Assembly (NCBI GenBank): GCA_003167365.1
Contig: PMTM01000006.1
Location: 330,391 to 394,390, forward strand
From: Spartobacteria bacterium
GTDB lineage: Bacteria > Verrucomicrobiota > Verrucomicrobiia > Chthoniobacterales > UBA10450
Length of the DNA stretch: 64,000 nucleotides
Direction of reading: 5' to 3'
This document shows positions 1 through 64,000 of this stretch, piece after piece. Numbering within the stretch: position 1 is the first letter of the stretch; every line of letters starts with the position of its first letter. Position numbers and translations under genes: made by a program. The notes below the pieces were generated by a model. It was given only the letters and a program-made list of their open reading frames with translations. It was not told the DNA's origin and did not search any database.

Positions 1-56
1 CTCGGAAATTTTGCCGAAGGCAAAACAACCACAGCCTCTTCATCGCGTTCCTGACC

Positions 57-854
57 GTGATTCGTCGCTGTTGTCGATCTTGCGGTTACGTTGTGGCGAT
101 TTTCTTCGTCGCCGCTCTCGCCCGCGGCGGGCCGGCGTCCGATTTTCGGTTTCATCGGGACACGCTCTCGTTCGTGAACTCGACTGTCTTTGAATACAGC
201 GCCGGGCATGCCCGTGTTCGAAACGCGGCCGCGAAGGACAAGACGCAACGCTATACACGTCGTTGTTTCGTCATGAGCCGGACGGTGATGCAATTTAAGA
301 AGTTCGCGCGCTTCGATCCGAAGGCTCCGCTATTGGATGACAAAACACTCGCCGCGCGTATTCGTGACGTAACGCATCGGCCGCCCTGGCACGATGCGTT
401 GCCGGCGGCGAAGCGCGTAAGTTTTTCCGGCTACGCGGATCTGCGGGCCTTGAGCGAATCGCGCGGACGCGTATTACAAAAGAATATCGGACTGGGTTGG
501 CCAACTTACTTACGAGTGGGCAATTCCCGGATGTTCTATTTGCACAGCCCAAAATATCAGGAACAAACTCAAGCCAATCTCGAAGCGACACTTGCGCGCG
601 GTGAGTTTTTCGTGGCGTATCTTTCCGATTTTCCGATCCTACATATTAATCACTCGGTCCTCGTTTACTCGCACAAACCGATGCGCTTGAAGGATGGAAG
701 CGCTCACTACCTGGTTTATGATCCGAATCATCCCGACGGGCCGCGCGAGTTGAAATGGTCGCCCGCCAAACGCGCCTTCGATTTCCAAAAGGACAAAGAA
801 TTTGTCGGAGGTTTTACGCGCGTCTTTCAAGTTTACGGCAGGCCATTGCAATGA
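57..854 (+). CDS. Secreted papain-like cysteine peptidase candidate
   Basis: A 265-residue protein from a GTG start; the window begins just upstream, so a longer N-terminus cannot be excluded. Residues 11-27 are hydrophobic and look like a signal peptide, so export is likely. A Cys in a CFVMS motif near residue 70 is followed by a helix-like stretch; a His in HSVLVY near residue 199 and a YDPNHP motif near residue 221 come later. This Cys, His, Asx order with a YDPN turn is typical of papain-fold peptidases or transglutaminase-like enzymes. No named family is recognised with certainty, so peptidase activity is inference. It stands alone, convergent with the esterase on the opposite strand. 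Confidence 0.5.
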   Translation: MIRRCCRSCGYVVAIFFVAALARGGPASDFRFHRDTLSFVNSTVFEYSAGHARVRNAAAKDKTQRYTRRCFVMSRTVMQFKKFARFDPKAPLLDDKTLAARIRDVTHRPPWHDALPAAKRVSFSGYADLRALSESRGRVLQKNIGLGWPTYLRVGNSRMFYLHSPKYQEQTQANLEATLARGEFFVAYLSDFPILHINHSVLVYSHKPMRLKDGSAHYLVYDPNHPDGPRELKWSPAKRAFDFQKDKEFVGGFTRVFQVYGRPLQ

Positions 855-895
855 TCTCGTCTAAGATACCGGACCACTTAGGCAGTTGTTAGTTG

Positions 896-1717
896 TTAAT
901 GTCGATCTTGCGCCGGCCCGGGCGACGGAAATAAGAAGCGCAACGCTGGATCAACACGCGTCGCCCACGCGCCCTCGCTATGATCTGCGCCTTCGGCTTC
1001 CAGATATTGGAGATCGTCGAACAACTTCCAACCCTTCTCGATCAGGATATCGCGCAACGTGCGGGCGCGTTCCCACCCAGGCTCATTTGTTCCCGTATCC
1101 AGCCAGATTTTCAGCGGCGGTTTGTCACCAATAGAATCGACCAGCCGATAAATCGAGAAATCGTCCCACCAAATCGAGGGCGACATGACGATAAGGCGCG
1201 TGAAAGCTTGCGGATACAAAATTCCAATCGCGAGCGTTACGAGCGCGCCAAGCGATGATCCGCCCAGGCCGGTGAACTCGGCACCGCGCTTTGTTCGATA
1301 TTTCTTGTCGATGTACGGCTTGAGTTCATTGATCAAGAAGTCGCCGTATTGGCGCGCCAATCCGCGGCTGCGTTTTTTGCGTTCCGATGTGTGGTCGTAG
1401 ATGCCGCGCGTCGGCGCGTATTCGTGAATGCGATCTTCGCCCATGTTGAAGACTGCCACGATGATGAGCGGCTCGATCAACCCCTTGCCGATCAATCGTT
1501 GGGCAGTCTCATCGACGCCCCATTCCACGCCGGCGAATGAAGTGGCCGCATCAAAAACATTCTGTCCGTCGTGCAAATACAAGACAGGGTAGCGTCGTGG
1601 CACGAAGCGGCGGTAACCGCGCGGCAGGTAAATAAGAACGTCGCGTCGATTGCCAAGAATCTTCGAAGGAAACGCGCGGTGCTGCTTAATGTTTCCAGTA
1701 AGCGTGTGTTTGGGCAT
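896..1717 (-). CDS. Putative esterase, enterochelin esterase/esterase D type
   Basis: A 273-residue alpha/beta hydrolase. It has an N-terminal substrate-positioning strand region, an oxyanion-side motif YLHDGQN near residue 50, the nucleophile elbow GGSSLGA (Ser about 155), an acid candidate in LDTGTNE (Asp about 207) and the catalytic His in GADHSEG (about 246). The order and spacing fit the putative-esterase family that includes enterochelin esterase Fes and S-formylglutathione hydrolase. No signal peptide is seen, so it is probably cytoplasmic. It is divergent from the second esterase across about 125 bp. The last codons and stop overlap a TGTCGATCTT site, read here as Gln-Asp-Arg-His. Confidence 0.8.
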   Translation of the reverse strand: MPKHTLTGNIKQHRAFPSKILGNRRDVLIYLPRGYRRFVPRRYPVLYLHDGQNVFDAATSFAGVEWGVDETAQRLIGKGLIEPLIIVAVFNMGEDRIHEYAPTRGIYDHTSERKKRSRGLARQYGDFLINELKPYIDKKYRTKRGAEFTGLGGSSLGALVTLAIGILYPQAFTRLIVMSPSIWWDDFSIYRLVDSIGDKPPLKIWLDTGTNEPGWERARTLRDILIEKGWKLFDDLQYLEAEGADHSEGAWATRVDPALRFLFPSPGPAQDRH

Positions 1718-1841
1718 ACAAGTCGAAACGCATCGCTGAAGATGTCGATCTTGTCCAACGCGTGGCCAAGAGCAGGAACGAATTCAGGTAGGGGCGATTG
1801 ACCTCAATCACCCGCTCTCTGTATTGTCGATCCTTCCGACG

Positions 1842-2552
1842 ATGAACGAACGTTACATTAAGTGGCACACGCCTTATTTGAACCGCGAGTTTGAAATGCT
1901 CGTTTTCGGTGAAGGCGGGGGCGTTCCGCTCATTCTATTTCCAACTTCGTTCGGCAGTTATTATCAAAACAGGGATTTCGGTCTGGTCGGTGCCGTGAGC
2001 GGCTATGTCGATGCGGGCAAGGTCACGGTCTATTGTCCGGACGCGATCGATCTTGAGAGCTTTTACAACAAGGCGATCCATCCGGCCGACCGCATGCGCA
2101 CGCACAACGCCTACGAAAATGTGATTGTGCGCGACGTATTCGACCTGGCGCGGCGCGAATGCAATTGCCAGCGCGTGGCGGTGACCGGCGCGAGTCTAGG
2201 CGCGTATCATGCCGGCAATATTGCGTTCCGCCATCCAGATTTGGTGAGCCACTTTATCAGCTTGAGCGGCTCGTTCGACATCAGCTCATTCTTCGACGGC
2301 TACCACGACGACAACATTTACTTCAATAGCCCTTACGAATATCTGCCAAACACGACTGACCCATGGAAATACGGACACATGGGCATCATCCTCGGCACTG
2401 GCGAATGGGACAACACCCGCCACGAATCCTATCGCCTCTCCGAAATTCTGAACTCAAAAGGCATCAAGCATTTCCTCGACGACCGGAAATGGTGCGGCCA
2501 CGATTGGAACTACTGGCGCGACATGCTGCCGTATTATTTATCGCTGATATGA
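1842..2552 (+). CDS. Esterase family alpha/beta hydrolase
   Basis: A 236-residue hydrolase. The ATG at 1842 is chosen over an upstream in-frame TTG at 1824 because homologous-looking sequence begins with MNERYIKWHT. The nucleophile elbow is GASLG (Ser about 118) and the likely catalytic His lies in WCGHDW (about 220). The family acts on ester or thioester substrates; the true substrate is unknown. It heads a same-strand series with a small membrane protein (ATGA overlap), an ATP-grasp ligase and a GCS2 ligase. Esterase plus ATP-grasp plus COOH-NH2 ligase sets are known as amidoligase neighbourhoods, so it may release or trim an amide-linked product. Confidence 0.78.
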   Translation: MNERYIKWHTPYLNREFEMLVFGEGGGVPLILFPTSFGSYYQNRDFGLVGAVSGYVDAGKVTVYCPDAIDLESFYNKAIHPADRMRTHNAYENVIVRDVFDLARRECNCQRVAVTGASLGAYHAGNIAFRHPDLVSHFISLSGSFDISSFFDGYHDDNIYFNSPYEYLPNTTDPWKYGHMGIILGTGEWDNTRHESYRLSEILNSKGIKHFLDDRKWCGHDWNYWRDMLPYYLSLI

Positions 2553-2764
2553 GCCGAATAAGCTGGTTGGCATTTCTATTCGGGCTTCTTCTCACCGCGA
2601 TTGTCTTCTACAGAGACGCTAGGCGTTCTGGGTGGAAGCGACAACTCACTGAAAGCTTTGGTCGGTTTCTTGTTTCGCGCCGGCTTTCTCTGAACGAGCG
2701 GATTTTGTTATGGATCGGGCTGATATTTATGTTCATACCGTTCTTGCTCACATTTCGTCGGTAA
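2549..2764 (+). CDS. Small two-TM membrane protein
   Basis: A 71-residue protein whose ATG overlaps the esterase stop as ATGA, implying translational coupling. Two hydrophobic segments (about residues 5-20 and 52-68) flank a basic loop, predicting a small inner-membrane protein. No family recognised. The tight overlap is the main argument that it is real. Confidence 0.55.
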   Translation: MSRISWLAFLFGLLLTAIVFYRDARRSGWKRQLTESFGRFLVSRRLSLNERILLWIGLIFMFIPFLLTFRR

Positions 2765-2855
2765 GAGATTTCTCGACTTCGCTCGAAATGACAAGAATCG
2801 ACATGCCGCTGTATCATATCTGTCTAAATCCGCGTAATCCGCGGTTAACATCTTT
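2765..2855. repeat. Intergenic repeat fragments
   Basis: 2765-2793 is a half-copy of the dispersed TGTCAT(C/T)C repeat, here only its right end (CTTCGCTCGAAATGACA). It is followed around 2822-2846 by AAATCCGCGTAATCCGCGG, a word typical of short dispersed intergenic repeats. The stretch separates the small membrane gene from the ATP-grasp gene. Confidence 0.45.
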
Positions 2856-3821
2856 ATGAAGAAAATCGGAATTCTCTTTGGCCAGGAAAGCAGTTTCCCG
2901 CCGGCGTTTGTCGAGCGGGTGAATCAGAAAACCGGCGGCAACGACATCGTCGCGGAGTTCGTCAAGATCGACAAGGTAGTGCAGGGCGAGCCATGCGGTT
3001 ACGACGTGGTGATCGACCGGATTTCGCAGGACGTTCCGTTTTATCGCGCCTGGCTCAAGAACGCCGCACTTACCGGCACGGCGGTGGTGAACAATCCATT
3101 TTGGTGGAGCGCGGACGAAAAGTTTTTTAATAACGCGCTCGCGACCAAGATCGGCGTGGCTGTTCCGCGCACCGTGCTCTTGCCATCGAACCAGCCACCG
3201 CCGGACACGAACGACCAGTCGTTCCGCAACCTCGCATATCCGATGAACTGGGAAGCGATTTTCAGCTACGTCGGCTGGCCCGCGTTCTTCAAACCATTCG
3301 CGGGGGGCGGATGGAAGAACGTTTATCGGCTAAACAATGCCGACGAATTCTTCAGCGCCTACCACGAAACCGGCCAGCTCGTCATGATGTTGCAGGAAGA
3401 AGTGAAGTTCGACATGTACTTCCGCTGCTATTGCATCGATCAACGCAACGTCCGTATCATGCCGTACGAACCGCGGCATCCGTATCATTTGCGTTATCAG
3501 ACCGAGTGGCAGACGCCGCCGGAAGTCTTGCAGAAGGTCGAACAGGGCGTGCTCACTTTGAATCAATATCTCGGCTACGATCTAAACACAGTGGAGTTCG
3601 CGATCCGCGACGGTGTGCCCGTGGCGATTGATTTTTGCAATCCGGCGCCCGATGCGGAAGCGGCGAACGTTGGTCAGGCGAATTTCGAATGGGTCGTCGA
3701 AGCGGTGTCCGAGATGGCGATCCGCAAAGCGCGCGAACACATTCCCGGCCGAAATAATTTAAGCTGGGGCAAGTTCGTTCACGCGGCCGTCAACATGCGG
3801 CGGCTGGAAGATCTTGCCTAA
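2856..3821 (+). CDS. ATP-grasp ligase (RimK-like)
   Basis: A 321-residue protein with an ATP-grasp fold. An N-terminal alpha/beta domain is followed by the ATP-binding Lys and glycine-rich loop in FFKPFAGGGWKNV (about 145-157), the hinge MLQEEV near residue 179 and the metal-binding tail VEFAIRDG then AIDFCNPAPD (about 249-270). ATP-grasp enzymes join a carboxylate to an amine through an acyl phosphate. Together with the GCS2 ligase, M29 peptidase and second ATP-grasp-like gene downstream it suggests a pathway making an amide or small peptide; substrate unknown. The stop codon TAA overlaps a TGTCGATCTT-type 10-mer (complement, 3820-3829). Confidence 0.8.
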   Translation: MKKIGILFGQESSFPPAFVERVNQKTGGNDIVAEFVKIDKVVQGEPCGYDVVIDRISQDVPFYRAWLKNAALTGTAVVNNPFWWSADEKFFNNALATKIGVAVPRTVLLPSNQPPPDTNDQSFRNLAYPMNWEAIFSYVGWPAFFKPFAGGGWKNVYRLNNADEFFSAYHETGQLVMMLQEEVKFDMYFRCYCIDQRNVRIMPYEPRHPYHLRYQTEWQTPPEVLQKVEQGVLTLNQYLGYDLNTVEFAIRDGVPVAIDFCNPAPDAEAANVGQANFEWVVEAVSEMAIRKAREHIPGRNNLSWGKFVHAAVNMRRLEDLA

Positions 3822-3841
3822 GATCGACAATCAACTTCGCG

Positions 3842-3957
3842 TGTCATCCTGAGCGGAGCGAAGGATCTCACAAAGTATGATGCGTTACGCAATGGGGGCT
3901 TGTGCGATCCAATAGCTGTTGTGAGGTCCCTCGTCGTCTTCGCGACTCGGGATGACA
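3842..3957. repeat. TGTCATCC inverted-repeat element, copy 1
   Basis: A 116-bp intergenic element that starts TGTCATCCTGAG and ends CTCGGGATGACA, giving about 12-bp imperfect terminal inverted repeats. Inside the left end is AGCGAAGGATCTCACAAAG, shared with other copies in this window (40324, 41499, 52287). It fills nearly all of the gap between the ATP-grasp and GCS2 genes. It codes for nothing and looks like a MITE/REP-type repeat. Confidence 0.7.
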
Positions 3958-3991
3958 ATGCGCTATTTTTGAGAGAGGATTGTCTCCCGCC

Positions 3992-5110
3992 ATGAGCAAG
4001 AAGAAGCATACTTTCACCCTCGGCATCGAAGAGGAATTCGCGATTGTCGATCCGGAGACGGGCGAGTTGCGCTCGCACATCCAGGAAATCCTCGAAGGCA
4101 GCAAGGTCACGCTCAAAGAGCAGATCAAACCCGAGATGCACCAATCGGTCGTCGAGCTCGGCACGGAAATTTGCCAGTCGATTGTCGAGGCGCGATCGCA
4201 CGTCGTTGATCTGCGTAGCAAGCTCGCCACTCTTGCGGGGCGCGGCGGATTGAAAATCGCGTCGGTCGGCACGCATCCGTTTTCGCATTGGCACGATCAA
4301 CTCATCACCGAAGGCGAGCGTTACCAGGAAATCGTTAAAGACATGCAATTGCTCGCGCGCGCGAACCTCATTTTCGGATTGCATGTGCACGTCGGTATTC
4401 CCGATCGCGAATCGGCCATCCACGTCATGAATCAGGCCCGCTACTTCCTTCCGCATATCTACGCGCTCTCGGTCAACTCGCCGTTCTGGGTCGGCCGCAA
4501 CACCGGCCTAAAAGGTTACCGGTTGAAAGTGTTCGAGCGTTTTCCGAGAACGGGAATTCCGGATGCCTTCGAAAGCCTTTCCGAGTACGAGGATTACTGC
4601 AAGCTGCTGGTCAAGACCGGCTGCGTTGATAACGCCAAGAAAATTTGGTGGGACATCCGGTTGCACCCGTTTTTCGACACGCTCGAAGTGCGTGTTTGCG
4701 ATGCGCAAACGCGCGTGGACGACACGCTCGCGATTGCGGCGCTAATCCAGGCCGTGATCGCGAAGTTGTTCAAGCTGCTTCGTCAAAACACTACCTTCCG
4801 CGTTTATCGCCGCCGGCTACTCGATGAAAACCGCTGGCGCGCGTCACGTTACGGAATCGACGGCAAGCTCATCGATTTCGGCCGGGAAGCCGAAGTTGAA
4901 ACACGCAGTCTCTTGAACGAGCTGCTCGAATTCGTCTCGACCGAAGTTGGAGAACTTGGCAGCGCCAACGAGATGGCGCACATCGAACGCATCATGCGCG
5001 AAGGGACCGGCGCGGATCGACAATTAGCCACCTGGGAACGGACGCACGACATGAAGGCGGTCGTCCATCAAATCGTGGACGAGACTTACCAGGGATTGAG
5101 CGTTGGCTAG
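3992..5110 (+). CDS. ybdK: YbdK-type carboxylate-amine ligase (GCS2 family)
   Basis: A 372-residue glutamate-cysteine-ligase-family-2 protein. The N-terminus carries FTLGIEEEFAIVD, with the acidic metal/ATP-binding set; GLHVHVGI near residue 132 and DIRLHPFFDTLEVRVCD near residue 225 are further family signatures. Characterised YbdK proteins show weak gamma-glutamyl-cysteine ligase activity, but the physiological substrate is usually unknown. ATG 3992 is preferred; TTG 3980 is a possible alternative. It is not Dop or PafA, whose motifs differ. It sits between an ATP-grasp gene and an M29 aminopeptidase, consistent with an amide-bond pathway. Confidence 0.85.
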   Translation: MSKKKHTFTLGIEEEFAIVDPETGELRSHIQEILEGSKVTLKEQIKPEMHQSVVELGTEICQSIVEARSHVVDLRSKLATLAGRGGLKIASVGTHPFSHWHDQLITEGERYQEIVKDMQLLARANLIFGLHVHVGIPDRESAIHVMNQARYFLPHIYALSVNSPFWVGRNTGLKGYRLKVFERFPRTGIPDAFESLSEYEDYCKLLVKTGCVDNAKKIWWDIRLHPFFDTLEVRVCDAQTRVDDTLAIAALIQAVIAKLFKLLRQNTTFRVYRRRLLDENRWRASRYGIDGKLIDFGREAEVETRSLLNELLEFVSTEVGELGSANEMAHIERIMREGTGADRQLATWERTHDMKAVVHQIVDETYQGLSVG

Positions 5111-5168
5111 ACATGACAAAGCCGGTTTACTCCCAGCGAATTTCCGCGTAAAACTGTCCGCCTTGCCA

Positions 5169-6194
5169 ATGCCAGATCGAATTGTTGCCGATAAAATAGA
5201 CGTCGATCCGGAGCTGATTCCCGGTGCGCGTAATGCCGTGCGCATTTGTCTTCAGTTAAAACCGGAAGAGCGGATCACGATTATCACCGACGAAGCGACC
5301 TGCGATATCGCGGCGGCCTTGCAGGTCGAAGTAGATGAAATTGGCGCCGAGCACGCCGTTTTTATCTTGGAAAATTATTCATCGCGCCCGCTCGTTGCCA
5401 TGCCGCAAATCATCCTCGACGATCTGGCCCAATCGCAGGTCTCGATCTTTTGCGCCCAGTCGCAGCGCGGCGAGCTCCCTGCGCGGATGCAAATGAGCGA
5501 TGTCGTGAACAAGAAACACATTCGCCACGGTCACATGGTGAATATTACGCGCCAGATCATGCTCGAAGGAATGCGCGCAGATTTCCGCGCCATTGACGCG
5601 CTCAGCCAGCGATTGATCGAGCGTGTGCGTCATGCCGAGCGCATTACGTGTCGCACGCCGCACGGCACCGATTTCCAAGGTGAGTTTTCGCCAAAGCTGA
5701 AATGGTTAAAAACGAGCGGCATCATCACGCCGGAGAAATGGGGCAATCTGCCCGGCGGCGAAATTTTCACTTCGCCGGCAAACACGAATGGCACGTTCGT
5801 CGTCGATGGCGTGGTCGGCGACTATCTTTGCCAAAAATATGGCGATCTGCACGACGCGCCGCTCACCATCGAGGTGAAGAACAATCGCATTGTCGATCTT
5901 CGTTGCGATCACAAGGAACTGTTGGAGGAATTCCGCGAATACACGAGCACGGATGAAAACAGTAATCGCGTCGGCGAATTTGCCATTGGCACCAACACCG
6001 CCTGCACACGCGTCATCGGCAACATTTTGCAGGACGAAAAAATCCCCGGCGTTCACATCGCCTTCGGTCATCCCTACGCCGAACACACCGGCGCCGATTG
6101 GAAATCGAAGACGCACATCGATTGCGTCGGGCGCGACTTCGACATCTGGTTCGACGGCGAGCAAGTGATGGAGCGCGGGAAGTTCTTGGCCTAA
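5169..6194 (+). CDS. M29-family aminopeptidase (AmpS/aminopeptidase T-like)
   Basis: A 341-residue metallopeptidase-type protein. Candidate metal ligands lie in LPGGEIFTSP, VGEFAIGTN, HIAFGHPY and KTHIDCV, in the order expected for family M29 (two Glu, His, His, Asp). ATG 5169 is chosen; a TTG at 5103 overlapping the previous gene would add 22 residues without family resemblance. M29 enzymes remove N-terminal residues using two divalent metals in the cytoplasm. Only 3 nt separate it from the next ATP-grasp-like gene, so the two are probably one transcript. Confidence 0.82.
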   Translation: MPDRIVADKIDVDPELIPGARNAVRICLQLKPEERITIITDEATCDIAAALQVEVDEIGAEHAVFILENYSSRPLVAMPQIILDDLAQSQVSIFCAQSQRGELPARMQMSDVVNKKHIRHGHMVNITRQIMLEGMRADFRAIDALSQRLIERVRHAERITCRTPHGTDFQGEFSPKLKWLKTSGIITPEKWGNLPGGEIFTSPANTNGTFVVDGVVGDYLCQKYGDLHDAPLTIEVKNNRIVDLRCDHKELLEEFREYTSTDENSNRVGEFAIGTNTACTRVIGNILQDEKIPGVHIAFGHPYAEHTGADWKSKTHIDCVGRDFDIWFDGEQVMERGKFLA

Positions 6195-6197
6195 TCG

Positions 6198-7424
6198 ATG
6201 GAACCGGCGAGTCGTTGGCGGTTCAACGCTGACTTCACTGCGGAAAAATATGCGACGCTGGTGCGTTGCGTGAATGAGACGGAAAAATGGCCGACGGATT
6301 TTCGCGTCTCAGAGACGCCGATTTTCTTAACGAATGAGTTCACGAATGAAGTAATAGGCGCCGCCAGTGCGATCGTCGATCTTGTCCGGACACCGGAGTT
6401 CGCGCGACATGCGAAGTCGGCGATTCCAAAAGGCTTGGAAGTGCCGGATGAATCGACGCATCCGAATTTTCTGGTCGTCGATTTCGGAATTTGTGGTGAA
6501 GGAAATCGGCTCATCCCGCGATTGATCGAGCTCCAGGCGTTCCCAAGCTTATTCGGCTTTCAGTTAATGCTTTTGCATTGCATGCGGAAAGCTTTCCCAG
6601 CGATTCCGCGCGACTGGACCTCATCGTTCGGGGGGATAAAAGACGATGAATACATCGAGCTGTTGCGCCGCACGATTATCGCCGATGTCGATCCGGAAAA
6701 CGTCATCCTGCTCGAGATCGAGCCGGAGAAACAAAAAACGCGAATCGATTTCGCAGCCACGGAAACATTGCTTGGGATCCGGTCTGTCTGTCTGACGAAA
6801 ATCAGGAAACGCGGCCGCCAACTATTTTACGAACGCGATGGGCGGGAAATGCGCATCGAACGGATTTATAATCGCGTCATCTTTGACGAATTGCTGCGGC
6901 GCTCCGATGTCGATCCCGGTTTCCGATTTCAAGACGATCTCGATGTCACTTGGGTTGGCCATCCCAATTGGTATTTCCGGATTAGCAAACATTCGCTGCC
7001 ATTTCTAAAAACAGAGCACACGTCGCTGGCGTTTTTCGCGGACGAGTTTCCGGCCGGAGAGAAGATCGGCGATTACGTTCTGAAGCCGCTTTACTCATTC
7101 GCCGGACTCGGGGTGGACATGAAGCCGACATCCGAAAAACTCGTGGCGCTCGAAAAACCGCGGGAATGGATTTTGCAAAAGAAAGTCACCTACGCCGAGT
7201 TTGTGCCGACAGTCGATGGTCGAAAATCAAAAGCAGAAATCCGGATGATGTTTGTGTGGCCGGACGACGACATCGGGCCGACTCTGGTGAACAATCTCGT
7301 CCGGATGAGCCAGGGGGAAATGATGGGCGTCGATTTTAACAAAGACAGAACCTGGGTCGGCTCAAGTATCGCGCTCCACCAAGGAGGCCAATCCGACGGT
7401 GGCGAATTTGGGCGGAAGAAATAA
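6198..7424 (+). CDS. ATP-grasp-like protein, unknown substrate
   Basis: A 408-residue protein. The C-terminal half has the look of an ATP-grasp core: a Lys/Gly-rich segment VLKPLYSFAGLGVDMK (about 292-307), a hinge-like WILQKKV (about 322), and an acidic/Asn tail VNNLVRMSQG and VDFNKDRTW (about 367-389). The N-terminal half matches nothing I recognise. It resembles the larger ATP-grasp or circularly permuted ATP-grasp proteins rather than RimK. Its 3-nt spacing from the M29 gene argues for a shared role. Function is inference. Confidence 0.55.
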   Translation: MEPASRWRFNADFTAEKYATLVRCVNETEKWPTDFRVSETPIFLTNEFTNEVIGAASAIVDLVRTPEFARHAKSAIPKGLEVPDESTHPNFLVVDFGICGEGNRLIPRLIELQAFPSLFGFQLMLLHCMRKAFPAIPRDWTSSFGGIKDDEYIELLRRTIIADVDPENVILLEIEPEKQKTRIDFAATETLLGIRSVCLTKIRKRGRQLFYERDGREMRIERIYNRVIFDELLRRSDVDPGFRFQDDLDVTWVGHPNWYFRISKHSLPFLKTEHTSLAFFADEFPAGEKIGDYVLKPLYSFAGLGVDMKPTSEKLVALEKPREWILQKKVTYAEFVPTVDGRKSKAEIRMMFVWPDDDIGPTLVNNLVRMSQGEMMGVDFNKDRTWVGSSIALHQGGQSDGGEFGRKK

Positions 7425-7468
7425 ACGCGCTTGAGTTTTTATCGTGCGACCCGTATCGCTGGAGGAAG

Positions 7469-7672
7469 ATGTCCTCGGATACCCGGAAAGCGCTTGGCCT
7501 GATTTCGATTTACACCGGCCTGCTGTTTTTCCTAATCGGCTTCGCCGGCCGGATGAAATCCGATTTTCATTCCCGCCTCGAAATATCGACCGCGGGATTT
7601 TATGCCGCCGGCGCCTTCGCGGCGCTGGGGGTGATCATGCTTTTGCTCTCCTTTAAAGGAAAGCGGAGCTGA
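7469..7672 (+). CDS. Small two-TM membrane protein
   Basis: A 67-residue protein with two predicted transmembrane segments (about 9-26 and 43-62) and a basic C-terminus. It starts 44 nt after the ATP-grasp-like gene on the same strand. No family is recognised; it could be a membrane partner of the cluster or an unrelated small gene. Confidence 0.55.
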   Translation: MSSDTRKALGLISIYTGLLFFLIGFAGRMKSDFHSRLEISTAGFYAAGAFAALGVIMLLLSFKGKRS

Positions 7673-7737
7673 ATCAACGCGAACGCGGCGGCAACCGTTC
7701 CCGATCGCCGCCGCATCGGTCTGCCAACCAACCGAGG

Positions 7738-8100
7738 TTATTCTTTCTGTGCGGCGTGAAGCTTCGTCGCGGCGTCGCGCATTTGTGCGTGCGCTGCCTT
7801 CATGTCATCAAGTTTTTGCAGCTGTTCGGCGGTGAGCAGAGGCCGGATTTGCGCCATGGTGGATTCCATCACGGCTTTGGATTTCTGCATCGCATCCTGG
7901 TGAATTGCCTTCAACTGCGGTTTGGCTTGGTCGAGAATCGGTTGAACCTTTGCCGTCTGATCCGGCGTCAGGTTCAGCATCTGGCCTATCTTGTCCAGAC
8001 GATTTCCCTGGCCGTGCCAGCCGGGTCCGGCCTGCGCGATAGCGAAGCCGCTGAGCGCAATCGCGCCGGCGGCTGCAAGTGTAAGTAAGTTTCTTTTCAT
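7738..8100 (-). CDS. Spy/CpxP-like periplasmic LTXXQ protein
   Basis: A 120-residue exported protein. A clear signal peptide (MKRNLLTLAAAGAIALSGFA, cleavage after AQA) precedes a helical, Gln/Lys-rich mature part with two LTxxQ-type motifs, LTPDQTAK near residue 47 and LTAEQLQK near residue 91. LTXXQ proteins of the Spy/CpxP/ZraP group act as periplasmic chaperones or stress and metal sensors. It is divergent from the ECF sigma factor gene across 240 bp. The start is preceded by an A-rich stretch with AAAAAGAAAAAA as a weak ribosome site. Confidence 0.72.
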   Translation of the reverse strand: MKRNLLTLAAAGAIALSGFAIAQAGPGWHGQGNRLDKIGQMLNLTPDQTAKVQPILDQAKPQLKAIHQDAMQKSKAVMESTMAQIRPLLTAEQLQKLDDMKAAHAQMRDAATKLHAAQKE

Positions 8101-8340
8101 TTTTTTCTTTTTGTCTGTTCTGTTTGAGCGCCGAGGCGCCCGTTCAATGGTGATGACCGGGCGCGGATGAAGCTGGTTACATTTTTTTACGGCTAAGTAT
8201 CGAACTGCTTGGCGCGGCGAGCATTTCATGCAGTCCGGCTAGAAGATAGACGCTTGGCACAAGCGCCTCTACATACAAAGGTGTAACCGGAACCGTCCAC
8301 TCCCTGTCATTATCAGCGGTGTGGATACGCTCACGACTAC
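8101..8340. promoter_or_regulatory. Divergent intergenic region between Spy-like gene and ECF sigma factor
   Basis: A 240-bp gap with no gene. About 50 bp before the sigma factor ATG is GGAACC (8289-8294), matching the typical -35 element of ECF-sigma-dependent promoters, so autoregulation is possible; the -10 side is not convincing. The exact promoter is inference. Confidence 0.3.
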
Positions 8341-8922
8341 ATGGATGATCTTGATGCAGGCGCTCTGGTTACAGCTGCGCTTCAGCACGATGACGAAGCG
8401 GCTCGCGAATTGGTTCGCCGTCTTTATCCGCTTGTCGCAAAAATGGTGCGCGCGCATCGACCGCGCCGCGCTCCTGAAGAGGATCTTTGCCAAATGATTT
8501 TCATTAAGATGTTTCAAGGTTTGCCACAGTTCTCGGGCAAAGTCCCGCTGGAACACTGGGTTTCTCGCATCGCGATCAATACCTGTATCAACCAAATCCA
8601 GTCAGAAAGAGTGCGGCCGGAGATCCGACAGGCGGATTTGAGTGAGGAAGAAGCTGCGGTGGTTGAAAACCTGGCGACCTCCTCCGAGGAACTGACCCCG
8701 GACAAGCAATTTGCCTCGCGCCAACTGGTCGAGCACCTTCTCAGTGCACTGAAACCAGTCGAGCGTCTTGTGATCGATCTACTTTATCTGCAGGGGCGAA
8801 CGGTGGCCGAGATAAGAAAAATCACCGGATGGAGCGTGGCGCTGGTGAAAGTGCGAGCGTTTCGGGCGCGGCAAAAAATGAAACAGCAATTGGAAAGAAT
8901 TTCGATGGAGGAAAAGCGATGA
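8341..8922 (+). CDS. ECF-type RNA polymerase sigma factor
   Basis: A 193-residue sigma-70 family protein. Region 2 (about 20-90) includes LYPLVAKMVRAHR, EDLCQMIFIKMFQGL and WVSRIAINTCINQ; region 4 (about 135-190) includes LKPVERLVIDLLYLQG, the helix-turn-helix TVAEIRKITGWSVALVKVR and a basic tail. It lacks sigma regions 1 and 3, as ECF factors do. Its stop overlaps the next ATG (ATGA), coupling it to a membrane protein that is probably its anti-sigma factor, then to a Spy-like protein. Confidence 0.9.
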   Translation: MDDLDAGALVTAALQHDDEAARELVRRLYPLVAKMVRAHRPRRAPEEDLCQMIFIKMFQGLPQFSGKVPLEHWVSRIAINTCINQIQSERVRPEIRQADLSEEEAAVVENLATSSEELTPDKQFASRQLVEHLLSALKPVERLVIDLLYLQGRTVAEIRKITGWSVALVKVRAFRARQKMKQQLERISMEEKR

Positions 8923-9227
8923 ACCATGTCGATCTAAAAATCGATCGCCTGCTGCGATCAGCTGCGCAGGGGAACGAGGATGTTTCTTCGACCGCGCCGT
9001 TCGGATTCGATACGCGAGTTGTCGCGCTCTGGCGCGCGGAAAGGCCGGGAAATTCCAACGGCCTGGCGCGATTGCTTCGCCGCGTCGCGTTCACGGCCGC
9101 GAGTGTCATCGTGATTTCTTCCGCGGCTGCGCTTTATGAAATCAAGGAAGAGCGCGAAGCGGGCGAACCATTTGCCAACGAATTCGCGATCGCGGACAGC
9201 GCGATTCAAAGCGAGTTTCCACAATGA
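8919..9227 (+). CDS. Probable anti-sigma-like single-TM protein
   Basis: A 102-residue protein overlapping the sigma factor stop by ATGA and the next gene start by another ATGA. The N-terminal about 60 residues are polar, then one transmembrane helix (about 61-76), then a short acidic tail. Position and topology fit a short anti-sigma factor, but the zinc-binding HxxxCxxC anti-sigma motif is absent, so the role is inferred from context. Confidence 0.6.
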   Translation: MNHVDLKIDRLLRSAAQGNEDVSSTAPFGFDTRVVALWRAERPGNSNGLARLLRRVAFTAASVIVISSAAALYEIKEEREAGEPFANEFAIADSAIQSEFPQ

Positions 9228-9646
9228 ACCGCGCGTTGCAGTGGAAACTCGTGGCCGGATTCATCCTGGTCTTCGTGGCCGGCGGAATAACTGGCGCCTT
9301 TGTCGGCGCGTTGCACGCGCGCAGTCAGGTTTTCGGTCCGCACCGCGGAATGCCCGGTGAGCGCATGCGACATTGGATTCGGCACGAGCTCGATTTGACA
9401 CCGGACCAGGTCGCGAAAATTTCGCCGATCATCGACAAAGCTTCGGCACAACTGGAATCCATCCGCACGGAAACCGGCGGGCGCGTCCGCGAAATTGTGG
9501 AGCAGGCGCACCAGGAAATGGCGGCGAGTCTTACGGACGAACAACGCGCCAAATTGCAGAAGATCGAAGCGCGCCATCAGCATCATCGCGGTTTTCACCA
9601 GCCGCGCATGTCTCCGTCCGACCACGAGGAGCCTAACTCGCAATAG
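9224..9646 (+). CDS. Membrane-anchored Spy/ZraP-like heavy-metal-resistance protein
   Basis: A 140-residue protein. A single N-terminal transmembrane anchor (about 8-30) precedes a helical periplasmic domain with LTPDQVAKISPIIDK near residue 58 and LTDEQRAKLQKIEAR near residue 102, the LTXXQ repeats of Spy/CpxP/ZraP proteins. The C-terminus is His-rich (RHQHHRGFH), consistent with metal binding. The ATGA overlap makes it the third gene of the sigma operon; it likely senses envelope or metal stress and feeds the sigma/anti-sigma pair. Confidence 0.75.
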   Translation: MNRALQWKLVAGFILVFVAGGITGAFVGALHARSQVFGPHRGMPGERMRHWIRHELDLTPDQVAKISPIIDKASAQLESIRTETGGRVREIVEQAHQEMAASLTDEQRAKLQKIEARHQHHRGFHQPRMSPSDHEEPNSQ

Positions 9647-9683
9647 GCATACGATGTCTGAAATTGCGAGCGTCGCGCCGGCC

Positions 9684-10694
9684 CTACAATTGTTCCACGA
9701 TTTCGCGCAATAGCCCCGGCCCGCGGTAAATGTAACCGGTGTAAACTTGGAGAAGCCGCGCGCCAGCTCCGAGTTTCTCTCTCGCTGATTCCACATTGAA
9801 GATTCCGCCCGACGCAATCACGGGGATTGTCGACCTTGTCGTGATCGAGCGCACGAACGCCGTCGATCTTTCCCTCAGCGGCTCGCCGCTTAATCCACCC
9901 TCTTGATTCTGCCGCGGCGAAATTGCCGAATGATCAAGCGTTGTGTTGGTCGCGATGATCCCGTCCACCTGGTTTTCTTCGCAGACCGCAATCATCTCTT
10001 CGAGCTCAGCCGGCGAAAGGTCGGGAGCAATTTTGATAACGATCGGCTTTCGTGCGGTTTGGTTTTCTTCACGGATTGCGCGCAACAGAATAGACAATGG
10101 TTCTCGCGTCTGCAGCGAGCGAAGTCCCGGCGTATTCGGCGAGCTGATGTTGAGCGCGATGTAATCGGCAAACGGATGCAATCGCTGAAACGAGTAACGA
10201 TAGTCGGACGTGGCTTCTTCCACCGGCGTCACTTTCGACTTGCCGATGTTGATCCCGACCGGCACGCGCGGCCAGCGTCCGCTTTCGCGCAATTTCCGCA
10301 GCCGTTCCGCGACAACGTCCGCGCCATCGTTATTAAATCCGAGCCGGTTAATCAGCGCTTGTTGTTCGGGATAGCGAAAGATGCGTGGTCGCGGATTTCC
10401 CGGCTGCGCCTTGGCCGTTACCGTTCCGATCTCGATGAAACCGAAGCCGAGTGCTTCCCACGCAGGAAGGGCGACCCCGCTCTTGTCGAAGCCCGCAGCC
10501 AGACCAATTGGATTCGGAAAGGTCAATCCGAAAACCGTTTTTGGCTTCGGTGGCGGCTGGAAAATCCTCAACGTTCTTAGCGCAAGATCGACATGCGACG
10601 CGTGGCGCAACGTCCCGATGGCAAAATGATGTGCGGTTTCCGGATGGAGCGAAAAGAGCAACGGCCTGACGAATCGCTCGTAGGCATTTTTCAT
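9684..10694 (-). CDS. pyrD: Dihydroorotate dehydrogenase (quinone), class 2
   Basis: A 336-residue enzyme of pyrimidine synthesis that oxidises dihydroorotate to orotate and passes electrons to the quinone pool. An N-terminal helix (MKNAYERFVRPLLF) is the membrane-associating part of class 2 enzymes. The FMN barrel shows NPIGLAAGFDKSG, INRLGFNNDG, NISSPNTPGLR and the C-terminal VIASGGIF. The ATG at 10694 overlaps the mnmE stop as ATGA, which decides the start over an upstream TTG. It is the third gene of hisC-mnmE-pyrD. Confidence 0.95.
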   Translation of the reverse strand: MKNAYERFVRPLLFSLHPETAHHFAIGTLRHASHVDLALRTLRIFQPPPKPKTVFGLTFPNPIGLAAGFDKSGVALPAWEALGFGFIEIGTVTAKAQPGNPRPRIFRYPEQQALINRLGFNNDGADVVAERLRKLRESGRWPRVPVGINIGKSKVTPVEEATSDYRYSFQRLHPFADYIALNISSPNTPGLRSLQTREPLSILLRAIREENQTARKPIVIKIAPDLSPAELEEMIAVCEENQVDGIIATNTTLDHSAISPRQNQEGGLSGEPLRERSTAFVRSITTRSTIPVIASGGIFNVESAREKLGAGARLLQVYTGYIYRGPGLLREIVEQL

Positions 10695-12055
10695 TTGCCG
10701 ATGCAAAACTGGCTGAACACGGAATCGAGAATCTGTTCGACGTCGACCGCTCCGAGCACTTCGCCCACGGCGTGTAGTGCGTCGCTAAGATCGACAGCGA
10801 CGTATTCAGGCGCGAGGCCATTGCTCATCGCATCAAGCGCGCGACCGCACGCTTGATGCGCGCGCCGCAAACAATCGCGGTGGCGCATATTAATCGCGAC
10901 CGCGCTTTCCGGTCGCAAATTTTCTTTCGTAATGCGGTTGAGGATTTCCTGCTCGAGACAGGATAGACCTTCTCCCGTCGCGCAGGAAATGCGGAGCCCA
11001 TCGACATTTTTCCAATCGCCATGTTCGGGCAGATCGCTTTTGTTGAGAAGCATGATCTCGGCGCCATTTCCCGAGCGCGTTTCAAAATCTGCGGGTTTCG
11101 GGGCGTTCCGATCGGCGATGCGCAGACACAAGTCGGCGGTTTCCAGCGATTTTTCCGTACGCGCCATTCCCTTTCGCTCGAGGTCGTTGGTCGATGCACG
11201 TAACCCGGCGGTGTCGAGCAACCGGATCGGCAGGCCGCGGAGGTTGATCAATTCTTCGATAGTGTCGCGCGTTGTTCCGTGCGTGTCGCTCACGATCACT
11301 CGCTCGTAGCCGAGCAAGCGATTGAGCAAGCTCGATTTGCCGGCGTTGGTTGCGCCGTAAATCACGACCCGGACGCCTTCGCGCAAAATTCGCCCCTGAT
11401 CGGCGGTTGCCAACAAGGCGTCCATTTCTTTGCGAATCGAATCCAGGCGCGCACGTAGTTGCAGGCGGTCGTCCGGCGCGATTCCTTCTTCTGGAAAATC
11501 GATCGACGCTTCGATGTTCGCGACAAGAGCGACAAGTTCATCGCGGATTTTCTTTATCTGTTGGCCGAGTCGACCCTCAAGCTGCTCGGTCGCAGATCGC
11601 AAAGCGAGATCGGTCTTGGCGCGAATCAGATCGATGACCGCTTCGGCTTGCGTTAAATCCATCTTGCCATTCAAAAATGCGCGCTCGGTGAATTCGCCGG
11701 GACGCGCGCCGCGCGCGCCCGCGCGTAGACATGATTCGAGCACACGCGCGCTTACCAGCGTGCCGCCATGACAACTGATCTCGACCAGATCTTCGCCGGT
11801 GTAACTGGCCGGCGCACGATGGATCGACATCATCCCCTGATCGATCAATCGTCCGGCCTCATCGACAATCTCTCCGAAGTGCTGAACATGGGGTGGAAAC
11901 TCAGACGGCTTTTGTTTGGCGCGAAACATTTTGTCCGCAACTGCGATCGCGTCCACGCCGGAGATTCGGACGAGCGCAATCGCGCCTTCGCCCGCGGGCG
12001 TGGAGATTGCAGCGATGGTATCGCCCGCGATCACGTGCTCGTGCTGCGCAGTCAA
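10691..12055 (-). CDS. mnmE: tRNA uridine-5-carboxymethylaminomethyl GTPase MnmE
   Basis: A 454-residue GTPase that with MnmG modifies U34 of tRNAs. The N-terminal folate-binding domain (GDTIAAISTP) is followed by a GTPase domain with P-loop GATNAGKSS (about 234), DTAGLR switch II and NKSD, then the C-terminal helical domain ending in the family FCIGK motif whose Cys is characteristic. A TTG start at 12055 is chosen: it overlaps the hisC stop as TTGA and gives the usual family length; a longer frame up to 12142 overlaps hisC and shows no family similarity. Confidence 0.93.
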   Translation of the reverse strand: MTAQHEHVIAGDTIAAISTPAGEGAIALVRISGVDAIAVADKMFRAKQKPSEFPPHVQHFGEIVDEAGRLIDQGMMSIHRAPASYTGEDLVEISCHGGTLVSARVLESCLRAGARGARPGEFTERAFLNGKMDLTQAEAVIDLIRAKTDLALRSATEQLEGRLGQQIKKIRDELVALVANIEASIDFPEEGIAPDDRLQLRARLDSIRKEMDALLATADQGRILREGVRVVIYGATNAGKSSLLNRLLGYERVIVSDTHGTTRDTIEELINLRGLPIRLLDTAGLRASTNDLERKGMARTEKSLETADLCLRIADRNAPKPADFETRSGNGAEIMLLNKSDLPEHGDWKNVDGLRISCATGEGLSCLEQEILNRITKENLRPESAVAINMRHRDCLRRAHQACGRALDAMSNGLAPEYVAVDLSDALHAVGEVLGAVDVEQILDSVFSQFCIGK

Positions 12056-13161
12056 CTTGGTCGATCCTGCGACAGGACTTCCTTCAGCGCGGCGATGCAT
12101 TTTCGATTTTGGGTCATCGTTCCGATGGAAATGCGGACCCACTCCGGCAAGTTGTAACCCTTGAGCGGACGAACAATGATTTTCCTGGTTAATAGTTTCC
12201 CAAATATCGCGGGACCATCGCCGACGTTCACCATGATGAAATTTCCGGCGCTCGGGATAAACGCCAATTTCAGTTCGGCGAATTCTTCCTGTAAATAGGA
12301 GCGGCCGTCATCGACCAGGCGCTTGGTTTCGCGCTCATGCGCCTTGTCTTCGAGCGCGGCAAGCGCGCCGATCTGCGCGATGCTGTTTACGTTGAACGGC
12401 TGCCGCGTTTTCTGAAGCACCGCAATCATTTCGGGATGCGCGATTCCGTAACCGACGCGCGTGCCCGCGAGTCCGTGGATTTTCGAAAACGTGCGCAACA
12501 CGACAACATTCCGGCGATCCCGAACGTACTTGAGGGTGTCGGGCGGATTGTCGATGAACTCGTAATACGCTTCATCGAAAACCGTGACGACATTTTCCGG
12601 AACGCGCGACATGTACTTATCGATTTTGTCCTGGGAGATCAATGTGCCGGTTGGGTTGTTCGGGTTGGCGATGAAGACAATGCGCGCCTTCGGTGTAATC
12701 GCATCCAGCATAGCGTTGAGATCGTGTTCGTAATTCGGGCTCGGAGTTTCGATTGTGCGCGCGCCAAAAAGTGCTGCGATCAATTTGTAGGCAACGAAAG
12801 CATGCTCGGAAGCGATCGCTTCGTCGCCGGGTTTTAGAAAGGCGTGACCGAGAAATTCGATTACTTCGTTCGAGCCATTTCCGAGAATGATGTTTTCGCA
12901 CTTAACACCGAGTTTCGAGGCGAGCGCATTTCGCAGATAAAAACCGCCGCCATCCGGATAGAGTTGCGCATCATTCAATGCAACGCGCATCGCTTCGATC
13001 GCTTTCGGCGATGACCCAAGCGGATTCTCGTTAGAAGCGAGTTTGATGATTTCACGAGGATCGATATTGAGCTCGCGCGCGGTTTCCTCGATCGGCTTGC
13101 CCGGTTCATAAACGGAAAGCTCGCGCAACTGCGGATTAGCGATGTCCCAAAGCGACTGCAT
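12052..13161 (-). CDS. hisC: Histidinol-phosphate aminotransferase
   Basis: A 369-residue fold-type I PLP aminotransferase of histidine biosynthesis. KLASNENPLGSSP near residue 40, ANPNNPTGT near residue 165, VFDEAYYEF near residue 193 and the PLP lysine in TFSKIHGLAGTRVGYG near residue 223 are diagnostic of HisC-like enzymes. It is the first gene of the overlapping hisC-mnmE-pyrD operon and is divergent from the LAB_N gene across about 60 bp. Confidence 0.92.
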   Translation of the reverse strand: MQSLWDIANPQLRELSVYEPGKPIEETARELNIDPREIIKLASNENPLGSSPKAIEAMRVALNDAQLYPDGGGFYLRNALASKLGVKCENIILGNGSNEVIEFLGHAFLKPGDEAIASEHAFVAYKLIAALFGARTIETPSPNYEHDLNAMLDAITPKARIVFIANPNNPTGTLISQDKIDKYMSRVPENVVTVFDEAYYEFIDNPPDTLKYVRDRRNVVVLRTFSKIHGLAGTRVGYGIAHPEMIAVLQKTRQPFNVNSIAQIGALAALEDKAHERETKRLVDDGRSYLQEEFAELKLAFIPSAGNFIMVNVGDGPAIFGKLLTRKIIVRPLKGYNLPEWVRISIGTMTQNRKCIAALKEVLSQDRPS

Positions 13162-13223
13162 TGGCCGCGAACTTAAGCAGAATTCCTGTCCTGGTCTAAC
13201 CGCGGGAGAGGCTTGCGATTGAC

Positions 13224-13586
13224 GTGGCGAAATGCGATGAAGGTGCCTTGGCGCATTACTTTCAGAATTTTTGGGAAAATGTAACCGGGGGAGCTAATTT
13301 TTGGACATTCTTCGGGTTGACGGCCAACCTCCTATTCGCGAGCCGCTTCGCTATCCAGTGGTACGTTTCGGAGAAGCTCAAGCGCAGCGTTATTCCGGTG
13401 CAGTTTTGGTACTTAAGTATCGTCGGAAGCGTGATGATGCTGATCTACGCAATCTACATCGGAAAAGTGCCGCTCATCCTGGGCTTTTTGTTTCCGACAA
13501 TTATTTACATTCGTAATCTAATGTTGATTCGCAAAGGTGAGCGCGAATCTAAAATTGGTGTAAGCGAGACGGACGGTGATCGCTAG
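13224..13586 (+). CDS. LAB_N domain membrane protein (lipid-A-disaccharide synthase N-terminal-like)
   Basis: A 120-residue protein from a GTG start with three transmembrane segments. Motifs FASRFAIQWYVSEKLKRS and PVQFWYLSIVGS match the lipid A biosynthesis N-terminal (LAB_N) family, small membrane proteins often found near glycosyltransferases and possibly involved in lipid or sugar transfer. It overlaps the downstream cysteine desulfurase by 11 nt. Confidence 0.75.
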   Translation: MAKCDEGALAHYFQNFWENVTGGANFWTFFGLTANLLFASRFAIQWYVSEKLKRSVIPVQFWYLSIVGSVMMLIYAIYIGKVPLILGFLFPTIIYIRNLMLIRKGERESKIGVSETDGDR

Positions 13587-14772
13587 CAATCAAATTATCT
13601 ACCTCGACAACAACGCCACGACGCAGCTCGATCCGGCGGTGGTGGAGGAGATGCTGCCATTCCTGACGAATTGCTACGGCAATCCATCGAGCGGTTATCG
13701 ATTCGGCATGCAAGTACGGAAGGCGATCGATCTGGCGCGCGAGCGCACGGCCGCACTGCTCGGGTGCGAACCCGGCGAAATTGTTTTCACGAGTTGCGGG
13801 ACCGAGTCGAACAACGCCGCGATCAATTCCGCAGTGCAATTCGAGCCGCGCAGCAAACATGTTGTGACCAGTGCGGTAGAACACAGCGCGGTCTTGCGGC
13901 ATTGCCAGGAACTCGAGAGACGCGGAGCTGAAATGACATTTCTCGGAGTCGACCAAAATGGCGATGTCGATCTTGCCGAAGCGGAGAAAGCGATTCGTCC
14001 CAACACAACGATCGTCTCGATGATGTGGGCGAACAATGAGACCGGCGTGTTATTCCCGGTTGAGAAGATCGCGGCAATTTGTCGTGAGAAACGCGTTCTC
14101 TTTCACACCGACGCCGTGCAAATCGCCGGTAAGGTCCCGATTCGCCTCCGCGATTCGGCCATTAATTTTCTCTCACTCTCGGCGCACAAATTCCACGGAC
14201 CAAAAGGCGTCGGTGTTCTTTATGTAAATAAGCGCTCGCGTTTCAGTTCTTCCATCATCGGGGGAAGCCAAGAGAACGCGCGGCGCGCTGGAACGGAAAA
14301 CGTGGCGTCGATTGTCGCGCTTGGAAAAGCAGCGGAACGCGCGGCCGAATGTCTATCCGACGAGGCGACGCGAGTGCGGACAATGCGCGGTCGATTCGAG
14401 AACGGGATTCTCGGAACAGTGAGCGGCGCATCGGTTAACGGCGCGGGCGCGGAGCGGCTTCCGAATACATCCAATTTCTCCTTTGACGGAATAGAATCGG
14501 GAGCAGCGTTGATGCTCCTGGATCGCCACAATATTTGTTGTTCGGCCGGCTCGGCTTGCCGAACCGGCTCGGGAGAAAGCTCTCACGTTTTGCGAGCGAT
14601 GCATGGAAACGCTGAGCGCGCGCAAAGCAGCCTCCGTTTTTCTTTCGGACGCTTCAATTCCGAGGCCGATGTGGACAAAGCGCTCGAGATCGTCCCACAA
14701 GTGATCGAAAAATTGCGCCGATTGAATTCGCCGGTGGCGAGCGCGCAACCCGCGAAGGCGTCGACACGCTGA
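13576..14772 (+). CDS. Cysteine desulfurase (NifS/IscS family)
   Basis: A 398-residue PLP enzyme that takes sulfur from cysteine for Fe-S cluster or thio-cofactor synthesis. IYLDNNATTQ at the N-terminus, TESNN near residue 77, HTDAVQ near residue 179, the PLP lysine in SAHKFHGPKG near residue 205 and the catalytic Cys loop CSAGSACRTGS near residue 322 place it in this family. The GTG start overlaps the LAB_N gene, and no Isu/IscU scaffold gene is adjacent, so which pathway it serves is open. Confidence 0.92.
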   Translation: MIASNQIIYLDNNATTQLDPAVVEEMLPFLTNCYGNPSSGYRFGMQVRKAIDLARERTAALLGCEPGEIVFTSCGTESNNAAINSAVQFEPRSKHVVTSAVEHSAVLRHCQELERRGAEMTFLGVDQNGDVDLAEAEKAIRPNTTIVSMMWANNETGVLFPVEKIAAICREKRVLFHTDAVQIAGKVPIRLRDSAINFLSLSAHKFHGPKGVGVLYVNKRSRFSSSIIGGSQENARRAGTENVASIVALGKAAERAAECLSDEATRVRTMRGRFENGILGTVSGASVNGAGAERLPNTSNFSFDGIESGAALMLLDRHNICCSAGSACRTGSGESSHVLRAMHGNAERAQSSLRFSFGRFNSEADVDKALEIVPQVIEKLRRLNSPVASAQPAKASTR

Positions 14773-14819
14773 TCGCGAAGGCTCGCAACTTGCTCGCCTT
14801 TGCCTAGGCTGAGATCGAC

Positions 14820-16397
14820 ATGAAAGTTTCCACTGCTCAATCCTCCGCTGCGACTTGGCCGGAGGAGAAAAAGAGCGCGTGGCCCTTAATCATTGCGATT
14901 GGTTGTTTCGGTTTGCTCTGGCTTGAGACGATCAATCATTTGAAAGGCGAATGGTCGTTCAATCCGCAATACGCGTATGGATGGGGTGTTCCGTTCCTTG
15001 CCCTTTATTTGTTTTGGCGACGCTGGTCCACGCGGCCCGCGCCGGCGCCGCCAGGACAACGGCTCCTGCCGATCGCACTCGTCATTTTTTGCGCGCTAAT
15101 TTTCTTTCCGATTCGCTTTCTTTCCGAAGCAAATCCTGATTGGCGTTTGCTCAGTTGGATGTTTTCTGTCGTGGCCGTCGTGATCACGACAAGTTGCATT
15201 TTTTTGGCGGGTGGCCGGCGGTGGCTTCATCATTTCACGTTTCCAATTGTTTTCTTTCTCGTCGCGGTTCCATGGCCAACGCACATCGAGCAATTCGTCG
15301 TGCAGCATCTCATGCACGCGGAGGCAGCGATCAACGTATCGATGCTAAACCTCGTTGGAATTCCCGCCGTCCAACAGGGCAACGTCATCGAAGTCGGCTC
15401 CGCGCTCATCGGAATCGAAGAGGCGTGCAGCGGCGTGCGGTCGTTGCAAGCGACTTTGATGGTGTCGCTTTTTCTCGGCGAACTTTATTCGTTCAACGCC
15501 CTTGCTCGCGTAATCCTGGTCGTGGCCGGAGCGTTGCTCGCTTTCTCTTGCAATCTCGTTCGCACGGCAATTTTGGTTTGGATCGGCGCACACCAGGGAA
15601 CCGAGGCGATCGAAAAATGGCATGATCCGGCTGGGATGACGATTCTGTTGGTCTGCCTGGCCGGTCTTTGGATGCTCAGCTTAATAATGCAACGCCGTTC
15701 CGTTTTTGTAAGTGAACAAGCCCCAAACGGGGGAGCGACGGCCCCTGTGCGCTTCTCACAACCTTTGCTGATTGGCCTCACGCTTTGGATACTTGTTGCG
15801 GAAGCCAGCGTGCAGAGTTGGTACAGGTTTCATCGACCTTCGGCTACGGACACGCGTTGGGCAGTGAACTGGCCAACGTCGGAAAGCGAATACAAATCGG
15901 TAACCGTGCCCACCGAAGCCGAAAATCTGCTGCGTTACAACGAAGGCGGCGCAGGCACATGGCAGGGAAGCGACGGCCGTCCCTGGATGATGTATTTCTT
16001 TCGTTGGTTTCCTGGGCGCACAGCCGCGCTTTTTGTGAAGATTCATCGGCCCGATGTTTGTCTGCCGGCCAGCGGGATGACCTTGAGTCACGATGCTGGA
16101 TTACGATTGATCACCGTCAATGGCGCGAGCCTGCCGATTCGCTCGTATCGATTTTATGATCGGGGAACGCCGCTCCATGTTTTTTATTGTTACTCGGACG
16201 GTCGCTCTTCCTATGAGAACGCGGCCGCCGCCGAACGGGAAGATTGGACGGCGAGCGGCCGTTTGCGTGCGGCGTGGGAAGGCCGGCGCGATGTGGGAGC
16301 GCAGATGTTGGAAATCGTGGTGTGGGGCTACGAAGACGACCGCGATGCGGAAGAAGCGTTGCAGCGCCAGCTCGCGAAAATTATCCAGCTCGGCTGA
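14820..16397 (+). CDS. xrt: Exosortase fused to EpsI domain
   Basis: A 525-residue polytopic protein. The N-terminal about 300 residues hold eight or so transmembrane helices with the exosortase catalytic set: Cys about 203 in EEACSGVRS, Arg about 248 in CNLVRTA and His about 268 in KWHDPAG. The C-terminal about 200 residues are an EpsI-type domain with HRPDVCLPASG. Exosortases cut and attach PEP-CTERM-type proteins at the envelope, usually in organisms that make extracellular polysaccharide. No PEP-CTERM or VPDSG-type substrate gene is visible here. The start lies just after an AGATCGACA site. Confidence 0.9.
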   Translation: MKVSTAQSSAATWPEEKKSAWPLIIAIGCFGLLWLETINHLKGEWSFNPQYAYGWGVPFLALYLFWRRWSTRPAPAPPGQRLLPIALVIFCALIFFPIRFLSEANPDWRLLSWMFSVVAVVITTSCIFLAGGRRWLHHFTFPIVFFLVAVPWPTHIEQFVVQHLMHAEAAINVSMLNLVGIPAVQQGNVIEVGSALIGIEEACSGVRSLQATLMVSLFLGELYSFNALARVILVVAGALLAFSCNLVRTAILVWIGAHQGTEAIEKWHDPAGMTILLVCLAGLWMLSLIMQRRSVFVSEQAPNGGATAPVRFSQPLLIGLTLWILVAEASVQSWYRFHRPSATDTRWAVNWPTSESEYKSVTVPTEAENLLRYNEGGAGTWQGSDGRPWMMYFFRWFPGRTAALFVKIHRPDVCLPASGMTLSHDAGLRLITVNGASLPIRSYRFYDRGTPLHVFYCYSDGRSSYENAAAAEREDWTASGRLRAAWEGRRDVGAQMLEIVVWGYEDDRDAEEALQRQLAKIIQLG

Positions 16398-16444
16398 ATC
16401 GACATCTTCACGAATCCGAAATATCGTGAGGACTTACCACTTCT

Positions 16445-17098
16445 ATGATGGATAAGCCTCTCGATCCCTCTTCGCCGCTTTACGAACATGCTGCCCATGG
16501 ATTGCGCCGGCGTGATCTCGATCCCGACCCGATCAAGCAATTCATCAACTGGTTCACCGCGGCAGCAGAGGCCGGTATTCGCGATGTAAACGCGATGAGC
16601 CTCGCCACCGCCAGCCCGGATGGGAAACCGTCGGTGCGCATCGTTCTGCTGAAGGGTTTCGATCAGGACGGCTTTGTCTTTTTTACAAATTACGCGAGCG
16701 AAAAAGGGCGACAGTTGGATGCGAATCCAAACGCCGCGCTCGGATTTTATTGGATCGAACTAGATCGACAGATTCGCATTAACGGAAAAGTTGAAAGGAC
16801 GTCGCGCGAGAAATCCGAACGCTATTTCCACTTGCGTCCGCTGGGCAGCCAGCTCGGGGCGTGGGCATCGCGACAAAGCGAGGTGATCGACGCACGCCGT
16901 GTCTTGGACGCGCAGTTGGCCGAAATGACCGAACGCTACGGCGACGGCCCCATCCCATTGCCGCCGCAATGGGGCGGATACCGCTTAAAACCGGCGACGA
17001 TTGAATTCTGGCAGGGACGTCTAAATCGTTTGCACGATCGGTTTCGCTATACGCGACGCGCCGATAGCAGTTGGTGCATCGACCGGCTCTCCCCTTAA
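16445..17098 (+). CDS. pdxH: Pyridoxamine/pyridoxine 5'-phosphate oxidase
   Basis: A 217-residue FMN enzyme that makes pyridoxal 5'-phosphate. Motifs [33 protein letters not shown] and the C-terminal RLHDRFRY with the preceding WQG match PdxH throughout, and the length is normal. It lies 47 nt downstream of the exosortase gene but has no obvious functional tie to it. Confidence 0.94.
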
Positions 17099-17125
17099 TG
17101 GCGAGGGCCCGACCTCGTCAATGAA

Positions 17126-17437
17126 TTAGAATCCGCTGCGAATCCCGCGATCAGGGTCGCGCGGACTTATTACGCCGCCGAGGCGGTCCCACGCGGCTTT
17201 CACCGCCGGAAGTGCCTGGTCCCACGGCAAATCCGAACCGGCGCAATGCTTTTCGTAATCGAGTGCCAAGTCATCCTCGATTTCTTCGAACTTCTTGCCG
17301 GTATATTTCGCCGCGCCTTCATGACCAGTGCGATACGCCGGAGCGTAATGTTCAAATGAAAGATTCTTGTCCGCATACGGCTGCTTTGCGTGATGTTCGC
17401 GCCAGTATGCTTCTGCCTTTGTGTGTTCGTCGGTCAT
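17126..17437 (-). CDS. Conserved hypothetical protein, about 100 residues
   Basis: A 103-residue acidic, soluble-looking protein with the segment FEHYAPAYRTGHEGAAKY, an acidic middle (FEEIEDDLALDYEK) and WDQALPAVKAAWDRL. I recall this pattern from uncharacterised proteins in several phyla, but no function. It is convergent with pdxH and divergent from the DUF883-like gene. Confidence 0.6.
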   Translation of the reverse strand: MTDEHTKAEAYWREHHAKQPYADKNLSFEHYAPAYRTGHEGAAKYTGKKFEEIEDDLALDYEKHCAGSDLPWDQALPAVKAAWDRLGGVISPRDPDRGIRSGF

Positions 17438-17547
17438 TTGGAATCCTTTCGCTCTTCGTTAACTATTTCGTGATTGGGCCGTCGCGTGGATGTGGATGAT
17501 CGATAACTAAAAAGGCGCAAAAGAGCGCGGATGTGCGAATCATTTAT

Positions 17548-18042
17548 ATGATCAATCCGAATGGGGATGAGTTTATCGAAGACGATCCGCTGGCGGCGCC
17601 GATGCAGCGTCCCGGAGAAAATGTGACTGGAGCACAACGGCGTTTGCAACAGGCGGCTCAAAAAGTTTCCGAGGCGGCTGGCGACACTTGGGAACAAACG
17701 AAAGAGAGAGCGAGCGCGGCGCGCGAACGCACGGAAGTTTTCCTGCGCGAGAATCCGGTGCCAACTATTCTTGGCGCGCTGGCGATCGGACTCGCCGTTG
17801 GGTTGGCTATTCGTTACGCGGCCAACTCAAAGGAAGAGGAAATTGAAACCAAATCGCCGCTCGGCAGCTTGAATTGGGGTTTTCTTTCTCTCCCGTTTTT
17901 GTGGCCGCTGTTCAAATCGGCCCGCGAAAAGTACGAAGAATCTACCGATGCCCTCAAAGACGGCGTGGGCCGGCTGCGTAAGATCGACATTGATCGTTAT
18001 GCCAAACCGATCCGCAAACGCTGGAAGACCTGGACTCATTAG
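17548..18042 (+). CDS. DUF883/ElaB-like single-TM protein
   Basis: A 164-residue protein, ATG chosen; an in-frame GTG at 17533 is possible. A charged amphipathic helix rich in Ala, Glu and Arg (about 25-70) leads to RENPVPTILGALAIGLAVGLAI, resembling the C-terminal membrane anchor of ElaB/YqjD/DUF883 proteins that bind ribosomes or the membrane in stationary phase. Unlike those, about 80 residues follow the anchor, including a second hydrophobic patch (FLSLPFLWPLF). Its 3' end overlaps the convergent GNAT gene by 4 nt. Confidence 0.6.
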   Translation: MINPNGDEFIEDDPLAAPMQRPGENVTGAQRRLQQAAQKVSEAAGDTWEQTKERASAARERTEVFLRENPVPTILGALAIGLAVGLAIRYAANSKEEEIETKSPLGSLNWGFLSLPFLWPLFKSAREKYEESTDALKDGVGRLRKIDIDRYAKPIRKRWKTWTH

Positions 18043-18617
18043 CGACGGCCAGCTGTCGATTGTGGAAACTGGTTAGGGACGAAGTTCTTGATCATTCGCA
18101 CGACTGGCAATCCCAAGCCATTTGCGAGCGGAATATCGTAGCATTCGATCGCCGAATAATTGAAGGCGGCATAAAACGGTTCGCCCGCCAATGTTGCGAC
18201 CAGTTCGGCTGAGCGAAAGCCCGCATCAAGAATTGCTTTCTCACAAGCGTCGAGAATCGCATGCCCCAGGCCGCGGCGCGCCCAGTTTGGGTGAATAAAG
18301 AACGCGCGGATGCGCGCGGCGGCGCATGTGGGATTTAGCTCCGTATCGTCGCGGCCGGTTTCGTGATCGCTGCCAAAAAGTGTTTTGCGTTTGCTCCAAC
18401 CGCCGCAGCCAATGAGTTCACATTCGTGTTCGACGACAAAGTAAGTTCCGTCGCGGATCAATTGCCGATCCACGCCGAAGACGAAGCCAAGGGCGCCGTC
18501 CATTTGCGCGGTGGAGTAGTAAGGCGCTTGCAGTGCGCGAACTGAAAGCGGAATCAGTTTTTCTAGACCGGGAACATCGGCATCGCAGGCAAGGCGCACC
18601 GACCAAGCGATTTTCAC
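18039..18617 (-). CDS. GNAT-family N-acetyltransferase
   Basis: A 192-residue protein with the GNAT acetyl-CoA-binding motif A in RAFFIHPNWARRGLGHAIL (about 103-121) and motif B-like FYAAFNYSA near residue 150. The substrate cannot be told. The adjacent small membrane gene, 8 nt upstream on the same strand, may be co-transcribed. Confidence 0.82.
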   Translation of the reverse strand: MKIAWSVRLACDADVPGLEKLIPLSVRALQAPYYSTAQMDGALGFVFGVDRQLIRDGTYFVVEHECELIGCGGWSKRKTLFGSDHETGRDDTELNPTCAAARIRAFFIHPNWARRGLGHAILDACEKAILDAGFRSAELVATLAGEPFYAAFNYSAIECYDIPLANGLGLPVVRMIKNFVPNQFPQSTAGRR

Positions 18618-18624
18618 TGGCGAA

Positions 18625-18846
18625 TTAACCTCGCGGTCGGTCGAGTCGGTCGATCAAGACATCGAGAATGCGCGCCGTTGCGATGAGCGAAACAAAACAG
18701 AAGACGCCTTTGGCGAGCACGTACCAGAAGATCGGTTCGTTCTCGAACTTGCTCTCGAACACTTTGTTGCCGAGCAGGAAGGCGTAAGTGAAGAGGATCA
18801 AAACGATCACCGCCGCCGGGATAGCAATTGGACGAATTGATTTCAT
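18625..18846 (-). CDS. Small two-TM membrane protein
   Basis: A 73-residue protein with hydrophobic helices at about 8-26 and 41-60 and a basic C-terminus. It is 8 nt upstream of the GNAT gene on the same strand. No family recognised. Confidence 0.55.
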   Translation of the reverse strand: MKSIRPIAIPAAVIVLILFTYAFLLGNKVFESKFENEPIFWYVLAKGVFCFVSLIATARILDVLIDRLDRPRG

Positions 18847-18953
18847 AGCTAGGATCGAGATCTACTCGCTCGGAAGTGGAAAGCCCAGCTTTTGAGAACG
18901 CCCCTCATCGTCGTCTTGTCATTTCCGGGCGAGTGCGTGAATCTTAACGCTCC

Positions 18954-20018
18954 ATGCCGCGATTACACCGCCAGAATTATCACGACATCGAGCGCATCAT
19001 TGAGTTCGATTTTGTGCGCGCGACGGAAGCGGCTGCGCTCAATTCGCTGAAATGGCTCGGGCGCGGCGACAAGGAAAAAGCGGATGGGGCCGCGTGCGAT
19101 GCGATGCGCGGAATGTTCGATCTAATGAACATCTGCGGCGAGGTCGTGATCGGCGAAGGAATCAAGGACGACGCGCCCGGAATTTTCAAAGGCGAACAAC
19201 TCGGCACCTGGCTGCCGGGCACGCCGCAGTTCGACATCGCGATCGATCCGATTGATGGGACGACTAACATTTCCAAAGGCGCGCCGAACTCGATTAGCTG
19301 TATGGCGGCGGCCAGCCCCGAAGCAGGGGTGAAAGTCGCGTTGCGCGATGTTCCCTCGTTCTACATGACGAAACTTGCTTACGGACCACGCGTGATTCAA
19401 TACATGCATAAGCGCGGCGACTCATTGCAATTGGAAGCACCGATCTCCGAGACGTTGGCGATTGTGGCGCGCGCTCTCGAAAAACGCGTTCAGGACGTTG
19501 TGGTCATGATGCTCGATCGTCCGCGGCACAAAGAGATTGTCGATGAAATCCGCACCGCCGGTGCGTCGTTGCGCATGATCAGCGACGGCGATATCGCGGC
19601 GGCGATGGCGCCGGCGATTCCGGAGAGCAATGTCGATCTTTACATGGGCATCGGCGGTTCGCCCGAGGCGGTGCTGGCGGCGGCTGGAATCAAATGTCTC
19701 GGCGGCGACATGCAGTGCAAAATGTGGCCGCGCGACGCGAAGGAACGGAAGAAATTGATAGACGAAAGTTGTGAAAAGGAACTCGATCGCATTTTCTTCG
19801 CCGACGACCTGGCCGACGGCAAGAACATCGTCTTTTGCGCGACCGGCATCAGCGACAGCGCGCTTTTGCGCGGGGTGAAATCGCAAGGCACGAGCGCGAC
19901 CACGTATTCCGTATTGATGCGCGCGAAAAGCAAGACCGTGCGTTTCATCCGTGCGACGCACGACCTGACGACAAAGACGATCCGGCTTCGCTCCGACAAT
20001 CGCGAGCACAGGATTTGA
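18954..20018 (+). CDS. glpX: Fructose-1,6-bisphosphatase class II
   Basis: A 354-residue enzyme of gluconeogenesis. The metal-binding motifs VVIGEGIKDD near residue 64 and DPIDGTTN near residue 98, plus ISDGDIAAAM near residue 203 and GIGGSPEAV near residue 226, are typical of GlpX. Length is slightly above the usual 330 or so residues through a basic C-terminal tail. It is a single gene with its own upstream gap. Confidence 0.93.
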   Translation: MPRLHRQNYHDIERIIEFDFVRATEAAALNSLKWLGRGDKEKADGAACDAMRGMFDLMNICGEVVIGEGIKDDAPGIFKGEQLGTWLPGTPQFDIAIDPIDGTTNISKGAPNSISCMAAASPEAGVKVALRDVPSFYMTKLAYGPRVIQYMHKRGDSLQLEAPISETLAIVARALEKRVQDVVVMMLDRPRHKEIVDEIRTAGASLRMISDGDIAAAMAPAIPESNVDLYMGIGGSPEAVLAAAGIKCLGGDMQCKMWPRDAKERKKLIDESCEKELDRIFFADDLADGKNIVFCATGISDSALLRGVKSQGTSATTYSVLMRAKSKTVRFIRATHDLTTKTIRLRSDNREHRI

Positions 20019-20134
20019 TGTAACATGACCGTCCTCGGCTGTGATTCCCAGGCTGGAAGAAGCCTGCGCCACGACAAATCTCTTTGCTCGACAGAATAAT
20101 CCCCGTTTGTTCAAATCAGGAAAATTCGCTACTT

Positions 20135-20533
20135 ATGAGACAACTACCGAAAACCGAACTGTCGCCCCAGAATGGCTGCGTCATCGATACGAAATGGAAA
20201 CTCGGCCCTCTCAGCTACCACGCTTCGGCCGCCGGCAAAGTGCAGGCGGAACCCTCGCGAGACATCATCCGGCTGCCTGAGCTGGTCATCTACGATCATA
20301 TCGGTTTCGGGGGCGCTTACGCTCGCACTAATCTCAGTTTTAATTACATCGGTGATTTTTGGAACGATCGCATCAGCTCGCTCATCGTGGTGAGCGGCGT
20401 TTGGCGATTTTATCGCGACGAATACTACAAAGGCGATCACTGGGACCTCGGGCCCGGCTATTACGAAAGCTTTTTTACCTCGAAAGGGCCCGACGACGTC
20501 GTCAGCTCGTTCCAAGCGATCGCGCTAACGTAA
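20135..20533 (+). CDS. Beta/gamma-crystallin-fold protein
   Basis: A 132-residue protein. From about residue 60 it reads LVIYDHIGFGGAYARTN, FWNDRISSLIVVSG, WRFYRDEYYKG and LGPGYYESF, two Greek-key halves with the N/DxxS/S calcium-site pattern (NDRISS) of the beta/gamma-crystallin family. Bacterial members often bind Ca2+ and may be secreted, but no signal peptide is visible from ATG 20135; a TTG at 20084 would add 17 residues without creating one. Confidence 0.7.
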   Translation: MRQLPKTELSPQNGCVIDTKWKLGPLSYHASAAGKVQAEPSRDIIRLPELVIYDHIGFGGAYARTNLSFNYIGDFWNDRISSLIVVSGVWRFYRDEYYKGDHWDLGPGYYESFFTSKGPDDVVSSFQAIALT

Positions 20534-20569
20534 ACGCGACTTCGCGATAAACGGACCGCGTTGCGGCGA

Positions 20570-20806
20570 TCAATAGGTCGGGGCGTTCGTCCAGAATGTG
20601 GTTTGGCCTGTGGCGCTCTTCGCTTTGCGAATCACAATCGCGCTTCCGGCCGGAATGACGTCGTTGTCATGGTCGGCTAAGCCGCTTCCGACCAATTTCC
20701 AGCCAGCGTCTCTGACCGAATACGCCGCGAAGTAATAGTATGCGGCGCTCGGTTCCATCTGCTCCAAGCAGTAATCAGCCCGAAAGAAGGGACGGACGGG
20801 AAGCAC
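20570..20806 (-). pseudogene. Fragment resembling TIGR02597 family C-terminus
   Basis: An open stretch of about 78 codons whose second half, AYYYFAAY, GWKLVGSGLAD, VIPAGSAIVIRKA and ending FWTNAPTY, resembles the C-terminal part of TIGR02597 proteins, a family known essentially from Verrucomicrobia with unknown function. The upstream frame is closed by a stop just before it, and no N-terminal portion is present, so it is most likely a remnant. Recognition is from pattern memory. Confidence 0.4.
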
Positions 20807-20939
20807 GTTAAAGGTCTGAATTGCCTAAACGATTAGTTTGTCTGCTGGCTCGGGTATCGAACGCGAGTGGCTATTGTCCAACGCGAGCTGGAAATGATCT
20901 ACGTGCAACGCACGACGGAATCATATAAAATGGTCGGAG

Positions 20940-22031
20940 ATGGTTTCGTTGAATCGAGATGCGCTGACCGAGAAAGTTTTCAATGGCGAACGGATTTCGT
21001 CCGATGACGCAATCGAGCTTTATCGATGGCCGCTGGAAGAGCTCGGCGTGCTGGCCAACGCACGACGGGATTTGGCAAAAGCGAAGTCGTACGGCGGGAG
21101 CGGGCGCGAGATCGTCACCTACATTGTCGACCGGAACATCAACTACACGAACGTCTGCAACGTTTACTGCAAGTTCTGCGCGTTTTATCGAACGGAGAAA
21201 GACGAAGATCACTACGTGCTTTCGTTCGAACAGATTGATGAAAAACTCGACGAACTTTCCGCTGCGGGCGGTGTTCAAATACTGATGCAGGGGGGACATC
21301 ATCCGAAATTAGGGTTCGAATGGTATGTCGATCTTTTGCACCACATCCGAGAAAAATATCAGCACATCAACATTCACGGATTCAGTCCGCCGGAGTTTCA
21401 GCACTTCTCGGAAACCTTTAAAATGCCATTGCGCGAAGTGATTTCGAAATTCAAAGAGGCCGGCCTTGGCTCGATTCCGGGCGGAGGCGGCGAGATTCTG
21501 GTCGACCGCGTGCGAAAGAAGATCTCGCCGCTCAAGTGCGATTCGGATCAGTGGCTGGAAGTGATGCAGATCGCGCACGAACTCGGTTTGAAATCGAGCG
21601 CGACGATGATGTTTGGTCACGTGGAAACGATTGAAGAACGTATTGAACATTTGCAGCGTATTCGCGATCAGCAGGATCGAAGTGGCGGATTTACGGCGTT
21701 TATTTGCTGGACGTTTCAGCCAAAGCATACGGTTCTGAGAGTGAAAAATCCGACCGGGGTAGCGGAATACTTGCGAACACAGGCTCTCTCCCGGATTTTC
21801 CTGGACAATATCGAGAACGTGCAAAGCTCGTGGGTGACGCAAGGTCCGGACATCGGCCAGGTCGCGCTCAGGTACGGGGCGAATGATTTCGGATCGGTGA
21901 TGATGGAAGAAAATGTGGTGAGCAGCGCCGGCACAGCGTTTCGCTTGAATGCCGGAGAGATTGAATCGCTGATTCGCGACGCCGGGTACGAGCCGCGCCG
22001 AAGAAATAACTGGTATGAGCTTCTGAACTAA
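20940..22031 (+). CDS. mqnC: Dehypoxanthine futalosine cyclase (radical SAM)
   Basis: A 363-residue radical SAM enzyme of the futalosine route to menaquinone. The cluster-binding CNVYCKFC (Cys about 73, 77, 80), the QILMQGGHHPKLG motif near 119, IPGGGGEILVDRVR near 178 and FICWTFQPKHT near 258 match MqnC rather than MqnE or CofH. No other mqn gene is in the window, so the pathway is dispersed. Confidence 0.93.
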   Translation: MVSLNRDALTEKVFNGERISSDDAIELYRWPLEELGVLANARRDLAKAKSYGGSGREIVTYIVDRNINYTNVCNVYCKFCAFYRTEKDEDHYVLSFEQIDEKLDELSAAGGVQILMQGGHHPKLGFEWYVDLLHHIREKYQHINIHGFSPPEFQHFSETFKMPLREVISKFKEAGLGSIPGGGGEILVDRVRKKISPLKCDSDQWLEVMQIAHELGLKSSATMMFGHVETIEERIEHLQRIRDQQDRSGGFTAFICWTFQPKHTVLRVKNPTGVAEYLRTQALSRIFLDNIENVQSSWVTQGPDIGQVALRYGANDFGSVMMEENVVSSAGTAFRLNAGEIESLIRDAGYEPRRRNNWYELLN

Positions 22032-22124
22032 TTGGCCGGTCGCGTTGTCTATGGAAAAACCACCCACTAATCCTCGAAAAATCCCGCCTTGACCTCAGCC
22101 GTCTTTGCCATCTAATAGCCGCCT

Positions 22125-22151
22125 GTCCCGCGTCGGTTCGCTGCGCGGGAC
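22125..22151 (+). other. GC-rich hairpin upstream of bamA
   Basis: GTCCCGCG (22125-22132) pairs with CGCGGGAC (22144-22151) around an 11-nt loop, ending 15 nt before the bamA ATG. There is no T-run, so it is not a classic terminator; it may affect bamA mRNA translation or be a leftover repeat. Confidence 0.35.
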
Positions 22152-22166
22152 TTGGCATCTTCATTT

Positions 22167-24500
22167 ATGAGACAAATTTCCGAATCGATCTGCCGTCCCT
22201 TGCTCGCGCTTGTTGCGACGCTGGTGACGGCAATGTCAGCCCACGGGCAAAGCCAGCAGGAGCAACAAGGCCCGCCCACAGTGCTGTCGATCGATGTGCG
22301 GTACAGTGGGCCGGCCAAGGTAAGCAAGGAAAAGATTCTTGCTCAAATGCAGACGAAGATCGGGCAGCCCTATTCCAATTCGGTGGTCGAACAAGATATT
22401 CGAAGTCTTTATCAGACCGGCGCAGTTCTCAATGTCCGCATCTTTGCCGAGCCGGAGGCTGGCGGGGTCAACGTCATCGTCGCGATTCAAACCCGATCGA
22501 TTATACGTGAGATCGAGATCCAAGGGGCGAACCGGATCAGCGCAAAAAAAATCCGCAAGAAACTTAAAATTAAGATCAACTCAGCGGTAAACGAGGAGGA
22601 GTTGGAGAAGAGCCGCCAGGACGTGATCGAGATGTATCAGGGGAGCGGGTTCAATGATATCGACGTAAAAACGCGCGTCGACGTTATCGATGAGAAGCGG
22701 GGCACTTCGCGCGTCGTCTTCACGATAAGCGAAGGTGTGAAAGGCGCGATCCGCGCCATTCGGTTCGAAGGCAACACCGCTTTCAAAGATGGAGTTCTAC
22801 GCAAGCAAATGAAGACGCACGGCAAGACGATTTTTGCGATGTTCGATAAGTCCGGACGGCTGGATGAGACGCAGTTGCAGCAGGACTTGGACAGCGTTCG
22901 CGAATGGTACCAGGACCACGGCTATATCGACGTGGAAGTAAAAGACGTGCGCAAAGAGCGCAAAGAGGGCGAGAAGGGCCCCATGATCATCACGGTCGTG
23001 ATCGCGGAAGGCATTAAATATCACGTGGGAAAGGTCACAATTACTGGTGAGAAGATAACTACGGTCGAAAAGATTCGTTTCTTGCTTAAGATGAAGGAGG
23101 GCAACATCTATTCGCCAAAGGATTTGCACGACGACTCGAAGAGAATCGCGGATGCCTATGGCGCCGCCGGATATGTCGACCTTGAGCTAACGCCCGAGGG
23201 AAAGCCGGAGGGTACGGGAAGAATCGACGTTCATTACAAAATTGAAGAAGGTAGCCGCTCGTTTGTGCAGAGAATCAACATTGTCGGCAATACGCGCACA
23301 AAGGATAAAGTGCTCCGACGCGAAGTGCTCGTTGCACCCGGGGACGTTTATAACACGGTGCGGGTGGACCTCACCAAGAAGCGTCTCGAGAACCTCGGTT
23401 ACTTTTCGAAAGTCGACACCTTTCCGGATGATACCGGTATCGCTGGTCGCAAGGATCTGACCATCCAGGTAGAGGAGAAACGAACCGGTTCGCTCAGTTT
23501 CGGCGGCGGCTTCAGCACGGTCGATTCATTGGTTGCCTTTGTCGAACTCACACAAGGCAATTTCGATATCGCGGATTGGCCAGGCTTTACTGGGGCCGGC
23601 CAAAAGTTCCGGCTCCGACTGCAAGGTGGCAACGAGCGAAAAGACTTTCTGCTCGCGCTGACCGAGCCGTGGTTTCTTGATCGACGGCTGTCGCTAAACG
23701 GACAGCTATTTTTCAGCGAGGCCGATTATCTCAGCTCTGTTTACGATCAGCGCGACTACGGTTTTTCCGAGGAAATTCGCAAACCCTTGAACGCATTCAT
23801 GTATGTGACCCTTGGGTATCGGCGGGAAGAGCTCCAAATTTATAACGTTACTATCGACGCCTCTCAGGCGCTCTTGGATGAAGCTGCAATAGCGCGTGAC
23901 CGGAGTCAGGTTAATAGCAGCATCGTGTTCGACCGGCGCGATAATCCTAATATAACTCGCCACGGTCAGCGCATCTCCATTTCACCGTTCATTGCGGGAG
24001 ATTACCTGGGGGGGAACACGCCGGTTTACGGATTTGACGCGGAAGTGTCACAGTATTTACACCTTCCTTGGGACACGATTCTGCTCATCAATCACGAAGT
24101 AGCGTCGGTAAATAGTTGGGGCAAAGGGAACGATGTTTCTATATTCGATCTGCTTTTTCTGGGAGGCTCGAACAACTTGCGCGGGTTCGAATTTCGCGAC
24201 GTTGGCCCCCGAGATAGCTCGGGGGAGCCGCTCGGCGGACGGGCAATGTCGCGGAGCACGGTCGAATTCACTTTCCCGATTATCGAAGACAAGGCGCGGG
24301 GCGCGTTCTTTTACGATGCCGGTTTCGTCAATCCCGATCCGTTCGATTTTGGCACGACTAATCTGGCGTCTGATGTCGGTTTCGGCCTTCGGATGGTTCT
24401 TCCGATTGGCCCGTTGCGAATTGATTACGGCATCCCAATTCAAAAAGATGGGCGCGGGGGAGGGGGCAAATTCAACTTTAACGTAGGCTACCAATTTTAA
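22167..24500 (+). CDS. bamA: Outer membrane protein assembly factor BamA
   Basis: A 777-residue Omp85 protein that inserts beta-barrels in the outer membrane. A signal peptide (ALVATLVTAMSAHG) is followed by five POTRA domains (about 30-420) and a C-terminal barrel with the conserved loop-6 motif LRGFEFRD near residue 672 and the terminal aromatic strand ending GYQF. ATG 22167 is preferred over TTG 22152. It is followed 56 nt later by an OmpH/Skp chaperone, the standard neighbour. Confidence 0.94.
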   Translation: MRQISESICRPLLALVATLVTAMSAHGQSQQEQQGPPTVLSIDVRYSGPAKVSKEKILAQMQTKIGQPYSNSVVEQDIRSLYQTGAVLNVRIFAEPEAGGVNVIVAIQTRSIIREIEIQGANRISAKKIRKKLKIKINSAVNEEELEKSRQDVIEMYQGSGFNDIDVKTRVDVIDEKRGTSRVVFTISEGVKGAIRAIRFEGNTAFKDGVLRKQMKTHGKTIFAMFDKSGRLDETQLQQDLDSVREWYQDHGYIDVEVKDVRKERKEGEKGPMIITVVIAEGIKYHVGKVTITGEKITTVEKIRFLLKMKEGNIYSPKDLHDDSKRIADAYGAAGYVDLELTPEGKPEGTGRIDVHYKIEEGSRSFVQRINIVGNTRTKDKVLRREVLVAPGDVYNTVRVDLTKKRLENLGYFSKVDTFPDDTGIAGRKDLTIQVEEKRTGSLSFGGGFSTVDSLVAFVELTQGNFDIADWPGFTGAGQKFRLRLQGGNERKDFLLALTEPWFLDRRLSLNGQLFFSEADYLSSVYDQRDYGFSEEIRKPLNAFMYVTLGYRREELQIYNVTIDASQALLDEAAIARDRSQVNSSIVFDRRDNPNITRHGQRISISPFIAGDYLGGNTPVYGFDAEVSQYLHLPWDTILLINHEVASVNSWGKGNDVSIFDLLFLGGSNNLRGFEFRDVGPRDSSGEPLGGRAMSRSTVEFTFPIIEDKARGAFFYDAGFVNPDPFDFGTTNLASDVGFGLRMVLPIGPLRIDYGIPIQKDGRGGGGKFNFNVGYQF

Positions 24501-24556
24501 ACAAATATTGCTCCTTGCAGTCTAACGCATTTCCGACGACCTATTTATCCCTGTTT

Positions 24557-25180
24557 ATGAAAAAACTCTTCTTTCTCACTCTCGGGCTCGTGCTTCCAAT
24601 GGCTGCCTTGGCCCAAGGCACCCTAAAAGTTGGCACCGTCGATATGAATCGCGCCTTCAAGGAATACAGCAAAACAAAGGACGCCGAGGCGAAAATCAAC
24701 GACGCTAAGAATCAGGCCAAAAAAGAATATGATGAGCGAGCCGAGGCTTACAAAAAAGCGCTCGACGACATCAACAATCTCAACAAGCAACTCGAGTCTT
24801 CGGCGTTGAGCGCGGACGCCAAAGCAAAAATGGCGAAGGACCGCGACGACAAGATCACAAACATCAAGAACATGGAGCGGGAAATCAACGAGTTCCGTCA
24901 GACCCGCGAACGTCAACTTCAAGAGCAAGCACTGCGTATGCGTGAGGGGATCGTCAAAGAGATTAGCGACGTGGTCACGGACAAGGTCAAGACGAACCAC
25001 ATGGATCTGGTGTTCGACAAATCGGGCATGAGCTTGAACGGCGTTCCGCTGCTTATGTATGCGCCAGACAATGTCGATTTCACTAACGATGTGGTCGCAG
25101 TTCTGAACAAGCCGGGACGCGCTGCCTCGCTAGCAATCCCGGCTACTTCTGCTACTCCGAATCCGGCTAAGAGGCCTTAA
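24557..25180 (+). CDS. skp: OmpH/Skp-like periplasmic chaperone
   Basis: A 207-residue exported protein. After a signal peptide ending ALAQG comes VGTVDMNRAFKEYSKTKDAE, the Skp head, then a long Lys/Glu-rich coiled coil (about 45-140) and a return strand VDFTNDVVAVLN. Skp escorts unfolded outer-membrane proteins to BamA, in keeping with the upstream bamA. The C-terminal Ala/Pro-rich tail is longer than usual. A strong terminator follows. Confidence 0.88.
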   Translation: MKKLFFLTLGLVLPMAALAQGTLKVGTVDMNRAFKEYSKTKDAEAKINDAKNQAKKEYDERAEAYKKALDDINNLNKQLESSALSADAKAKMAKDRDDKITNIKNMEREINEFRQTRERQLQEQALRMREGIVKEISDVVTDKVKTNHMDLVFDKSGMSLNGVPLLMYAPDNVDFTNDVVAVLNKPGRAASLAIPATSATPNPAKRP

Positions 25181-25203
25181 TTTTCAAGTTCGATAACTCG
25201 AGG

Positions 25204-25239
25204 AACACACGCGAGCTGGAAACTCGCGTGTGTTTTTTT
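25204..25239 (+). terminator. Rho-independent terminator after bamA-skp
   Basis: A perfect 12-bp stem AACACACGCGAG / CTCGCGTGTGTT (25204-25215 with 25223-25234) around a 7-nt loop CTGGAAA, running into a T-tract to 25239. It ends the bamA-skp transcript. Confidence 0.9.
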
Positions 25240-25246
25240 CGTACAG

Positions 25247-26107
25247 GTGAAAAACGACCGCGCCCATTCTTACCAGGCACTTAAACAGCAATCCTCGAGC
25301 GCATATCGACATCCATTTCTGAGCGTTGTCCGCTCCGCAATCTGTTGCGCTTTGGTCGTGGCATCGACTGGCGTCGCCGCAGATTGGCAATCGACTATCA
25401 CCAAAGATCCAGGCACATTCGCGCCGCTCCGGCCGTTGCAAGCCACCTATGCATTTGGATGGAGCGGCTTCTCCGCCGCCACCGGTGAAGTCCATTTTAC
25501 AAAACCATCCGAAGATCATTTCCAACTGGATGCAACCGGCAGAACGATTGGCTTAGCGCGCGCCTTGTGGAAACTCGACGCAACCCATTACGCGCTGGCT
25601 GATGCGGAGACGCTGCGTCCGATCGAAACAAGACAGGTCGAGACCTACCGTTGGAAAAAACTGATCACTCATGTCACTTTCAAGAGCAGCGGCGTAAAGA
25701 GCGAAAGAACCGAAGGGGCCACAACCAAGAGCCGTGATTTTGATTTTCCGGGTTTGCTTGATCTCCATTCAGCCATGCTTTTCTTGCGGAGTCAGCCTCT
25801 AAAGGAACGAGGCATCTACCGCATCGTCGTTTATCCTGCGTCGTCGGCTTATCTCGCCACCATTACGGTGACCGGCCGTGAAAAGGTTTCAATTCGTGCG
25901 GGCAACTACAAGGCGATCAAACTCGACTTGAAGCTCAACAAGATCGGAAAGGATCTCGAATTGGAACCGCACCGAAAGTTTCGTCACGGCACGATCTGGA
26001 TTTCAGACGACGCCGATCGGATATTGCTCCGCATCGAGGCGCAGATCTTTGTCGGCACGGTCTTCGTCGAGTTGCAGTCGATCCGTTACGAAGACCCGAA
26101 ATCGTAG
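25247..26107 (+). CDS. DUF3108-domain protein, exported
   Basis: A 286-residue protein from a GTG start placed just after the skp terminator. A hydrophobic stretch with VVASTGVAADW (about 33-46) looks like a signal peptide. The mature part has LQATYAFGWSGFSAATGEVHF near 64, ETRQVETYRWKK and a beta-rich body ending with a FVELQSIRYE strand, matching DUF3108, a periplasmic fold of unknown function. Its place after bamA-skp suggests an envelope role. Confidence 0.7.
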   Translation: MKNDRAHSYQALKQQSSSAYRHPFLSVVRSAICCALVVASTGVAADWQSTITKDPGTFAPLRPLQATYAFGWSGFSAATGEVHFTKPSEDHFQLDATGRTIGLARALWKLDATHYALADAETLRPIETRQVETYRWKKLITHVTFKSSGVKSERTEGATTKSRDFDFPGLLDLHSAMLFLRSQPLKERGIYRIVVYPASSAYLATITVTGREKVSIRAGNYKAIKLDLKLNKIGKDLELEPHRKFRHGTIWISDDADRILLRIEAQIFVGTVFVELQSIRYEDPKS

Positions 26108-26135
26108 CCGGCGTTCGATGCTTCGGGCAGATCGC

Positions 26136-26876
26136 TTACTGGTGAATCCATTCACCGCGCACCGGCGGCTCCAAGCCGGCACGCACGCGCGAAGATTTTC
26201 GGGGAATGTAAACGGGCGTGTTCGCCCCGGGCAAAAGCTCAAGCGCGGCAAGAGTCTCCAAGTCGAGGCGTCCGGTGACTGCCAAACCAACCCGCGCTTG
26301 ATAAGCGCGAAGAGAGAATTCCAAGATCGGTCCATACACGCCGTCGATTTCATGCCGGTAAATGCCGCGTTGCGCCAGCGCTCGTTGGGCGGAAGCGACA
26401 ACATTTCTCTGCGCGTCCGGCGCAGAAGTTTCGTAAGGCGTTCCGGCGAACAAAGCACCGGAAGGAGACGACAGCGCATTATGATCGCGCGTATAGGATT
26501 GTCGGTCTTGCGGCGGGGTTATGAATGGCTGTGCGGGCGCCGGACTGGCGTCTGTAGATTCGCGCTCCGCGTCGCGCAAATCGGCCGCATCCGGCGTCGC
26601 GGACGGTGTATTGGCCGCTGCCGGCTGAGGAGAAGTTGCCGCGCTGCTATGGAGCGAACGCAACGTTGCATCGTCGAGCTCGCCAGTAATCTGCAAGCCG
26701 TTTCGAATTTGGTATCGGCGAATCGCAGCGGTGGTGTCGGAGTTTTTCTCTCCCGTTATTTCGCCGTAATAGAAGCCCTGATCCTTTAGCATCTGTTGCG
26801 CGCTCTCGATCGTTTGATCCGCGCGAACCAACGCGATCGTTCCGAGAAGAACAAAAAGAACGGCTTTGATTTTCAT
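26136..26876 (-). CDS. Exported protein with two peptidoglycan-binding domains
   Basis: A 246-residue protein. ATG 26876 is chosen because AGGAGG sits 8 nt upstream. A signal peptide (AVLFVLLGTIALVRA) is followed by one PG_binding_1-like repeat (about 23-75, AQQMLKDQGFYYGEITGEKN... LQITGELDDAT), a Pro/Ala-rich linker and a second repeat (about 160-215, AQRALAQRGIYRHEIDGVYG... LAVTGRLDLET). These bind cell-wall glycan or peptide. It follows a cell-wall amidase on the same strand 33 nt upstream, so the two probably work together on peptidoglycan. Confidence 0.8.
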   Translation of the reverse strand: MKIKAVLFVLLGTIALVRADQTIESAQQMLKDQGFYYGEITGEKNSDTTAAIRRYQIRNGLQITGELDDATLRSLHSSAATSPQPAAANTPSATPDAADLRDAERESTDASPAPAQPFITPPQDRQSYTRDHNALSSPSGALFAGTPYETSAPDAQRNVVASAQRALAQRGIYRHEIDGVYGPILEFSLRAYQARVGLAVTGRLDLETLAALELLPGANTPVYIPRKSSRVRAGLEPPVRGEWIHQ

Positions 26877-26909
26877 CCCAGTCCTCCTTCGATGCCGCAA
26901 CTCTTCTCC

Positions 26910-27716
26910 TTATTCGGCGCCATCCGGCGCGGTCACCGCCAGGGTGGCCGGGCGCTGTTTCAAGTGGTCCCGATAACTTAGAATTCCTTCGCTGATGGCC
27001 GCCGCGAGTTGTTCGCGGTAATCAACGCTTCCGATTCTGGCAATGTCCTCCTTGTTCGTAAGAAATCCGCCTTCTATCAGCACCGCCGGGTGACGCACAT
27101 TGGCGAGAACAAAAAATTGCTCCGCTTTTGTTCCACGATTTACCGCTTGTGTTCGCGCGATCAGCGAATCCTGAATCAATCCAGCCAGGTCTTGACTTTC
27201 AGTGTTCGGCGATTCGGAAGACACGCGCTGCAGAAAAGGGAGCCAGGAAACAATCGGCGTCCCCGTGGCAGTCTGGTGCGCCGCGTAATAGGTTTCCACT
27301 CCGCTGGAAACGGGCTTGTTACCTTCGTTGAAATGAATGCTGACAAAAACGCAATCGCGCGCGCGATTCGTCAGCGCGGCGCGGTCCGCCAGCGACACAT
27401 AACTATCACCCACTCGCGTCATGGTGGTGGCCAGGCCTTGCGCCTGCAGCAGCCGGTCAACCCGTTGCGCCACGTCCAGCGTCAGATCTTTCTCGAGAAC
27501 GTTTCCGCACATCGCGCCGGAATCCTGCCCCCCATGACCGGGGTCGAGCACGACCAAAGAGAATGGTTCTTGCCGTGTTGACTGGCTTAGCGCACCGATC
27601 TGCGCCGGCCTCGGAATCCACTCCCACCAAACGAGCGACGCGGCCATGAGTAACAAACCGAGCCAGGCGACGACGTTCTGCATCGCCCCGTGGATCCCGA
27701 TTCGTTTTCCAAACAT
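26910..27716 (-). CDS. N-acetylmuramoyl-L-alanine amidase (Amidase_3)
   Basis: A 268-residue zinc amidase that cuts peptide stems from peptidoglycan. One N-terminal transmembrane segment (about 13-30) anchors or exports it. Catalytic motifs are VVLDPGHGGQDSGA near 55 (Zn His), LTLDVAQRV with the preceding Glu, VSIHFN near 125 (Zn His) and VLIEGGFLTN near 213 (catalytic Glu). It starts 12 nt downstream of the prcA stop on the same strand, so it may be read through from the UBact-proteasome operon. Confidence 0.88.
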   Translation of the reverse strand: MFGKRIGIHGAMQNVVAWLGLLLMAASLVWWEWIPRPAQIGALSQSTRQEPFSLVVLDPGHGGQDSGAMCGNVLEKDLTLDVAQRVDRLLQAQGLATTMTRVGDSYVSLADRAALTNRARDCVFVSIHFNEGNKPVSSGVETYYAAHQTATGTPIVSWLPFLQRVSSESPNTESQDLAGLIQDSLIARTQAVNRGTKAEQFFVLANVRHPAVLIEGGFLTNKEDIARIGSVDYREQLAAAISEGILSYRDHLKQRPATLAVTAPDGAE

Positions 27717-27728
27717 CGTCGTTTATCC

Positions 27729-28508
27729 TCAAGCCCGGATAGAAGAGCGCACTTCTTTATCTAACAAAGCTCGGTATCGAATCGCCGTCTTGCTTTCCCG
27801 TTCAAGAATTGCCGCTTCCACTCCGGCCATGCCCAGTTGTTCTTGTCGATGTTTCACGATCGCGGCCTTTTCTGGAAGCTCTTTTACACCGTCGGCGCCG
27901 AGCGCCATATGACCCACGCTCCACGCATCCAGGGCGGTCGTGAGCGTGTCCTCAAGATTGCTTTCCGACGCGTGTTCCGATTTGAGAAACGATTCCATTA
28001 GCTCCGTCGATTGCCGCGTTCCGCTAAGCACGGCAAAATCCTGGCGTGGTTGCGAAAGCGTTCCGCCGTCTGCCGCGATTGCGCCGTCGTATTCAACCCG
28101 TAGAAACAAATCCTCTTCCGGCTTCTCGCCTGCTTCGGCAAAAAGCAGCCGAGCCAGATAGGGCGGACCGTAAATTTGTTCGAACGCGGCCTTCATGACC
28201 GGGCTGAGTGAATAATGCGCCAGTCGTCGCAACGAGACATCCGCGGCCGAACGCGTGAAACCTTCTGTGCTGGCGACTTCAATCGCAGCCATGCGCAGCC
28301 GCTCAATGTCGCCCGGATGTCCGATCGCCCCCATGGCGATGCGGTTATAAATTTCGAAAATCTTTTGGCCGGTTCGGCCCACAGTCAGAAACAGGATCCC
28401 GTCCCGAAAGCCAACTGCGGCGATCGGATTGCCCGAAGCCAGTTGCGTTTCGACATACTCGCGACGATTCGCGATCGCTTCGACCCAGCGGTACGGTTCT
28501 TCGATCAT
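27729..28508 (-). CDS. prcA: Bacterial 20S proteasome alpha subunit
   Basis: A 259-residue alpha-type proteasome subunit, forming the outer rings that gate the chamber. ANRREYVETQLASGNPIAAV and DGILFLTVG near residue 37, then FEIYNRIAMGAIGHPGDIERLR near 51, are typical of actinobacterial-type PrcA. It lacks a catalytic Thr, as alpha subunits do. Its ATG overlaps the prcB stop (ATGA), so the pair is co-translated. No ARC/Mpa ATPase is present in this window. Confidence 0.88.
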   Translation of the reverse strand: MIEEPYRWVEAIANRREYVETQLASGNPIAAVGFRDGILFLTVGRTGQKIFEIYNRIAMGAIGHPGDIERLRMAAIEVASTEGFTRSAADVSLRRLAHYSLSPVMKAAFEQIYGPPYLARLLFAEAGEKPEEDLFLRVEYDGAIAADGGTLSQPRQDFAVLSGTRQSTELMESFLKSEHASESNLEDTLTTALDAWSVGHMALGADGVKELPEKAAIVKHRQEQLGMAGVEAAILERESKTAIRYRALLDKEVRSSIRA

Positions 28509-29338
28509 GCCACTGATTTCTTGAAGACGGCCGCAATCTTTGCTTCCGGCAAAGTGGTAATCCCATCCTGCGAGACGATTTTGATGAGCGGATAGATTTT
28601 CCCGCCTCGATCTACGCCGCCGGTCGCGGTGTCCGTTTCAGCCGCGGTGTCGAGCGCGCGCAACGCCACCGTCACCGCTTCCTCTTCGCTTCGTTTTAGC
28701 AGCGGTTTTTCGCCCCAATTGTTTTCGTAATAAAGTATGCCGCGAACTGCCGGTGAGCCCGAGCCGGTAGCGGCGTAGTCTGTCACTTCAAATTGCGCGC
28801 CCATCGCATCGTAAAAATATAATCGCGCCCCCTCCGGTTTCGAATGGGTATCGTAAGTCGCGAAAATCGGCACGACCATGCCGATGCCTTGCATGGCGAA
28901 GCCAAAATTGTCGCGCAACAATTTCGACAATGCGCGCACTTTTCCGTCAACGCTCATTTCCTGCAATTGCGTGCGGCGAAAATATTGGAAGGAATGCTCG
29001 AGCACGCGCGCCATTTCCCAAGCCGTGGCCGGAACACCCGCGATCGCCATGATCGAATGCCGGTCTATCTCCAGGACCTTGTCGGCGCGATCGTAAACCA
29101 CGGTATTGCCGGACGTGGCACGCCGATCTCCGGCCACGAGCACGCCGCCGCCAAATTTGAATGCGAGGATGGTGGTTGCTTCGGTCGGTTGCCACTCTTG
29201 TCCGCGCGGACTTGTTGCGCGCGCCGCAGAATCGACAATCGCCGGCGCGTTGAAGAGTCCTTTTCGGCGCAGCAGCGCGGGGAAGTCTTCGCTCGCTCCA
29301 GAAAAATTCTGGTCAAGCGCCACGAAGGGTGGCTCCAT
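28505..29338 (-). CDS. prcB: Bacterial 20S proteasome beta subunit
   Basis: A 277-residue beta subunit with an N-terminal propeptide of about 54 residues; autocleavage before Thr55 would expose TTILAFKFGGGV. The catalytic set Thr1, Asp/Lys is seen with GVLVAGDRRATSG and VLEIDRHSIMAIAGVPA. The residue before Thr1 is Ala rather than the usual Gly. It lies between the UBact gene (stop and start overlap as TAATG) and prcA, giving the order UBact-prcB-prcA. Confidence 0.92.
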   Translation of the reverse strand: MEPPFVALDQNFSGASEDFPALLRRKGLFNAPAIVDSAARATSPRGQEWQPTEATTILAFKFGGGVLVAGDRRATSGNTVVYDRADKVLEIDRHSIMAIAGVPATAWEMARVLEHSFQYFRRTQLQEMSVDGKVRALSKLLRDNFGFAMQGIGMVVPIFATYDTHSKPEGARLYFYDAMGAQFEVTDYAATGSGSPAVRGILYYENNWGEKPLLKRSEEEAVTVALRALDTAAETDTATGGVDRGGKIYPLIKIVSQDGITTLPEAKIAAVFKKSVA

Positions 29339-29514
29339 TATTGCCCCGTGCGCTGGCGATAGCGCTTCGACTGGTTGGGGTCAACCTTGCGCATTTTCTT
29401 AAGCAGGTCCTTCGTGTCCGGCCGCGAAATGTCCGGCGAGCGCGGCCCGTCGCCATCGCCCTGTTTCGGACCCCACGGCACAGGATCGGGTGGCCTTTGA
29501 ATGCGCTCCGGCAT
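29338..29514 (-). CDS. ubact: UBact, Pup-like ubiquitin-related protein modifier
   Basis: A 58-residue, charged, low-complexity protein. It starts PERIQRPPDPVPWGPKQGDG, continues with SRPDTKDLLKKMRKVDP and ends YRQRTGQ, which matches UBact, the Pup-related modifier described in Verrucomicrobia, Nitrospirae and related phyla. The C-terminal Gly-Gln implies deamidation to Glu before attachment to lysines, by analogy with mycobacterial Pup and Dop. ATG 29514 is chosen; a TTG at 29547 would add 11 residues. Its TAA overlaps the prcB ATG. Ligase and deamidase genes are not in the window. Confidence 0.88.
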   Translation of the reverse strand: MPERIQRPPDPVPWGPKQGDGDGPRSPDISRPDTKDLLKKMRKVDPNQSKRYRQRTGQ

Positions 29515-29602
29515 GCAAAAAACTAAGGGAAAACTGGGAGAAGGCAAGCCAACGCGGGCCGTGCTTGCCAGGAAAAGCGCTAAATGCCAAAATCATCAGG
29601 CG

Positions 29603-30079
29603 ATGAAGCTCCTTCCTTTCAACGTGGCCGCGCTGTTGCTCGGCATATTCGTAAGTTCGCATCTTTGCGCTCAGACACTGGCTCGAACGCCTGCTCCGCC
29701 CTCAAACGCCGCGCAACTCGAGGCCTTGACCAAGAAAATCGACGAGCAGAACACGAAGATCGACGCCCTTTCTCAACAAATCCTTAAGCTCGAACAGCAG
29801 ATCGCCAACACGCGGCCCGGCGTCATGATCGGCGAAAGCACTCCGTCACCGACAGTCAGCGCGGCAGTAGCGGCGTCACCGCAATCTGCCAATGGTGACA
29901 ACACCCACACCGTTGCGCGCGGTGAAACGCTTACTTCTATTGCCAAGATGCACGGCGTGAGCGTGAGCGAGCTGCAGAAATTCAATCACATCGAGAACGA
30001 TCGGAAACTGCAGATTGGCCAGACCATTCTGATCCCGACTGCGTCCGCGCCTGCTGCTTCATCATCTCCGGGTGAATGA
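29603..30079 (+). CDS. Exported LysM-domain protein
   Basis: A 158-residue protein. Signal peptide LLPFNVAALLLGIFVSSHLCA (Cys near the end could even be a lipobox variant), then a short coiled coil (QLEALTKKIDEQNTKIDALS), a Thr/Ser/Pro/Ala linker and one LysM domain (about 100-146, HTVARGETLTSIAKMHGVS... LQIGQTILIPT). LysM binds peptidoglycan GlcNAc. ATG 29603 is chosen over upstream in-frame starts that overlap the divergent UBact gene; the two genes share an 88-bp promoter gap. Confidence 0.8.
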   Translation: MKLLPFNVAALLLGIFVSSHLCAQTLARTPAPPSNAAQLEALTKKIDEQNTKIDALSQQILKLEQQIANTRPGVMIGESTPSPTVSAAVAASPQSANGDNTHTVARGETLTSIAKMHGVSVSELQKFNHIENDRKLQIGQTILIPTASAPAASSSPGE

Positions 30080-30096
30080 TGGCGCCGGTGAAACGC

Positions 30097-31893
30097 TTAT
30101 CTCATTAAATCTGGCGTTTCTGCAACCGGATCGATCATTTCTTCTTCGATCGTTTGGATTTCCGGCGGGCGTGGTATTTCGAGCAAACTTTGTTCGCAAA
30201 GCCGCGCATACTTGCCGCCGAGTGCGAGAAGCTCGTCGTGTTTGCCGCGCTCAATAATTTGGCCGTGGTCCAGCACCAGAATTTGATCGGCGCGAACGAT
30301 GGTCGAGAGCCGATGCGCAATCACAATCGACGTCCGATTGGCCATCAAATGCTCCAGTGCTTCCTGAATTAGCCGCTCGGTTGCCGTATCGACGCTCGCG
30401 GTAGCTTCATCGAGAATCAGGATCGGCGGATCCTTCAAGAGCGCGCGCGCAATCGACAGCCTTTGTTTTTCGCCCACGCTCAGCTTCACTCCGCGCTCAC
30501 CCACGATACTTTCCAAACCGGTGGGCAATCGTTCGATAAAACCGCGCGCGTTCGCCGCGTCCACTGCTTGCATCAGTTGCGCATCGGTCGCGTCCGGTTT
30601 TCCCATCAACAAATTTTCGCGAATCGATCCATTGAATAGAAAACTTTCCTGTGTCACCACCCCGATGTTTTCCCGCAGCGTCCGAATGCCGTAATCCCGA
30701 ATCGGTTTTCCATCGATCAGGATTTCGCCTTCGGTGAATTCGTAAAAGCGCGCGAGCAAACTGACCAGCGTCGATTTTCCGGCGCCGGTCGCTCCGACGA
30801 GCGCGATCGTTTCGCCTGGCTGCGCATGAAGCGAAACATGCCGAAGGGCCAGAAGATTTTCGGCGTAACTGAAACTCACATCGACATAACGAATATCGCC
30901 GGCGACACGAGCCGGGGGCTTATTGTCCGTCCAGCCGGGCTCGATCGGTTCGTCGAGAATTTCAAAGACTCGTTCGCCGGCGGCGCGCCCGGCTTGCACC
31001 AGCTGGTTAAGTTGATGCAACCGGCTGATTGGATCGTAAAGAAACGCCATCAGCATCAAGGACGCGACCAGATCGCCGATCTGCATCGCACCGGTCAGCA
31101 CCGCGTGGCTTCCGTACCCCAGCACCACGATCGCGCCGCACGCTTCGAACATCGACATCGACGGGCTATAGACGGCCCACACTCGCATCACTACCAGCGT
31201 CGCCTGCCGCAGTTGATCGCTCCCCCAATTGAACCGGCCGTGCTCTTCCTTTTCCCGAACAAAGCTTTTGATCTGGCGAATCCCGGAAAGATTGTCGTGC
31301 AAGAGCGCGTTCATAGCTGACGCCGCGCGGCGCTGTAGCCGATATCGCCGGTGCGCCGTCAGCGTGTAGGTCAGCGCGCCGGCGATGAGGAAAGGGAATG
31401 GTGTTAACGCGAGAAGCGCAAGCTTGGCATTCAAATAAAACATCACGCTGACCACGATGAAAATTTGCAAGATCGCGACCACGCCTTGCTCGATTCCGTC
31501 GATCAGCACGCGTTCGACCGAGTTCACGTCTTCGATCACGCGCGTCATCAGATCGCCAGTGGCGCGATTATCGAACCACTTCAGCGGCAGCAATTGAATG
31601 TGCGAATAAAGATCGCTGCGCAAATCGAAGATGACGCGTTGCTCGAACGTGTTGTTCAACATAATCCGCAGCACGTTGAAAGCGTGCTGAATAACAAACG
31701 CCACCGCTGCCAGCGCGATCAATGGCAGCAGTTTCTCGGGATGATGCAAACGCACCACATCGTCGATGATGCGTTTGGTCACGGCTGGGAACACAATCAC
31801 CATCAGCGTGCCGGCGATGGCGCACCCGAGCGTTCCCGCGGCCAGCCACGGATAACGCTTGAGATAAGAAAAGACGCGCCAGACCGTTTTCAT
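30097..31893 (-). CDS. MsbA-type ABC transporter, fused permease and ATPase
   Basis: A 598-residue half-transporter. Six transmembrane helices occupy about 1-310, then the nucleotide-binding domain with Walker A GATGAGKST near 373, Q-loop VVTQESFLF, signature LSVGEKQRLS near 475, Walker B ILILDEATASVD and the switch His in AHRLST. It would act as a homodimer exporting lipids, peptides or drugs. The substrate is not shown by sequence; MsbA-like lipid flipping is one option. Confidence 0.9.
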   Translation of the reverse strand: MKTVWRVFSYLKRYPWLAAGTLGCAIAGTLMVIVFPAVTKRIIDDVVRLHHPEKLLPLIALAAVAFVIQHAFNVLRIMLNNTFEQRVIFDLRSDLYSHIQLLPLKWFDNRATGDLMTRVIEDVNSVERVLIDGIEQGVVAILQIFIVVSVMFYLNAKLALLALTPFPFLIAGALTYTLTAHRRYRLQRRAASAMNALLHDNLSGIRQIKSFVREKEEHGRFNWGSDQLRQATLVVMRVWAVYSPSMSMFEACGAIVVLGYGSHAVLTGAMQIGDLVASLMLMAFLYDPISRLHQLNQLVQAGRAAGERVFEILDEPIEPGWTDNKPPARVAGDIRYVDVSFSYAENLLALRHVSLHAQPGETIALVGATGAGKSTLVSLLARFYEFTEGEILIDGKPIRDYGIRTLRENIGVVTQESFLFNGSIRENLLMGKPDATDAQLMQAVDAANARGFIERLPTGLESIVGERGVKLSVGEKQRLSIARALLKDPPILILDEATASVDTATERLIQEALEHLMANRTSIVIAHRLSTIVRADQILVLDHGQIIERGKHDELLALGGKYARLCEQSLLEIPRPPEIQTIEEEMIDPVAETPDLMR

Positions 31894-32030
31894 TTTCGCA
31901 ATTCACCATCCGCGACCGCGCGGTCCATGCAAGTTGACGAGGTCGAAACGCGGTCCTTACTATCGCGCCACTTAAGGCGGATCACTAAATTCGTCTTTGA
32001 AGACGAGTCTAAGTGACCTAATTCTCGTTG

Positions 32031-32471
32031 ATGGTGAAGCCGCGCAAGAAACATTGGTTCTGGGCATGGACAGTTCTCGGCACGGTGCACAAGCATCGTA
32101 AGAACGATCCAACTGCTCCCTGTGAGGTCTGGCAGAACCTCGTAATCCTTCATGCTTTCACTCCCGGTGAAGCGTTGCGCAAAGCCGAGAAGATCGGTCG
32201 CTTAGATGCAAGCGATACGCGTAGCTCGCTGCGGCTCGACGGCAAGCCAGCGGTTTGCAAGTTTATGGGAGTCGCTTCGCTCGGTCTGATACATGATCCA
32301 CTCGAAGACGGGGCCGAAATTACCTGGAACCTGAGGAGATGCAGGCAAGCCACTGCGCTAAAGTTGCCAAAACCGAAAGCGAGGCTTCTCGCAGGAACGA
32401 AGAAGGAGTTAGGCTCTGTTCAGCGTGCTGCCGCGCGTGCTATTCAGCCAATCGGTTCAGCTAATCGCTGA
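32031..32471 (+). CDS. DUF4288-like protein
   Basis: A 146-residue protein. HWFWAWTVLGTVH, then CEVWQNLVILHAFTPGEALRKAEKIG, KPAVCKFMGVASLGLIHDP and LEDGAEITWNLR follow the order of DUF4288: an N-terminal strand, a W-E/Q-I-ILI-A segment, then a wkFvGV-dl strand and a D-G-E. About 45 basic C-terminal residues are extra. Function unknown. Confidence 0.6.
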   Translation: MVKPRKKHWFWAWTVLGTVHKHRKNDPTAPCEVWQNLVILHAFTPGEALRKAEKIGRLDASDTRSSLRLDGKPAVCKFMGVASLGLIHDPLEDGAEITWNLRRCRQATALKLPKPKARLLAGTKKELGSVQRAAARAIQPIGSANR

Positions 32472-32492
32472 GTTGAGCTAGCCGCACAATGT

Positions 32493-33389
32493 TCAAACGT
32501 GATCACCGGAATGTTCGTGTCGATCTTTGAAGGTGAGCTCGGCGATTCCTGACTTGTCTAGTTCACCTAATCCTTCCGCGACCATCCGGTCGTACTGTTC
32601 TTTCGTCGCGCGTGCGAGCGGAAGATCGAGACCAAGGTTGCGCGCAACCTCGAGCGCGATACCGCTGTCTTTGGCGGCGTGCGCAGCCGAGAAAAAACAA
32701 CTGTGCTCGCGGTTTTGCATATCTTCGCCGTCAGTTTCGAGCACGCGCGAGTTTGCGCCGGTTTGCGAAAACACTTCGCGCAGCATTGTTAAATCGAGAC
32801 CAAGCGCTGCGCCCAAGCCGAGTCCTTCGGCCAGCCCGGCGGTGTTGATGTTCATCACCATGTTCACCAGCGCCTTCACTTTCGCCGCTTCGCCCGCTTT
32901 GCCGACGAAACGGATGGTCGATCCAAGTTCTTTCAATACCGGTTCTGCTTTGCGAAACGCTTCCTCGCTCCCGCCGCACATCAAATAAAGCGAACCCTCG
33001 CGCGCCTGCGTGATGCTTGAAGCCATGCAGGCTTCCAAAGTTTGCGCGCCGGCTTTCATCGCCAGCTTCTCAACATCGACATGCACCTGCGGCGAAATCG
33101 TCGCGCAGTTGATGAAGAGTTTTCCGCGCGCATTCACCAGCAAATTATCTCCACTGCCACCGAAAATTTCTCGCATCGCATTGTCATCCGAAACGACGGT
33201 GATGATGACATCCGATTCCGCTGTGACTTGCGACAAGTCTTGGCATGCGGCGGCGCCGAGTTCCGCCGCCAGCGTCGTCGCGACCGCGCGATTCGTGTCG
33301 AAAACGGCCGTGACATGAAAATGCCGATCTTTCAGTCGGCGCGCCATATTCGCGCCCATTCGCCCGACTCCAACAAAGCCGATGTTCAT
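32493..33389 (-). CDS. NAD(P)-dependent beta-hydroxyacid dehydrogenase (3-HIBADH family)
   Basis: A 298-residue oxidoreductase. MNIGFVGVGRMGANMARRL is the Rossmann dinucleotide motif at the very start, fixing ATG 33389; the longer upstream frame runs through a repeat and is not used. EACMASSITQAREGSLYLMCGG near 120 is the substrate loop and KVKALVNMVMN near 168 carries the catalytic Lys. Members reduce or oxidise 3-hydroxyisobutyrate, tartronate semialdehyde or succinic semialdehyde; the exact substrate is unresolved. The 3' end overlaps a TGTCGATCTT site. Confidence 0.88.
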   Translation of the reverse strand: MNIGFVGVGRMGANMARRLKDRHFHVTAVFDTNRAVATTLAAELGAAACQDLSQVTAESDVIITVVSDDNAMREIFGGSGDNLLVNARGKLFINCATISPQVHVDVEKLAMKAGAQTLEACMASSITQAREGSLYLMCGGSEEAFRKAEPVLKELGSTIRFVGKAGEAAKVKALVNMVMNINTAGLAEGLGLGAALGLDLTMLREVFSQTGANSRVLETDGEDMQNREHSCFFSAAHAAKDSGIALEVARNLGLDLPLARATKEQYDRMVAEGLGELDKSGIAELTFKDRHEHSGDHV

Positions 33390-33397
33390 AATATTTG

Positions 33398-33469
33398 GTA
33401 GGGACGGATCTCCGAGCCGTCCGTGATGTTTTTCTAAATTTGTCGGACGCCCCGGAGGTGTGTCCCTAC
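33398..33469. repeat. Inverted-repeat element GTAGGGAC
   Basis: A 72-bp intergenic element bounded by GTAGGGAC and GTCCCTAC. Inside, GGATCTCCGAGCCGTCCG and CGGACGCCCCGGAGGTGT form an imperfect long stem. Such words are common dispersed repeats in related genomes. It separates the dehydrogenase from the HTH-MBL gene. Confidence 0.55.
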
Positions 33470-33481
33470 TTGAAACATTCT

Positions 33482-34297
33482 TCAAACTCGCCCGGCAAAG
33501 AACGGGTTGTGCATTTTTTCTTCGCCAACCGTCGTCATCGGGCCGTGGCCGGGACAAAGGATTGTTTCATCGGGCAAGGTGAGGATTTTCTCGAGATTAT
33601 TCTTCAGTGCCTCTTCGTAGGAAACGTTTCCGCCGCCCATCGATCCGGCGAAAAGGGAATCGCCGACCACCGCAATCGGCCGTGCGAGACTGGCGACAAC
33701 ATAAGTCATGCCGCCTTCCGAATGGCCCCAGGTTAGCCGCGATTCGATCTCGATCTTGCCGGCACGGAACTTCTTTCCCTCAGCGATTGGTTGAGCGAGC
33801 GGCGCTGATTCGCGTTTCGAAAGATAGACTGGCGCGCCCGTTTGTTTCACCAATCGCGAAAGATCGGCGATGTGATCGAGATGCGCGTGCGTGAGCAGAA
33901 TTAATTTCACGCTCAACTCTTCCGTCTCGATCTTGCGCAGCATTTCCTGGCAATTGGCTCCCGTATCAAAAACAACTGCCTCTCGGCCTTGCGTATCCCA
34001 AATCAGGTAGGCGTTGACGGTTATGTCGTGGTAAGGCGTGGTGAACTGGGCGAGTCCATCGAGTTCAATCGTTTCCGGCTGCCAAGTGCCGGCGGCCATC
34101 TCGCAGAGAGCGCGTCCGGCCAATCCAAGAACGGGTGCAATGCGCTCGACCGCCAACTCATCGAAATCGCCTTCGCGAAGTTTGCGGATGTTCGCGGAGT
34201 TGACGCGCGCTTTTTCAGCTAGCTCCGTGTCGGAAATGCGCAGACCGCGCTGCGCTTTGCCAATAATGTCGCCGAAATTGTCTTCTAGTGGAATCAT
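33482..34297 (-). CDS. HTH domain fused to metallo-beta-lactamase-fold hydrolase
   Basis: A 271-residue fusion. Residues about 1-70 contain an XRE-like helix-turn-helix (ISDTELAEKARVNSANIRKL, then REGDFDELAVERIAPVLGL). Residues about 80-271 form a metallo-beta-lactamase domain with LTHAHLDH near 135, TWGHSEGGM near 188, AVVGDSLFAG near 209 and CPGHGPMT near 247, the glyoxalase II/hydrolase-type zinc site. The mix suggests a metabolite-responsive regulator or a hydrolase with an adaptor domain. Lies 11 nt upstream side of lipB on the same strand. Confidence 0.82.
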   Translation of the reverse strand: MIPLEDNFGDIIGKAQRGLRISDTELAEKARVNSANIRKLREGDFDELAVERIAPVLGLAGRALCEMAAGTWQPETIELDGLAQFTTPYHDITVNAYLIWDTQGREAVVFDTGANCQEMLRKIETEELSVKLILLTHAHLDHIADLSRLVKQTGAPVYLSKRESAPLAQPIAEGKKFRAGKIEIESRLTWGHSEGGMTYVVASLARPIAVVGDSLFAGSMGGGNVSYEEALKNNLEKILTLPDETILCPGHGPMTTVGEEKMHNPFFAGRV

Positions 34298-34308
34298 TGT
34301 AATTCTCG

Positions 34309-34971
34309 TTACGCTGTCGTTTGCACTGTCTGATCAATGCGCAAATTGGAAATGCGCTGAAATGCGAGCGTTTCAGCCGATCTTGCAACATCGACGACAG
34401 AAAATTCTTTTTTTAACTCACGTTCCATTGAAGTCATTGTCACGTTGCTGATGCCGCACGGAATGATCTTATCGAAAGGGGTGAGGTCGCCGCAAACATT
34501 AAGCGCGAATCCGTGCATGGTGATCCAATGCCGCACACCGACGCCGATGGAAGCGATCTTGCGATTTTCGATCCAAACTCCCGTGAGACCTTCTCGTCGC
34601 GCAGCGGCAATGTCGTATTCGGCGAGAAGATCGATGAGCAATTGTTCGAGCCAGCGCAAATAGCGATGCAAATCCTGGCCGTACCGGCGAAGATCGACAA
34701 TCGGATAGCCCATCAGTTGCCCGGGCCCGTGATAAGTCGCCTGACCGCCGCGGTTGATCGGGAAAAGCGGATACGGAAGATGTGACGCGCCGAGCAAGCT
34801 CGACTGGTCGGGCGTGCGCCCGATCGTGTAGACCGGTTCGTGCTCGAGCAAAAGCAATTCATCTGGCGATGAAGCATCAGCGCGTTTTTGAGCGACAATT
34901 TCCTCCTGCAACGCGAGCGCATCGGCGAAATTCATCCGGCCGAGCCATCGAACTCGAAGATCGAGATTCAT
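34309..34971 (-). CDS. lipB: Octanoyl-[acyl-carrier-protein]:protein N-octanoyltransferase
   Basis: A 220-residue enzyme that moves octanoate from ACP to lipoyl domains, the first step of lipoate synthesis. GGQATYHGPGQLMGYPIVDL near 75, the catalytic Lys about 138 in RKIASIG and the catalytic Cys about 172 in IPCGISNV are all present. ATG 34971 overlaps the ruvC stop (ATGA), so the longer frame upstream is not used. LipA is not in the window. Confidence 0.94.
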   Translation of the reverse strand: MNLDLRVRWLGRMNFADALALQEEIVAQKRADASSPDELLLLEHEPVYTIGRTPDQSSLLGASHLPYPLFPINRGGQATYHGPGQLMGYPIVDLRRYGQDLHRYLRWLEQLLIDLLAEYDIAAARREGLTGVWIENRKIASIGVGVRHWITMHGFALNVCGDLTPFDKIIPCGISNVTMTSMERELKKEFSVVDVARSAETLAFQRISNLRIDQTVQTTA

Positions 34972-35471
34972 ATCTGTTTTGCGCCCGGAACTCCGAGGCG
35001 CGCGGTTTCTTGCGCGCGCACGTGCGTGAGCCCAATGGCCAGCGCGTCCGCTGCGTCTGCACCCGGGGTTTCCGTTAAGCCAAGGAGTGCGCGCACCATA
35101 AACGCGACCTGGGTTTTTCCCGCGCCGCCACGGCCGACGGTCGCCTGCTTGATTCGGGTCGGCGCATATTCGAAAACCGGCAGTCCGTTTTCGGCGGCGG
35201 CGAGAATCGCAGCACCGCGCGCGGCGCCGAGCAGGATGGCGGTTTTGTGACTCTGAACGTAGATGACCGCTTCGAGTGCGCAGCAATCCGGTTCATGCTC
35301 GCGAATCAGCGTGGCCAGCTGATCGCGGATTGCCACCAAACACGAAGAGGATCGAAGCGAGGTCTTGTTGTGAATGGTGCCAAAATAAAGCGCGCGCATC
35401 TTGCCGTTGTTGGCATCGACAATTGCGACGCCGGTGTTCCGCAACGAAGCGTCGATGGCAAGAACGCGCAT
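34968..35471 (-). CDS. ruvC: Holliday junction resolvase RuvC
   Basis: A 167-residue nuclease that cuts four-way recombination junctions. The four acidic catalytic residues line up with the E. coli spacing: Asp7 in AIDASLRNTG, Glu67 in LEAVI, Asp139 and Asp142 in GADAADALAIG. ATG 35471 is chosen for this N-terminal match. No ruvA or ruvB is adjacent; the stop overlaps the lipB start. Confidence 0.9.
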   Translation of the reverse strand: MRVLAIDASLRNTGVAIVDANNGKMRALYFGTIHNKTSLRSSSCLVAIRDQLATLIREHEPDCCALEAVIYVQSHKTAILLGAARGAAILAAAENGLPVFEYAPTRIKQATVGRGGAGKTQVAFMVRALLGLTETPGADAADALAIGLTHVRAQETARLGVPGAKQI

Positions 35472-35473
35472 GC

Positions 35474-36001
35474 CTAGTGAGCGATCGCGGCCAGTACCAA
35501 GAACGCGCAGCCGACGCCGCCGAAAAGCAGGCTCACCATCCAAAATTTTTTCTTCTTGGTTAGCGCTGAAATCGCAGCGATGGCGATCGCGATTTGGAAC
35601 ATGGTCACACTGCGCGCGTAAACCTCATGCCGATGGAAATTGCTTTTCGCTTCCGACTCCTTTTGTTCGGCATCCTTCTTAATTTCCGATTGTTCCTCTT
35701 CGTATCTCGCGGCTTTCGTCCGGTCTTTTTCGTCCGCTACGGTTGCTAGCGATATCTTCGCATCGAGCACCGACGCCTTGATGCTCTTCGCTTGATAATA
35801 GCTCCATTGATCGGAGGCCTCGATCTGGCTCATCATCGCTTCGTTCGCGTGTTTGCCGGAGAGGAGCCCGGCGATTGCGGCGAGAACGGCCAAGATCGCA
35901 GTGCTTAGCGCGACCCAGGAGATCCAAACTTCTCCGCTATGTTCGGCGCTGTGCTGCACGTGCTCGTTTAAACCTTCGAGTGGGACTTCGGCTTCTTCCA
36001 T
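35474..36001 (-). CDS. DUF4337 membrane protein
   Basis: A 175-residue protein. WISWVALSTAILAVLAAIAGLLSG (about 26-49) is the first helix, followed by SQIEASDQWSYYQAKSIK and a charged coiled coil (about 85-120), then two more hydrophobic helices to the C-terminus. This order is that of DUF4337, an uncharacterised membrane family. Stop lies 2 nt from the ruvC ATG, so it heads the ruvC-lipB transcript. Confidence 0.78.
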   Translation of the reverse strand: MEEAEVPLEGLNEHVQHSAEHSGEVWISWVALSTAILAVLAAIAGLLSGKHANEAMMSQIEASDQWSYYQAKSIKASVLDAKISLATVADEKDRTKAARYEEEQSEIKKDAEQKESEAKSNFHRHEVYARSVTMFQIAIAIAAISALTKKKKFWMVSLLFGGVGCAFLVLAAIAH

Positions 36002-36133
36002 GGCAACAGCTTAAGATCGGCGATCTGCCATTCAAGACCGAATCGACAAGGTTTCGGGTAGAAGTCGAAATTTCGCGGTTGAAGAGCGGGGGGCCACACA
36101 GCAGCGTAACCGGGTCCGAGCCGGACAGGCACT

Positions 36134-38188
36134 ATGTCTCGTCAATACACACTGCAGCGCGCGCCAACCTCGTCATCGATTCACATCGATTATGCGGCGG
36201 AGCTGAATGAACAGCAGTTTGCGGCCGTGACGGCGGCGCCCGGTCCGCTGCTGGTGATCGCGGGCGCGGGGAGCGGGAAAACGCGCACACTGACCTATCG
36301 CGTCGCTTATCTCCTCGAAAACGGAATTGATCCGCGAAATATTTTGCTACTCACGTTTACGAACAAAGCCGCGCGGCAAATGCTCGATCGCGTGGCCAAT
36401 CTTTTGCCGATGGACGCGAGCGGAATCTGGGGTGGAACGTTTCACTCGATCGGGAACCGCATGCTGCGGCGGCACGGCAGTGCGATCGGTTATCCAAGTG
36501 GTTTCACCATCATGGACCGTGAAGATCAAAAAGATTTGATCAACGCGGTGGTGGCGAGCGCGGGAATCGATCCGAAGGAAATTCGTTTCCCGAAAGGCGA
36601 CGTGCTCGCGGATATTTTTAGCTTTGTCGTGAACACCGAGAAACCGATCGAGGAACTGCTTGCGGAAAAGTTCCCGTATTTCCTGCCGCTGCTCGAACGA
36701 ATTAAGGACGTGCAGCAACGTTACGAGAAAAAAAAGAAATCAACCAACTCGGTCGACTTCGACGATCTGCTCGAAAAGACATTGTCGATGTTGCAGCAAC
36801 ACGAAGGGATTTGCTCGTTTTATCGCCGGCAATTTCAATTCATCCTGGTGGACGAGTATCAGGACACGAACAAGATCCAGGCCGATTTCATCGACACGCT
36901 GGCCCTCGATCACAAAAACGTCATGGTCGTGGGCGACGACGCGCAATCGATTTACTCGTGGCGCGGCGCGAACTTCCAAAACATTCTCGAATTTCCGAAA
37001 CGTTATCCCGGCGCGCAGGTTTTTAAGATCGAAATGAATTATCGAAGCGTGCCGGAGATTCTCGAAGTCGCCAACGCCGCCATCTCGGCAAACGTCCAGC
37101 AATTCCGCAAGAGTCTGAGCCCGACGCGCGAATCGAACGCGGTGAAACCGGCGGTCGTCGCGCTGAATGACGGCAGCGAGCAAGCGCAATTTGTCGCGCA
37201 ACGCATTCTCGAGCTGCGGGATGAAGATGTCGATCTTAGCGACATCGCGGTGCTCTATCGCGCGCATTATCACGCCGTCGAACTGCAACTCGAATTGTCG
37301 CGCCGTGGCATTCCATATCAAATCACGAGCGGCATCCGCTTCTTCGAACAGGCGCACATCAAGGATGTGACGTCATTCGTCCGCGTCGTCGCGAACCCGC
37401 GCGACGAAGTCGCGTTCAAGCGGATGGTGAAACTGCTTCCCGGCATCGGCAATCGCAGCGCGGAAAATTTATGGAATGCCTGGGACAAATCGCTCGGTAC
37501 TGTAGCCGCGAGCGCTGATCGCGGTTCCGAAGATGTAACAACACCCACCGGGATCGGCGATCCCGGCTACAAGTTTGGCGAGCGCATCCTGGCTATGAAT
37601 GTTGGCGCGAGATCGAAAAAGTCGTGGAGCCAGCTCGCGCACACCCTCGATGAGATTGCGCCGGGCGGGCAGCCGAATCCGCCGTCGGAGATGATCACAT
37701 CGATCGTCGAAGCAATCTATGACGATTACGCAAAGGTGAATTTCACGAACTACGAGCTGCGTCGTGAAGATTTGAATCAACTCGCCGTTTTTGCACGCCA
37801 ATTCAAAGACATCCACGAATTCCTTTCGCAGCTGGCACTCATTAGCAACGTCGATGCGGAAGCGGCCCCGAACCAAGCCGGCGAAAAAGAGGCGGTCAAT
37901 CTGTCGTCGGTTCATCAAGCGAAGGGACTCGAGTTTCACACCGTGTTCGTAATCTGGCTCAGCGACGGAATGTTTCCGAGCGCCCGCTCGCTCGACACGC
38001 GTGACGCTCTCGAAGAGGAGCGGCGCCTCTTCTACGTCGCTGTCACGCGCGCACGAGACGAACTTTATTTGACCTATCCGCACATGCGTCTGAACGCCGG
38101 TTACGGCGAAATGTTGCAACGGCCGTCGCGTTTCTTAAAAGAAATTCCAAACGCGCTCGTCGAAGACTGGCAGGTTCGAAAAGGGTGA
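36134..38188 (+). CDS. UvrD/PcrA-type ATP-dependent DNA helicase
   Basis: A 684-residue superfamily 1A helicase. Motif I AGAGSGKT near 43, motif Ia LTFTNKAA, motif II DEYQDT near 232, motif III GDDAQSIYSWRGA, motif IV NYRS, motif V VHQAKGLEF near 590 and motif VI VAVTRARDELYL near 636 are all intact. Such enzymes unwind DNA in excision and mismatch repair and remove proteins from forks. The 2B domain carries an insertion around 455-480. It could be PcrA, UvrD or Rep. Confidence 0.92.
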   Translation: MSRQYTLQRAPTSSSIHIDYAAELNEQQFAAVTAAPGPLLVIAGAGSGKTRTLTYRVAYLLENGIDPRNILLLTFTNKAARQMLDRVANLLPMDASGIWGGTFHSIGNRMLRRHGSAIGYPSGFTIMDREDQKDLINAVVASAGIDPKEIRFPKGDVLADIFSFVVNTEKPIEELLAEKFPYFLPLLERIKDVQQRYEKKKKSTNSVDFDDLLEKTLSMLQQHEGICSFYRRQFQFILVDEYQDTNKIQADFIDTLALDHKNVMVVGDDAQSIYSWRGANFQNILEFPKRYPGAQVFKIEMNYRSVPEILEVANAAISANVQQFRKSLSPTRESNAVKPAVVALNDGSEQAQFVAQRILELRDEDVDLSDIAVLYRAHYHAVELQLELSRRGIPYQITSGIRFFEQAHIKDVTSFVRVVANPRDEVAFKRMVKLLPGIGNRSAENLWNAWDKSLGTVAASADRGSEDVTTPTGIGDPGYKFGERILAMNVGARSKKSWSQLAHTLDEIAPGGQPNPPSEMITSIVEAIYDDYAKVNFTNYELRREDLNQLAVFARQFKDIHEFLSQLALISNVDAEAAPNQAGEKEAVNLSSVHQAKGLEFHTVFVIWLSDGMFPSARSLDTRDALEEERRLFYVAVTRARDELYLTYPHMRLNAGYGEMLQRPSRFLKEIPNALVEDWQVRKG

Positions 38189-38195
38189 AACGGAT

Positions 38196-38590
38196 TTGGC
38201 CACGGATTTACACGGATGGAACACGGATAAGATGCTGGAAGTTGATGAATCAGGAGAGGGCAAGCTTCTGCACGAGAGCACAACCAGCAGGATCATCGGT
38301 GCGGCATTCGAGGTGCATCAACAACTTGGATATGGATTTTTAGAGCGAGTCTATCAACGCGCGTTGCAGGTAGAATTGCTTCGGCGCGGCGCTACGGCTG
38401 AGATCGAAAAGAGAATCCAGGTTCAATACAAAGGTGTCGTTGTTGGCGATTACGATGCTGATTTAATTGTAGATGGCTGCGTCGCCGTTGACATCAAGGT
38501 CGCCCCTCAATATGGCAAACGCGATGAAGCTCAATTATTAAACGAACTCAAAGCCACCGGCCTGAAGAGTACAAGCGGCTGATTTTCTGA
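38196..38590 (+). pseudogene. GxxExxY protein with internal C-terminal deletion
   Basis: A GxxExxY (PD-(D/E)XK-like) gene. IIGAAFEVHQQLGYGFLERVY carries the GxxExxY motif near residue 46, and DADLIVDGCVAVDIKV the nuclease-like Asp...Asp-x-Lys. The reading frame stops at 38582 after LKATGLKSTSG. In the next frame the canonical family ending EYKRLIF plus stop follows at once (38567-38590), so about a dozen residues with a non-multiple-of-three deletion were lost between them. The gene begins inside the left inverted repeat and ends at the right one. Confidence 0.72.
38199..38230 (+). repeat. Left inverted repeat of the GxxExxY element
   Basis: Starts GCCACGGATTTACACGGAT and continues to ACACGGATAA. 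Over 30 bases it differs at one position from the reverse complement of 38591-38620. It encodes the apparent N-terminus (ATDLHGWNTDK) of the GxxExxY frame. Confidence 0.85.
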
Positions 38591-38620
38591 ATCCGTGTTT
38601 CATCCGTGTAAATCCGTGGC
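38590..38620 (-). repeat. Right inverted repeat of the GxxExxY element
   Basis: Reverse-complement partner of the left repeat, 29 of 30 bases identical. It begins at the last base of the shifted-frame stop codon and ends 3 nt before the malQ ATG. Together the two repeats bracket a segment of about 420 bp. Confidence 0.85.
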
Positions 38621-38623
38621 TTA

Positions 38624-40321
38624 ATGAATCTTTCGCCGGAAAAAAAGATTGCGGGCGTACTCGTGCCGTTGTTTGCCTTGCGCAGAGAGAACGATCTCGG
38701 AATCGGCGATATCGCGGCGCTGCGTGAGTTTATCGACTGGGTGGCGAAGAGCGGGTTCAAACTGGTGCAGCTCCTGCCGATCAATGAGATCGGCGGCGAC
38801 AACAGTCCGTACAACACGATCAGCGCGATGGCGATCGAGCCGACGACGCTGCACCTCGCGCCCGGCAGTCCGGAAGATTTAACGTTGGAAGATTTTGATT
38901 CCGCGCTTGCCGAGGTCGATCTTCCCGATCTTCGTCGAGGGCCGGTCAAATATCCGCGCGTCAAGACACTGAATCGGCATTTGCTGGAAAAGGCTTTTAG
39001 CCGATTTAGCGATCGCGCGAGCGAAGACCGACGACTGAACTTCCGAAAGTTCTGCGAGGAGGAGCGCGCCTGGCTCGACGATTACGTTTTCTTCCGTGCG
39101 CTCATGGAAGAAAATGGTGAGAAGGAAAATTGGGACGAGTGGCCGCCCGAACATCAGTCGATCGAAACTGCGCGGAATTGGTTTCGCGAGCTGCCGTTAG
39201 ATCGACAATCGGTTTTTACAGGCCGGCAGAAGTTCTTTCGTTACGTGCAATGGATTGCGCACGAGCAATGGCGCGAAATCAAATCGTTCGCCGACGAACG
39301 TGACGTGGCGCTGATGGGCGACATTCCATTCGGCGTCAGTTATTACAGCGCCGACGTTTTTTCACGGCGCGCAGAATTTGCACTTGATTGGTGCGGAGGC
39401 GCACCGCCGGAACCCTATTTCAAGGAGGACAAGTTTACCCAGAAGTGGGGGCAGAACTGGGGCATTCCACTTTATCGCTGGGACAAGATGCGCAGCGGAA
39501 ATTTCGAATGGTGGCGGCAACGGGTGCGCGGCGTGAAACAGATATTTCATCTTTTCCGCATCGATCATATTCTTGGTTTTTATCGCGTTTACGCATTTCC
39601 GTGGCGGCCGAGGCGAAACAAGCGGTTTCTTCATTTTGATTGGAAAGAGATGCTCGGACGGACCGGCGGCCGTGCGCCGCAGTTCACGCCCCGCGATGAT
39701 TCCACACCGGAGAGTTGCGAAGCGAATCGCCGCGAAGGCGAAGAATATCTCCGCATTGTCCTTCAAGAGTCGGGCAGCACGCGCGTGGTGGGTGAAGATC
39801 TCGGGACCGTTCCGGACTACGTGCGACCGAACCTGCAATCGCTCGGCGTCGCCGGTTTCAGAATTCCGCAATGGGAAGTTTATCACGGCCGCGTGACGCC
39901 GGGCCGGGAATATCATCGGCTGTCCGTCGCCACTTACGCGACGCACGATCACAAACCGATTCGGAAATTATGGGAGGAAGCGGTCGAGCGGGCAACATCG
40001 ACCTCGGACCAGGCGCGAAACGAGTTAAACAAGATTGCTGAGTTCGCGCAGTTTCATCCCGGTAACGAGCTGGTCAGCTTCGCGAAAGATTTTTATCCCG
40101 CCATCATGGAAGCGCTTTTTGCGTCCGATTCCTGGATTGCGGTTGTCATGCTCACGGATCTGCTACGGAGAAAATATCGCTTCAATGTTCCCGGGACGGC
40201 CGCAAATTTCAATTGGACGCGGCGGGTGCAGCGAACAATCGCGCAGCTCAGTTCCAGTCGAACGGTGCGCGGACAAATGCGATTGATCCGCGGGTTACTC
40301 GAGAAAACGGGACGTTGCTGA
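38624..40321 (+). CDS. malQ: 4-alpha-glucanotransferase (GH77)
   Basis: A 565-residue amylomaltase that transfers maltooligosaccharide units during glycogen or maltose metabolism. VQLLPINEIGGDNSPYNTIS near 47, GDIPFGVSYYSADVF near 230, FRIDHILGFYRVYAFP near 310 (nucleophile Asp), VVGEDLGTVPDYVR near 388 (acid/base Glu) and ATYATHDHKP near 437 (stabiliser Asp) are diagnostic. Length is usual. The ATG is only 3 nt past the inverted repeat, so that repeat occupies its leader region. Confidence 0.93.
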   Translation: MNLSPEKKIAGVLVPLFALRRENDLGIGDIAALREFIDWVAKSGFKLVQLLPINEIGGDNSPYNTISAMAIEPTTLHLAPGSPEDLTLEDFDSALAEVDLPDLRRGPVKYPRVKTLNRHLLEKAFSRFSDRASEDRRLNFRKFCEEERAWLDDYVFFRALMEENGEKENWDEWPPEHQSIETARNWFRELPLDRQSVFTGRQKFFRYVQWIAHEQWREIKSFADERDVALMGDIPFGVSYYSADVFSRRAEFALDWCGGAPPEPYFKEDKFTQKWGQNWGIPLYRWDKMRSGNFEWWRQRVRGVKQIFHLFRIDHILGFYRVYAFPWRPRRNKRFLHFDWKEMLGRTGGRAPQFTPRDDSTPESCEANRREGEEYLRIVLQESGSTRVVGEDLGTVPDYVRPNLQSLGVAGFRIPQWEVYHGRVTPGREYHRLSVATYATHDHKPIRKLWEEAVERATSTSDQARNELNKIAEFAQFHPGNELVSFAKDFYPAIMEALFASDSWIAVVMLTDLLRRKYRFNVPGTAANFNWTRRVQRTIAQLSSSRTVRGQMRLIRGLLEKTGRC

Positions 40322-40323
40322 TC

Positions 40324-40467
40324 TGTCATTCCGAGCGGGGAGCGAGGGATCTCACAAAGACAGTCATGCTTTCGAATATTTGAGACCGTGGGCTTCGCCT
40401 CGTGCGTGAAGGACGCTCGCGTTATCCTCGATGTGTTGCGAGGTCACTCACTCAGTTCGGGATGACA
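40324..40467. repeat. TGTCAT(T/C)C inverted-repeat element, copy 2
   Basis: A 144-bp element from TGTCATTCCGAGC to GTTCGGGATGACA between malQ and mdh. It shares GGGATCTCACAAAG with copy 1 and the same inverted ends; the middle differs. Confidence 0.68.
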
Positions 40468-40495
40468 AACGAACGGACTGCGGCTAAACAAATAC

Positions 40496-41482
40496 ATGAC
40501 TTCTCCGATTAAGATCGCGGTTACCGGCGCGGCCGGACAAATCGGCTACTCACTTCTCTTTCGCATCGCCTCCGGCGAAATGTTCGGCCCGGATCAGCCG
40601 ATTGCGTTGCATTTGATCGAAATCCCGAATGTGCTTGGCGCGCTCGAGGGCGTGGTCAAGGAATTGCACGACTGCGCCTTTCCACTTTTGAAATCGATCG
40701 TGCCGACCGCCGATCTGGACGAAGGATTTCGCGATGTGAACTGGGCGTTGCTCGTCGGCAGCATTCCGCGCAAAGCCGGCATGGAACGAGGTGATTTGCT
40801 TGGCATCAACGGTAAAATTTTTATCGGACAAGGCCAGGCGATCGAGAAGAACGCCGCGGCGGACGTGCGCGTGCTCGTGATCGGCAATCCGTGCAACACC
40901 AATTGCCTCATCGCGATGAATAACGCGAAGAAGATTCCGAGCGAGCGCTGGTTTGCCATGACGCGGTTGGATGAAAATCGGGCAAAGGCGCAGCTGGCGC
41001 ACAAGGCTGGCGTCGACATCACGAAAGTCACCAACATGACAATTTGGGGAAATCATTCGGCCACGCAGTATCCCGATTTCTACAACGCCAGGATCGACAA
41101 TCGCCCGGCGAACGAAGTGATCGGTGACGAAAAATGGTTGAAGGAAGAATTCATCGCGACCGTGCAACAGCGCGGCGCGGCCATTATTAAGGCGCGGGGC
41201 CTTTCTTCGGCTGCTTCGGCGGCAAATGCCGTCGTCGGTACTGTGCGCTCACTAACGAACGACACGGCGGCCAACGATTGGCACAGCGTCGCGGTCTGCT
41301 CGGACGGAAGTTACAACGTCGAGAAAGGATTGATCTCCTCGTTTCCGATCCGGGTGCGCAGTGGCAAGTGGGAGATCGTGCAAAAAGTTCCGATCAACGA
41401 ATTCAGCCGCGACAAGATCGACAAGTCGGTCGCGGAGCTGAAGGAGGAGAAATCGCTCGTGAGCGAGTTGCTCGGTAAATAG
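40496..41482 (+). CDS. mdh: Malate dehydrogenase (NAD), group I
   Basis: A 328-residue TCA-cycle enzyme. [20 protein letters not shown] is the nucleotide-binding start; [13 protein letters not shown] the mobile loop with substrate Arg; [21 protein letters not shown] with catalytic Asp; and [12 protein letters not shown] with catalytic His. It belongs to the cytosolic/plant-type group rather than the short Bacillus type. Confidence 0.95.
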
Positions 41483-41498
41483 CTAAACAAACAGCACG

Positions 41499-41616
41499 GT
41501 CATCCTGAATCCGCCTGAGGCGGATGAAGGATCTCGCCCACGCAGCTTACGTCACGCAAAGAACAAGGCGTGATCAATCACCCAATAAGAGGTTCCTCGC
41601 TTCGCTCGGAATGACA
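41499..41616. repeat. TGTCATCC inverted-repeat element, copy 3
   Basis: About 118 bp from GGTCATCCTGAATCCG to CTTCGCTCGGAATGACA in the mdh-purC gap. Its left part holds a small perfect hairpin, ATCCGCCTGAGGCGGAT. The shared right word CTTCGCTCG(A/G)AATGACA links it with the half-copy at 2765. Confidence 0.65.
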
Positions 41617-41622
41617 ATCGCA

Positions 41623-42525
41623 TTAGGCGAGTTTCTCACCACTCATTTGCTCGAACGCTTCGACGTATTTCGCTGAGGTCTTTTCAATCACCTCGCTCGG
41701 CAATTTCGGTCCGGGCGGAGTTTTGTTCCAGTCGAGCGTCTCGAGGTAATCGCGCACGAATTGCTTGTCGAAGCTCGGCGGACTTTGGCCGACCACGTAT
41801 TGGTCGGCCGGCCAGAAACGCGATGAGTCGGGCGTGAGACACTCATCGATCAAAAACAGTTTCCCATCGCCTTGTCCGAACTCGAATTTTGTATCCGCGA
41901 CGATAATTCCGCGTTGTGCGGCGTGATCGCGACCGGCGGAATAAATTTCCAGACTAAGCTTCTCAACTTTCCCGGCCACTTCGTCGCCCAGCATTTTGCG
42001 ACATTCATTCATGTCGATGTTTTCGTCGTGACCTTCATCCGCCTTGGTCGAAGGCGTGAAAATTGGCTCGGGCAATGGTGAAGCGAGTTTCAAACCGGCC
42101 GGCAATTTGATGCCACAGACGCTCTGCGATTTTTGATATTCCTTCCAGCCGGAACCGGCCAGATAACCGCGCACAACGCATTCCACCGTCAGTGGCTTTG
42201 TTTTTCGGACGATCATGGAGCGACCGGCGAGTTGTGCGCGAAACGACTGCAGTTCCTTCGGAAACTTGTCGAAGTCCGCGGTGACAAAATGACTATCGAT
42301 CTGGTCGAAACGTTTGAACCAAAACGCGGAAAGCTGATTTAGCACTGCGCCCTTTTTTGGAATCGGGTCGGGCAGGATGACGTCGAAGGCGGAAATGCGA
42401 TCGGTCACGACGAAGAGAAGCGTGTCGCCGAGATCGAAAACCTCTCGCACCTTGCCGCTACGCAGCTTTTTTATTCCGGGAAGATCGACAATGGATAGTG
42501 GCGAATCCTGCATCGCCTTCACCAT
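41623..42525 (-). CDS. purC: Phosphoribosylaminoimidazole-succinocarboxamide synthase
   Basis: A 300-residue purine-synthesis enzyme adding aspartate to CAIR. GKVREVFDLGDTLLFVVTDR near 24, FDVILPDPIPKKG, TVECVVRGYLAGSGWKEY near 113, IIVADTKFEFG near 200 and LIDECLTPDSSRFW near 224 are diagnostic. It is the longer bacterial/fungal form (about 300 rather than 240 residues). A TGTCGATCTT site codes its IVDLPG. Confidence 0.95.
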   Translation of the reverse strand: MVKAMQDSPLSIVDLPGIKKLRSGKVREVFDLGDTLLFVVTDRISAFDVILPDPIPKKGAVLNQLSAFWFKRFDQIDSHFVTADFDKFPKELQSFRAQLAGRSMIVRKTKPLTVECVVRGYLAGSGWKEYQKSQSVCGIKLPAGLKLASPLPEPIFTPSTKADEGHDENIDMNECRKMLGDEVAGKVEKLSLEIYSAGRDHAAQRGIIVADTKFEFGQGDGKLFLIDECLTPDSSRFWPADQYVVGQSPPSFDKQFVRDYLETLDWNKTPPGPKLPSEVIEKTSAKYVEAFEQMSGEKLA

Positions 42526-42588
42526 GCCGATTTGCCGCGGTAGGGCAAGCGCTCCAAATCACGAGCGTTCACGACGCCAGATATGCGT

Positions 42589-44184
42589 TCATGGTTCGAC
42601 CTTGTAAATGAAGAGCCGCTCGTCATTCGTCCGCCAAAAGTTAAGGGTCGTGGGCGTTGCGACTGTTCCGAACTCCGCCAGAACTTTGAGCGAAGAGATT
42701 TCATGAGACCATGCCGGACGGTAGGATTGCCACGGGTCCGATCGGACATCGAAGTCACCGCCGACAAGGTAATCGAAAGCTCCGCTGTGAAGCAAAGCAG
42801 CGGCCTCTAACCATGGAACAACGGTGATTTTCGCGTCAATTCGCGCCCACTCTGATGGCAGGACGCTCAGTTCCTTGATGGCCAGGACGCGTTGCTGATT
42901 GGCCATGTTTTGGCGCAGCCAGTCGACGGCTTGCCTACGACTATCCTGATGCGCCATTCTCCGATGCACCTGTTGAAATGAGGCAAAGCCGAGCGAACCA
43001 ACGCAGCCACCGATCAAAATAGTAGTCACGCCGTAGCGGAGCCAGAGATGTGCGCCACGACGCGCCCAGCGAATGAATTCGACGAATGTTATGGCTGCGG
43101 CAATGCAAACAAGCGGAACAAGTGGCAACAAACTCCGAAACGGTTGAAAAGGCTTGCCCAGGTAGGGCGCAACAAGCATTGAGCCAAAGAGAATCCAACC
43201 AATCGCAACGATCCGCGTTTTTTCTTGTCGCAACATCAAGACGACCCCGGCGCAACTAGCCAGCAGCAAGGGCCATCCCAGCTCGAAAATCGAGATCGCC
43301 TGAGCGAAGTAGCTCTGCCCGGAACGAATCTGTTCGTAGGATCGAATGTTTGCTACAACGTCGCGCCAGACCGTGGCCGGTCGGAAAAAGGTCATTGGCG
43401 CGCCTACTAGGATTCCCAAAAAAAATCCGCCGCCGGCCAAGAAAAGTAGCCGAAGACGACTTCGCCAATCGACGCCGAGGAGAAGGATGCTTGTCATAAC
43501 AGCTGCGCCCACCGCCGCGGTCTGGTACTTCGAGGCGAAAGCAAGTCCGGTCGCGAGCCCTGCAAATCCGGCGTTTCGCCAAATTGGTTCGCTCGCCGAT
43601 TGGATTCGTTCACAGAAATAAATCGCCACGAGAGCAAAAAAGGTGGCGAACGTATCGACGATGACGATCGAGCCGCGGGTTACGAGGGCGGGACACACCG
43701 CTATAAGAAGCATGGCGAGAAGGCCGGCGTGGTCGCTGGCCAGCCGCGCCGCGATAATTCCGGCAAGAATCACGGTGGCGATACTCAAACAAGCGGTCAC
43801 GGTCCGTCCAGCGAGGAGCAATTCCACCGGCGCGATGAAGTCATAATTCATCTTCGAGCTCGGAAAATTGCGCTCGTTCGGCAAATCTTTTTGAAAGTGA
43901 TGACCATGGAAATAGCGATAGAGTGGGCCATAAAGAAAAAGCGCCGCGCCCGCTGAATATGCGGGAAGTGCTGGCAAACCATACCAGTAAACATCGAGAC
44001 TTCTGTGGTTGAACGAGTCGATCGTCTGATGCAGCACGTGGCCTTCGTCGATATAATCGCTGTAGGGTAACCCGGATCGAATCGGGACAATTCGCAACAG
44101 GACAGCCAGGAGAAGAATCGCGCTCCAGCACATCCAGTAGAAAACCGGACGTGATGAAGACGATTCATGCGGCGACATGCTCAT
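42589..44184 (-). CDS. Polytopic GT-C-type glycosyltransferase (GT39/ArnT-like)
   Basis: A 531-residue membrane protein with about ten helices. The first periplasmic loop has YSDYIDEGHVLHQTID near 40, an acidic Asp/Glu motif as in GT-C enzymes that use lipid-linked sugars. IWRNAGFAGLATGLAFASKYQT near 205 is a typical family segment. A soluble C-terminal domain (about 400-531) follows. Donor and acceptor are unknown; cell-surface glycan or protein O-glycosylation are options. It is divergent from rlmI. Confidence 0.75.
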   Translation of the reverse strand: MSMSPHESSSSRPVFYWMCWSAILLLAVLLRIVPIRSGLPYSDYIDEGHVLHQTIDSFNHRSLDVYWYGLPALPAYSAGAALFLYGPLYRYFHGHHFQKDLPNERNFPSSKMNYDFIAPVELLLAGRTVTACLSIATVILAGIIAARLASDHAGLLAMLLIAVCPALVTRGSIVIVDTFATFFALVAIYFCERIQSASEPIWRNAGFAGLATGLAFASKYQTAAVGAAVMTSILLLGVDWRSRLRLLFLAGGGFFLGILVGAPMTFFRPATVWRDVVANIRSYEQIRSGQSYFAQAISIFELGWPLLLASCAGVVLMLRQEKTRIVAIGWILFGSMLVAPYLGKPFQPFRSLLPLVPLVCIAAAITFVEFIRWARRGAHLWLRYGVTTILIGGCVGSLGFASFQQVHRRMAHQDSRRQAVDWLRQNMANQQRVLAIKELSVLPSEWARIDAKITVVPWLEAAALLHSGAFDYLVGGDFDVRSDPWQSYRPAWSHEISSLKVLAEFGTVATPTTLNFWRTNDERLFIYKVEP

Positions 44185-44249
44185 ATAATTCTCCGAAGGA
44201 ATTGAATGTTGGACGAGTGTGGCTGGACATTCAACGTTTGCTTCTGCTT

Positions 44250-45419
44250 ATGGCTGGAATCGTCGTCAAACCACGCGCTCGAATTTTTCACGGACACGAC
44301 TGGGTCTTTTCCGGCGAAGTACTGAAGGTCTTCGGTAATCCGGAGGATGGCGACGTGATTTCGCTGAAAGACGGCAAAGATCATTTGATCGGCAGCGCGA
44401 TTTACAATTCGAAGTCGCAAATCGTGGCGCGGCGGTTCTCGCGACGGAAGCAGGACCTCGACCTTGATTTCTTCAAACGCCGGATCGCGCAGGCGGCGGA
44501 ATATCGCGAGCGCCGACAGGTCGATCCCAAACTTTGTCGCGTGGTCTGGAGCGAGAGCGACGGGTTGCCGGGCGTGATTGTCGATCGATACGGCGAGCAT
44601 TTTGTTCTGCAAACACTTACGCTCGCGATGGACATGCGGAAAGATTTGATCGCCGATGCGATTGTCGATCTTTTCGGGGGCGTCACGATCGTTGAACGCA
44701 ATGACGCGCCGGTCCGGCGCGCGGAAGGAATGGATTTGCGGATCGGAGTGTTGCGCGGCGAAATGCCGGCCGAAATCAAGATCGACATCGGCGGCTTGAA
44801 ATTCGACGTCGATCTTTTAGGCGCGCAGAAGACCGGTTTTTATCTCGATCAAGCGCGCAATTACGAAGCGGTTGCACAGCTCGCTCGCGGTCGTCGCGTC
44901 CTGGATTGTTTTACCAACCAAGGCGCCTTTGCTCTGGCGTGCGCGCGGGCCGGAGCGGCGGAAGTCATCGGCGTGGAGGAAAATTCGGAGAACATCGAGG
45001 CGGCAAAGAGAAACGCGGAGCGAAATCAGTTAAGCGTGCAATGGATCAAGCAAGATGTTTTTCAATTCCTGCGCGCGGCGGAGAAGGCAGAGGCGCAATA
45101 CGATCTGATCGTTCTCGATCCGCCTTCGTTTACCAAGACGAAGGGTGGATTGCGCGATGCGCTGCGTGGTTATCGCGAGTTGCACGTGCGCGCTTTCAAG
45201 CTGCTTTCCAAGGATGGTTTACTGGCAACGTTTTCGTGCTCCCATCACGTGGGTGAAAACGTGTTTGTGCAAACAATTGCTGACGCGCTGGTCGATGCCC
45301 GTCGATCGGCGAGAAAGTTGCGCCGTTTCGAACAAGCGCCCGATCATCCGGTTCTACCGACGCTCCCGGAGACGGAGTATTTCAAAGGGTTCTTGCTCGA
45401 AATGATGCCGGGCAGATAG
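44250..45419 (+). CDS. rlmI: Class I SAM-dependent rRNA methyltransferase, RlmI-like
   Basis: A 389-residue protein. An N-terminal PUA-like domain (about 1-75, KPRARIFHGHDWVFSGEV) leads to a methyltransferase domain with VLDCFTNQGAFALACARAGA near 216, VEENSENIEAAKRNAERN, VLDPPSFTKTKGGL near 290 and TFSCSHHV near 333. E. coli RlmI makes m5C1962 in 23S rRNA. ATG 44250 is chosen by homology, ignoring a longer frame to 44151. A decayed partial copy lies at 46838-47060. Confidence 0.88.
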   Translation: MAGIVVKPRARIFHGHDWVFSGEVLKVFGNPEDGDVISLKDGKDHLIGSAIYNSKSQIVARRFSRRKQDLDLDFFKRRIAQAAEYRERRQVDPKLCRVVWSESDGLPGVIVDRYGEHFVLQTLTLAMDMRKDLIADAIVDLFGGVTIVERNDAPVRRAEGMDLRIGVLRGEMPAEIKIDIGGLKFDVDLLGAQKTGFYLDQARNYEAVAQLARGRRVLDCFTNQGAFALACARAGAAEVIGVEENSENIEAAKRNAERNQLSVQWIKQDVFQFLRAAEKAEAQYDLIVLDPPSFTKTKGGLRDALRGYRELHVRAFKLLSKDGLLATFSCSHHVGENVFVQTIADALVDARRSARKLRRFEQAPDHPVLPTLPETEYFKGFLLEMMPGR

Positions 45420-45423
45420 AGAG

Positions 45424-46806
45424 ATGAAAACGCACGAAGATTCTGTGAGTGCCTGGCGGCGAACCTTCATAGCTTGCTTTTTCCTCTTCTGTATCGGCGG
45501 GGCTTATCATGTTCTGTTTCTGCGAACGTTCTCGCACTGGTGGTTTGAAGATGATCCGGTCCTTTTCGCTTTCGTTCGCACAATCGCAAATCCGCTAAGG
45601 TTCTTTTTTGACCGCAGCGCCATCCAAAGTTTCAGCGCCTCTTTGGTGCCGATGCAGTCGGTCTCAATGTGGATCGATAGTGCGATCGCATATCGGAGCG
45701 TTCGCTTTGCGCAAATCCATCATCTTTTCAGCCTGCAGGTAACATTGATTTTGCTATACATCGTTTTGCGCGACTTTGGGCTAAGGAGCCGGGCCGCTTT
45801 TGCGCTCGTGCTGCTTTGGCTTTGTTTGCCCGCCACGGTATCGGTCAACGAATTTCTTTCCGCCAGACATTATTTGGAAGGGTTTGGTTGGAGCCTCGGT
45901 GCTGTTCTTGTCGCGCAAAAGATAGGCCAGAGACGCTGGCGAGAAACGGCACCCACAATTGCGCTTCTGTTTGTAATGCTCGCGATCGGAGCGCTTTTCA
46001 AGGAGCTCTATGTGGTCACCGTGCCGTTGTTCGTGTTTTTCTATCTTTATTCGTGCCGGCGATACATGGCGGCCGGAATCGCTCTTCTGGTGATACCGCT
46101 TTATGGCCTTTATCGAGTTTGGGCCTTCGGATCGAGATTGCCCTTGTTCATGCCGTTGGTGGAAACGCGCGCCTACCTCAAGTTCCTAGGCCGATTCCCT
46201 TATATTTTCGCGGGCAACGCCGGCGGCTATCTGATCATTATTGCGCTGGGGCTGCTTTGCTTGTGGCGCTTCCGGAATATCAATCTCCGGATCGCGGGCT
46301 GTGCGCTACTCCTGCTGTGCACTGCTCTTGCCACGATTTATCCAACGACTTTTGCCATCAGCCGCGACTGGCTCATTCACGGCACTTGGTACCGGGTAAT
46401 GTTTTTCGTGAACACCATCTTTTTGTTAGGCGGCGGTTATTGGCTAGAGAAAACGCAAACGCGCTCCGCGCGCGTGGCGGCATTGGTTTTGAGCGGTGTA
46501 ATTCTGATTGAGGGAGGCTATGTCACGGAGCGACATTGGCACGATGAGATGGTTCGTTATAAACGCGAGGGTCGATATTATCTTCAACATAATGACCGGC
46601 TCATCTATTCCGAGCTGGCTGCCTACTGGTATTTGGGTGGTATGCAAACGCTCTATGAGATCGTGCCGCGGCACTATATCACGTCCCGAGAAGCCGGACC
46701 GCTTTCGCCAGAGCAAGCCGCGAGTTATCAAACAGTATGGCGTTATCGGGACGGGACCTTTGTGGAAGATCGACAACTTTACGAAAAACTCCGCGGCCAA
46801 CGATGA
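45424..46806 (+). CDS. Polytopic membrane protein, possible GT-C glycosyltransferase
   Basis: A 460-residue protein, four bases after rlmI. About ten transmembrane helices; the first outer loop holds WWFEDDPVLFAF near 39, an acidic motif like that of GT-C transferases. A soluble tail (about 370-460) ends with DGTFVEDRQLYEKL. The family is not recognised with certainty. It sits exactly between rlmI and the rlmI remnant, so its presence may be tied to the duplication. Confidence 0.6.
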   Translation: MKTHEDSVSAWRRTFIACFFLFCIGGAYHVLFLRTFSHWWFEDDPVLFAFVRTIANPLRFFFDRSAIQSFSASLVPMQSVSMWIDSAIAYRSVRFAQIHHLFSLQVTLILLYIVLRDFGLRSRAAFALVLLWLCLPATVSVNEFLSARHYLEGFGWSLGAVLVAQKIGQRRWRETAPTIALLFVMLAIGALFKELYVVTVPLFVFFYLYSCRRYMAAGIALLVIPLYGLYRVWAFGSRLPLFMPLVETRAYLKFLGRFPYIFAGNAGGYLIIIALGLLCLWRFRNINLRIAGCALLLLCTALATIYPTTFAISRDWLIHGTWYRVMFFVNTIFLLGGGYWLEKTQTRSARVAALVLSGVILIEGGYVTERHWHDEMVRYKREGRYYLQHNDRLIYSELAAYWYLGGMQTLYEIVPRHYITSREAGPLSPEQAASYQTVWRYRDGTFVEDRQLYEKLRGQR

Positions 46807-46837
46807 GCTTCCTCCGACGCCGATGATTCGGCGACCG

Positions 46838-47060
46838 CTGGCAATGGACGTGCGGAAGGATTTGATCGCCGACGCGATTGCCGATCTTTTCGGCAGCGTC
46901 ACGATTGTTGAACGCAATGACGCCGCTCTGGTCGACGCCCGGCGCTCGGCGAGAAAATTGCGCCGTTTCGAACAAGCGTCTGATCATCCGGTTCTACCGA
47001 CGCTCCCGGAGACCGAGTATTTTAAAGGGTTCTTGCTAGAAATGGTGCCGGGCCGTGAGG
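46838..47060 (+). pseudogene. Remnant of a duplicated rlmI gene
   Basis: Two blocks of the nearby rlmI fused in frame. The first (LAMDVRKDLIADAIADLF, to VERNDA) matches about 44623-44709; the second (ALVDARRSARKLRRFEQ to FLLEMVPGR) matches about 45281-45416. About 570 bp between them is lost. In the parent, TGACGCGC occurs at both deletion ends (44702 and 45281), fitting deletion at a short direct repeat. The stop codon is gone. It overlaps nothing but reaches within 10 nt of the next gene end. Confidence 0.85.
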
Positions 47061-47069
47061 GAGGCGGTG

Positions 47070-48050
47070 CTAGGATTCGGCGACGGCGAAAAGATGAGAG
47101 TGCAAAGCAACTTTATCTCGTGTGTGCAGCGGATGTTCCGCATAGGAGAAAACCTCTACCTGTCGAAAATGTTGCTCGAGCAAAGTGCGTAAGCTTGTGC
47201 GCGTGAAAAAATTCTTGTGACTGGCTTCGAGCAAATGCCAGGGAACGGCCTCCCAATCCTTGAAATAGGGAAGCACTTCCAGGTTCGGCACGGAGAACAA
47301 TGCGCGACCGCGAATAACGCGCGCGATTTCGCCGAGAAAAGAGTCCGGGTCTTCGATGTGCTCGAGCACTTCGATGCAAATCGCGTGGTCGAACTCGCGA
47401 TCGACGGAAAGAAGCCGCGGAATAGCCCCTTTCAATTTTCGATAAGGCAACTTCCGGCGTTCGAGTATTTCAATGCAGTAGTCGTTCACTTCCAAACCCA
47501 GCCATTTGTGTCCCGCCTCGATCAGTCCTGGACCGTAAGCACCCGCGCCGCATCCAACATCGACAATCGAACTTCGCGGCGGCAGGTATTCGAGAACCAG
47601 CCGGAGCGCTTCGGGCGAAGGTTGTTCGGCCGGCGGTCCGGAACCGTAAATATCTTTGCGATGCAGCATCTTCGCCTGATCCGGCGGAACGACCTCGCCA
47701 TAATGGCGCTGGTGCAACCGAGCGGGCACGAGTTGCACGGAAACCTCGCCTAATTTTTCCGCGCCCTTGCCGTCTTGGGCGGAAAACGTAATCGCGATAA
47801 TGACCGGGCGCGGCGCGGTGATCGGTTCGGGAAATTTCGCCAGAATTTTGTATCCAAGCCGTTGTTCTTCCGAGCTTACTTGTCTGAGTATTCTGGTTTC
47901 GCCGATACAGATATCATCGATCCAAGCGCGAACGAGCAGAGGAGACGCACCGTTTTCGGGCACGACAATTGTCCCGGCGATGGAGATGCATTGATCGTAA
48001 ACGTTTTCGTTCACGCGCGGGCATTCCAATTGATGGTCGATCTTGCGCAT
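47070..48050 (-). CDS. SAM-dependent methyltransferase with N-terminal accessory domain
   Basis: A 326-residue protein. Residues about 1-125 form a beta-rich domain of unknown type (CISIAGTIVVPENGASPLLV...). Residues about 145-300 are a class I methyltransferase with IVDVGCGAGAYGPGL near 167, EVNDYCIEIL, AICIEVLEHIEDPDSFL near 222 and RGRALFSVPN. The combination recalls methyltransferases in glycan or glycosyltransferase clusters. ATG 48050 is chosen; one 16 codons upstream is possible. Confidence 0.78.
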   Translation of the reverse strand: MRKIDHQLECPRVNENVYDQCISIAGTIVVPENGASPLLVRAWIDDICIGETRILRQVSSEEQRLGYKILAKFPEPITAPRPVIIAITFSAQDGKGAEKLGEVSVQLVPARLHQRHYGEVVPPDQAKMLHRKDIYGSGPPAEQPSPEALRLVLEYLPPRSSIVDVGCGAGAYGPGLIEAGHKWLGLEVNDYCIEILERRKLPYRKLKGAIPRLLSVDREFDHAICIEVLEHIEDPDSFLGEIARVIRGRALFSVPNLEVLPYFKDWEAVPWHLLEASHKNFFTRTSLRTLLEQHFRQVEVFSYAEHPLHTRDKVALHSHLFAVAES

Positions 48051-48214
48051 TTCGTTCGATTGATTGCTTTGTTCTGAAATGTTAGCGGCTGGACGCAACT
48101 GGCGCGAATGCGAAAGCCGGTCGAAATTTCGTTTGGGAAAAATCTGGAATTTTGAAGGACGCTCACTAATGTGGCGGCAGCGGCGAGGTGGATGGAACGT
48201 GGCCGCTGATTGTC

Positions 48215-48835
48215 ATGGCAGAAAAGATTCGACCGATCGAGCAGATGCTGGAACTCAACGAGGAGGAATCGCTTTCTCCCGAGCATCTCGATTCGCAAGT
48301 GCAGAAGGCGCAGGAGCAATTGGTCCAGCTCAAGCGCCAGCAGGAGCAAATCGAAAAGCAAAAGCGCGAGCTGGAAGAGCTGAGCCGCCGCCAGGAGGAA
48401 CTGGAACGCGGCCGCGGCGATATGACCGACAAGCTCACGCGATCGCTCGTCGTTCTCGAGCGCGAGGCCTACGACGCGCAAAAGAAACTCGAACAGTTGC
48501 GCGCGATGCGGGAAAGCTTCGGGCAACATCTTGAGTTGATCGAAGCGATCGATCCCAAGAGCTGGAATTCGACCGAGCTGCACAAGGAACTAAGCCGCGC
48601 TCTGAGCACGGTGGACGATGCGCGCACGGAATTCAGCCAGCAGCGCAGCCGGCTTCAAGCAACGGGAGAAAATGCGGTCGATGCTCAATTGCCGGAAGCA
48701 GCGCCGGAACTGAATGGTGGCCGCTCGCTTTTTCAATGGGTCCAAATCGGCTTCGCCCTCAGCCTGCCCCTCATCATCTTCGGTTTCATCGCGCTCTTTT
48801 TGTTTTTCTGGATGGCTTCGGCGACGAACCGCTAA
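48215..48835 (+). CDS. Coiled-coil protein with C-terminal membrane anchor
   Basis: A 206-residue protein. From about residue 10 to 105 it is a Glu/Gln/Lys/Arg-rich coiled coil (KAQEQLVQLKRQQEQIEKQK), then a helical linker and a single C-terminal transmembrane helix (about 178-202). ATG 48215 is preferred over GTG 48188. The next gene has the same layout, so the two may pair. No family recognised. Confidence 0.65.
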   Translation: MAEKIRPIEQMLELNEEESLSPEHLDSQVQKAQEQLVQLKRQQEQIEKQKRELEELSRRQEELERGRGDMTDKLTRSLVVLEREAYDAQKKLEQLRAMRESFGQHLELIEAIDPKSWNSTELHKELSRALSTVDDARTEFSQQRSRLQATGENAVDAQLPEAAPELNGGRSLFQWVQIGFALSLPLIIFGFIALFLFFWMASATNR

Positions 48836-48841
48836 TTTTCC

Positions 48842-49207
48842 ATGCTTCGCCGTTCCGCTAGATCGACCACGCCGATCGATCAAAAACATCAGCAATTGGC
48901 CAAGCAGGAGTCGGAGCTTCGCAACCAGGTTCAGAAACTCGAGCGCATGATCGCGGACGCGCCGCAAGTAGCGGAGGAAACCGCGCGCCGGCAGCGCGAA
49001 GAATTGCTCACGCGCGCAAGCGAAGGGCGCAATCGGCTCGATGTTTCCGTCGCGTTGCAGGACAAACGTTATGGCGATGACAACGGCGGCACGCGGCGTC
49101 GCGTCTCACTCCGCAAAGAGCGCCAGGAAGGCCGGATCGTGTTTCTCGTTCTGGTGGTCGCGCTCGCAGTCACGCTGATTTGGCTCCTCAGTCATCTGCA
49201 CTTTTAA
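48842..49207 (+). CDS. Small coiled-coil tail-anchored protein
   Basis: A 121-residue protein 6 nt after the previous gene. A coiled coil (about 14-60) and a basic segment precede one C-terminal transmembrane helix (about 98-117, IVFLVLVVALAVTLIWLL). The twin topology with its neighbour suggests a membrane-bound complex. It ends 8 nt before gatC. Confidence 0.62.
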   Translation: MLRRSARSTTPIDQKHQQLAKQESELRNQVQKLERMIADAPQVAEETARRQREELLTRASEGRNRLDVSVALQDKRYGDDNGGTRRRVSLRKERQEGRIVFLVLVVALAVTLIWLLSHLHF

Positions 49208-49215
49208 GCCGGACC

Positions 49216-49506
49216 ATGGCCAAGACCGCTGATCTCGATGTGGCCTACGTCGCGAAACTCGCGCGGATCAATTTGACCGAGGCGGAGACGCAGCTTTTCC
49301 AAAAACAGCTCGGGAGCGTTTTGGAATACGTAGAAAAATTACGGGGAGTCGATGTCAGCCAGGTCGAAGCATCCGCGCACGCGGTCCCGATGTTCGACGT
49401 TTTTCGCGAAGACGAACCGCGCGATTGGTTTACGGCGAAGGAAGCTTTGAGCAACGCGCCGCGCCAGGCGAACAATCTGTTCATCGTCACGAAAGTGATC
49501 GAATGA
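49216..49506 (+). CDS. gatC: Asp/Glu-tRNA amidotransferase subunit C
   Basis: A 96-residue subunit that holds GatA and GatB together. YVAKLARINLTEAETQLF and LEYVEKLRGVDVS are typical, as is the HAVPMFDVFREDE segment. ATG 49216 is chosen. Its TGA overlaps the gatA ATG (ATGA). Confidence 0.92.
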   Translation: MAKTADLDVAYVAKLARINLTEAETQLFQKQLGSVLEYVEKLRGVDVSQVEASAHAVPMFDVFREDEPRDWFTAKEALSNAPRQANNLFIVTKVIE

Positions 49507-50981
49507 GCCGGCGCGATTTGCCGGCGTTCAATATTGCCGACCTGCAAGTTTTGCTTCGCCGCCGCGAAATTTCGCCGCGCGAAGTGCTCGAGACACTGCA
49601 GACCCGCATCGAAGATATCGATGGAAAGATCGATGCTTATCTTTCCCGTGATTTCGAAACCGCGCTCAAGGAAGCGGAAAAGGTCGATGTCGATCTTCCT
49701 CTCGGCGGCGTGCCCATCGCGATCAAAGACATCATCAGCGTGGCCGGGCAACCGTGCACGTGCGCGTCAAAGATCCTGGCGAACTATCGCGCCATGTACG
49801 ACGCCACCGTGATTCAAAAATTGCGCGCCGCGGGCGCCATTCCGTTCGGCAAAACTAACATGGACGAGTTTGCCATGGGTTCTTCGACCGAAAATTCTGG
49901 GATGAAGTTGACGCGAAATCCGTGGGATGTATCGCGCGTCCCTGGCGGATCGAGTGGAGGTTCTGCCGCCGCGGTCGCGGCCGATGAAGCGTTCGGCGCG
50001 CTCGGCACTGAGACAGGCGGTTCGATTCGACAACCGGCTGCAGTCTCAGGCGTGGTCGGAGTGAAGCCGACCTATGGGCGCATTTCGCGATTTGGTGTCG
50101 TCGCGTTCGCTTCGTCGCTCGATCAAGTGGGGCCGGTGACGAAAACGGTGCTCGATGCCGCGCTCATCATGAACGCCATCGCCGGCCACGATCCGTCCGA
50201 ATCAACCTCTTTGAATGAGCCGGTGCCCGATTACACCGCGGCGCTGGGAAAGGATTTGCGCGGTGTTCGTCTCGGTTTGGCCAAGGAATACATGATCGAT
50301 GGAACCGATCCGCAGGTGAAGGCCGCGGTCGATGCGGCGGTAAAACATTTGCAATCGCTCGGTGCGGAAATTGTCGAAGTTAGTTTGCCGCACACCGAGT
50401 ACGCAATTTCGGTTTATTACATTCTCGCGACCGCGGAGGCCTCCGCCAACCTGGCGCGGTTCGACGGCGTGCGTTACGGGCATCGCGCGGAAAATCCGAA
50501 AGATTTGCTCGATCATTACGGCCGCACCCGCGAGGAAGGTTTCGGCGCGGAAGTGAAGCGCCGAATTATTCTCGGCACTTACGTTTTGAGCTCGGGCTAT
50601 TACGACGCTTACTACCTGCGCGCGCAAAAGGTGCGCGAGCTCATCCGGCAGGATTTCGCGAAAGCATTTGAAAAAATAGACGCGCTCGTCTCGCCGACTT
50701 CACCGGTCCCGGCGTTCAAATTGGGCGAGCGCACCGCTGATCCGTTGCAAATGTATCTCGCGGACATCTTCACCAGCCCCGCGAATCTCGCCGGCATTTG
50801 CGGCATCAGCTTGCCGTGCGGATTCGCTGAAATCGACGGAGCCCGTTTGCCTATCGGTTTGCAATTATTAGGGAAGGCGCTCGATGAGGCGCGCATTTTT
50901 CAGATCGCGCATGCTTACGAGCAGAGCACCGATTGGCACAAAGCGCGGCCTTCGCTCACGGAAATCCCGCAAGCCGCGTGA
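49503..50981 (+). CDS. gatA: Asp/Glu-tRNA amidotransferase subunit A
   Basis: A 492-residue amidase that supplies ammonia from glutamine to convert Glu-tRNA(Gln) or Asp-tRNA(Asn). The Ser-cisSer-Lys triad is present: Lys75 in PIAIKDI, cis-Ser150 in PGGSSGGSAA and nucleophile Ser174 in TETGGSIRQPA. A TGTCGATCTT site codes its VDL near residue 63. gatB is not next to it; a membrane transferase gene follows with a GTGA overlap. Confidence 0.95.
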   Translation: MSRRDLPAFNIADLQVLLRRREISPREVLETLQTRIEDIDGKIDAYLSRDFETALKEAEKVDVDLPLGGVPIAIKDIISVAGQPCTCASKILANYRAMYDATVIQKLRAAGAIPFGKTNMDEFAMGSSTENSGMKLTRNPWDVSRVPGGSSGGSAAAVAADEAFGALGTETGGSIRQPAAVSGVVGVKPTYGRISRFGVVAFASSLDQVGPVTKTVLDAALIMNAIAGHDPSESTSLNEPVPDYTAALGKDLRGVRLGLAKEYMIDGTDPQVKAAVDAAVKHLQSLGAEIVEVSLPHTEYAISVYYILATAEASANLARFDGVRYGHRAENPKDLLDHYGRTREEGFGAEVKRRIILGTYVLSSGYYDAYYLRAQKVRELIRQDFAKAFEKIDALVSPTSPVPAFKLGERTADPLQMYLADIFTSPANLAGICGISLPCGFAEIDGARLPIGLQLLGKALDEARIFQIAHAYEQSTDWHKARPSLTEIPQAA

Positions 50982-52297
50982 CCAATTCCACGGCCAAAAC
51001 GTGGTGGGCAACGATCGATCGCCGGGTGAACTCGCCGGCCGGCATCCGCCTGTTGACCTCGATCTTTATCGGAATCGCATTCGTCTTTTCGGTCTTGCCG
51101 CTGCTTCGCTGTCTCCGCGGCCAAAACATGATCGATTACCGGGCCTGGTACGAAGCCGGCCGGAACGTTCTCGCCGGCAACGAGATCTATTTTCTGCGTG
51201 GTAGCAGCGAATACGATTTCATCTATCCGCCGGCCTGCGCGCTTTTTCTCGCCGTCGCCAGCGTGCTCGGCCAATGCGGATTTATTCTCGTGCTCGTCGC
51301 GATCAACACGATTGCGTGGTTCGTCAGTGCGCGACTCTCGGCCAGGCTCGCGAACGGGGAGCGAGGCCAGCCCAATGCGTGGCTGTATTTGATTCCGAGT
51401 TTTCTGGTGATGGTGAGCATCTGGTCGAACTATCATCTCGGCCAGCCGAGTCTCGTATTGCTTGCGCTCATGCTGGGCGCGTTCGCTTCTTTGCGCACGA
51501 AGCGCGAATTGTTTGCCGGCACGCTGATCGCGCTGGCGGCTGCAATTAAAGCGTTCCCGGTCGTTGCGATCGTTTACCTGGTTTATCGGAAATATTGGAA
51601 AACGGCCGCGAGCCTTGTTTTGACCCTGATCTTTTTGCTCCTGATTTTGCCCGCGCCGTTTCGGGGCGGATTTGATCGCGCGTGGCGCGATCTGGAGAAG
51701 TGGAGCACCGGGATGTTGAAATACAATGCCCGCGGGGTTGGTCAGCGGCCCGGGCGCAGCCAGACCTGGAAGAACCAGTCGATCGTCGGCGTAGCCAATC
51801 GCCTGCTCCGGCATATCGATATCGATGATACGCGACCGCCCGACCCGCCCGTTTACGTGAACATCACCGAGATGAAGTTTTCAACCGTGAACGCAATCAT
51901 CGTCGGCGTCGCACTTGCGCTCGGGATCGTTTTTCTCGTGGCTATGCCGCCGCGCCAACTCCGAACTTCGGAAACCGACGCGGCCGAATTCGCGTTGCTT
52001 TTATTAATGATGCTAATGCTGACGCCGCTTTCCTATTCTTATCTTTTCTCGTGGCTCATGTTTCCCTTTGCCGTTGTCGCGCAACGCTCTTTCACCCGGA
52101 AAGCGATTCCGTGGTGGACAATCGCCGCCTTCGCGGTTTTTCTTTTGGCCGCGCCGTTTCCTCGCGGCGCGCAAGCTTACGGAAATTTCTTCTTCGGCGC
52201 GTTGATCTTGTTTGCCGGATTGGCCACCGAGCTTTGGCGAGACAAACACGCTCGTCGCGCGATCAATAACGCCGTCTCCTCCGCGCTGTCATCCTGA
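50978..52297 (+). CDS. GT87/DUF2029 polyprenyl-mannosyltransferase-like protein
   Basis: A 439-residue polytopic protein with about ten helices. MIDYRAWYEAGRNVLAGNEIY near 50, YDFIYPPACALFLAVAS and NYHLGQPSLVLLALMLGAF near 145, then AAAIKAFPVVAIVYLV are the DUF2029 pattern, a GT-C mannosyl/arabinosyl type. GTG 50978 overlaps the gatA stop. The last three residues and the TGA stop come from the TGTCATCCTGAG repeat that starts at 52287. Confidence 0.8.
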   Translation: MTNSTAKTWWATIDRRVNSPAGIRLLTSIFIGIAFVFSVLPLLRCLRGQNMIDYRAWYEAGRNVLAGNEIYFLRGSSEYDFIYPPACALFLAVASVLGQCGFILVLVAINTIAWFVSARLSARLANGERGQPNAWLYLIPSFLVMVSIWSNYHLGQPSLVLLALMLGAFASLRTKRELFAGTLIALAAAIKAFPVVAIVYLVYRKYWKTAASLVLTLIFLLLILPAPFRGGFDRAWRDLEKWSTGMLKYNARGVGQRPGRSQTWKNQSIVGVANRLLRHIDIDDTRPPDPPVYVNITEMKFSTVNAIIVGVALALGIVFLVAMPPRQLRTSETDAAEFALLLLMMLMLTPLSYSYLFSWLMFPFAVVAQRSFTRKAIPWWTIAAFAVFLLAAPFPRGAQAYGNFFFGALILFAGLATELWRDKHARRAINNAVSSALSS

Positions 52298-52376
52298 GTG
52301 GAGCGAAGGATCTCGTCCACGAAGTTTAGATCATCTTCGAACGCAGACGCCCCTCATCTTTGTGTGAGGAATGACA
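52287..52376. repeat. TGTCATCC inverted-repeat element, copy 4
   Basis: About 90 bp from TGTCATCCTGAGTGGAGCGA to GAGGAATGACA. It shares AGCGAAGGATCTC with copy 1. Its TGA serves as the stop of the DUF2029 gene, so it has inserted at or replaced that gene's 3' end. Confidence 0.7.
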
Positions 52377-52406
52377 TGCAAATGAAACGCGTGTCGTAGT
52401 TCAAAT

Positions 52407-53150
52407 TCAGTTTCGAAAAAAGCTGCGCCGAAAAATCGCCTGCAGCCAAACGCGCAGAAACTTCAGCGCGATGGAGAAAGACATTTTCGAATGGCCGCGC
52501 GTGCGATCGCGGAACGCGATCGGAATTTCGCGCACGCGCAACTTCGGCCCGCTCCGGACAATGGTTTCGAAAGCGATTTTGAATCCCGCCGCCGATGGTT
52601 CGAGCTCCAGCAGCCGGGAACGGGGAATAGCGAAGAATCCGCTCATCGAATCGTGTGCGCCGGTGAGCGGATAAGCGAAGGCGCCGCCGGTTCGCGATAG
52701 CATTCGCCGCCAGAGCGGCCATCCGGGTGTCGATCCTCCCGCGACGTAGCGGCTGCCAATCACCATGTCGGCCGTGCCCTCGAGCAACGGCGCGAGCAAA
52801 TCTCTGATTCTATCGGGCGGATGACTCAGGTCCGCGTCCATCACCAGCAGCAATTCTCCCTGGGCCGCGCGCGCACCCGCCATGATCGCCCCGGCCAATC
52901 CCAGTTCTGCCGACTCGCGTTCGATCAAACGAACCGGTTGATCGCGCCCGAGTGCACGAATGATCTCCTGAGTCCCATCGGTCGATCGATCATCGACAAA
53001 CACGATTTCCTGAAATGAAACGCCGGTGGCAACAATCTGGGAAACAAGCGGCCCGACATTTTCCGCCTCGTTCAGAGTCGGAACAATAATCGAAACCGAT
53101 TCGGCAATCGCAGACATGTCCGACTCTTGTAGCGCGTTTGCCTCGGTCAT
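52407..53150 (-). CDS. GT2 glycosyltransferase, dolichol-phosphate mannosyltransferase-like
   Basis: A 247-residue GT-A enzyme. SIIVPTLNEAENVGPL near 20, VFVDDRSTDGT near 50, LVMDADLSHPPDRI near 102 (DxD), GSRYVAGG near 136 and FKIAFETIVRSG follow the polyprenol-monophosphomannose synthase family. No C-terminal membrane helices are present, so it is the soluble type. It probably supplies a lipid-linked sugar to GT-C enzymes such as those nearby. Confidence 0.88.
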   Translation of the reverse strand: MTEANALQESDMSAIAESVSIIVPTLNEAENVGPLVSQIVATGVSFQEIVFVDDRSTDGTQEIIRALGRDQPVRLIERESAELGLAGAIMAGARAAQGELLLVMDADLSHPPDRIRDLLAPLLEGTADMVIGSRYVAGGSTPGWPLWRRMLSRTGGAFAYPLTGAHDSMSGFFAIPRSRLLELEPSAAGFKIAFETIVRSGPKLRVREIPIAFRDRTRGHSKMSFSIALKFLRVWLQAIFRRSFFRN

Positions 53151-53177
53151 GCACGCCCGCGCATCTCGCGGAAGTTA

Positions 53178-53213
53178 AAATAACGAGGAGCGAACTTTTC
53201 GAAATCCGCGATC
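53178..53213 (+). repeat. 36-bp direct repeat, left copy
   Basis: AAATAACGAGGAGCGAACTT then TTCGAAATCCGCGATC. It matches 54101-54136 at 34 of 36 positions, same orientation, 923 bp apart, and encloses two small envelope genes. Confidence 0.8.
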
Positions 53214-53308
53214 AAGTTCGGCTTGTTGCGGAAAGCGGGCGTTTCCGATCACGTCTGGTATTTAGAAGAAGTTATCGCTTTGCTATAACGACCCCGATAA
53301 AAACGGGC

Positions 53309-53560
53309 ATGAAAAACCTCCTAGTCCTAATCGCGTTCATCCTTATCGGCTGCGCAGCGCAAATGGACGTGCGTTCAACGTCTACCGCAGAGCTTGAGAG
53401 GCGAAGAACGGAAATAAATCGCAAACTCGCTGAGGATGATATGGGAGTCGCATGGGGTGTAACTCGCTGGGTGAGCCATGCGAGCGAAAAAAGTAATATA
53501 ATAAAAGAGAAGCAGGCCATCGACGCGGAGCTATTGCGCCGGAAGAAAACAAATCACTGA
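53309..53560 (+). CDS. Small lipoprotein
   Basis: An 83-residue protein. Signal MKNLLVLIAFILIGCAAQ has a lipobox LIGC, so it is lipid-anchored after Cys15. The mature part is helical and charged (TAELERRRTEINRKLAEDD). No family recognised. ATG 53309 is chosen. Confidence 0.65.
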   Translation: MKNLLVLIAFILIGCAAQMDVRSTSTAELERRRTEINRKLAEDDMGVAWGVTRWVSHASEKSNIIKEKQAIDAELLRRKKTNH

Positions 53561-53574
53561 TTCAAACTGTACCA

Positions 53575-53991
53575 CTACCTTGTTGCGGCGAGACTTACTA
53601 CATAAGCGAGTGTGGCTACGACTCCGTACCCGAGGAGGACGAGGTGCAGCAACCACAGTTTTGGTGGAAGCGGCATCGGGATAAGCAACTGATAGAACGT
53701 ATTCGCGATCCAGAATCCAGTCATCGCGAGCAGCACGCCGCGGTCAGGCGGCAAGGATCTATACAATCTGCGGAGCGCAACGAACGTCAGAATGCCCCCG
53801 GCCAGGAGAAGGAAACTGAAAAAGAAGTTGATCGAGAAAAGTGCCCATTGAATCACGCCGGGAATTTTCTTCACGAAGGCGTCCCAATGAAACATGGAGG
53901 GCAAGAAAAAATGATAGGCACCCATCGCGCAGGAACTTGATGCGGCAACGGCTAGTGCGACCTTCCCGATACGAGCACGGGTCACGCGCAT
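53575..53991 (-). CDS. Four-TM membrane protein
   Basis: A 138-residue protein with four predicted helices (about 9-28, 47-72, 84-103 and 111-134). FLPSMFHWDAFVKKIP and LPPDRGVLLAMTGFWIANTFYQ are its most distinctive parts. No family recognised; convergent with the lipoprotein gene. Confidence 0.55.
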   Translation of the reverse strand: MRVTRARIGKVALAVAASSSCAMGAYHFFLPSMFHWDAFVKKIPGVIQWALFSINFFFSFLLLAGGILTFVALRRLYRSLPPDRGVLLAMTGFWIANTFYQLLIPMPLPPKLWLLHLVLLGYGVVATLAYVVSLAATR

Positions 53992-54100
53992 TCCTCCGCG
54001 AATTTAATGTGAGTGGCGAAGACTTTCGTAATTATTTCCGTTAGCCTTTCCTCAGCGGAATTACAACGTCTTTGCACGTCCGCTCCATCTTGCGAAAGGT

Positions 54101-54136
54101 AAATAACGAGGAGCGAACTTTCCGAAATCCGAGATC
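54101..54136 (+). repeat. 36-bp direct repeat, right copy
   Basis: Second copy of the repeat at 53178. It ends 20 bp from the 3' end of tRNA-Thr, a place where integrated segments often end. Confidence 0.8.
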
Positions 54137-54155
54137 CGCAATCCGAAATTGAGAG

Positions 54156-54228
<73 letters not shown>

Positions 54229-54632
54229 GCGGGCGGCAAAGATTACATCCGGCAGAGAGAGGGGCAAGCGCGCCCGGCAAATTTGTTTGGCCACGGATGA
54301 ACACGGATAAGAACCAATCTGTGTTTCATCCGTGTTGATCTGTGGCAAGGCCTCTATTCGAGGATCCGATACAGGTGGAGAAAGCAGAGCGGCTGAGACA
54401 GCCGCCGCTACATCGATCAATCAGGAATTTAGGAAAGCAGGAAAAGGACAATCTTCCGCTTAGATCCTGTGTTCCTGCTTTCCTGATTCGCTATTTCTAC
54501 AACTACAAAGCGACTGAGACAGCCGCCTCTACACCGGCAGATCAATTAGGAATTTAGGAAAGCAGGAAAAGAAGAACTTGGCGCTCAGATTCCTGTGTTC
54601 CTGATCCGCCGTCTGACACAGACGGCCTACAA
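54229..54632. repeat. Repeat cluster between tRNA-Thr and pal
   Basis: About 400 bp with no gene. 54290-54346 is a gene-free version of the CCACGGAT inverted repeat: CCACGGATGAACACGGAT, an 8-nt or so spacer, then its near complement. 54379-54633 holds two tandem modules of about 125-130 bp, each with a CTGAGACAGCCGCC hairpin, then AGGAATTTAGGAAAGCAGG and its partner TGTGTTCCTG. A third hairpin, CCGTCTGACACAGACGG, ends the cluster. Confidence 0.7.
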
Positions 54633-55175
54633 CTATTTGATGACGCCGACTTCGGCGCGGCGGTTCTTGGCCCAGGCCGATTCGTTTTGGCCGGAATCGG
54701 CGGGCATTTCCATGCCGAAGCTGACGGTTTGAATACGGCTGGCATCGACGCCTTGGGAAATTAGGGCTTCGCGGACCGCGCCAGCGCGTCGATCGCCCAG
54801 GCCGCGATTGTATTCGGCGGTGCCACGGTCATCGGTGAAGCCGGCAATAATAATTTCGGGCGAACCGTTTTTCATGAAGTTGGCGATCTCCTGAATTTTG
54901 CCGCTCTCGGCGGAGCGAATCGACTGACTATCAAAGTCAAAGTAGATCGGATGGAATTGACCACGTTGAACGTTGCCTCCGAAAAAGGAAGTGCCTTCGC
55001 GCCGTTCGGGCAACGGCGTGCCGTTGACGTAATCGCCAGTGGTGCCGACATCGGAGCCGCCGCGGTTGCTGGTTCCTTTTTGTCCGCAGCCGGTGCTGCC
55101 GAAAAGAAGAGCGAGAAATGCAATCGACGAGAGAAGATTGAGTGGGTGTCGATCTGACCGCGGCGATGTCGTCAT
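54633..55175 (-). CDS. pal: Peptidoglycan-associated lipoprotein (Pal/OmpA family)
   Basis: A 180-residue lipoprotein. Signal and lipobox FGSTGCGQ (Cys about 30) are followed by an OmpA-like domain (about 75-180): PIYFDFDSQSIR, IIIAGFTDDRGTAEYNRGLGD with the Asp and Arg that bind diaminopimelate, ISQGVDASRIQTVSFG and KNRRAEV. Pal links the outer membrane to the wall. No tolB or tolA is adjacent, which is unusual. Confidence 0.88.
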   Translation of the reverse strand: MTTSPRSDRHPLNLLSSIAFLALLFGSTGCGQKGTSNRGGSDVGTTGDYVNGTPLPERREGTSFFGGNVQRGQFHPIYFDFDSQSIRSAESGKIQEIANFMKNGSPEIIIAGFTDDRGTAEYNRGLGDRRAGAVREALISQGVDASRIQTVSFGMEMPADSGQNESAWAKNRRAEVGVIK

Positions 55176-55220
55176 AGGTTTCGGCAAAATAGCGGGTGAG
55201 CAACTGCGCGCAAGCCGTCG

Positions 55221-56102
55221 CTACGCCGTTCCACCAAAGGCGCGGCGAAGAGTAGCCCAAAAGCCTTTCGGCCGGGTTGAGTCTCCACGGCGCGCGACCA
55301 AGACGGTACATTTCGCGCGATTCAAAATGCCGCGGGTGAGATCGCCCATGATGTAATGACGGAACGGACCGGTGGCCTGCGAAGAGCCGGTGACGATCAA
55401 ATCGTGCTGCCCGTCGCGCGCTTCCTTGAAAACTTCGTCCAGGACGAGGCCGTGCCGGACACGGATCTCCGCCGGCACGTCGAGTTTTTCGAGCGTCTCC
55501 TTTTGCGCGCGCAAATTTTCGCCCAGCTCCGAGCCGGAAGCGAGCAAGCGATCGACGTCTTCTTCGAGTTGCACGAGATCGGCATACATCGCCGGCGGCT
55601 CCGCCATGACGTGCAAGAGAGTAACGGACGCACCGGCGCAAGCCGCGAGCTGGCCGGTGAGCCGAACGGCATCGTCGATGAATTGTTTTCCACCGGTGCA
55701 AACGAGGAAACGCTTGAGCTGTTCGCATTCGCCGGTGACGACCAAGACCGGCGAGTGCGCCGCTTTGACCGCTTCGTAAGTCTTTGCCGAGCGCAGATAA
55801 AGACCGGACGGACCTTTGCCGCGAGTCCCGATCACGGTGAGATCGAATTTGTCAGTGGCGGTAAATTGGACAATCTGCTGAATCGGATCGCCGGCGCGCA
55901 AGACGATCTCGACGTTCAATCCATGGGCGCGCAATGATTCCGCTTCTTTGTCCAGCGCGGCGCGCAATGGCTGTTCGTCGCGCGATTGCTCGGCGATGCC
56001 AAATAATGTGATCGCGGCCTGGCATTGCCCGATCAACAAACTAGTCAGACGCGCCGCGTTATCGGAAGAAGGCATGCCGTCGCTGCAAATTAGAATCTTC
56101 AT
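55221..56102 (-). CDS. Tandem universal stress protein (two Usp domains)
   Basis: A 293-residue protein with two Usp folds. Domain 1 (about 1-125) starts MKILICSDGMPSSDNAARL and has VIGTRGKGPSG; domain 2 (about 128-275) has FLVCTGGKQFIDDAVRL and IVTGSSQATGPFRHYIMGD, the GxxG(x9)GS/T-type ATP loop near the end. It lies 6 nt after a TauE/SafE transporter on the same strand, so it may regulate that transporter. Confidence 0.85.
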   Translation of the reverse strand: MKILICSDGMPSSDNAARLTSLLIGQCQAAITLFGIAEQSRDEQPLRAALDKEAESLRAHGLNVEIVLRAGDPIQQIVQFTATDKFDLTVIGTRGKGPSGLYLRSAKTYEAVKAAHSPVLVVTGECEQLKRFLVCTGGKQFIDDAVRLTGQLAACAGASVTLLHVMAEPPAMYADLVQLEEDVDRLLASGSELGENLRAQKETLEKLDVPAEIRVRHGLVLDEVFKEARDGQHDLIVTGSSQATGPFRHYIMGDLTRGILNRAKCTVLVARRGDSTRPKGFWATLRRAFGGTA

Positions 56103-56108
56103 CGCGGG

Positions 56109-57035
56109 TTACAATTTATGGCCGCTCCAGAGCGTGTAGATGACGATGACGACGCCGATCAGCGGCAGCGGCACAAAGGCGAGCCGAATTTTCGGGCCGG
56201 TAAAATATTGGGTGCAAATGGCGCCGATTTGCGCGCCGATGGCAGCGCCCGTGTTCATGACGAGCGCGATCAGAATATCGACGTTGCCTTTGATCGCGTG
56301 GGAGAACGTTCCATAACTGGCCGAGATAATAATCTCAAATAAATCCGTCCCGACCGCGAGATGGGTGGGAATCCCGAGGAGATAAACCATCGACGGCATC
56401 CGAATGTAACCGGCGCCGCCGCCGAGAAAACCGCTGAACACACCGCCGACGAAGGAAACGATAATAATCACCCAAAGCGAAATTGATTTTACGCCGGAAA
56501 CTGGCAACGAAACCATCGGCCAAATTTTCATGCGCTGGATGGCGCGAGTAGCCGGTTTGAAGGCCGATTCATCTCGTTTCCTCTCGGGGCCTTTCAGGTT
56601 AGCGCGCGGCGCCTTGTTCTTTTGCATCTGAAAAGTTTTCCAGCTCTCCCAAATCATGAATGAAGAGATGCCCAAGTAAACGGCGATGGAAACGATGCTG
56701 ACGACCGTGTTGACGTTGCCGGCACGCTTCAGCATTTGAATCAATTGCGCGCCGACTTCCGCGCCGCCGATCGTGCCGATGGCCATGATCAAACCGAGGC
56801 GAAGATCGATATTTCCGAGCGCGCGGTGGCGTTTCGCCGCCACCACCGATTTGCCGACGATGTGGGCGAGATCGGTGCCGACCGCAAAGTTCCAATCCAG
56901 GCCGGCCAAGCGCAGCGCCGGACCGGCAATAAAGCTGCCGCCCACTCCGAAAAATCCGCCCATGATGCCAATTAAGAATCCGACGATGGCCAGATAAATC
57001 GGACTGATGTGCGCGCCGGAGATCGGGAAAAACAT
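56109..57035 (-). CDS. TauE/SafE-family anion exporter
   Basis: A 308-residue permease with about eight helices in two repeats. IGIMGGFFGVGGSFIAGPAL near 23 and VGGVFSGFLGGGAGYIRMPS near 197 are the paired signature, each followed by AVGTDL. Members move sulfite, sulfonates or other organosulfur anions. A central basic linker (about 140-170) separates the halves. Co-transcribed with the Usp gene and a small membrane gene. Confidence 0.88.
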   Translation of the reverse strand: MFFPISGAHISPIYLAIVGFLIGIMGGFFGVGGSFIAGPALRLAGLDWNFAVGTDLAHIVGKSVVAAKRHRALGNIDLRLGLIMAIGTIGGAEVGAQLIQMLKRAGNVNTVVSIVSIAVYLGISSFMIWESWKTFQMQKNKAPRANLKGPERKRDESAFKPATRAIQRMKIWPMVSLPVSGVKSISLWVIIIVSFVGGVFSGFLGGGAGYIRMPSMVYLLGIPTHLAVGTDLFEIIISASYGTFSHAIKGNVDILIALVMNTGAAIGAQIGAICTQYFTGPKIRLAFVPLPLIGVVIVIYTLWSGHKL

Positions 57036-57038
57036 GGC

Positions 57039-57281
57039 TTACTCGGAGCGTCCGCGAATCATGCGCAGCAAAAGTGTGGTCAGGCTTTCGAGAACAACGG
57101 CCTGGCCGATGATGAGAAGAATCGCTGTGCCCGCGTAAGTGGTCCGGTGATGGAGTTCAAGCTGGAGCAGCCAGTCCCCCAGGAAATGAAGCACGAGAAA
57201 AAAATACCCGACGACGAGCGCGGCATAGACCACCAGCTCGACCGCAAATGCGCGCAGGGTTTTGGCGGTGTCGGCTTTCAT
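57039..57281 (-). CDS. Small two-TM membrane protein
   Basis: An 80-residue protein, 3 nt before the TauE/SafE gene. Helices at about 12-37 and 48-67. No family recognised; the spacing makes it the first gene of the membrane protein-TauE-Usp operon. Confidence 0.65.
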   Translation of the reverse strand: MKADTAKTLRAFAVELVVYAALVVGYFFLVLHFLGDWLLQLELHHRTTYAGTAILLIIGQAVVLESLTTLLLRMIRGRSE

Positions 57282-57418
57282 TTTATCAGCGGTGACCGGT
57301 CAACTATTCATCGCCACTCGCCTGTTTGCCAGTTGTGCGCCAGAACGTAAAAGCAAATATCCATTGCGCGACTGGCGTTTCCTTTTAACATTCCACCTCT
57401 CTTTTAATAGGGAGAATT

Positions 57419-57652
57419 ATGGCTGACGCTGCAAACAAATACGCCGAGAACGTATCGGGGAAATTTTATGTCGATGACCAGTGCATCGACTGCGATTTGT
57501 GCCGGGAAACCGCGCCGGCCAATTTCAAACGCAACGACGACGGCGGCCATTCCTACGTTTACAAGCAGTCGGAAACGCCTGAGGAAGAAGCGCTTTGCAA
57601 GGAAGCGATGGAAGGTTGCCCGGTCGAAGCCATCGGGGACAACGGCACGTAA
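57419..57652 (+). CDS. Single-cluster ferredoxin
   Basis: A 77-residue protein with CIDCDLCRE (Cys 22, 25, 28) and GCPVEAIG (Cys 67), a single 4Fe-4S site, plus Cys60 that could form a disulfide. It is of the small monocluster ferredoxin type. A good ribosome site AGGGAGA precedes the ATG. Partner enzymes are not evident. Confidence 0.9.
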   Translation: MADAANKYAENVSGKFYVDDQCIDCDLCRETAPANFKRNDDGGHSYVYKQSETPEEEALCKEAMEGCPVEAIGDNGT

Positions 57653-58564
57653 ATGGTAGGGCGCGACCGCCGGGCGCGCCGTGAATGGGCGACCTTGAAG
57701 CCTAACGCTCAACGCCCAACGCTCAACGCCCAACGCCCAACTCAATCGGCTGTCGCCCTGACTATCGCCGGTTCGGACAGTAGCGCGGGGGCTGGGGTGC
57801 AAGCCGATCTCAAAACCTTCTGTGCGCTTGGTGTCTATGGATTGACGGCCGTGACCTGTGTTGTCGCGGAAACTCCCGGCAAAGTTTCACGGATCGAGCC
57901 GGTCAGCGCGGCACTCGTGCGCGATCAAATCGAAGTGCTTTTCAAAAGCTTTCCGATCGCGGCGATGAAAACCGGACTGCTTTGCTCCGGAGAAATCATT
58001 CTCACGGTCGCGCGCGCGATGGCCGGTATGGCGCGCAATACCGGAAGAAAGATTCCGCTCGTGGTCGATCCGGTGATGGTCGCGACGAGTGGCGATCAGC
58101 TTCTTGGCGCCGGCGCGGTCGAACTGTACGAGACGCAATTATTTCCTCTCGCCACTTTGATCACTCCGAACCTCGACGAAGCCGCGCGATTGCTCGGTAA
58201 AAAAATCAAAGATCAGCAATCAATGGAGAAGGCGGCGAAGACGCTGGCCCGGAAATATGGCATGTCGATCTTGCTGAAGGGCGGGCATCTCTCGGGAGGC
58301 AAAGCGACCGACGTGCTTTTTCATCGCGGAAAGATCACGAAATTTACCGCGCCTTTTCTTCGCGGCGTTGCCACGCACGGAACCGGTTGCACTTATTCGG
58401 CCGCGATCACCGCCGGTTTAGCAAACGGTTTGTCGCTGGAAGCGTCGATCAAACGCGCAAAGAAATTTGTGACGGCAGCCATTCGTCAGCACTTCTGCTG
58501 GCAGACCGGAGCCGGCCGCGCAATTTACGCGCTCAATCATTCGCCGCGGGGCGCGAACGCATAG
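57653..58564 (+). CDS. thiD: Hydroxymethylpyrimidine (phosphate) kinase ThiD
   Basis: A 303-residue ribokinase-fold enzyme of thiamine synthesis. Starting about residue 35: LTIAGSDSSAGAGVQADLKT, VMVATSGDQLL, LITPNLDEAARLLG, ILLKGGHL and the anion hole GTGCTYSAAITAGLA with catalytic role. The first about 34 residues are coded by intergenic-type repeats (see 57697), so the true start may be TTG 57695 or ATG 57653; no better start exists. It is 32 nt overlapping with convergent rnc at the 3' end. Confidence 0.88.
   Translation: MVGRDRRARREWATLKPNAQRPTLNAQRPTQSAVALTIAGSDSSAGAGVQADLKTFCALGVYGLTAVTCVVAETPGKVSRIEPVSAALVRDQIEVLFKSFPIAAMKTGLLCSGEIILTVARAMAGMARNTGRKIPLVVDPVMVATSGDQLLGAGAVELYETQLFPLATLITPNLDEAARLLGKKIKDQQSMEKAAKTLARKYGMSILLKGGHLSGGKATDVLFHRGKITKFTAPFLRGVATHGTGCTYSAAITAGLANGLSLEASIKRAKKFVTAAIRQHFCWQTGAGRAIYALNHSPRGANA
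57697..57742. repeat. CAACGC(C/T)C tandem words within thiD 5' end
   Basis: Five units of the type AACGC(T/C)CAACGCCC in about 46 bp, encoding NAQRPTLNAQRPT in thiD. Upstream, GTAGGGCGCGACCGCCGGGC at 57656 is also repeat-like. The block looks like intergenic repeat sequence captured into the coding frame. Confidence 0.6.
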
Positions 58565-59297
58565 CGCCTCTCGGATTTTTCTTTTGAGATGCTTCGGAGC
58601 GGTCGAGACGATCGCGTTTCTCCCAAAGTTTGTTTTCCATTGCCACTTCCGCGGCCGCTGTTTCCGCCTGTTTCTTGCTGCTCCCTTTGCCCTGTCCGAG
58701 GTTCAGTTCTTCCCATATCACTTCGACGACAAACGTCTTGGCGTGCTCGGGTCCGCTTTGCGAGATCAGTTTGTACACCGGACTGCGCGGTGAAATGCTT
58801 TGCAGCAATTCCTGCAAATGACCTTTTGGGTTGATGTCGGTCGGCTCCTCCTCCAATAGATCGAGATCGGGCCGCGCCTGTGCGAGAATGAACTTCCGCG
58901 CCATCTTCAAATCGCTGTCGAGATAAATTGCACCGATGAGCGCTTCGAACGCGTCGGCCAATGTCGATGCGCGCGCGCGGCCACCGCTGGCTTCTTCGCC
59001 GCGCCCCATCATTAGATAGCTCCCGAGATCCAGCGCCAGCGCGTGTTTCTTCAAGGTGTCGCGCGAAACCAGGCGCGAACGGAGTTTCGTCAATTGTCCT
59101 TCAGGTTCGGTATGAAAATGCCCGTAAAGATGTTCGGTAATGACGAGTTGAAGAATGGCGTCGCCGAGAAATTCCAGGCGTTGATTATCGAACTCTTGCC
59201 GCTGCGCCTCGTGGCGCACGCTAGGATGAGTCAGCGCCTCGGCCAGCAGAAGCGGATTGCGGAATTTGTAATCAATGCGTTTTTCGAGCGGGTTCAC
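58533..59297 (-). CDS. rnc: Ribonuclease III
   Basis: A 254-residue double-strand-specific RNase. The signature NQRLEFLGDAIL near 38-49 carries the catalytic acidic residues, with DAFEALIGAIYLD near 112; a dsRNA-binding domain follows (about 155-225, NPKGHLQELLQ to KKQAETAAAEVAM). GTG 59297 starts 1 nt after the S41-like stop. A basic C-terminal tail is extra. It is the last gene of the purD-S41-rnc run. Confidence 0.93.
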   Translation of the reverse strand: MNPLEKRIDYKFRNPLLLAEALTHPSVRHEAQRQEFDNQRLEFLGDAILQLVITEHLYGHFHTEPEGQLTKLRSRLVSRDTLKKHALALDLGSYLMMGRGEEASGGRARASTLADAFEALIGAIYLDSDLKMARKFILAQARPDLDLLEEEPTDINPKGHLQELLQSISPRSPVYKLISQSGPEHAKTFVVEVIWEELNLGQGKGSSKKQAETAAAEVAMENKLWEKRDRLDRSEASQKKNPRGAMRSRPAAND

Positions 59298-59298
59298 G

Positions 59299-60387
59299 TT
59301 AGCGCTTCTGATAAATCGCGAGCGACGTGACCAGATCGATTGCGCGCTGCAAAACAGAATCGCGCGGAGTTTTTTCCGACGCTCGGCTGCGGCGTTGTTC
59401 CAAACTTTCCAGTTCCGGGTTTGTTCCCGCGAGCAGCGCAGCCTCATTCATGTGCGGCCGCTCCGTTTCGTAAACGAACGGCCCCACTCCTTTTTCAGCG
59501 CTCAACTGGAAAATTTGCCACTTGTCCACGATCGACATTTCGACCGGCAAATCTGGTTTCACGCCCTCCGGAAACAACGGCCGATTTTCAGGGAGGACCG
59601 CTTCCGCTACCGCCACGCGCAAAATTTTCCCGCTGGGAAGCGGCAGATCCGAATATTCGACCGCGCGCCCGGCGGTCGGTTGTCCAATAATCAACGCCTT
59701 TTCATAAAAACGGATCACGCCGGCGAGCGCTTCCGCCGGGCCAGCAGTATCACCATCAGCGAGAATCATCATCGTGCCCTGGTACGCCGGATCGCGGTCC
59801 GAAGTAAAAGAGAGATCCTGGCGCGCGCCTTTCTTGCGCAAGGTGAACAGTAGTTTTCCTTTCGGAGAAAATCGTTTCGCGAACTCGGCTCCGGCCGCAA
59901 AATCGTTGGTCAGCGAGCTATTGCGAAGATCGACGATCAACGCGTCTACTTTTTTCCCGGTGAACTCAGCAAGCTTCTTGTCCATGGCCTGAAGGTTTCC
60001 GCTGGTGAGCGAACCGAGCCGCAGGTAACCGATGTGCCCCTCGAGTAGCTCGCTGTAAAACGGGCTTTCCGCCGGCGCCCCCGCGCGATCGGGCAAGAGA
60101 GCCAACCCATGATTCAATCGCACGAGCAATCCCTCGAGCGTTGCGCGGTTCAATTCGGCTTCCGTAATCGCATCCGGATTCGTGAAGTTACTTTTTAAGA
60201 GCGTGATCGCGGCCTGCAGATCGGCGGCGTTTAACGAATTGACCAGGTCTTCCGTTGTTGGCGTCGGTGTCGGCGACGCTTTCGCGGCGGGTTTGGTCGC
60301 GGATGGCGAGGGAGCGGGAGATTGCGCAAACGCATTCGCCACAGCCAAAACGGCGATTCCCGCCGCGGAGATAAACCGGAAACTCAT
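59299..60387 (-). CDS. S41-peptidase-like protein lacking catalytic Ser and Lys
   Basis: A 362-residue exported protein (signal AAGIAVLAVANAFAQS, then a Pro/Thr linker). The S41 core is clear: IGYLRLGSLTSGN near 119, VDALIVDLRNSSL near 147, then MMILADGDTAGPAEALAGVI near 206. In active enzymes the last is GxTASASEILAG; here the Ser position is Gly216, and the Lys of TxGKG is Arg241 (PTAGRAVEY). No PDZ domain is evident. It is probably a non-catalytic binder. Confidence 0.75.
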   Translation of the reverse strand: MSFRFISAAGIAVLAVANAFAQSPAPSPSATKPAAKASPTPTPTTEDLVNSLNAADLQAAITLLKSNFTNPDAITEAELNRATLEGLLVRLNHGLALLPDRAGAPAESPFYSELLEGHIGYLRLGSLTSGNLQAMDKKLAEFTGKKVDALIVDLRNSSLTNDFAAGAEFAKRFSPKGKLLFTLRKKGARQDLSFTSDRDPAYQGTMMILADGDTAGPAEALAGVIRFYEKALIIGQPTAGRAVEYSDLPLPSGKILRVAVAEAVLPENRPLFPEGVKPDLPVEMSIVDKWQIFQLSAEKGVGPFVYETERPHMNEAALLAGTNPELESLEQRRSRASEKTPRDSVLQRAIDLVTSLAIYQKR

Positions 60388-60402
60388 TGGTGGAGCGCGA
60401 CC

Positions 60403-61674
60403 TTATCCGGAACTACGCGCGAGAGCAATATCGCGCCGGTAATGACAACCTTCGAAATGGATGCGCGAAACAGCTTCATACGCGCTGGTTCGCGCTGCAT
60501 CAATTGTCGGTCCCAAAGCAGTCACCGCCAGAACGCGTCCGCCGGCAGTGACAATTTTACCATTCACACGCTTCGTTCCGGCATGAAAAATCTGAACATC
60601 ATCCAGCTTCGCTACCTCATCGAGGCCTGAAATCGGTTTCCCGGTTTCGTATTTGTCGGGATAACCGCCGGAAGTGAGCACAACGGTAACGGACGCCCGT
60701 TCGTCCCACGCGATGGTGTGATTGTCGATCTTGCCGTCGATGGTCGCTTCCAACAGCGGGAGCAAATCGGATTTCATTCGCGGTAAGATTGCTTGCGTCT
60801 CCGGGTCGCCGAAGCGGCAATTGAATTCGAGGACGCGCGCGCCATCCGCGCCGATCATGAGGCCGGGGAATAGCAAACCGCGGAACTCGACTCCCTTTTC
60901 GTGTAACCCGCGCAACAGCGGCTGCATGATTTTCTGGTCGAACTGCGTCTCAAGTTCGCGGTTCCAATTGTTCGCCGGACTGAACGCGCCCATGCCGCCG
61001 GTGTTCGGCCCTTTGTCGCCATCGAAAACGCACTTGTGATCGCGTGCGGTTTCGAGCAGGCGATAATTTTTTCCGTCCACCAGTGCATGCAACGAACATT
61101 CCGAGCCGCGTAAAAATTCTTCGATCACAATTCGACGTCCTGCTTCTCCGAAGCGGCCGTGCGTCATCATTTCGTCGATGGTCGATCTTGCCGCGGCGAT
61201 GTCGGGCGCGATGATCACGCCTTTGCCGAGCGCAAGACCGTCGGCCTTGATTACAACCGGAAACTTTACCTCTTCACAGTAACGCAGCGCTTCGTTGCTG
61301 TTAGAGAACGTGTTCGCCAGCGCGGTCGGAATTTTCTGATCGCGCATCAGTTCTTTCGCAAAGATTTTCGAAGATTCGAGTCGCGCCGCGGATTTTGTCG
61401 GACCAAACACGCGCAGTTTTTCGGTTTGGAAGAGATCGACGATCCCCGCGGCGAGCGGATCGTCCGGGCCGACCACGGTTAGATCGACACGATTCTCCTT
61501 CACGAATCGAATCAACGTGGAGAAATCGGTCGCGGGAATCGCAACGTTCTCCGACAATTGCCCAGTGCCGGCATTTCCCGGCGCGCAAAAAATGCGATCG
61601 ACGCCGGGCGATTGCGTCAATTTCCAAACGAGCGCGTGTTCGCGTCCGCCGCTGCCGATCACCAGAATTTTCAT
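60403..61674 (-). CDS. purD: Phosphoribosylamine-glycine ligase
   Basis: A 423-residue ATP-grasp enzyme of purine synthesis. KILVIGSGGREHALVWKL at the start, KADGLALGKGV near 143, HKCVFDGDKGPNTGGMGA near 214, RVLEFNCRFGDPETQ near 281 and SGGYPDKYETG near 331 are diagnostic. One variation is VVGPDDPL where VGPEAPL is usual. It is followed 15 nt later by the S41-like gene. Confidence 0.95.
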   Translation of the reverse strand: MKILVIGSGGREHALVWKLTQSPGVDRIFCAPGNAGTGQLSENVAIPATDFSTLIRFVKENRVDLTVVGPDDPLAAGIVDLFQTEKLRVFGPTKSAARLESSKIFAKELMRDQKIPTALANTFSNSNEALRYCEEVKFPVVIKADGLALGKGVIIAPDIAAARSTIDEMMTHGRFGEAGRRIVIEEFLRGSECSLHALVDGKNYRLLETARDHKCVFDGDKGPNTGGMGAFSPANNWNRELETQFDQKIMQPLLRGLHEKGVEFRGLLFPGLMIGADGARVLEFNCRFGDPETQAILPRMKSDLLPLLEATIDGKIDNHTIAWDERASVTVVLTSGGYPDKYETGKPISGLDEVAKLDDVQIFHAGTKRVNGKIVTAGGRVLAVTALGPTIDAARTSAYEAVSRIHFEGCHYRRDIALARSSG

Positions 61675-61682
61675 CGCGTAGA

Positions 61683-61739
61683 GTAGCGTAACCGTCTCGG
61701 TTGCGTTTACGCAATTCGCAAGCCAGAGGCTTGCGCTAC
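61683..61739. repeat. GTAGCG...CGCTAC inverted-repeat element
   Basis: A 57-bp element, GTAGCGTAACC... to GCAAGCCAGAGGCTTGCGCTAC. It fills the purD to HtrA gap and supplies the HtrA TAG stop (61736-61738). Confidence 0.65.
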
Positions 61740-62791
61740 CTTGACGGCGACTCGGCGGGCAAGATCGGCAATTCCAGTTTCTCGGTATGCCGTATTACGA
61801 GCAGCTTCGCGGTCACGCCGATTTGTTCGCCCACGAGCACCTTGTGCAGATCGTAAACGCTTCCGATCGGCTGCTCATTAAAACCGACGATCAGATCGCC
61901 GTCGCGAACACCTGCGCGTTCGGCTGGGCTGTCCTTTTCGGTGGAGACAACGAGCACGCCTGTTTCCAGAGGAAGATTGTAATAGCGGATAACGCGGCGG
62001 TGCAGCGGCACGTTTTGACCCGCGACGCCGATGTAGCTGCGCCGAATTTTTCCATCGCGAATAAGCCACGCGGCCACGAACTTCGCGGTATTGCTCGCGA
62101 TCGCGAAACAAATACCCTGGGCCGGCCGAATCATCGCCGTGTTCACGCCGATCACTTCACCGGCCGAATTCACCAGCGGTCCGCCGGAGTTGCCGGGATT
62201 CAACGCGGCATCGGTTTGAATGATGTTATCGATCAAACGGCCGGATTGCGAATGCATCGAGCGTCCCAACGCGCTAATCACTCCCGCCGTGACGCTGGCT
62301 TGAAAACCGAGCGGATTGCCGATGGCGATGGCCAATTGACCGACGCGCAACGTCTCGGAATCGGCCAGACGCACATGTCCAAGTCGCGGCGCATCGATTC
62401 GGATAACAGCGAGATCGGTGTCAGGATCATCGCCAATCAACTGCGCTGGATAATCGCGGTCCTGCGGAAGATTCACGATAATGCGCGACGCGTTATGGAC
62501 CACGTGACTGTTGGTTAAAATAAATCCATCGGGCGCGATGATAAAACCGGAGCCGTTTCCGGCGACCTCGGTGGCGCGATCGCGATTGCTACGCTGGTGA
62601 ACTTCGATATTCACCACGGCGGAAGCAACCCGCTGCACCGCACTGACGACCGTGCGCGAATATTCATCGAGCAACTGCTCGTCACGTTGCGCCGAATTTT
62701 CGCGCTGCACATTTGGCTGGCCATCCGGCTGTCCCTCATTCAATAGGCGTTCGGCGACCATTCTCCCATCCCTCTCAACCGAGTTTTTCAT
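61736..62791 (-). CDS. HtrA/DegP-like serine protease with one PDZ domain
   Basis: A 351-residue protease. ATG 62791 is chosen; the open frame further upstream overlaps the divergent antiporter gene. The triad is His96 in LTNSHVVHN, Asp126 in DPDTDLAVI and Ser202 in NPGNSGGPL; a PDZ domain (about 265-345) has GVLVVSTEKDSPAERAGVRDG and GFNEQPI. No signal peptide or membrane helix is visible at the N-terminus, which is unusual. The stop codon comes from a repeat. Confidence 0.88.
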   Translation of the reverse strand: MKNSVERDGRMVAERLLNEGQPDGQPNVQRENSAQRDEQLLDEYSRTVVSAVQRVASAVVNIEVHQRSNRDRATEVAGNGSGFIIAPDGFILTNSHVVHNASRIIVNLPQDRDYPAQLIGDDPDTDLAVIRIDAPRLGHVRLADSETLRVGQLAIAIGNPLGFQASVTAGVISALGRSMHSQSGRLIDNIIQTDAALNPGNSGGPLVNSAGEVIGVNTAMIRPAQGICFAIASNTAKFVAAWLIRDGKIRRSYIGVAGQNVPLHRRVIRYYNLPLETGVLVVSTEKDSPAERAGVRDGDLIVGFNEQPIGSVYDLHKVLVGEQIGVTAKLLVIRHTEKLELPILPAESPSR

Positions 62792-62857
62792 TGCAAATAA
62801 GATCGACCTCAGTAACTCAGCGTCAACCGCGCTAGGCCGCGGTCGCCATTTCCTGCG

Positions 62858-64000
62858 ATGCATCAAACCGAAACCATCGTCCTCTTGCTCCTGCTGGTGG
62901 CGACGCTCGTCGTCCTCGCGCGAAAACTGGCGGTGCCGTATCCAGTCCTTCTCGTCATCAGTGGACTCGCCCTGAGTTTTATTCCGCATCTGCCGGAGGT
63001 GAAATTGAATCCGGAGATCGTTTTCTTTTTCTTTCTGCCGCCGCTTATCTATCCGGCGGCGCTGTTTACTTCCTGGCGCGATTTCCGGAGCAACTTGCGT
63101 CCGATTCTCTTGCTCGCGATCGGCTTGGTCCTCATCACCACCGTCACCGTCGCGTGGGTTGCGCACACGATTGTGCCGATGCTTCCCTGGGCGGTGGCGT
63201 TCGCGCTCGGCGCCATTGTTTCGCCGCCGGATGCGATTGCGGCCACGGCCGTGGTCCGCCGGCTTTCGGTGCCGCGCCGGATCGAGACAATTCTGGAAGG
63301 CGAAAGTCTGGTCAACGACGCGACCGCATTGGTTGCTTTGCAATTCGCCGTGGCCGCACTTCTGACCGGGAGTTTTTCAATCGGGCACGCCGCCGTTCGT
63401 TTTGTTTTGGTGGCGCTCGGCGGAATTGGTTTTGGTTTTGTGGTCGGATTCGTGATGCGCTGGGTCCACCGTCATCTCGACGATCCACCGGTGCAGATCA
63501 CGTTCTCGCTGATTACACCGTTCCTGGCTTATTTGCTGGCGGAACGAATGCACGTCTCCGGCGTCCTAGCCACGGCGACGGCTGGAATTTATCTCGGCTG
63601 GTATTCACCACTGATTGTTAGCGCGCGTTACCGCCTGCAAGCCTTTGCGTTTTGGGAGATGGTCGTTTTTCTGTTGAACGGCGTCGTCTTTGTCGTAATC
63701 GGCCTGCAACTTCCCGGAATCCTGCGCGCCTTGCCGGGCGAATCGCTCACCACGCTGATTCGCAACGGATTGCTTATCAGCGGCGCCGCGGTGCTGGTGC
63801 GGATGGTGTGGGTCTTTCTAGCGGCTTATCTCCCGCGCTGGCTCAGCAAAAAACTGCGCGAAAGAGATCCGAGTCCACGCTGGCAGGACGTAACTCTGGT
63901 GGCTTGGGCCGGAATGCGCGGCGTGGTTTCTTTGGCGGCGGCCTTCGCGTTGCCATTTGCGTTGAATGACGGCACTCCGTTTCCGGGCCGCAGTTACGTT
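62858..64000 (+). CDS. CPA1-family Na+/H+ antiporter, 3' end outside window
   Basis: At least 381 residues, starting MHQTETIVLLLLLVATLVVL and still open at base 64000. About ten helices are seen so far. ALGAIVSPPDAIAATAVV holds the paired Asp motif of the ion site and ILEGESLVNDATALVALQFA the second acidic signature; WAGMRGVVSLAAAFALP comes later. It matches NhaP/NHE-type exchangers that trade Na+ (or K+) for H+. Divergent from the HtrA gene across 66 bp. Confidence 0.92.
   Translation, partial: MHQTETIVLLLLLVATLVVLARKLAVPYPVLLVISGLALSFIPHLPEVKLNPEIVFFFFLPPLIYPAALFTSWRDFRSNLRPILLLAIGLVLITTVTVAWVAHTIVPMLPWAVAFALGAIVSPPDAIAATAVVRRLSVPRRIETILEGESLVNDATALVALQFAVAALLTGSFSIGHAAVRFVLVALGGIGFGFVVGFVMRWVHRHLDDPPVQITFSLITPFLAYLLAERMHVSGVLATATAGIYLGWYSPLIVSARYRLQAFAFWEMVVFLLNGVVFVVIGLQLPGILRALPGESLTTLIRNGLLISGAAVLVRMVWVFLAAYLPRWLSKKLRERDPSPRWQDVTLVAWAGMRGVVSLAAAFALPFALNDGTPFPGRSYV

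Follow-up and report, generated by a model that had tools for sequence, protein, structure and literature searches.

A UBact-proteasome operon in a Verrucomicrobiota bacterium and a candidate tyrosine-free docking tail of its ATPase

The window, a 64,000-nucleotide stretch of DNA analyzed as a whole, comes from a soil bacterium of the phylum Verrucomicrobiota, order Chthoniobacterales, whose genome assembly (3.13 Mb in 24 contigs, approximately 100% complete) holds a complete gene set for protein tagging and a proteasome. The following genes lie at the locus:

29338 to 29514, minus strand: UBact, a 58-amino-acid Pup-like modifier (PF20513 and NF033388, both above the curated cutoffs)
28505 to 29338, minus strand: PrcB, 20S proteasome beta subunit (PF00227, TIGR03690, catalytic triad)
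27729 to 28508, minus strand: PrcA, 20S proteasome alpha subunit (TIGR03691, phmmer, Foldseek, pocket alignment)
26910 to 27716, minus strand: exported N-acetylmuramoyl-L-alanine amidase (Amidase_3; PF01520, 2e-49)
26136 to 26876, minus strand: exported peptidoglycan-binding protein with two PG_binding_1 domains (PF01471, 1.8e-28)
29603 to 30079, plus strand: LysM protein with a signal peptide, divergently transcribed (PF01476, 3.8e-15)

From 29514 to 27729 on the minus strand, the gene order is UBact, prcB, prcA, and the stops and starts overlap at the junctions CAATAATGG (TAATG) and GGCATGATC (ATGA), as in a tight operon. The same order recurs in approximately 64 loci of related genomes. The initial annotation of this DNA had given the genes these coordinates, an RTGQ ending, a cleavage site at Thr55 and the TAATG and ATGA overlaps, all of which were found on the minus strand; the identity that it proposed for the three products was borne out by profiles, PDB sequence search and predicted fold.

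The modifier ends in RYRQRTGQ and scored 80.5 bits against Pfam PF20513 (cutoff, 27.8) and 81.3 bits against NCBIfam NF033388 (cutoff, 35). Its Gly-Gln/Glu end (RTGQ here) is what conjugation demands, and its attachment to substrate lysines is predicted. UBact was found directly before prcB in 64 of 64 related loci reaching that gene, and the median dN/dS of the 58-codon frame, approximately 0.04 in 51 equal-length sequences, indicates strong purifying selection. Since the dN/dS is this low and the frame recurs in approximately 64 related loci, it is not a chance one; the profile scores and the conserved position also rule out a chance ORF. Thus, the frame is conserved in relatives, a point on which the initial annotation had staked its proposal. 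Of the 64 related sequences, 57 end in Gln and 7 in Glu, and even close relatives differ in this residue; the requirement for deamidation by Dop was therefore lost or gained repeatedly. In one related genome, a second, divergent UBact (MSEQTQRSPIQ...RYRQRSGQ; L168, G040:C227, 8609 to 8785, plus strand) was detected in addition to the usual one. It has no adjoining proteasome genes and is flanked by an LTXXQ-like protein and an L,D-transpeptidase (YkuD).

PrcB matched PF00227 (E value, 1.7e-29), the M. tuberculosis beta subunit (111 bits) and TIGR03690 (172 bits, below the cutoff of 191.9). It has a 54-residue propeptide (residues 1 to 54) followed by the catalytic Thr55, with D71 and K87 as the equivalents of Asp17 and Lys33, and the three residues T55, D71 and K87 are kept in every homologue covering them. 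PrcA scored 21.5 bits against PF00227, slightly below the cutoff of 22.4, and 85 bits against the bacterial 20S alpha model TIGR03691 (E value, 4.8e-24; cutoff, 139); phmmer gave 56 bits to M. tuberculosis PrcA. A Foldseek search with the predicted fold, a model of moderate confidence (pLDDT, 66; pTM, 0.72), returned M. tuberculosis PrcA chains as the best PDB matches (E value, 6.6e-13). The bacterial alpha profile, the PDB sequence search and the predicted fold thus agree in indicating that PrcA is a divergent proteasome alpha subunit. Since both subunits score below the TIGR03690 and TIGR03691 cutoffs, they are recognizable but divergent and not equivalogs of the actinobacterial type, and because PrcA is divergent, gate details may differ.

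The initial annotation had called the set split and had made its proposal depend on PafA/Dop and ARC homologues elsewhere in the genome. Indeed, the ATPase and two PafA/Dop-family genes were found by profile search on two other contigs, C9 and C14:

C9, 142784 to 144466, same strand as Dop: ARC (TIGR03689, PDB matches)
C9, 139512 to 141035, same strand as ARC: Dop (TIGR03688, Dop loop)
C14, 52624 to 54045: probable PafA (PafA models, alignment, synteny)

The Pup_ligase-family and ARC matches rule out an absence of the tagging enzymes, and the split is, precisely, one into ARC-Dop, UBact-PrcB-PrcA and PafA on three contigs. The C9 ligase-family gene reached 492.7 against TIGR03688 (cutoff, 492.3) and 411 bits to solved Dop versus 256 to PafA. 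It has D100 in a DHAHPEY motif and 80 residues between ETEYG and NGxRY (the Dop loop), where the C14 gene has only 50; on sequence grounds, its assignment as Dop is secure. The C14 gene scored 415 bits against PF03136 (cutoff, 25), and its best model was TIGR03686 (329.5), although this is below the cutoff of 551. PafA models scored above Dop models, the gene aligned at full length to solved PafA, and D70 is present. It is probably PafA, given the higher-scoring of two subthreshold models, the full-length alignment, the missing Dop loop and the synteny of PafA with prcA seen at the related loci L201 and L170.

ARC scored 462.7 bits against TIGR03689, below the cutoff of 504.75, and its best PDB matches were Mpa, to which it aligned over residues 51 to 549. 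The coiled coil, the OB domains, the AAA module and the beta-grasp region were all found, and the predicted structure comprises a helix (37 to 73), strands (79 to 195) and the AAA module. The pore-loop motif (aligned residues 296 to 304) reads ILNMWVGES in the lineage, with Trp, versus LLNKFVGET in Mpa, with Phe. ARC and Dop are separated by a same-strand gene for an exported-looking protein of 300 amino acids (NF038127, DVUA0089 family; L005, 9837 to 10739, minus strand, G000:C9). A second AAA match, at C1:605988, was rejected as a proteasomal ATPase: it covers the AAA core only, and its position and 676-amino-acid frame fit FtsH. The TIGR03689 search of the genome returned no CDC48-like ATPase, and a search for Bpa/PafE, run without a working positive control, gave no match.

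Of 58 relatives, 43 carry UBact and 44 carry a Pup_ligase-family gene; 42 have both and 13 have neither. Two carry the ligase without UBact and one carries UBact without ligase or ARC, all of these being draft genomes. The latter, G057 (L164), is a 96% complete draft with UBact, PrcB and PrcA, in which UBact is lengthened to 73 amino acids by a Gly-rich insert. In its family, G041 has no UBact, Pup_ligase or ARC, and G050 has all three; loss in progress or missing contigs are possible explanations. In an even draw of 388 genomes from across the phylum, clear matches to UBact were confined to the order of the host and one further family, which we infer from its gene content to be the Methylacidiphilaceae, in line with PMC2588565. 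There, ARC-Dop-UBact-PrcB-PrcA-PafA form a contiguous, uninterrupted block, as in Actinobacteria, an arrangement that supports the identification of Dop and PafA. In the order of the host, the ARC-to-PafA block is broken up, into three loci in the studied genome. Since another family of the order (L170, G039) still has PafA close to prcA, the breakup was probably stepwise.

The two genes that follow prcA also keep their place. The amidase ATG (27716) lies 12 nt after the prcA stop, and the likely ATG of the peptidoglycan-binding gene (26876; ORF open from 26900) lies 33 nt after the amidase stop. Among 57 loci of the family with enough sequence, the first same-strand gene beyond prcA encodes Amidase_3 in 56, and a peptidoglycan-binding gene follows prcA likewise in 56. 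In other families of the order (L164, L165, L167, L169 and L170), the amidase is often missing and the peptidoglycan-binding gene stays near prcA. On the 12- and 33-nt gaps, the initial annotation had raised shared transcription with the two genes. Because the same-strand order is conserved in 56 of 57 loci, a common prcA-amidase-peptidoglycan-binding transcript is likely, though not proven. A simple scan showed no terminator between prcA and the amidase gene; terminator-like sites were overall fewer than in shuffled sequences, so this absence says little. Since their N termini mark both products as exported, neither is likely to take a direct part in tagging in the cytosol. That prcBA has stayed linked to a gene for an exported peptidoglycan-binding protein offers a second lead, though a weaker one. 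On the other side, the LysM ORF is open from 29501 and overlaps the UBact start, but its signal peptide points to ATG 29603; this divergent neighbor is conserved in the family. A start at 29603 would leave approximately 88 bp for two divergent promoters. Elsewhere in the window, two stretches of a plus-strand ORF (46508 to 47206), e.g., RKDLIADAI.DLFG.VTIVERNDA and ARKLRRFEQA.DHPVLPTLPETEYFKGFLLEM, repeat parts of a methyltransferase-like gene (44151 to 45419, plus strand), and the ORF looks like a partial, decayed duplicate.

Taken together, the locus is, with a probability of roughly 0.8, the core operon of a complete tagging-proteasome system of the UBact (Pup) type, whose ARC docks by a Val/Ile tail. 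Judged by homology, Dop would convert the Gln at the UBact C terminus to Glu by deamidation, and PafA would use ATP to link this Glu to lysines of the substrate. ARC would capture the UBact part of the tagged substrate with its N-terminal coiled coil, unfold the substrate and thread it into the 20S chamber formed by PrcAB; there, Thr55 of the beta subunit, released from the propeptide, would cleave it. UBact would be recycled by Dop. In line with the proposal of the initial annotation, tagging and proteasomal breakdown thus probably operate in the host. That UBact instead tags mainly for storage, localization or amino acid recycling, with degradation by PrcAB secondary or independent of tagging, is improbable: PafA and Dop have indeed moved away from prcBA in the studied genome, and Corynebacterium glutamicum, which was matched in our Pup_ligase control search, consistent with its pupylation, tags proteins and has no proteasome, but UBact overlaps prcB as one transcription unit at all loci examined, ARC is present and the catalytic residues of the proteasome are intact.

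The predicted contact between ARC and the alpha ring differs from the known one. In M. tuberculosis, the C-terminal GQYL of Mpa opens the proteasome; the tyrosine touches Arg26 or Glu119 of the alpha subunit, the carboxylate meets Lys52, and Arg26 and Lys52 are required for PafE-driven degradation (PMC9599533). The studied ARC ends in SSSSGVI, without GQYL or a penultimate tyrosine. We compared 37 distinct ARC ends drawn from Chthoniobacterales and Methylacidiphilaceae. The last two residues are Val or Ile in all 37 (33 of the VI/II type with a final Ile, 4 VV), the GQYL/HbYX tyrosine occurs in none, and only one has an aromatic residue among its last four. Entropy is 0.49 bit at each of the last two positions versus 1.8 to 3.3 bits over the preceding linker. 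In the alpha pocket, the equivalents of Lys52 and Asp144 are kept in 80 of 80 lineage sequences; that of Arg26 is Arg in none (Pro, Ser, Ala, Thr, Gly or Gln instead) and that of Glu119 is Glu in none (Leu in 79, Ile in 1), these counts, like those of the tails, being of related sequences rather than independent events and amounting to a single combined difference that separates two large clades. In the studied PrcA, Lys49 (Lys52 in M. tuberculosis) and Asp141 (Asp144) are kept, and Ser25 (Arg26) and Leu118 (Glu119) are changed. The actinobacterial comparison comprised one Nonomuraea chromosome and one Tsukamurella record, with two alpha sequences as pocket controls: the ARCs of both end in GQYL, and the Nonomuraea alpha subunit retains all four pocket residues (R, K, E and D).

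Because all 37 tails and all 80 pockets are changed, the Mpa-type tyrosine and both of its alpha contacts are missing together; the backbone and carboxylate contacts remain. On these residue patterns, we lean slightly toward the reading that, in UBact-bearing Verrucomicrobiota, ARC opens the proteasome by a tyrosine-free aliphatic [VI][VI] tail in a rebuilt alpha pocket, which would give AAA proteasomal motors a third docking code in addition to HbYX and GQYL. In this reading, the alpha ring would receive a short, flexible tail with Val/Ile-Ile/Val as its last residues, the terminal carboxylate contacting Lys49 and the tail backbone contacting Asp141. The aliphatic side chains would replace the tyrosine of GQYL, matched by the absence of Arg26 and the replacement of Glu119 by Leu. 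Gate opening without a tyrosine is plausible, since a hydrophobic group in the neighboring pocket alone can open the archaeal 20S gate (PMC12352868).

Alternatively, the tail and pocket differences could be ordinary inherited variation that grew with distance from Actinobacteria and has no functional meaning. PrcA is only distantly like the actinobacterial alpha subunit (56 bits), so any residue may differ. The changes are, however, directional, both tyrosine contacts being lost everywhere and both backbone/carboxylate contacts invariant everywhere, and the tail dipeptide is fixed inside a variable linker; we regard this explanation as unlikely, though the strongest of the alternatives. Somewhat less likely still, the lineage ARC no longer docks by its tail, the Val-Ile end serving another use (e.g., as a degron or in packing inside ARC) and docking proceeding via the beta-grasp domain or an adaptor. 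GQYL is absent here, and the beta-grasp domain, which adds alpha-ring contacts in M. tuberculosis (PMC9599533), is retained. Against this, the last two ARC residues hardly vary next to a drifting linker, the alpha Lys and Asp that receive the M. tuberculosis tail are invariant, and the adaptor Bpa was not matched in the search mentioned above, which had no working positive control.

The system is a known one, and UBact with a proteasome is already known from Verrucomicrobia. The UBact system of Gram-negative bacteria reportedly has Verrucomicrobia among its hosts; the 2017 paper on it by Lehmann and colleagues (BBRC 483:946) is cited in PMC12751074. The studied genome agrees with this system in having UBact, by Pfam and NCBIfam, beside prcB-prcA and PafA, Dop and ARC in the genome, but differs in its three separate loci and an ARC ending in Val-Ile. 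With the actinobacterial Pup-proteasome (Mpa/ARC, Dop, Pup, PrcB, PrcA and PafA in M. tuberculosis), it has in common the five enzyme and chamber families, a deamidation-ready C-terminal Gln and the ancestral gene order. The modifier, however, is UBact (RTGQ) rather than Pup (GGQ/GGE), the lineage ARC lacks GQYL and the alpha subunit lacks Arg26 and Glu119, and Bpa is unmatched in our uncontrolled search. Pup-type loci were reported in Methylacidiphilum in 2008 by Iyer et al. (PMC2588565), who found every Pup gene next to a gene of the PafA family. The Methylacidiphilum loci belong to the same phylum and modifier family, and their ARC similarly ends in Val-Val, but they are contiguous (L201 to L204), whereas UBact is not adjacent to a PafA-family gene in the studied genome. 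The divergent alpha and beta subunits fit the Gram-negative proteasome cluster of armatimonadetes, nitrospirae and verrucomicrobia, as outlined in part of Fuchs et al. 2017 (PMC5666114), a part that does not treat the ATPase tail. The 11S activators PA26/PA28 are a precedent for opening the 20S gate without HbYX, although they are non-ATPases unrelated to ARC (PMC12352868). We found no earlier description of the altered ARC tail and alpha pocket or of the dispersed genes in openly accessible literature; as far as this literature shows, the dispersal and, above all, the tail and pocket are undescribed so far.

UBact systems are predicted and biochemically barely studied, and the studied genome and its relatives offer a clean, complete test set. 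If the docking reading is true, ARC tails should be interchangeable within the clade but not with the GQYL tails of Mycobacterium, and exchanging the two alpha residues should shift the tail preference. The pairing of tail and pocket thereby bears on which contacts really open the 20S gate, a live question (PMC9599533, PMC12352868).

Follow-up and report, generated by a model that had tools for sequence, protein, structure and literature searches.

A broken GxxExxY gene between inverted tandem-word arms, and gene-free hairpins of the same words, suggest a nuclease-fold protein partnered with a mobile repeat family

The window (the whole 64,000-nucleotide stretch of DNA analysed here) carries a small gene of the GxxExxY family that, with the inverted repeats bracketing it, fills the space separating UvrD-like and MalQ-like neighbours, together with gene-free hairpins of the same and of another word family some 16 kb downstream. 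Its features of interest are as follows.

36134..38188, plus strand: UvrD/Rep-like helicase, upstream neighbour (open reading frame; name from sequence reading)
38199..38228, plus strand: left arm, made of three words in tandem, GCCACGGATTT-ACACGGATGGA-ACACGGAT (repeat comparison, 64-kb scan)
38232..38582, plus strand: GxxExxY (TIGR04256, PF13366 PDDEXK_3) pseudogene, C-terminal strand region gone (open reading frame, profiles, alignment)
38564..38570, plus strand: 37-bp out-of-frame deletion relative to L105, the uvrD-malQ copy of genome G011 (alignment)
38591..38620, minus strand: right arm, the left arm inverted, 29/30 identical (repeat comparison, 64-kb scan)
38624..40321, plus strand: MalQ-like 4-alpha-glucanotransferase, downstream neighbour (open reading frame; name from sequence reading)
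54290..54346, unstranded: gene-free hairpin of the window element's word family, CCACGGATGAACACGGAT ... ATCCGTGTTGATCTGTGG (sequence search, folding)
54420..54488, unstranded: gene-free hairpin, CAGGAAAG word family (sequence search; folding z −3.90)
54543..54606, unstranded: second CAGGAAAG-type hairpin, weaker (folding z −1.71, with 11/200 shuffles equal, which is weak)

The element at 38199-38620 is the window's strongest local inverted repeat, being the sole one with a score above 32 and a spacing below 650 bp in a scan of the full 64 kb; when extended to 38194-38228 and 38591-38625, its arms were 91% complementary across 35 nt in a repeat search. It begins right behind the stop codon of the UvrD-like gene, and the start codon of the MalQ-like gene lies 4 bp beyond its right arm. 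The first-pass annotation had reported the 29-of-30 match between the two repeats, which was borne out, and had the gene begin inside one of them, which holds for the mechanical reading frame (38196-38582, opening with TTG at 38196) and not for the likelier start, an ATG at 38232 that follows the left arm by four bases on its inner side and matches the apparent start in same-site relatives. Family membership was clear (TIGR04256, 98.6 bits against a curated cut-off of 35, E = 2.9e-28; PF13366, 95.4 bits against a curated cut-off of 22, E = 3.9e-27), and a scan to E = 1 found no Pfam family besides PF13366 in the window reading frame. A second correction concerns the integrity of the gene: the frame covers only positions 2-98 of the 116 in the profile, and because 37 bp were lost out of frame relative to L105 and the frame ends early, the window copy is a pseudogene, probably a dead source beside surviving offspring. 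The gene-free hairpin at 54290-54346, which had been noted as the same repeat words meeting without a gene, does exist and folds stably as DNA (minimum free energy −18.3 kcal/mol, z = −5.35, equalled by 0/200 shuffles). The CAGGAAAG word of the neighbouring hairpins also brackets L015, another GxxExxY gene of the window's genome. Rfam gave tRNA-Thr alone as structured RNA in the window, with rRNA absent.

The arrangement proved to be general. All four GxxExxY genes of the window's genome, where repeats were located by pattern search, are intergenic and lie between inverted arms, each with a word of its own (CCACGGAT, ACAGGATTA, CCGCGGATTACGCGGATT and TCAGGAAAGCAGGAAA). A single 30-bp repeat common to all GxxExxY genes was therefore rejected, with four genes of one genome carrying four words and the arm word varying from locus to locus elsewhere. 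When the flanks of each locus were shuffled 60 times, the arms scored above every shuffle at 66/73 GxxExxY loci in relatives and at 65/78 loci across many phyla (a cross-phylum set drawn from one protein clade), as against 4/94 control stretches taken 500 bp downstream. Left flanks compared with the reverse complement of their own right flanks gave a median score of 40 (74 loci of the window's genome and its relatives), whereas mismatched loci gave a median of 18 and distal flanks at most 27, the background level; this own-flank excess also held across phyla, including an archaeal Methanophagales record. Measured from outer edge to outer edge, the elements had a median length of 473 bp (quartiles 461-505), and their arms consisted of about three tandem words of 8-11 bp, with the best lag falling at 8-11 bp in 113/120 loci. 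GxxExxY genes were also found in eight plasmid records, all predicted to be non-mobilizable. At three loci of the window's genome (L013, L014 and L017), a short palindromic insert, CCCGCCACGGCGGGCAGG or a close variant, was nested inside the arms.

We assessed whether the words vary with the proteins that they enclose. Word similarity climbed with protein identity (Mantel r = 0.37, with 0/2,000 permutations as high), and the correlation was still positive for pairs below 55% protein identity, the link fading below about 50%. At 60-70% protein identity, the k-mer cosine of the arms was 0.263, as against 0.084 for the outer flank and 0.094 for the inner side; plain co-inheritance would keep arms, outer and inner DNA alike, so the arms are constrained beyond mere co-inheritance. 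When the relatives' loci were compared with those of the cross-phylum set, how similar the proteins were did not predict how similar the words were (rho = 0.10, P = 0.44), so that an extension of the link to distant clades was not supported.

The nuclease-like core that had been attributed to GxxExxY proteins was supported by structural prediction. An AlphaFold2 (AF2) model of a relative (L292, with 54 relatives in the alignment) reached a pLDDT of 95.7, and its structural neighbours were PD-(D/E)XK nucleases, the best being the Cas4-like SSO0001 (Z = 9.2, r.m.s.d. 4.0, 99 residues), followed by the restriction-endonuclease-like 3ijm (Z = 7.8) and archaeal Hjc (Z = 6.6), matches that, lying below Z = 8, indicate a nuclease fold and no more. 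The predicted model combines the fold of the PD-(D/E)XK superfamily with its E, D and (D,E)xK pattern; across 17 sequences, G19, E22, Y25, D61 and K73 were invariant. Because the E of the GxxExxY motif, a D, the E/D-x-K and a Q are all conserved, the protein is likely to be an active nuclease. A sequence search gave no solved structure of a family member at a useful E-value, and Foldseek alone gave zero matches under 1e-3.

With neighbouring genes as anchors, we surveyed two sites across the family, in about 60 genomes. Between uvrD and malQ, a GxxExxY gene with CCACGGAT/CCACAGAT-type arms was present in 21/46 resolved genomes, and the others held a gene-free hairpin of a different word, a different repeat or nothing; genome G047 retained a 148-bp remnant of the gene-bearing form, produced by internal deletion. 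Between gyrB and gyrA, eight genomes carried a GxxExxY gene with GACAGGAT arms, and G001 had a gene-free GACAGGAT hairpin at the same position, so that filled and gene-free forms occur at one orthologous site. GxxExxY genes thus occupy the same sites across genera, and intact copies at the two sites had median dN/dS values of 0.09 and 0.11, with synonymous sites near saturation. The gene-bearing form is thus an old one that has stayed where it is. The earlier idea, of a repeat-associated element that can be filled or empty, is supported as regards the arms and the two forms, but the gene-bearing form is not hopping. Two other repeats were seen in these gaps. A gene-free hairpin, TGACGAATGACGAA...TTCGTCATTCGTCATT, was abundant in both (for example, at L128, L137, L144, L200, L208 and L215), its TGA often doubling as the upstream gene's stop codon, and in some genomes (L122, L127 and L182) the uvrD-malQ gap held yet another repeat, GTCATTCCGAGCGAAGC..GTCGAGGAATCTC, which has an inverted partner.

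It is the gene-free hairpins, and not the gene-bearing form, that are dispersed. They measure about 50-180 bp, have the same arms as the gene-bearing form and are intergenic, most of them within a few bases of the end of an open frame and 16/30 sites lying between co-directional genes. Among the CCACGGAT pairs listed, spacing was two-peaked, with 35 pairs up to 180 bp, too short for the gene, and five at 419-459 bp, all of which enclose a GxxExxY gene; separately, one CCACGGAT pair (G021:C200:45-333) had its words 288 bp apart, a size between the gene-free and gene-bearing forms. That most repeat copies are gene-free had been listed beforehand as a possible refutation, but it is what a non-autonomous population predicts. 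Copy number followed the gene: CCACGGAT-type sites numbered 3-39 where the matching gene was present and mostly 0 where it was absent (P = 8e-5), and GACAGGAT sites 21-51 with the matching gene versus mostly fewer than 10 without it (P = 3e-4), in tests on the family genomes of the 39-genome set that counted broken genes as present, ignored shared ancestry and used gene status assigned by the author from the gene, flank and site surveys. Five genomes were word-rich and lacked the matching gene, namely G014 (16 CCACGGAT), G006 (20 GACAGGAT and zero GxxExxY genes), G003 (20), G018 and G020; recent gene loss is possible in G014, G006/G018 and G020, since their congeners carry the gene. The comparison of syntenic sites that the first-pass annotation had proposed revealed presence and absence of gene-free hairpins between congeners. 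Among 19 sites of G018, the hairpin at the L302 site was absent in four congeners; at the L304 site, one congener was empty, one had the same kind and four had a hairpin of another word (ATTGCAGA); and the L312, L314 and L315 sites had empty congeners as well. These comparisons established no target duplication: at L304, an apparent AAATG stood on both sides of the hairpin, confounded by overlapping stop and start codons.

The same genomes hold a second protein family with the same design. Genes for four-helix-bundle proteins (TIGR02436, IVS-type; L048-L077, from the 39 relatives) lie between inverted arms of tandem 7-bp words, each locus with its own (for example, GTTGAGG, ATTGCAG or GTCAGAA). 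Flank scores exceeded the cross-locus 95th percentile at 25/30 of these loci, identity at lag 7 was 0.66 and word similarity again followed protein similarity (Mantel r = 0.41); gene-free hairpins of this type of word exist too, at the L304 and L315 sites. To our knowledge, no enzyme activity has been reported for the four-helix-bundle protein, and finding its genes in the same design favours a shared process with no need for this nuclease, which is the strongest objection to the mechanism preferred below. The two proteins may each bind hairpins of their own word as its partner, or a third process may carry both as cargo.

Among known systems, RAYT/REPIN (REPtron) and TIRYT/TIRtron systems join a small gene of nuclease type to flanking repeats of its own, which are inverted pairs that form extragenic hairpins of a type specific to the gene; the RAYT gene stays unamplified at fixed sites while the repeats are dispersed, with more repeats where the gene is present (PMC3116915, PMC8049555, PMC3733652). 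GxxExxY genes are likewise flanked by a paired repeat with gene-free copies of the same words elsewhere, their repeats are inverted doublets forming intergenic hairpins and the gene sits unamplified at fixed sites across genera, making RAYT/REPIN the closest system in way of life. Yet the GxxExxY protein is of the PD-(D/E)XK type, not an HUH/Y1 tyrosine transposase, the arms listed show no GTAG tag by inspection, and these arms consist of tandem short words, both of them lying near the gene in an element that measures about 470 bp. The GxxExxY system would thus work like RAYT/REPIN without being a member of it, since the HUH/Y1 protein and the GTAG tag are absent and the repeats of RAYT-type genes differ. 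In layout, the nearest counterparts are the intervening sequences (IVSs) of 23S rRNA with S23p (four-helix-bundle) genes, in which a small gene likewise lies between terminal inverted repeats in about 430-470 bp, and of which the Coxiella example has tandem heptameric repeats upstream of its open reading frame (PMC4990558). The window element differs from these in lying between uvrD- and malQ-like genes, outside rRNA, in encoding a protein that is not S23p and in having words mostly of 8-11 bp rather than 7. Like MITEs, GxxExxY elements have gene-free derivatives with inverted arms, including one internal-deletion intermediate (G047, L196), but unlike MITEs they have no DDE transposase. The family description (TIGR04256/PF13366) is silent on flanking repeats, and a full-text literature search, with subscription journals and preprints outside its scope, found no description of the association.

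Because the same hairpin also turns up without the gene at scattered places in the genomes, the GxxExxY gene looks, from sequence comparison, like the protein partner of a mobile repeat family. On balance, we think it probable that the two form a selfish or domesticated system with a RAYT/REPIN-like way of working, built on a PD-(D/E)XK nuclease. One part would be the small GxxExxY protein, encoded between the arms of an element that is about 470 bp long and keeps to one intergenic site, and the other the gene-free hairpins, a population that shares these arms, is scattered in intergenic space and often sits right after stop codons. The protein may recognise the arms, whether in duplex, cruciform or single-stranded hairpin form, and may cut at them, and such cutting would spread and maintain the hairpins, the gene product mobilising the gene-free copies now or having once done so.

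That the hairpins might instead spread by replication template switching, a reverse transcriptase or another transposase, with GxxExxY and four-helix-bundle proteins as cargo that aids host tolerance, is an unlikely alternative in our judgement, although it would accommodate two unrelated protein families, one of them not known as an enzyme, in the same kind of element, hairpins of either kind or none at one intergenic site in congeners (L304), and the existence of orphan hairpin populations. It sits poorly with words that track protein lineage and with periods of mostly 8-11 bp for GxxExxY versus 7 bp for the four-helix-bundle genes, and co-variation of a cargo with the arms, but not with adjacent sequence, would not be expected. 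A host function, with gene and hairpins as a domesticated regulatory or DNA-maintenance pair that, for example, processes transcript hairpins or resolves intergenic cruciforms and moves slowly as a by-product, would agree with dN/dS values of about 0.1 and site conservation across genera, with hairpins at stop codons and commonly between co-directional genes, and with a predicted fold near Holliday-junction resolvases; we nonetheless regard it as improbable, given the element-like patchy distribution, frequent pseudogenes and losses (the window copy included) and hairpin insertion polymorphism. This reading is compatible with the two-part system rather than exclusive of it.

Little weight can be given to the idea that the arms belong to a transposase of the RAYT/TIRYT type (HUH, Y1) that acts in trans, with GxxExxY incidental. 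Y1_Tnp genes occur in 36/39 of the genomes, and there are published RAYT-like genes, the TIRYTs, whose long terminal inverted repeats are unrelated (PMC3733652), but tandem words were found beside none of 30 Y1_Tnp loci of the same genomes, which carried other repeats where they carried any. RAYT-type genes (L339-L352 and L363) had long double palindromes at their flanks, for example AATAGCCCAGCGCTTTAGCGCTGGG...GTCCCGTCAGGGACGAAAG, and RAYT repeats were rejected as the source of the arms for the 30 loci because their flanking repeats differ. Chance, in the form of common low-complexity words around the gene, has a negligible claim: the words are indeed simple and purine-rich, but the controls already refute it, with 4% of control stretches against 83-90% of GxxExxY loci above every shuffle, reversed-pattern controls nearly all zero and distal flanks at background.

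More tentatively, and at slightly under even chances, the two-part system may belong to a general class of element, spread over many bacterial phyla and archaea and defined by the co-evolution of a small protein with a tandem-word hairpin, with a PD-(D/E)XK branch (8-11-bp words) and a four-helix-bundle branch (7-bp words). Such a class would explain many so far unexplained short-word intergenic repeats and make 23S rRNA IVSs a special case, and the 7-bp arms of the four-helix-bundle genes may bear on the unexplained heptamer repeats of cyanobacteria, Beggiatoaceae and the Coxiella IVS. GxxExxY proteins are found in very many genomes and lack an assigned function; should every one of them prove to be partnered with a hairpin repeat of its own, the family gains a testable function, and a widespread class of short-word intergenic repeats gains a likely origin. 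The RAYT/REPIN way of life would then have arisen two or more times, from nuclease folds that are not related, and the many natural words that go with related proteins would offer a ready data set on the reading of DNA or hairpins by a minimal PD-(D/E)XK protein. Within the window, a mixed hairpin cluster lies beside the tRNA-Thr gene (54393-54640), comprising the CCACGGAT type, two hairpins of the CAGGAAAG type and copies of GCTGAGACAGCCGCCGCTAC that resemble the repeats next to the Y1_Tnp gene L363.
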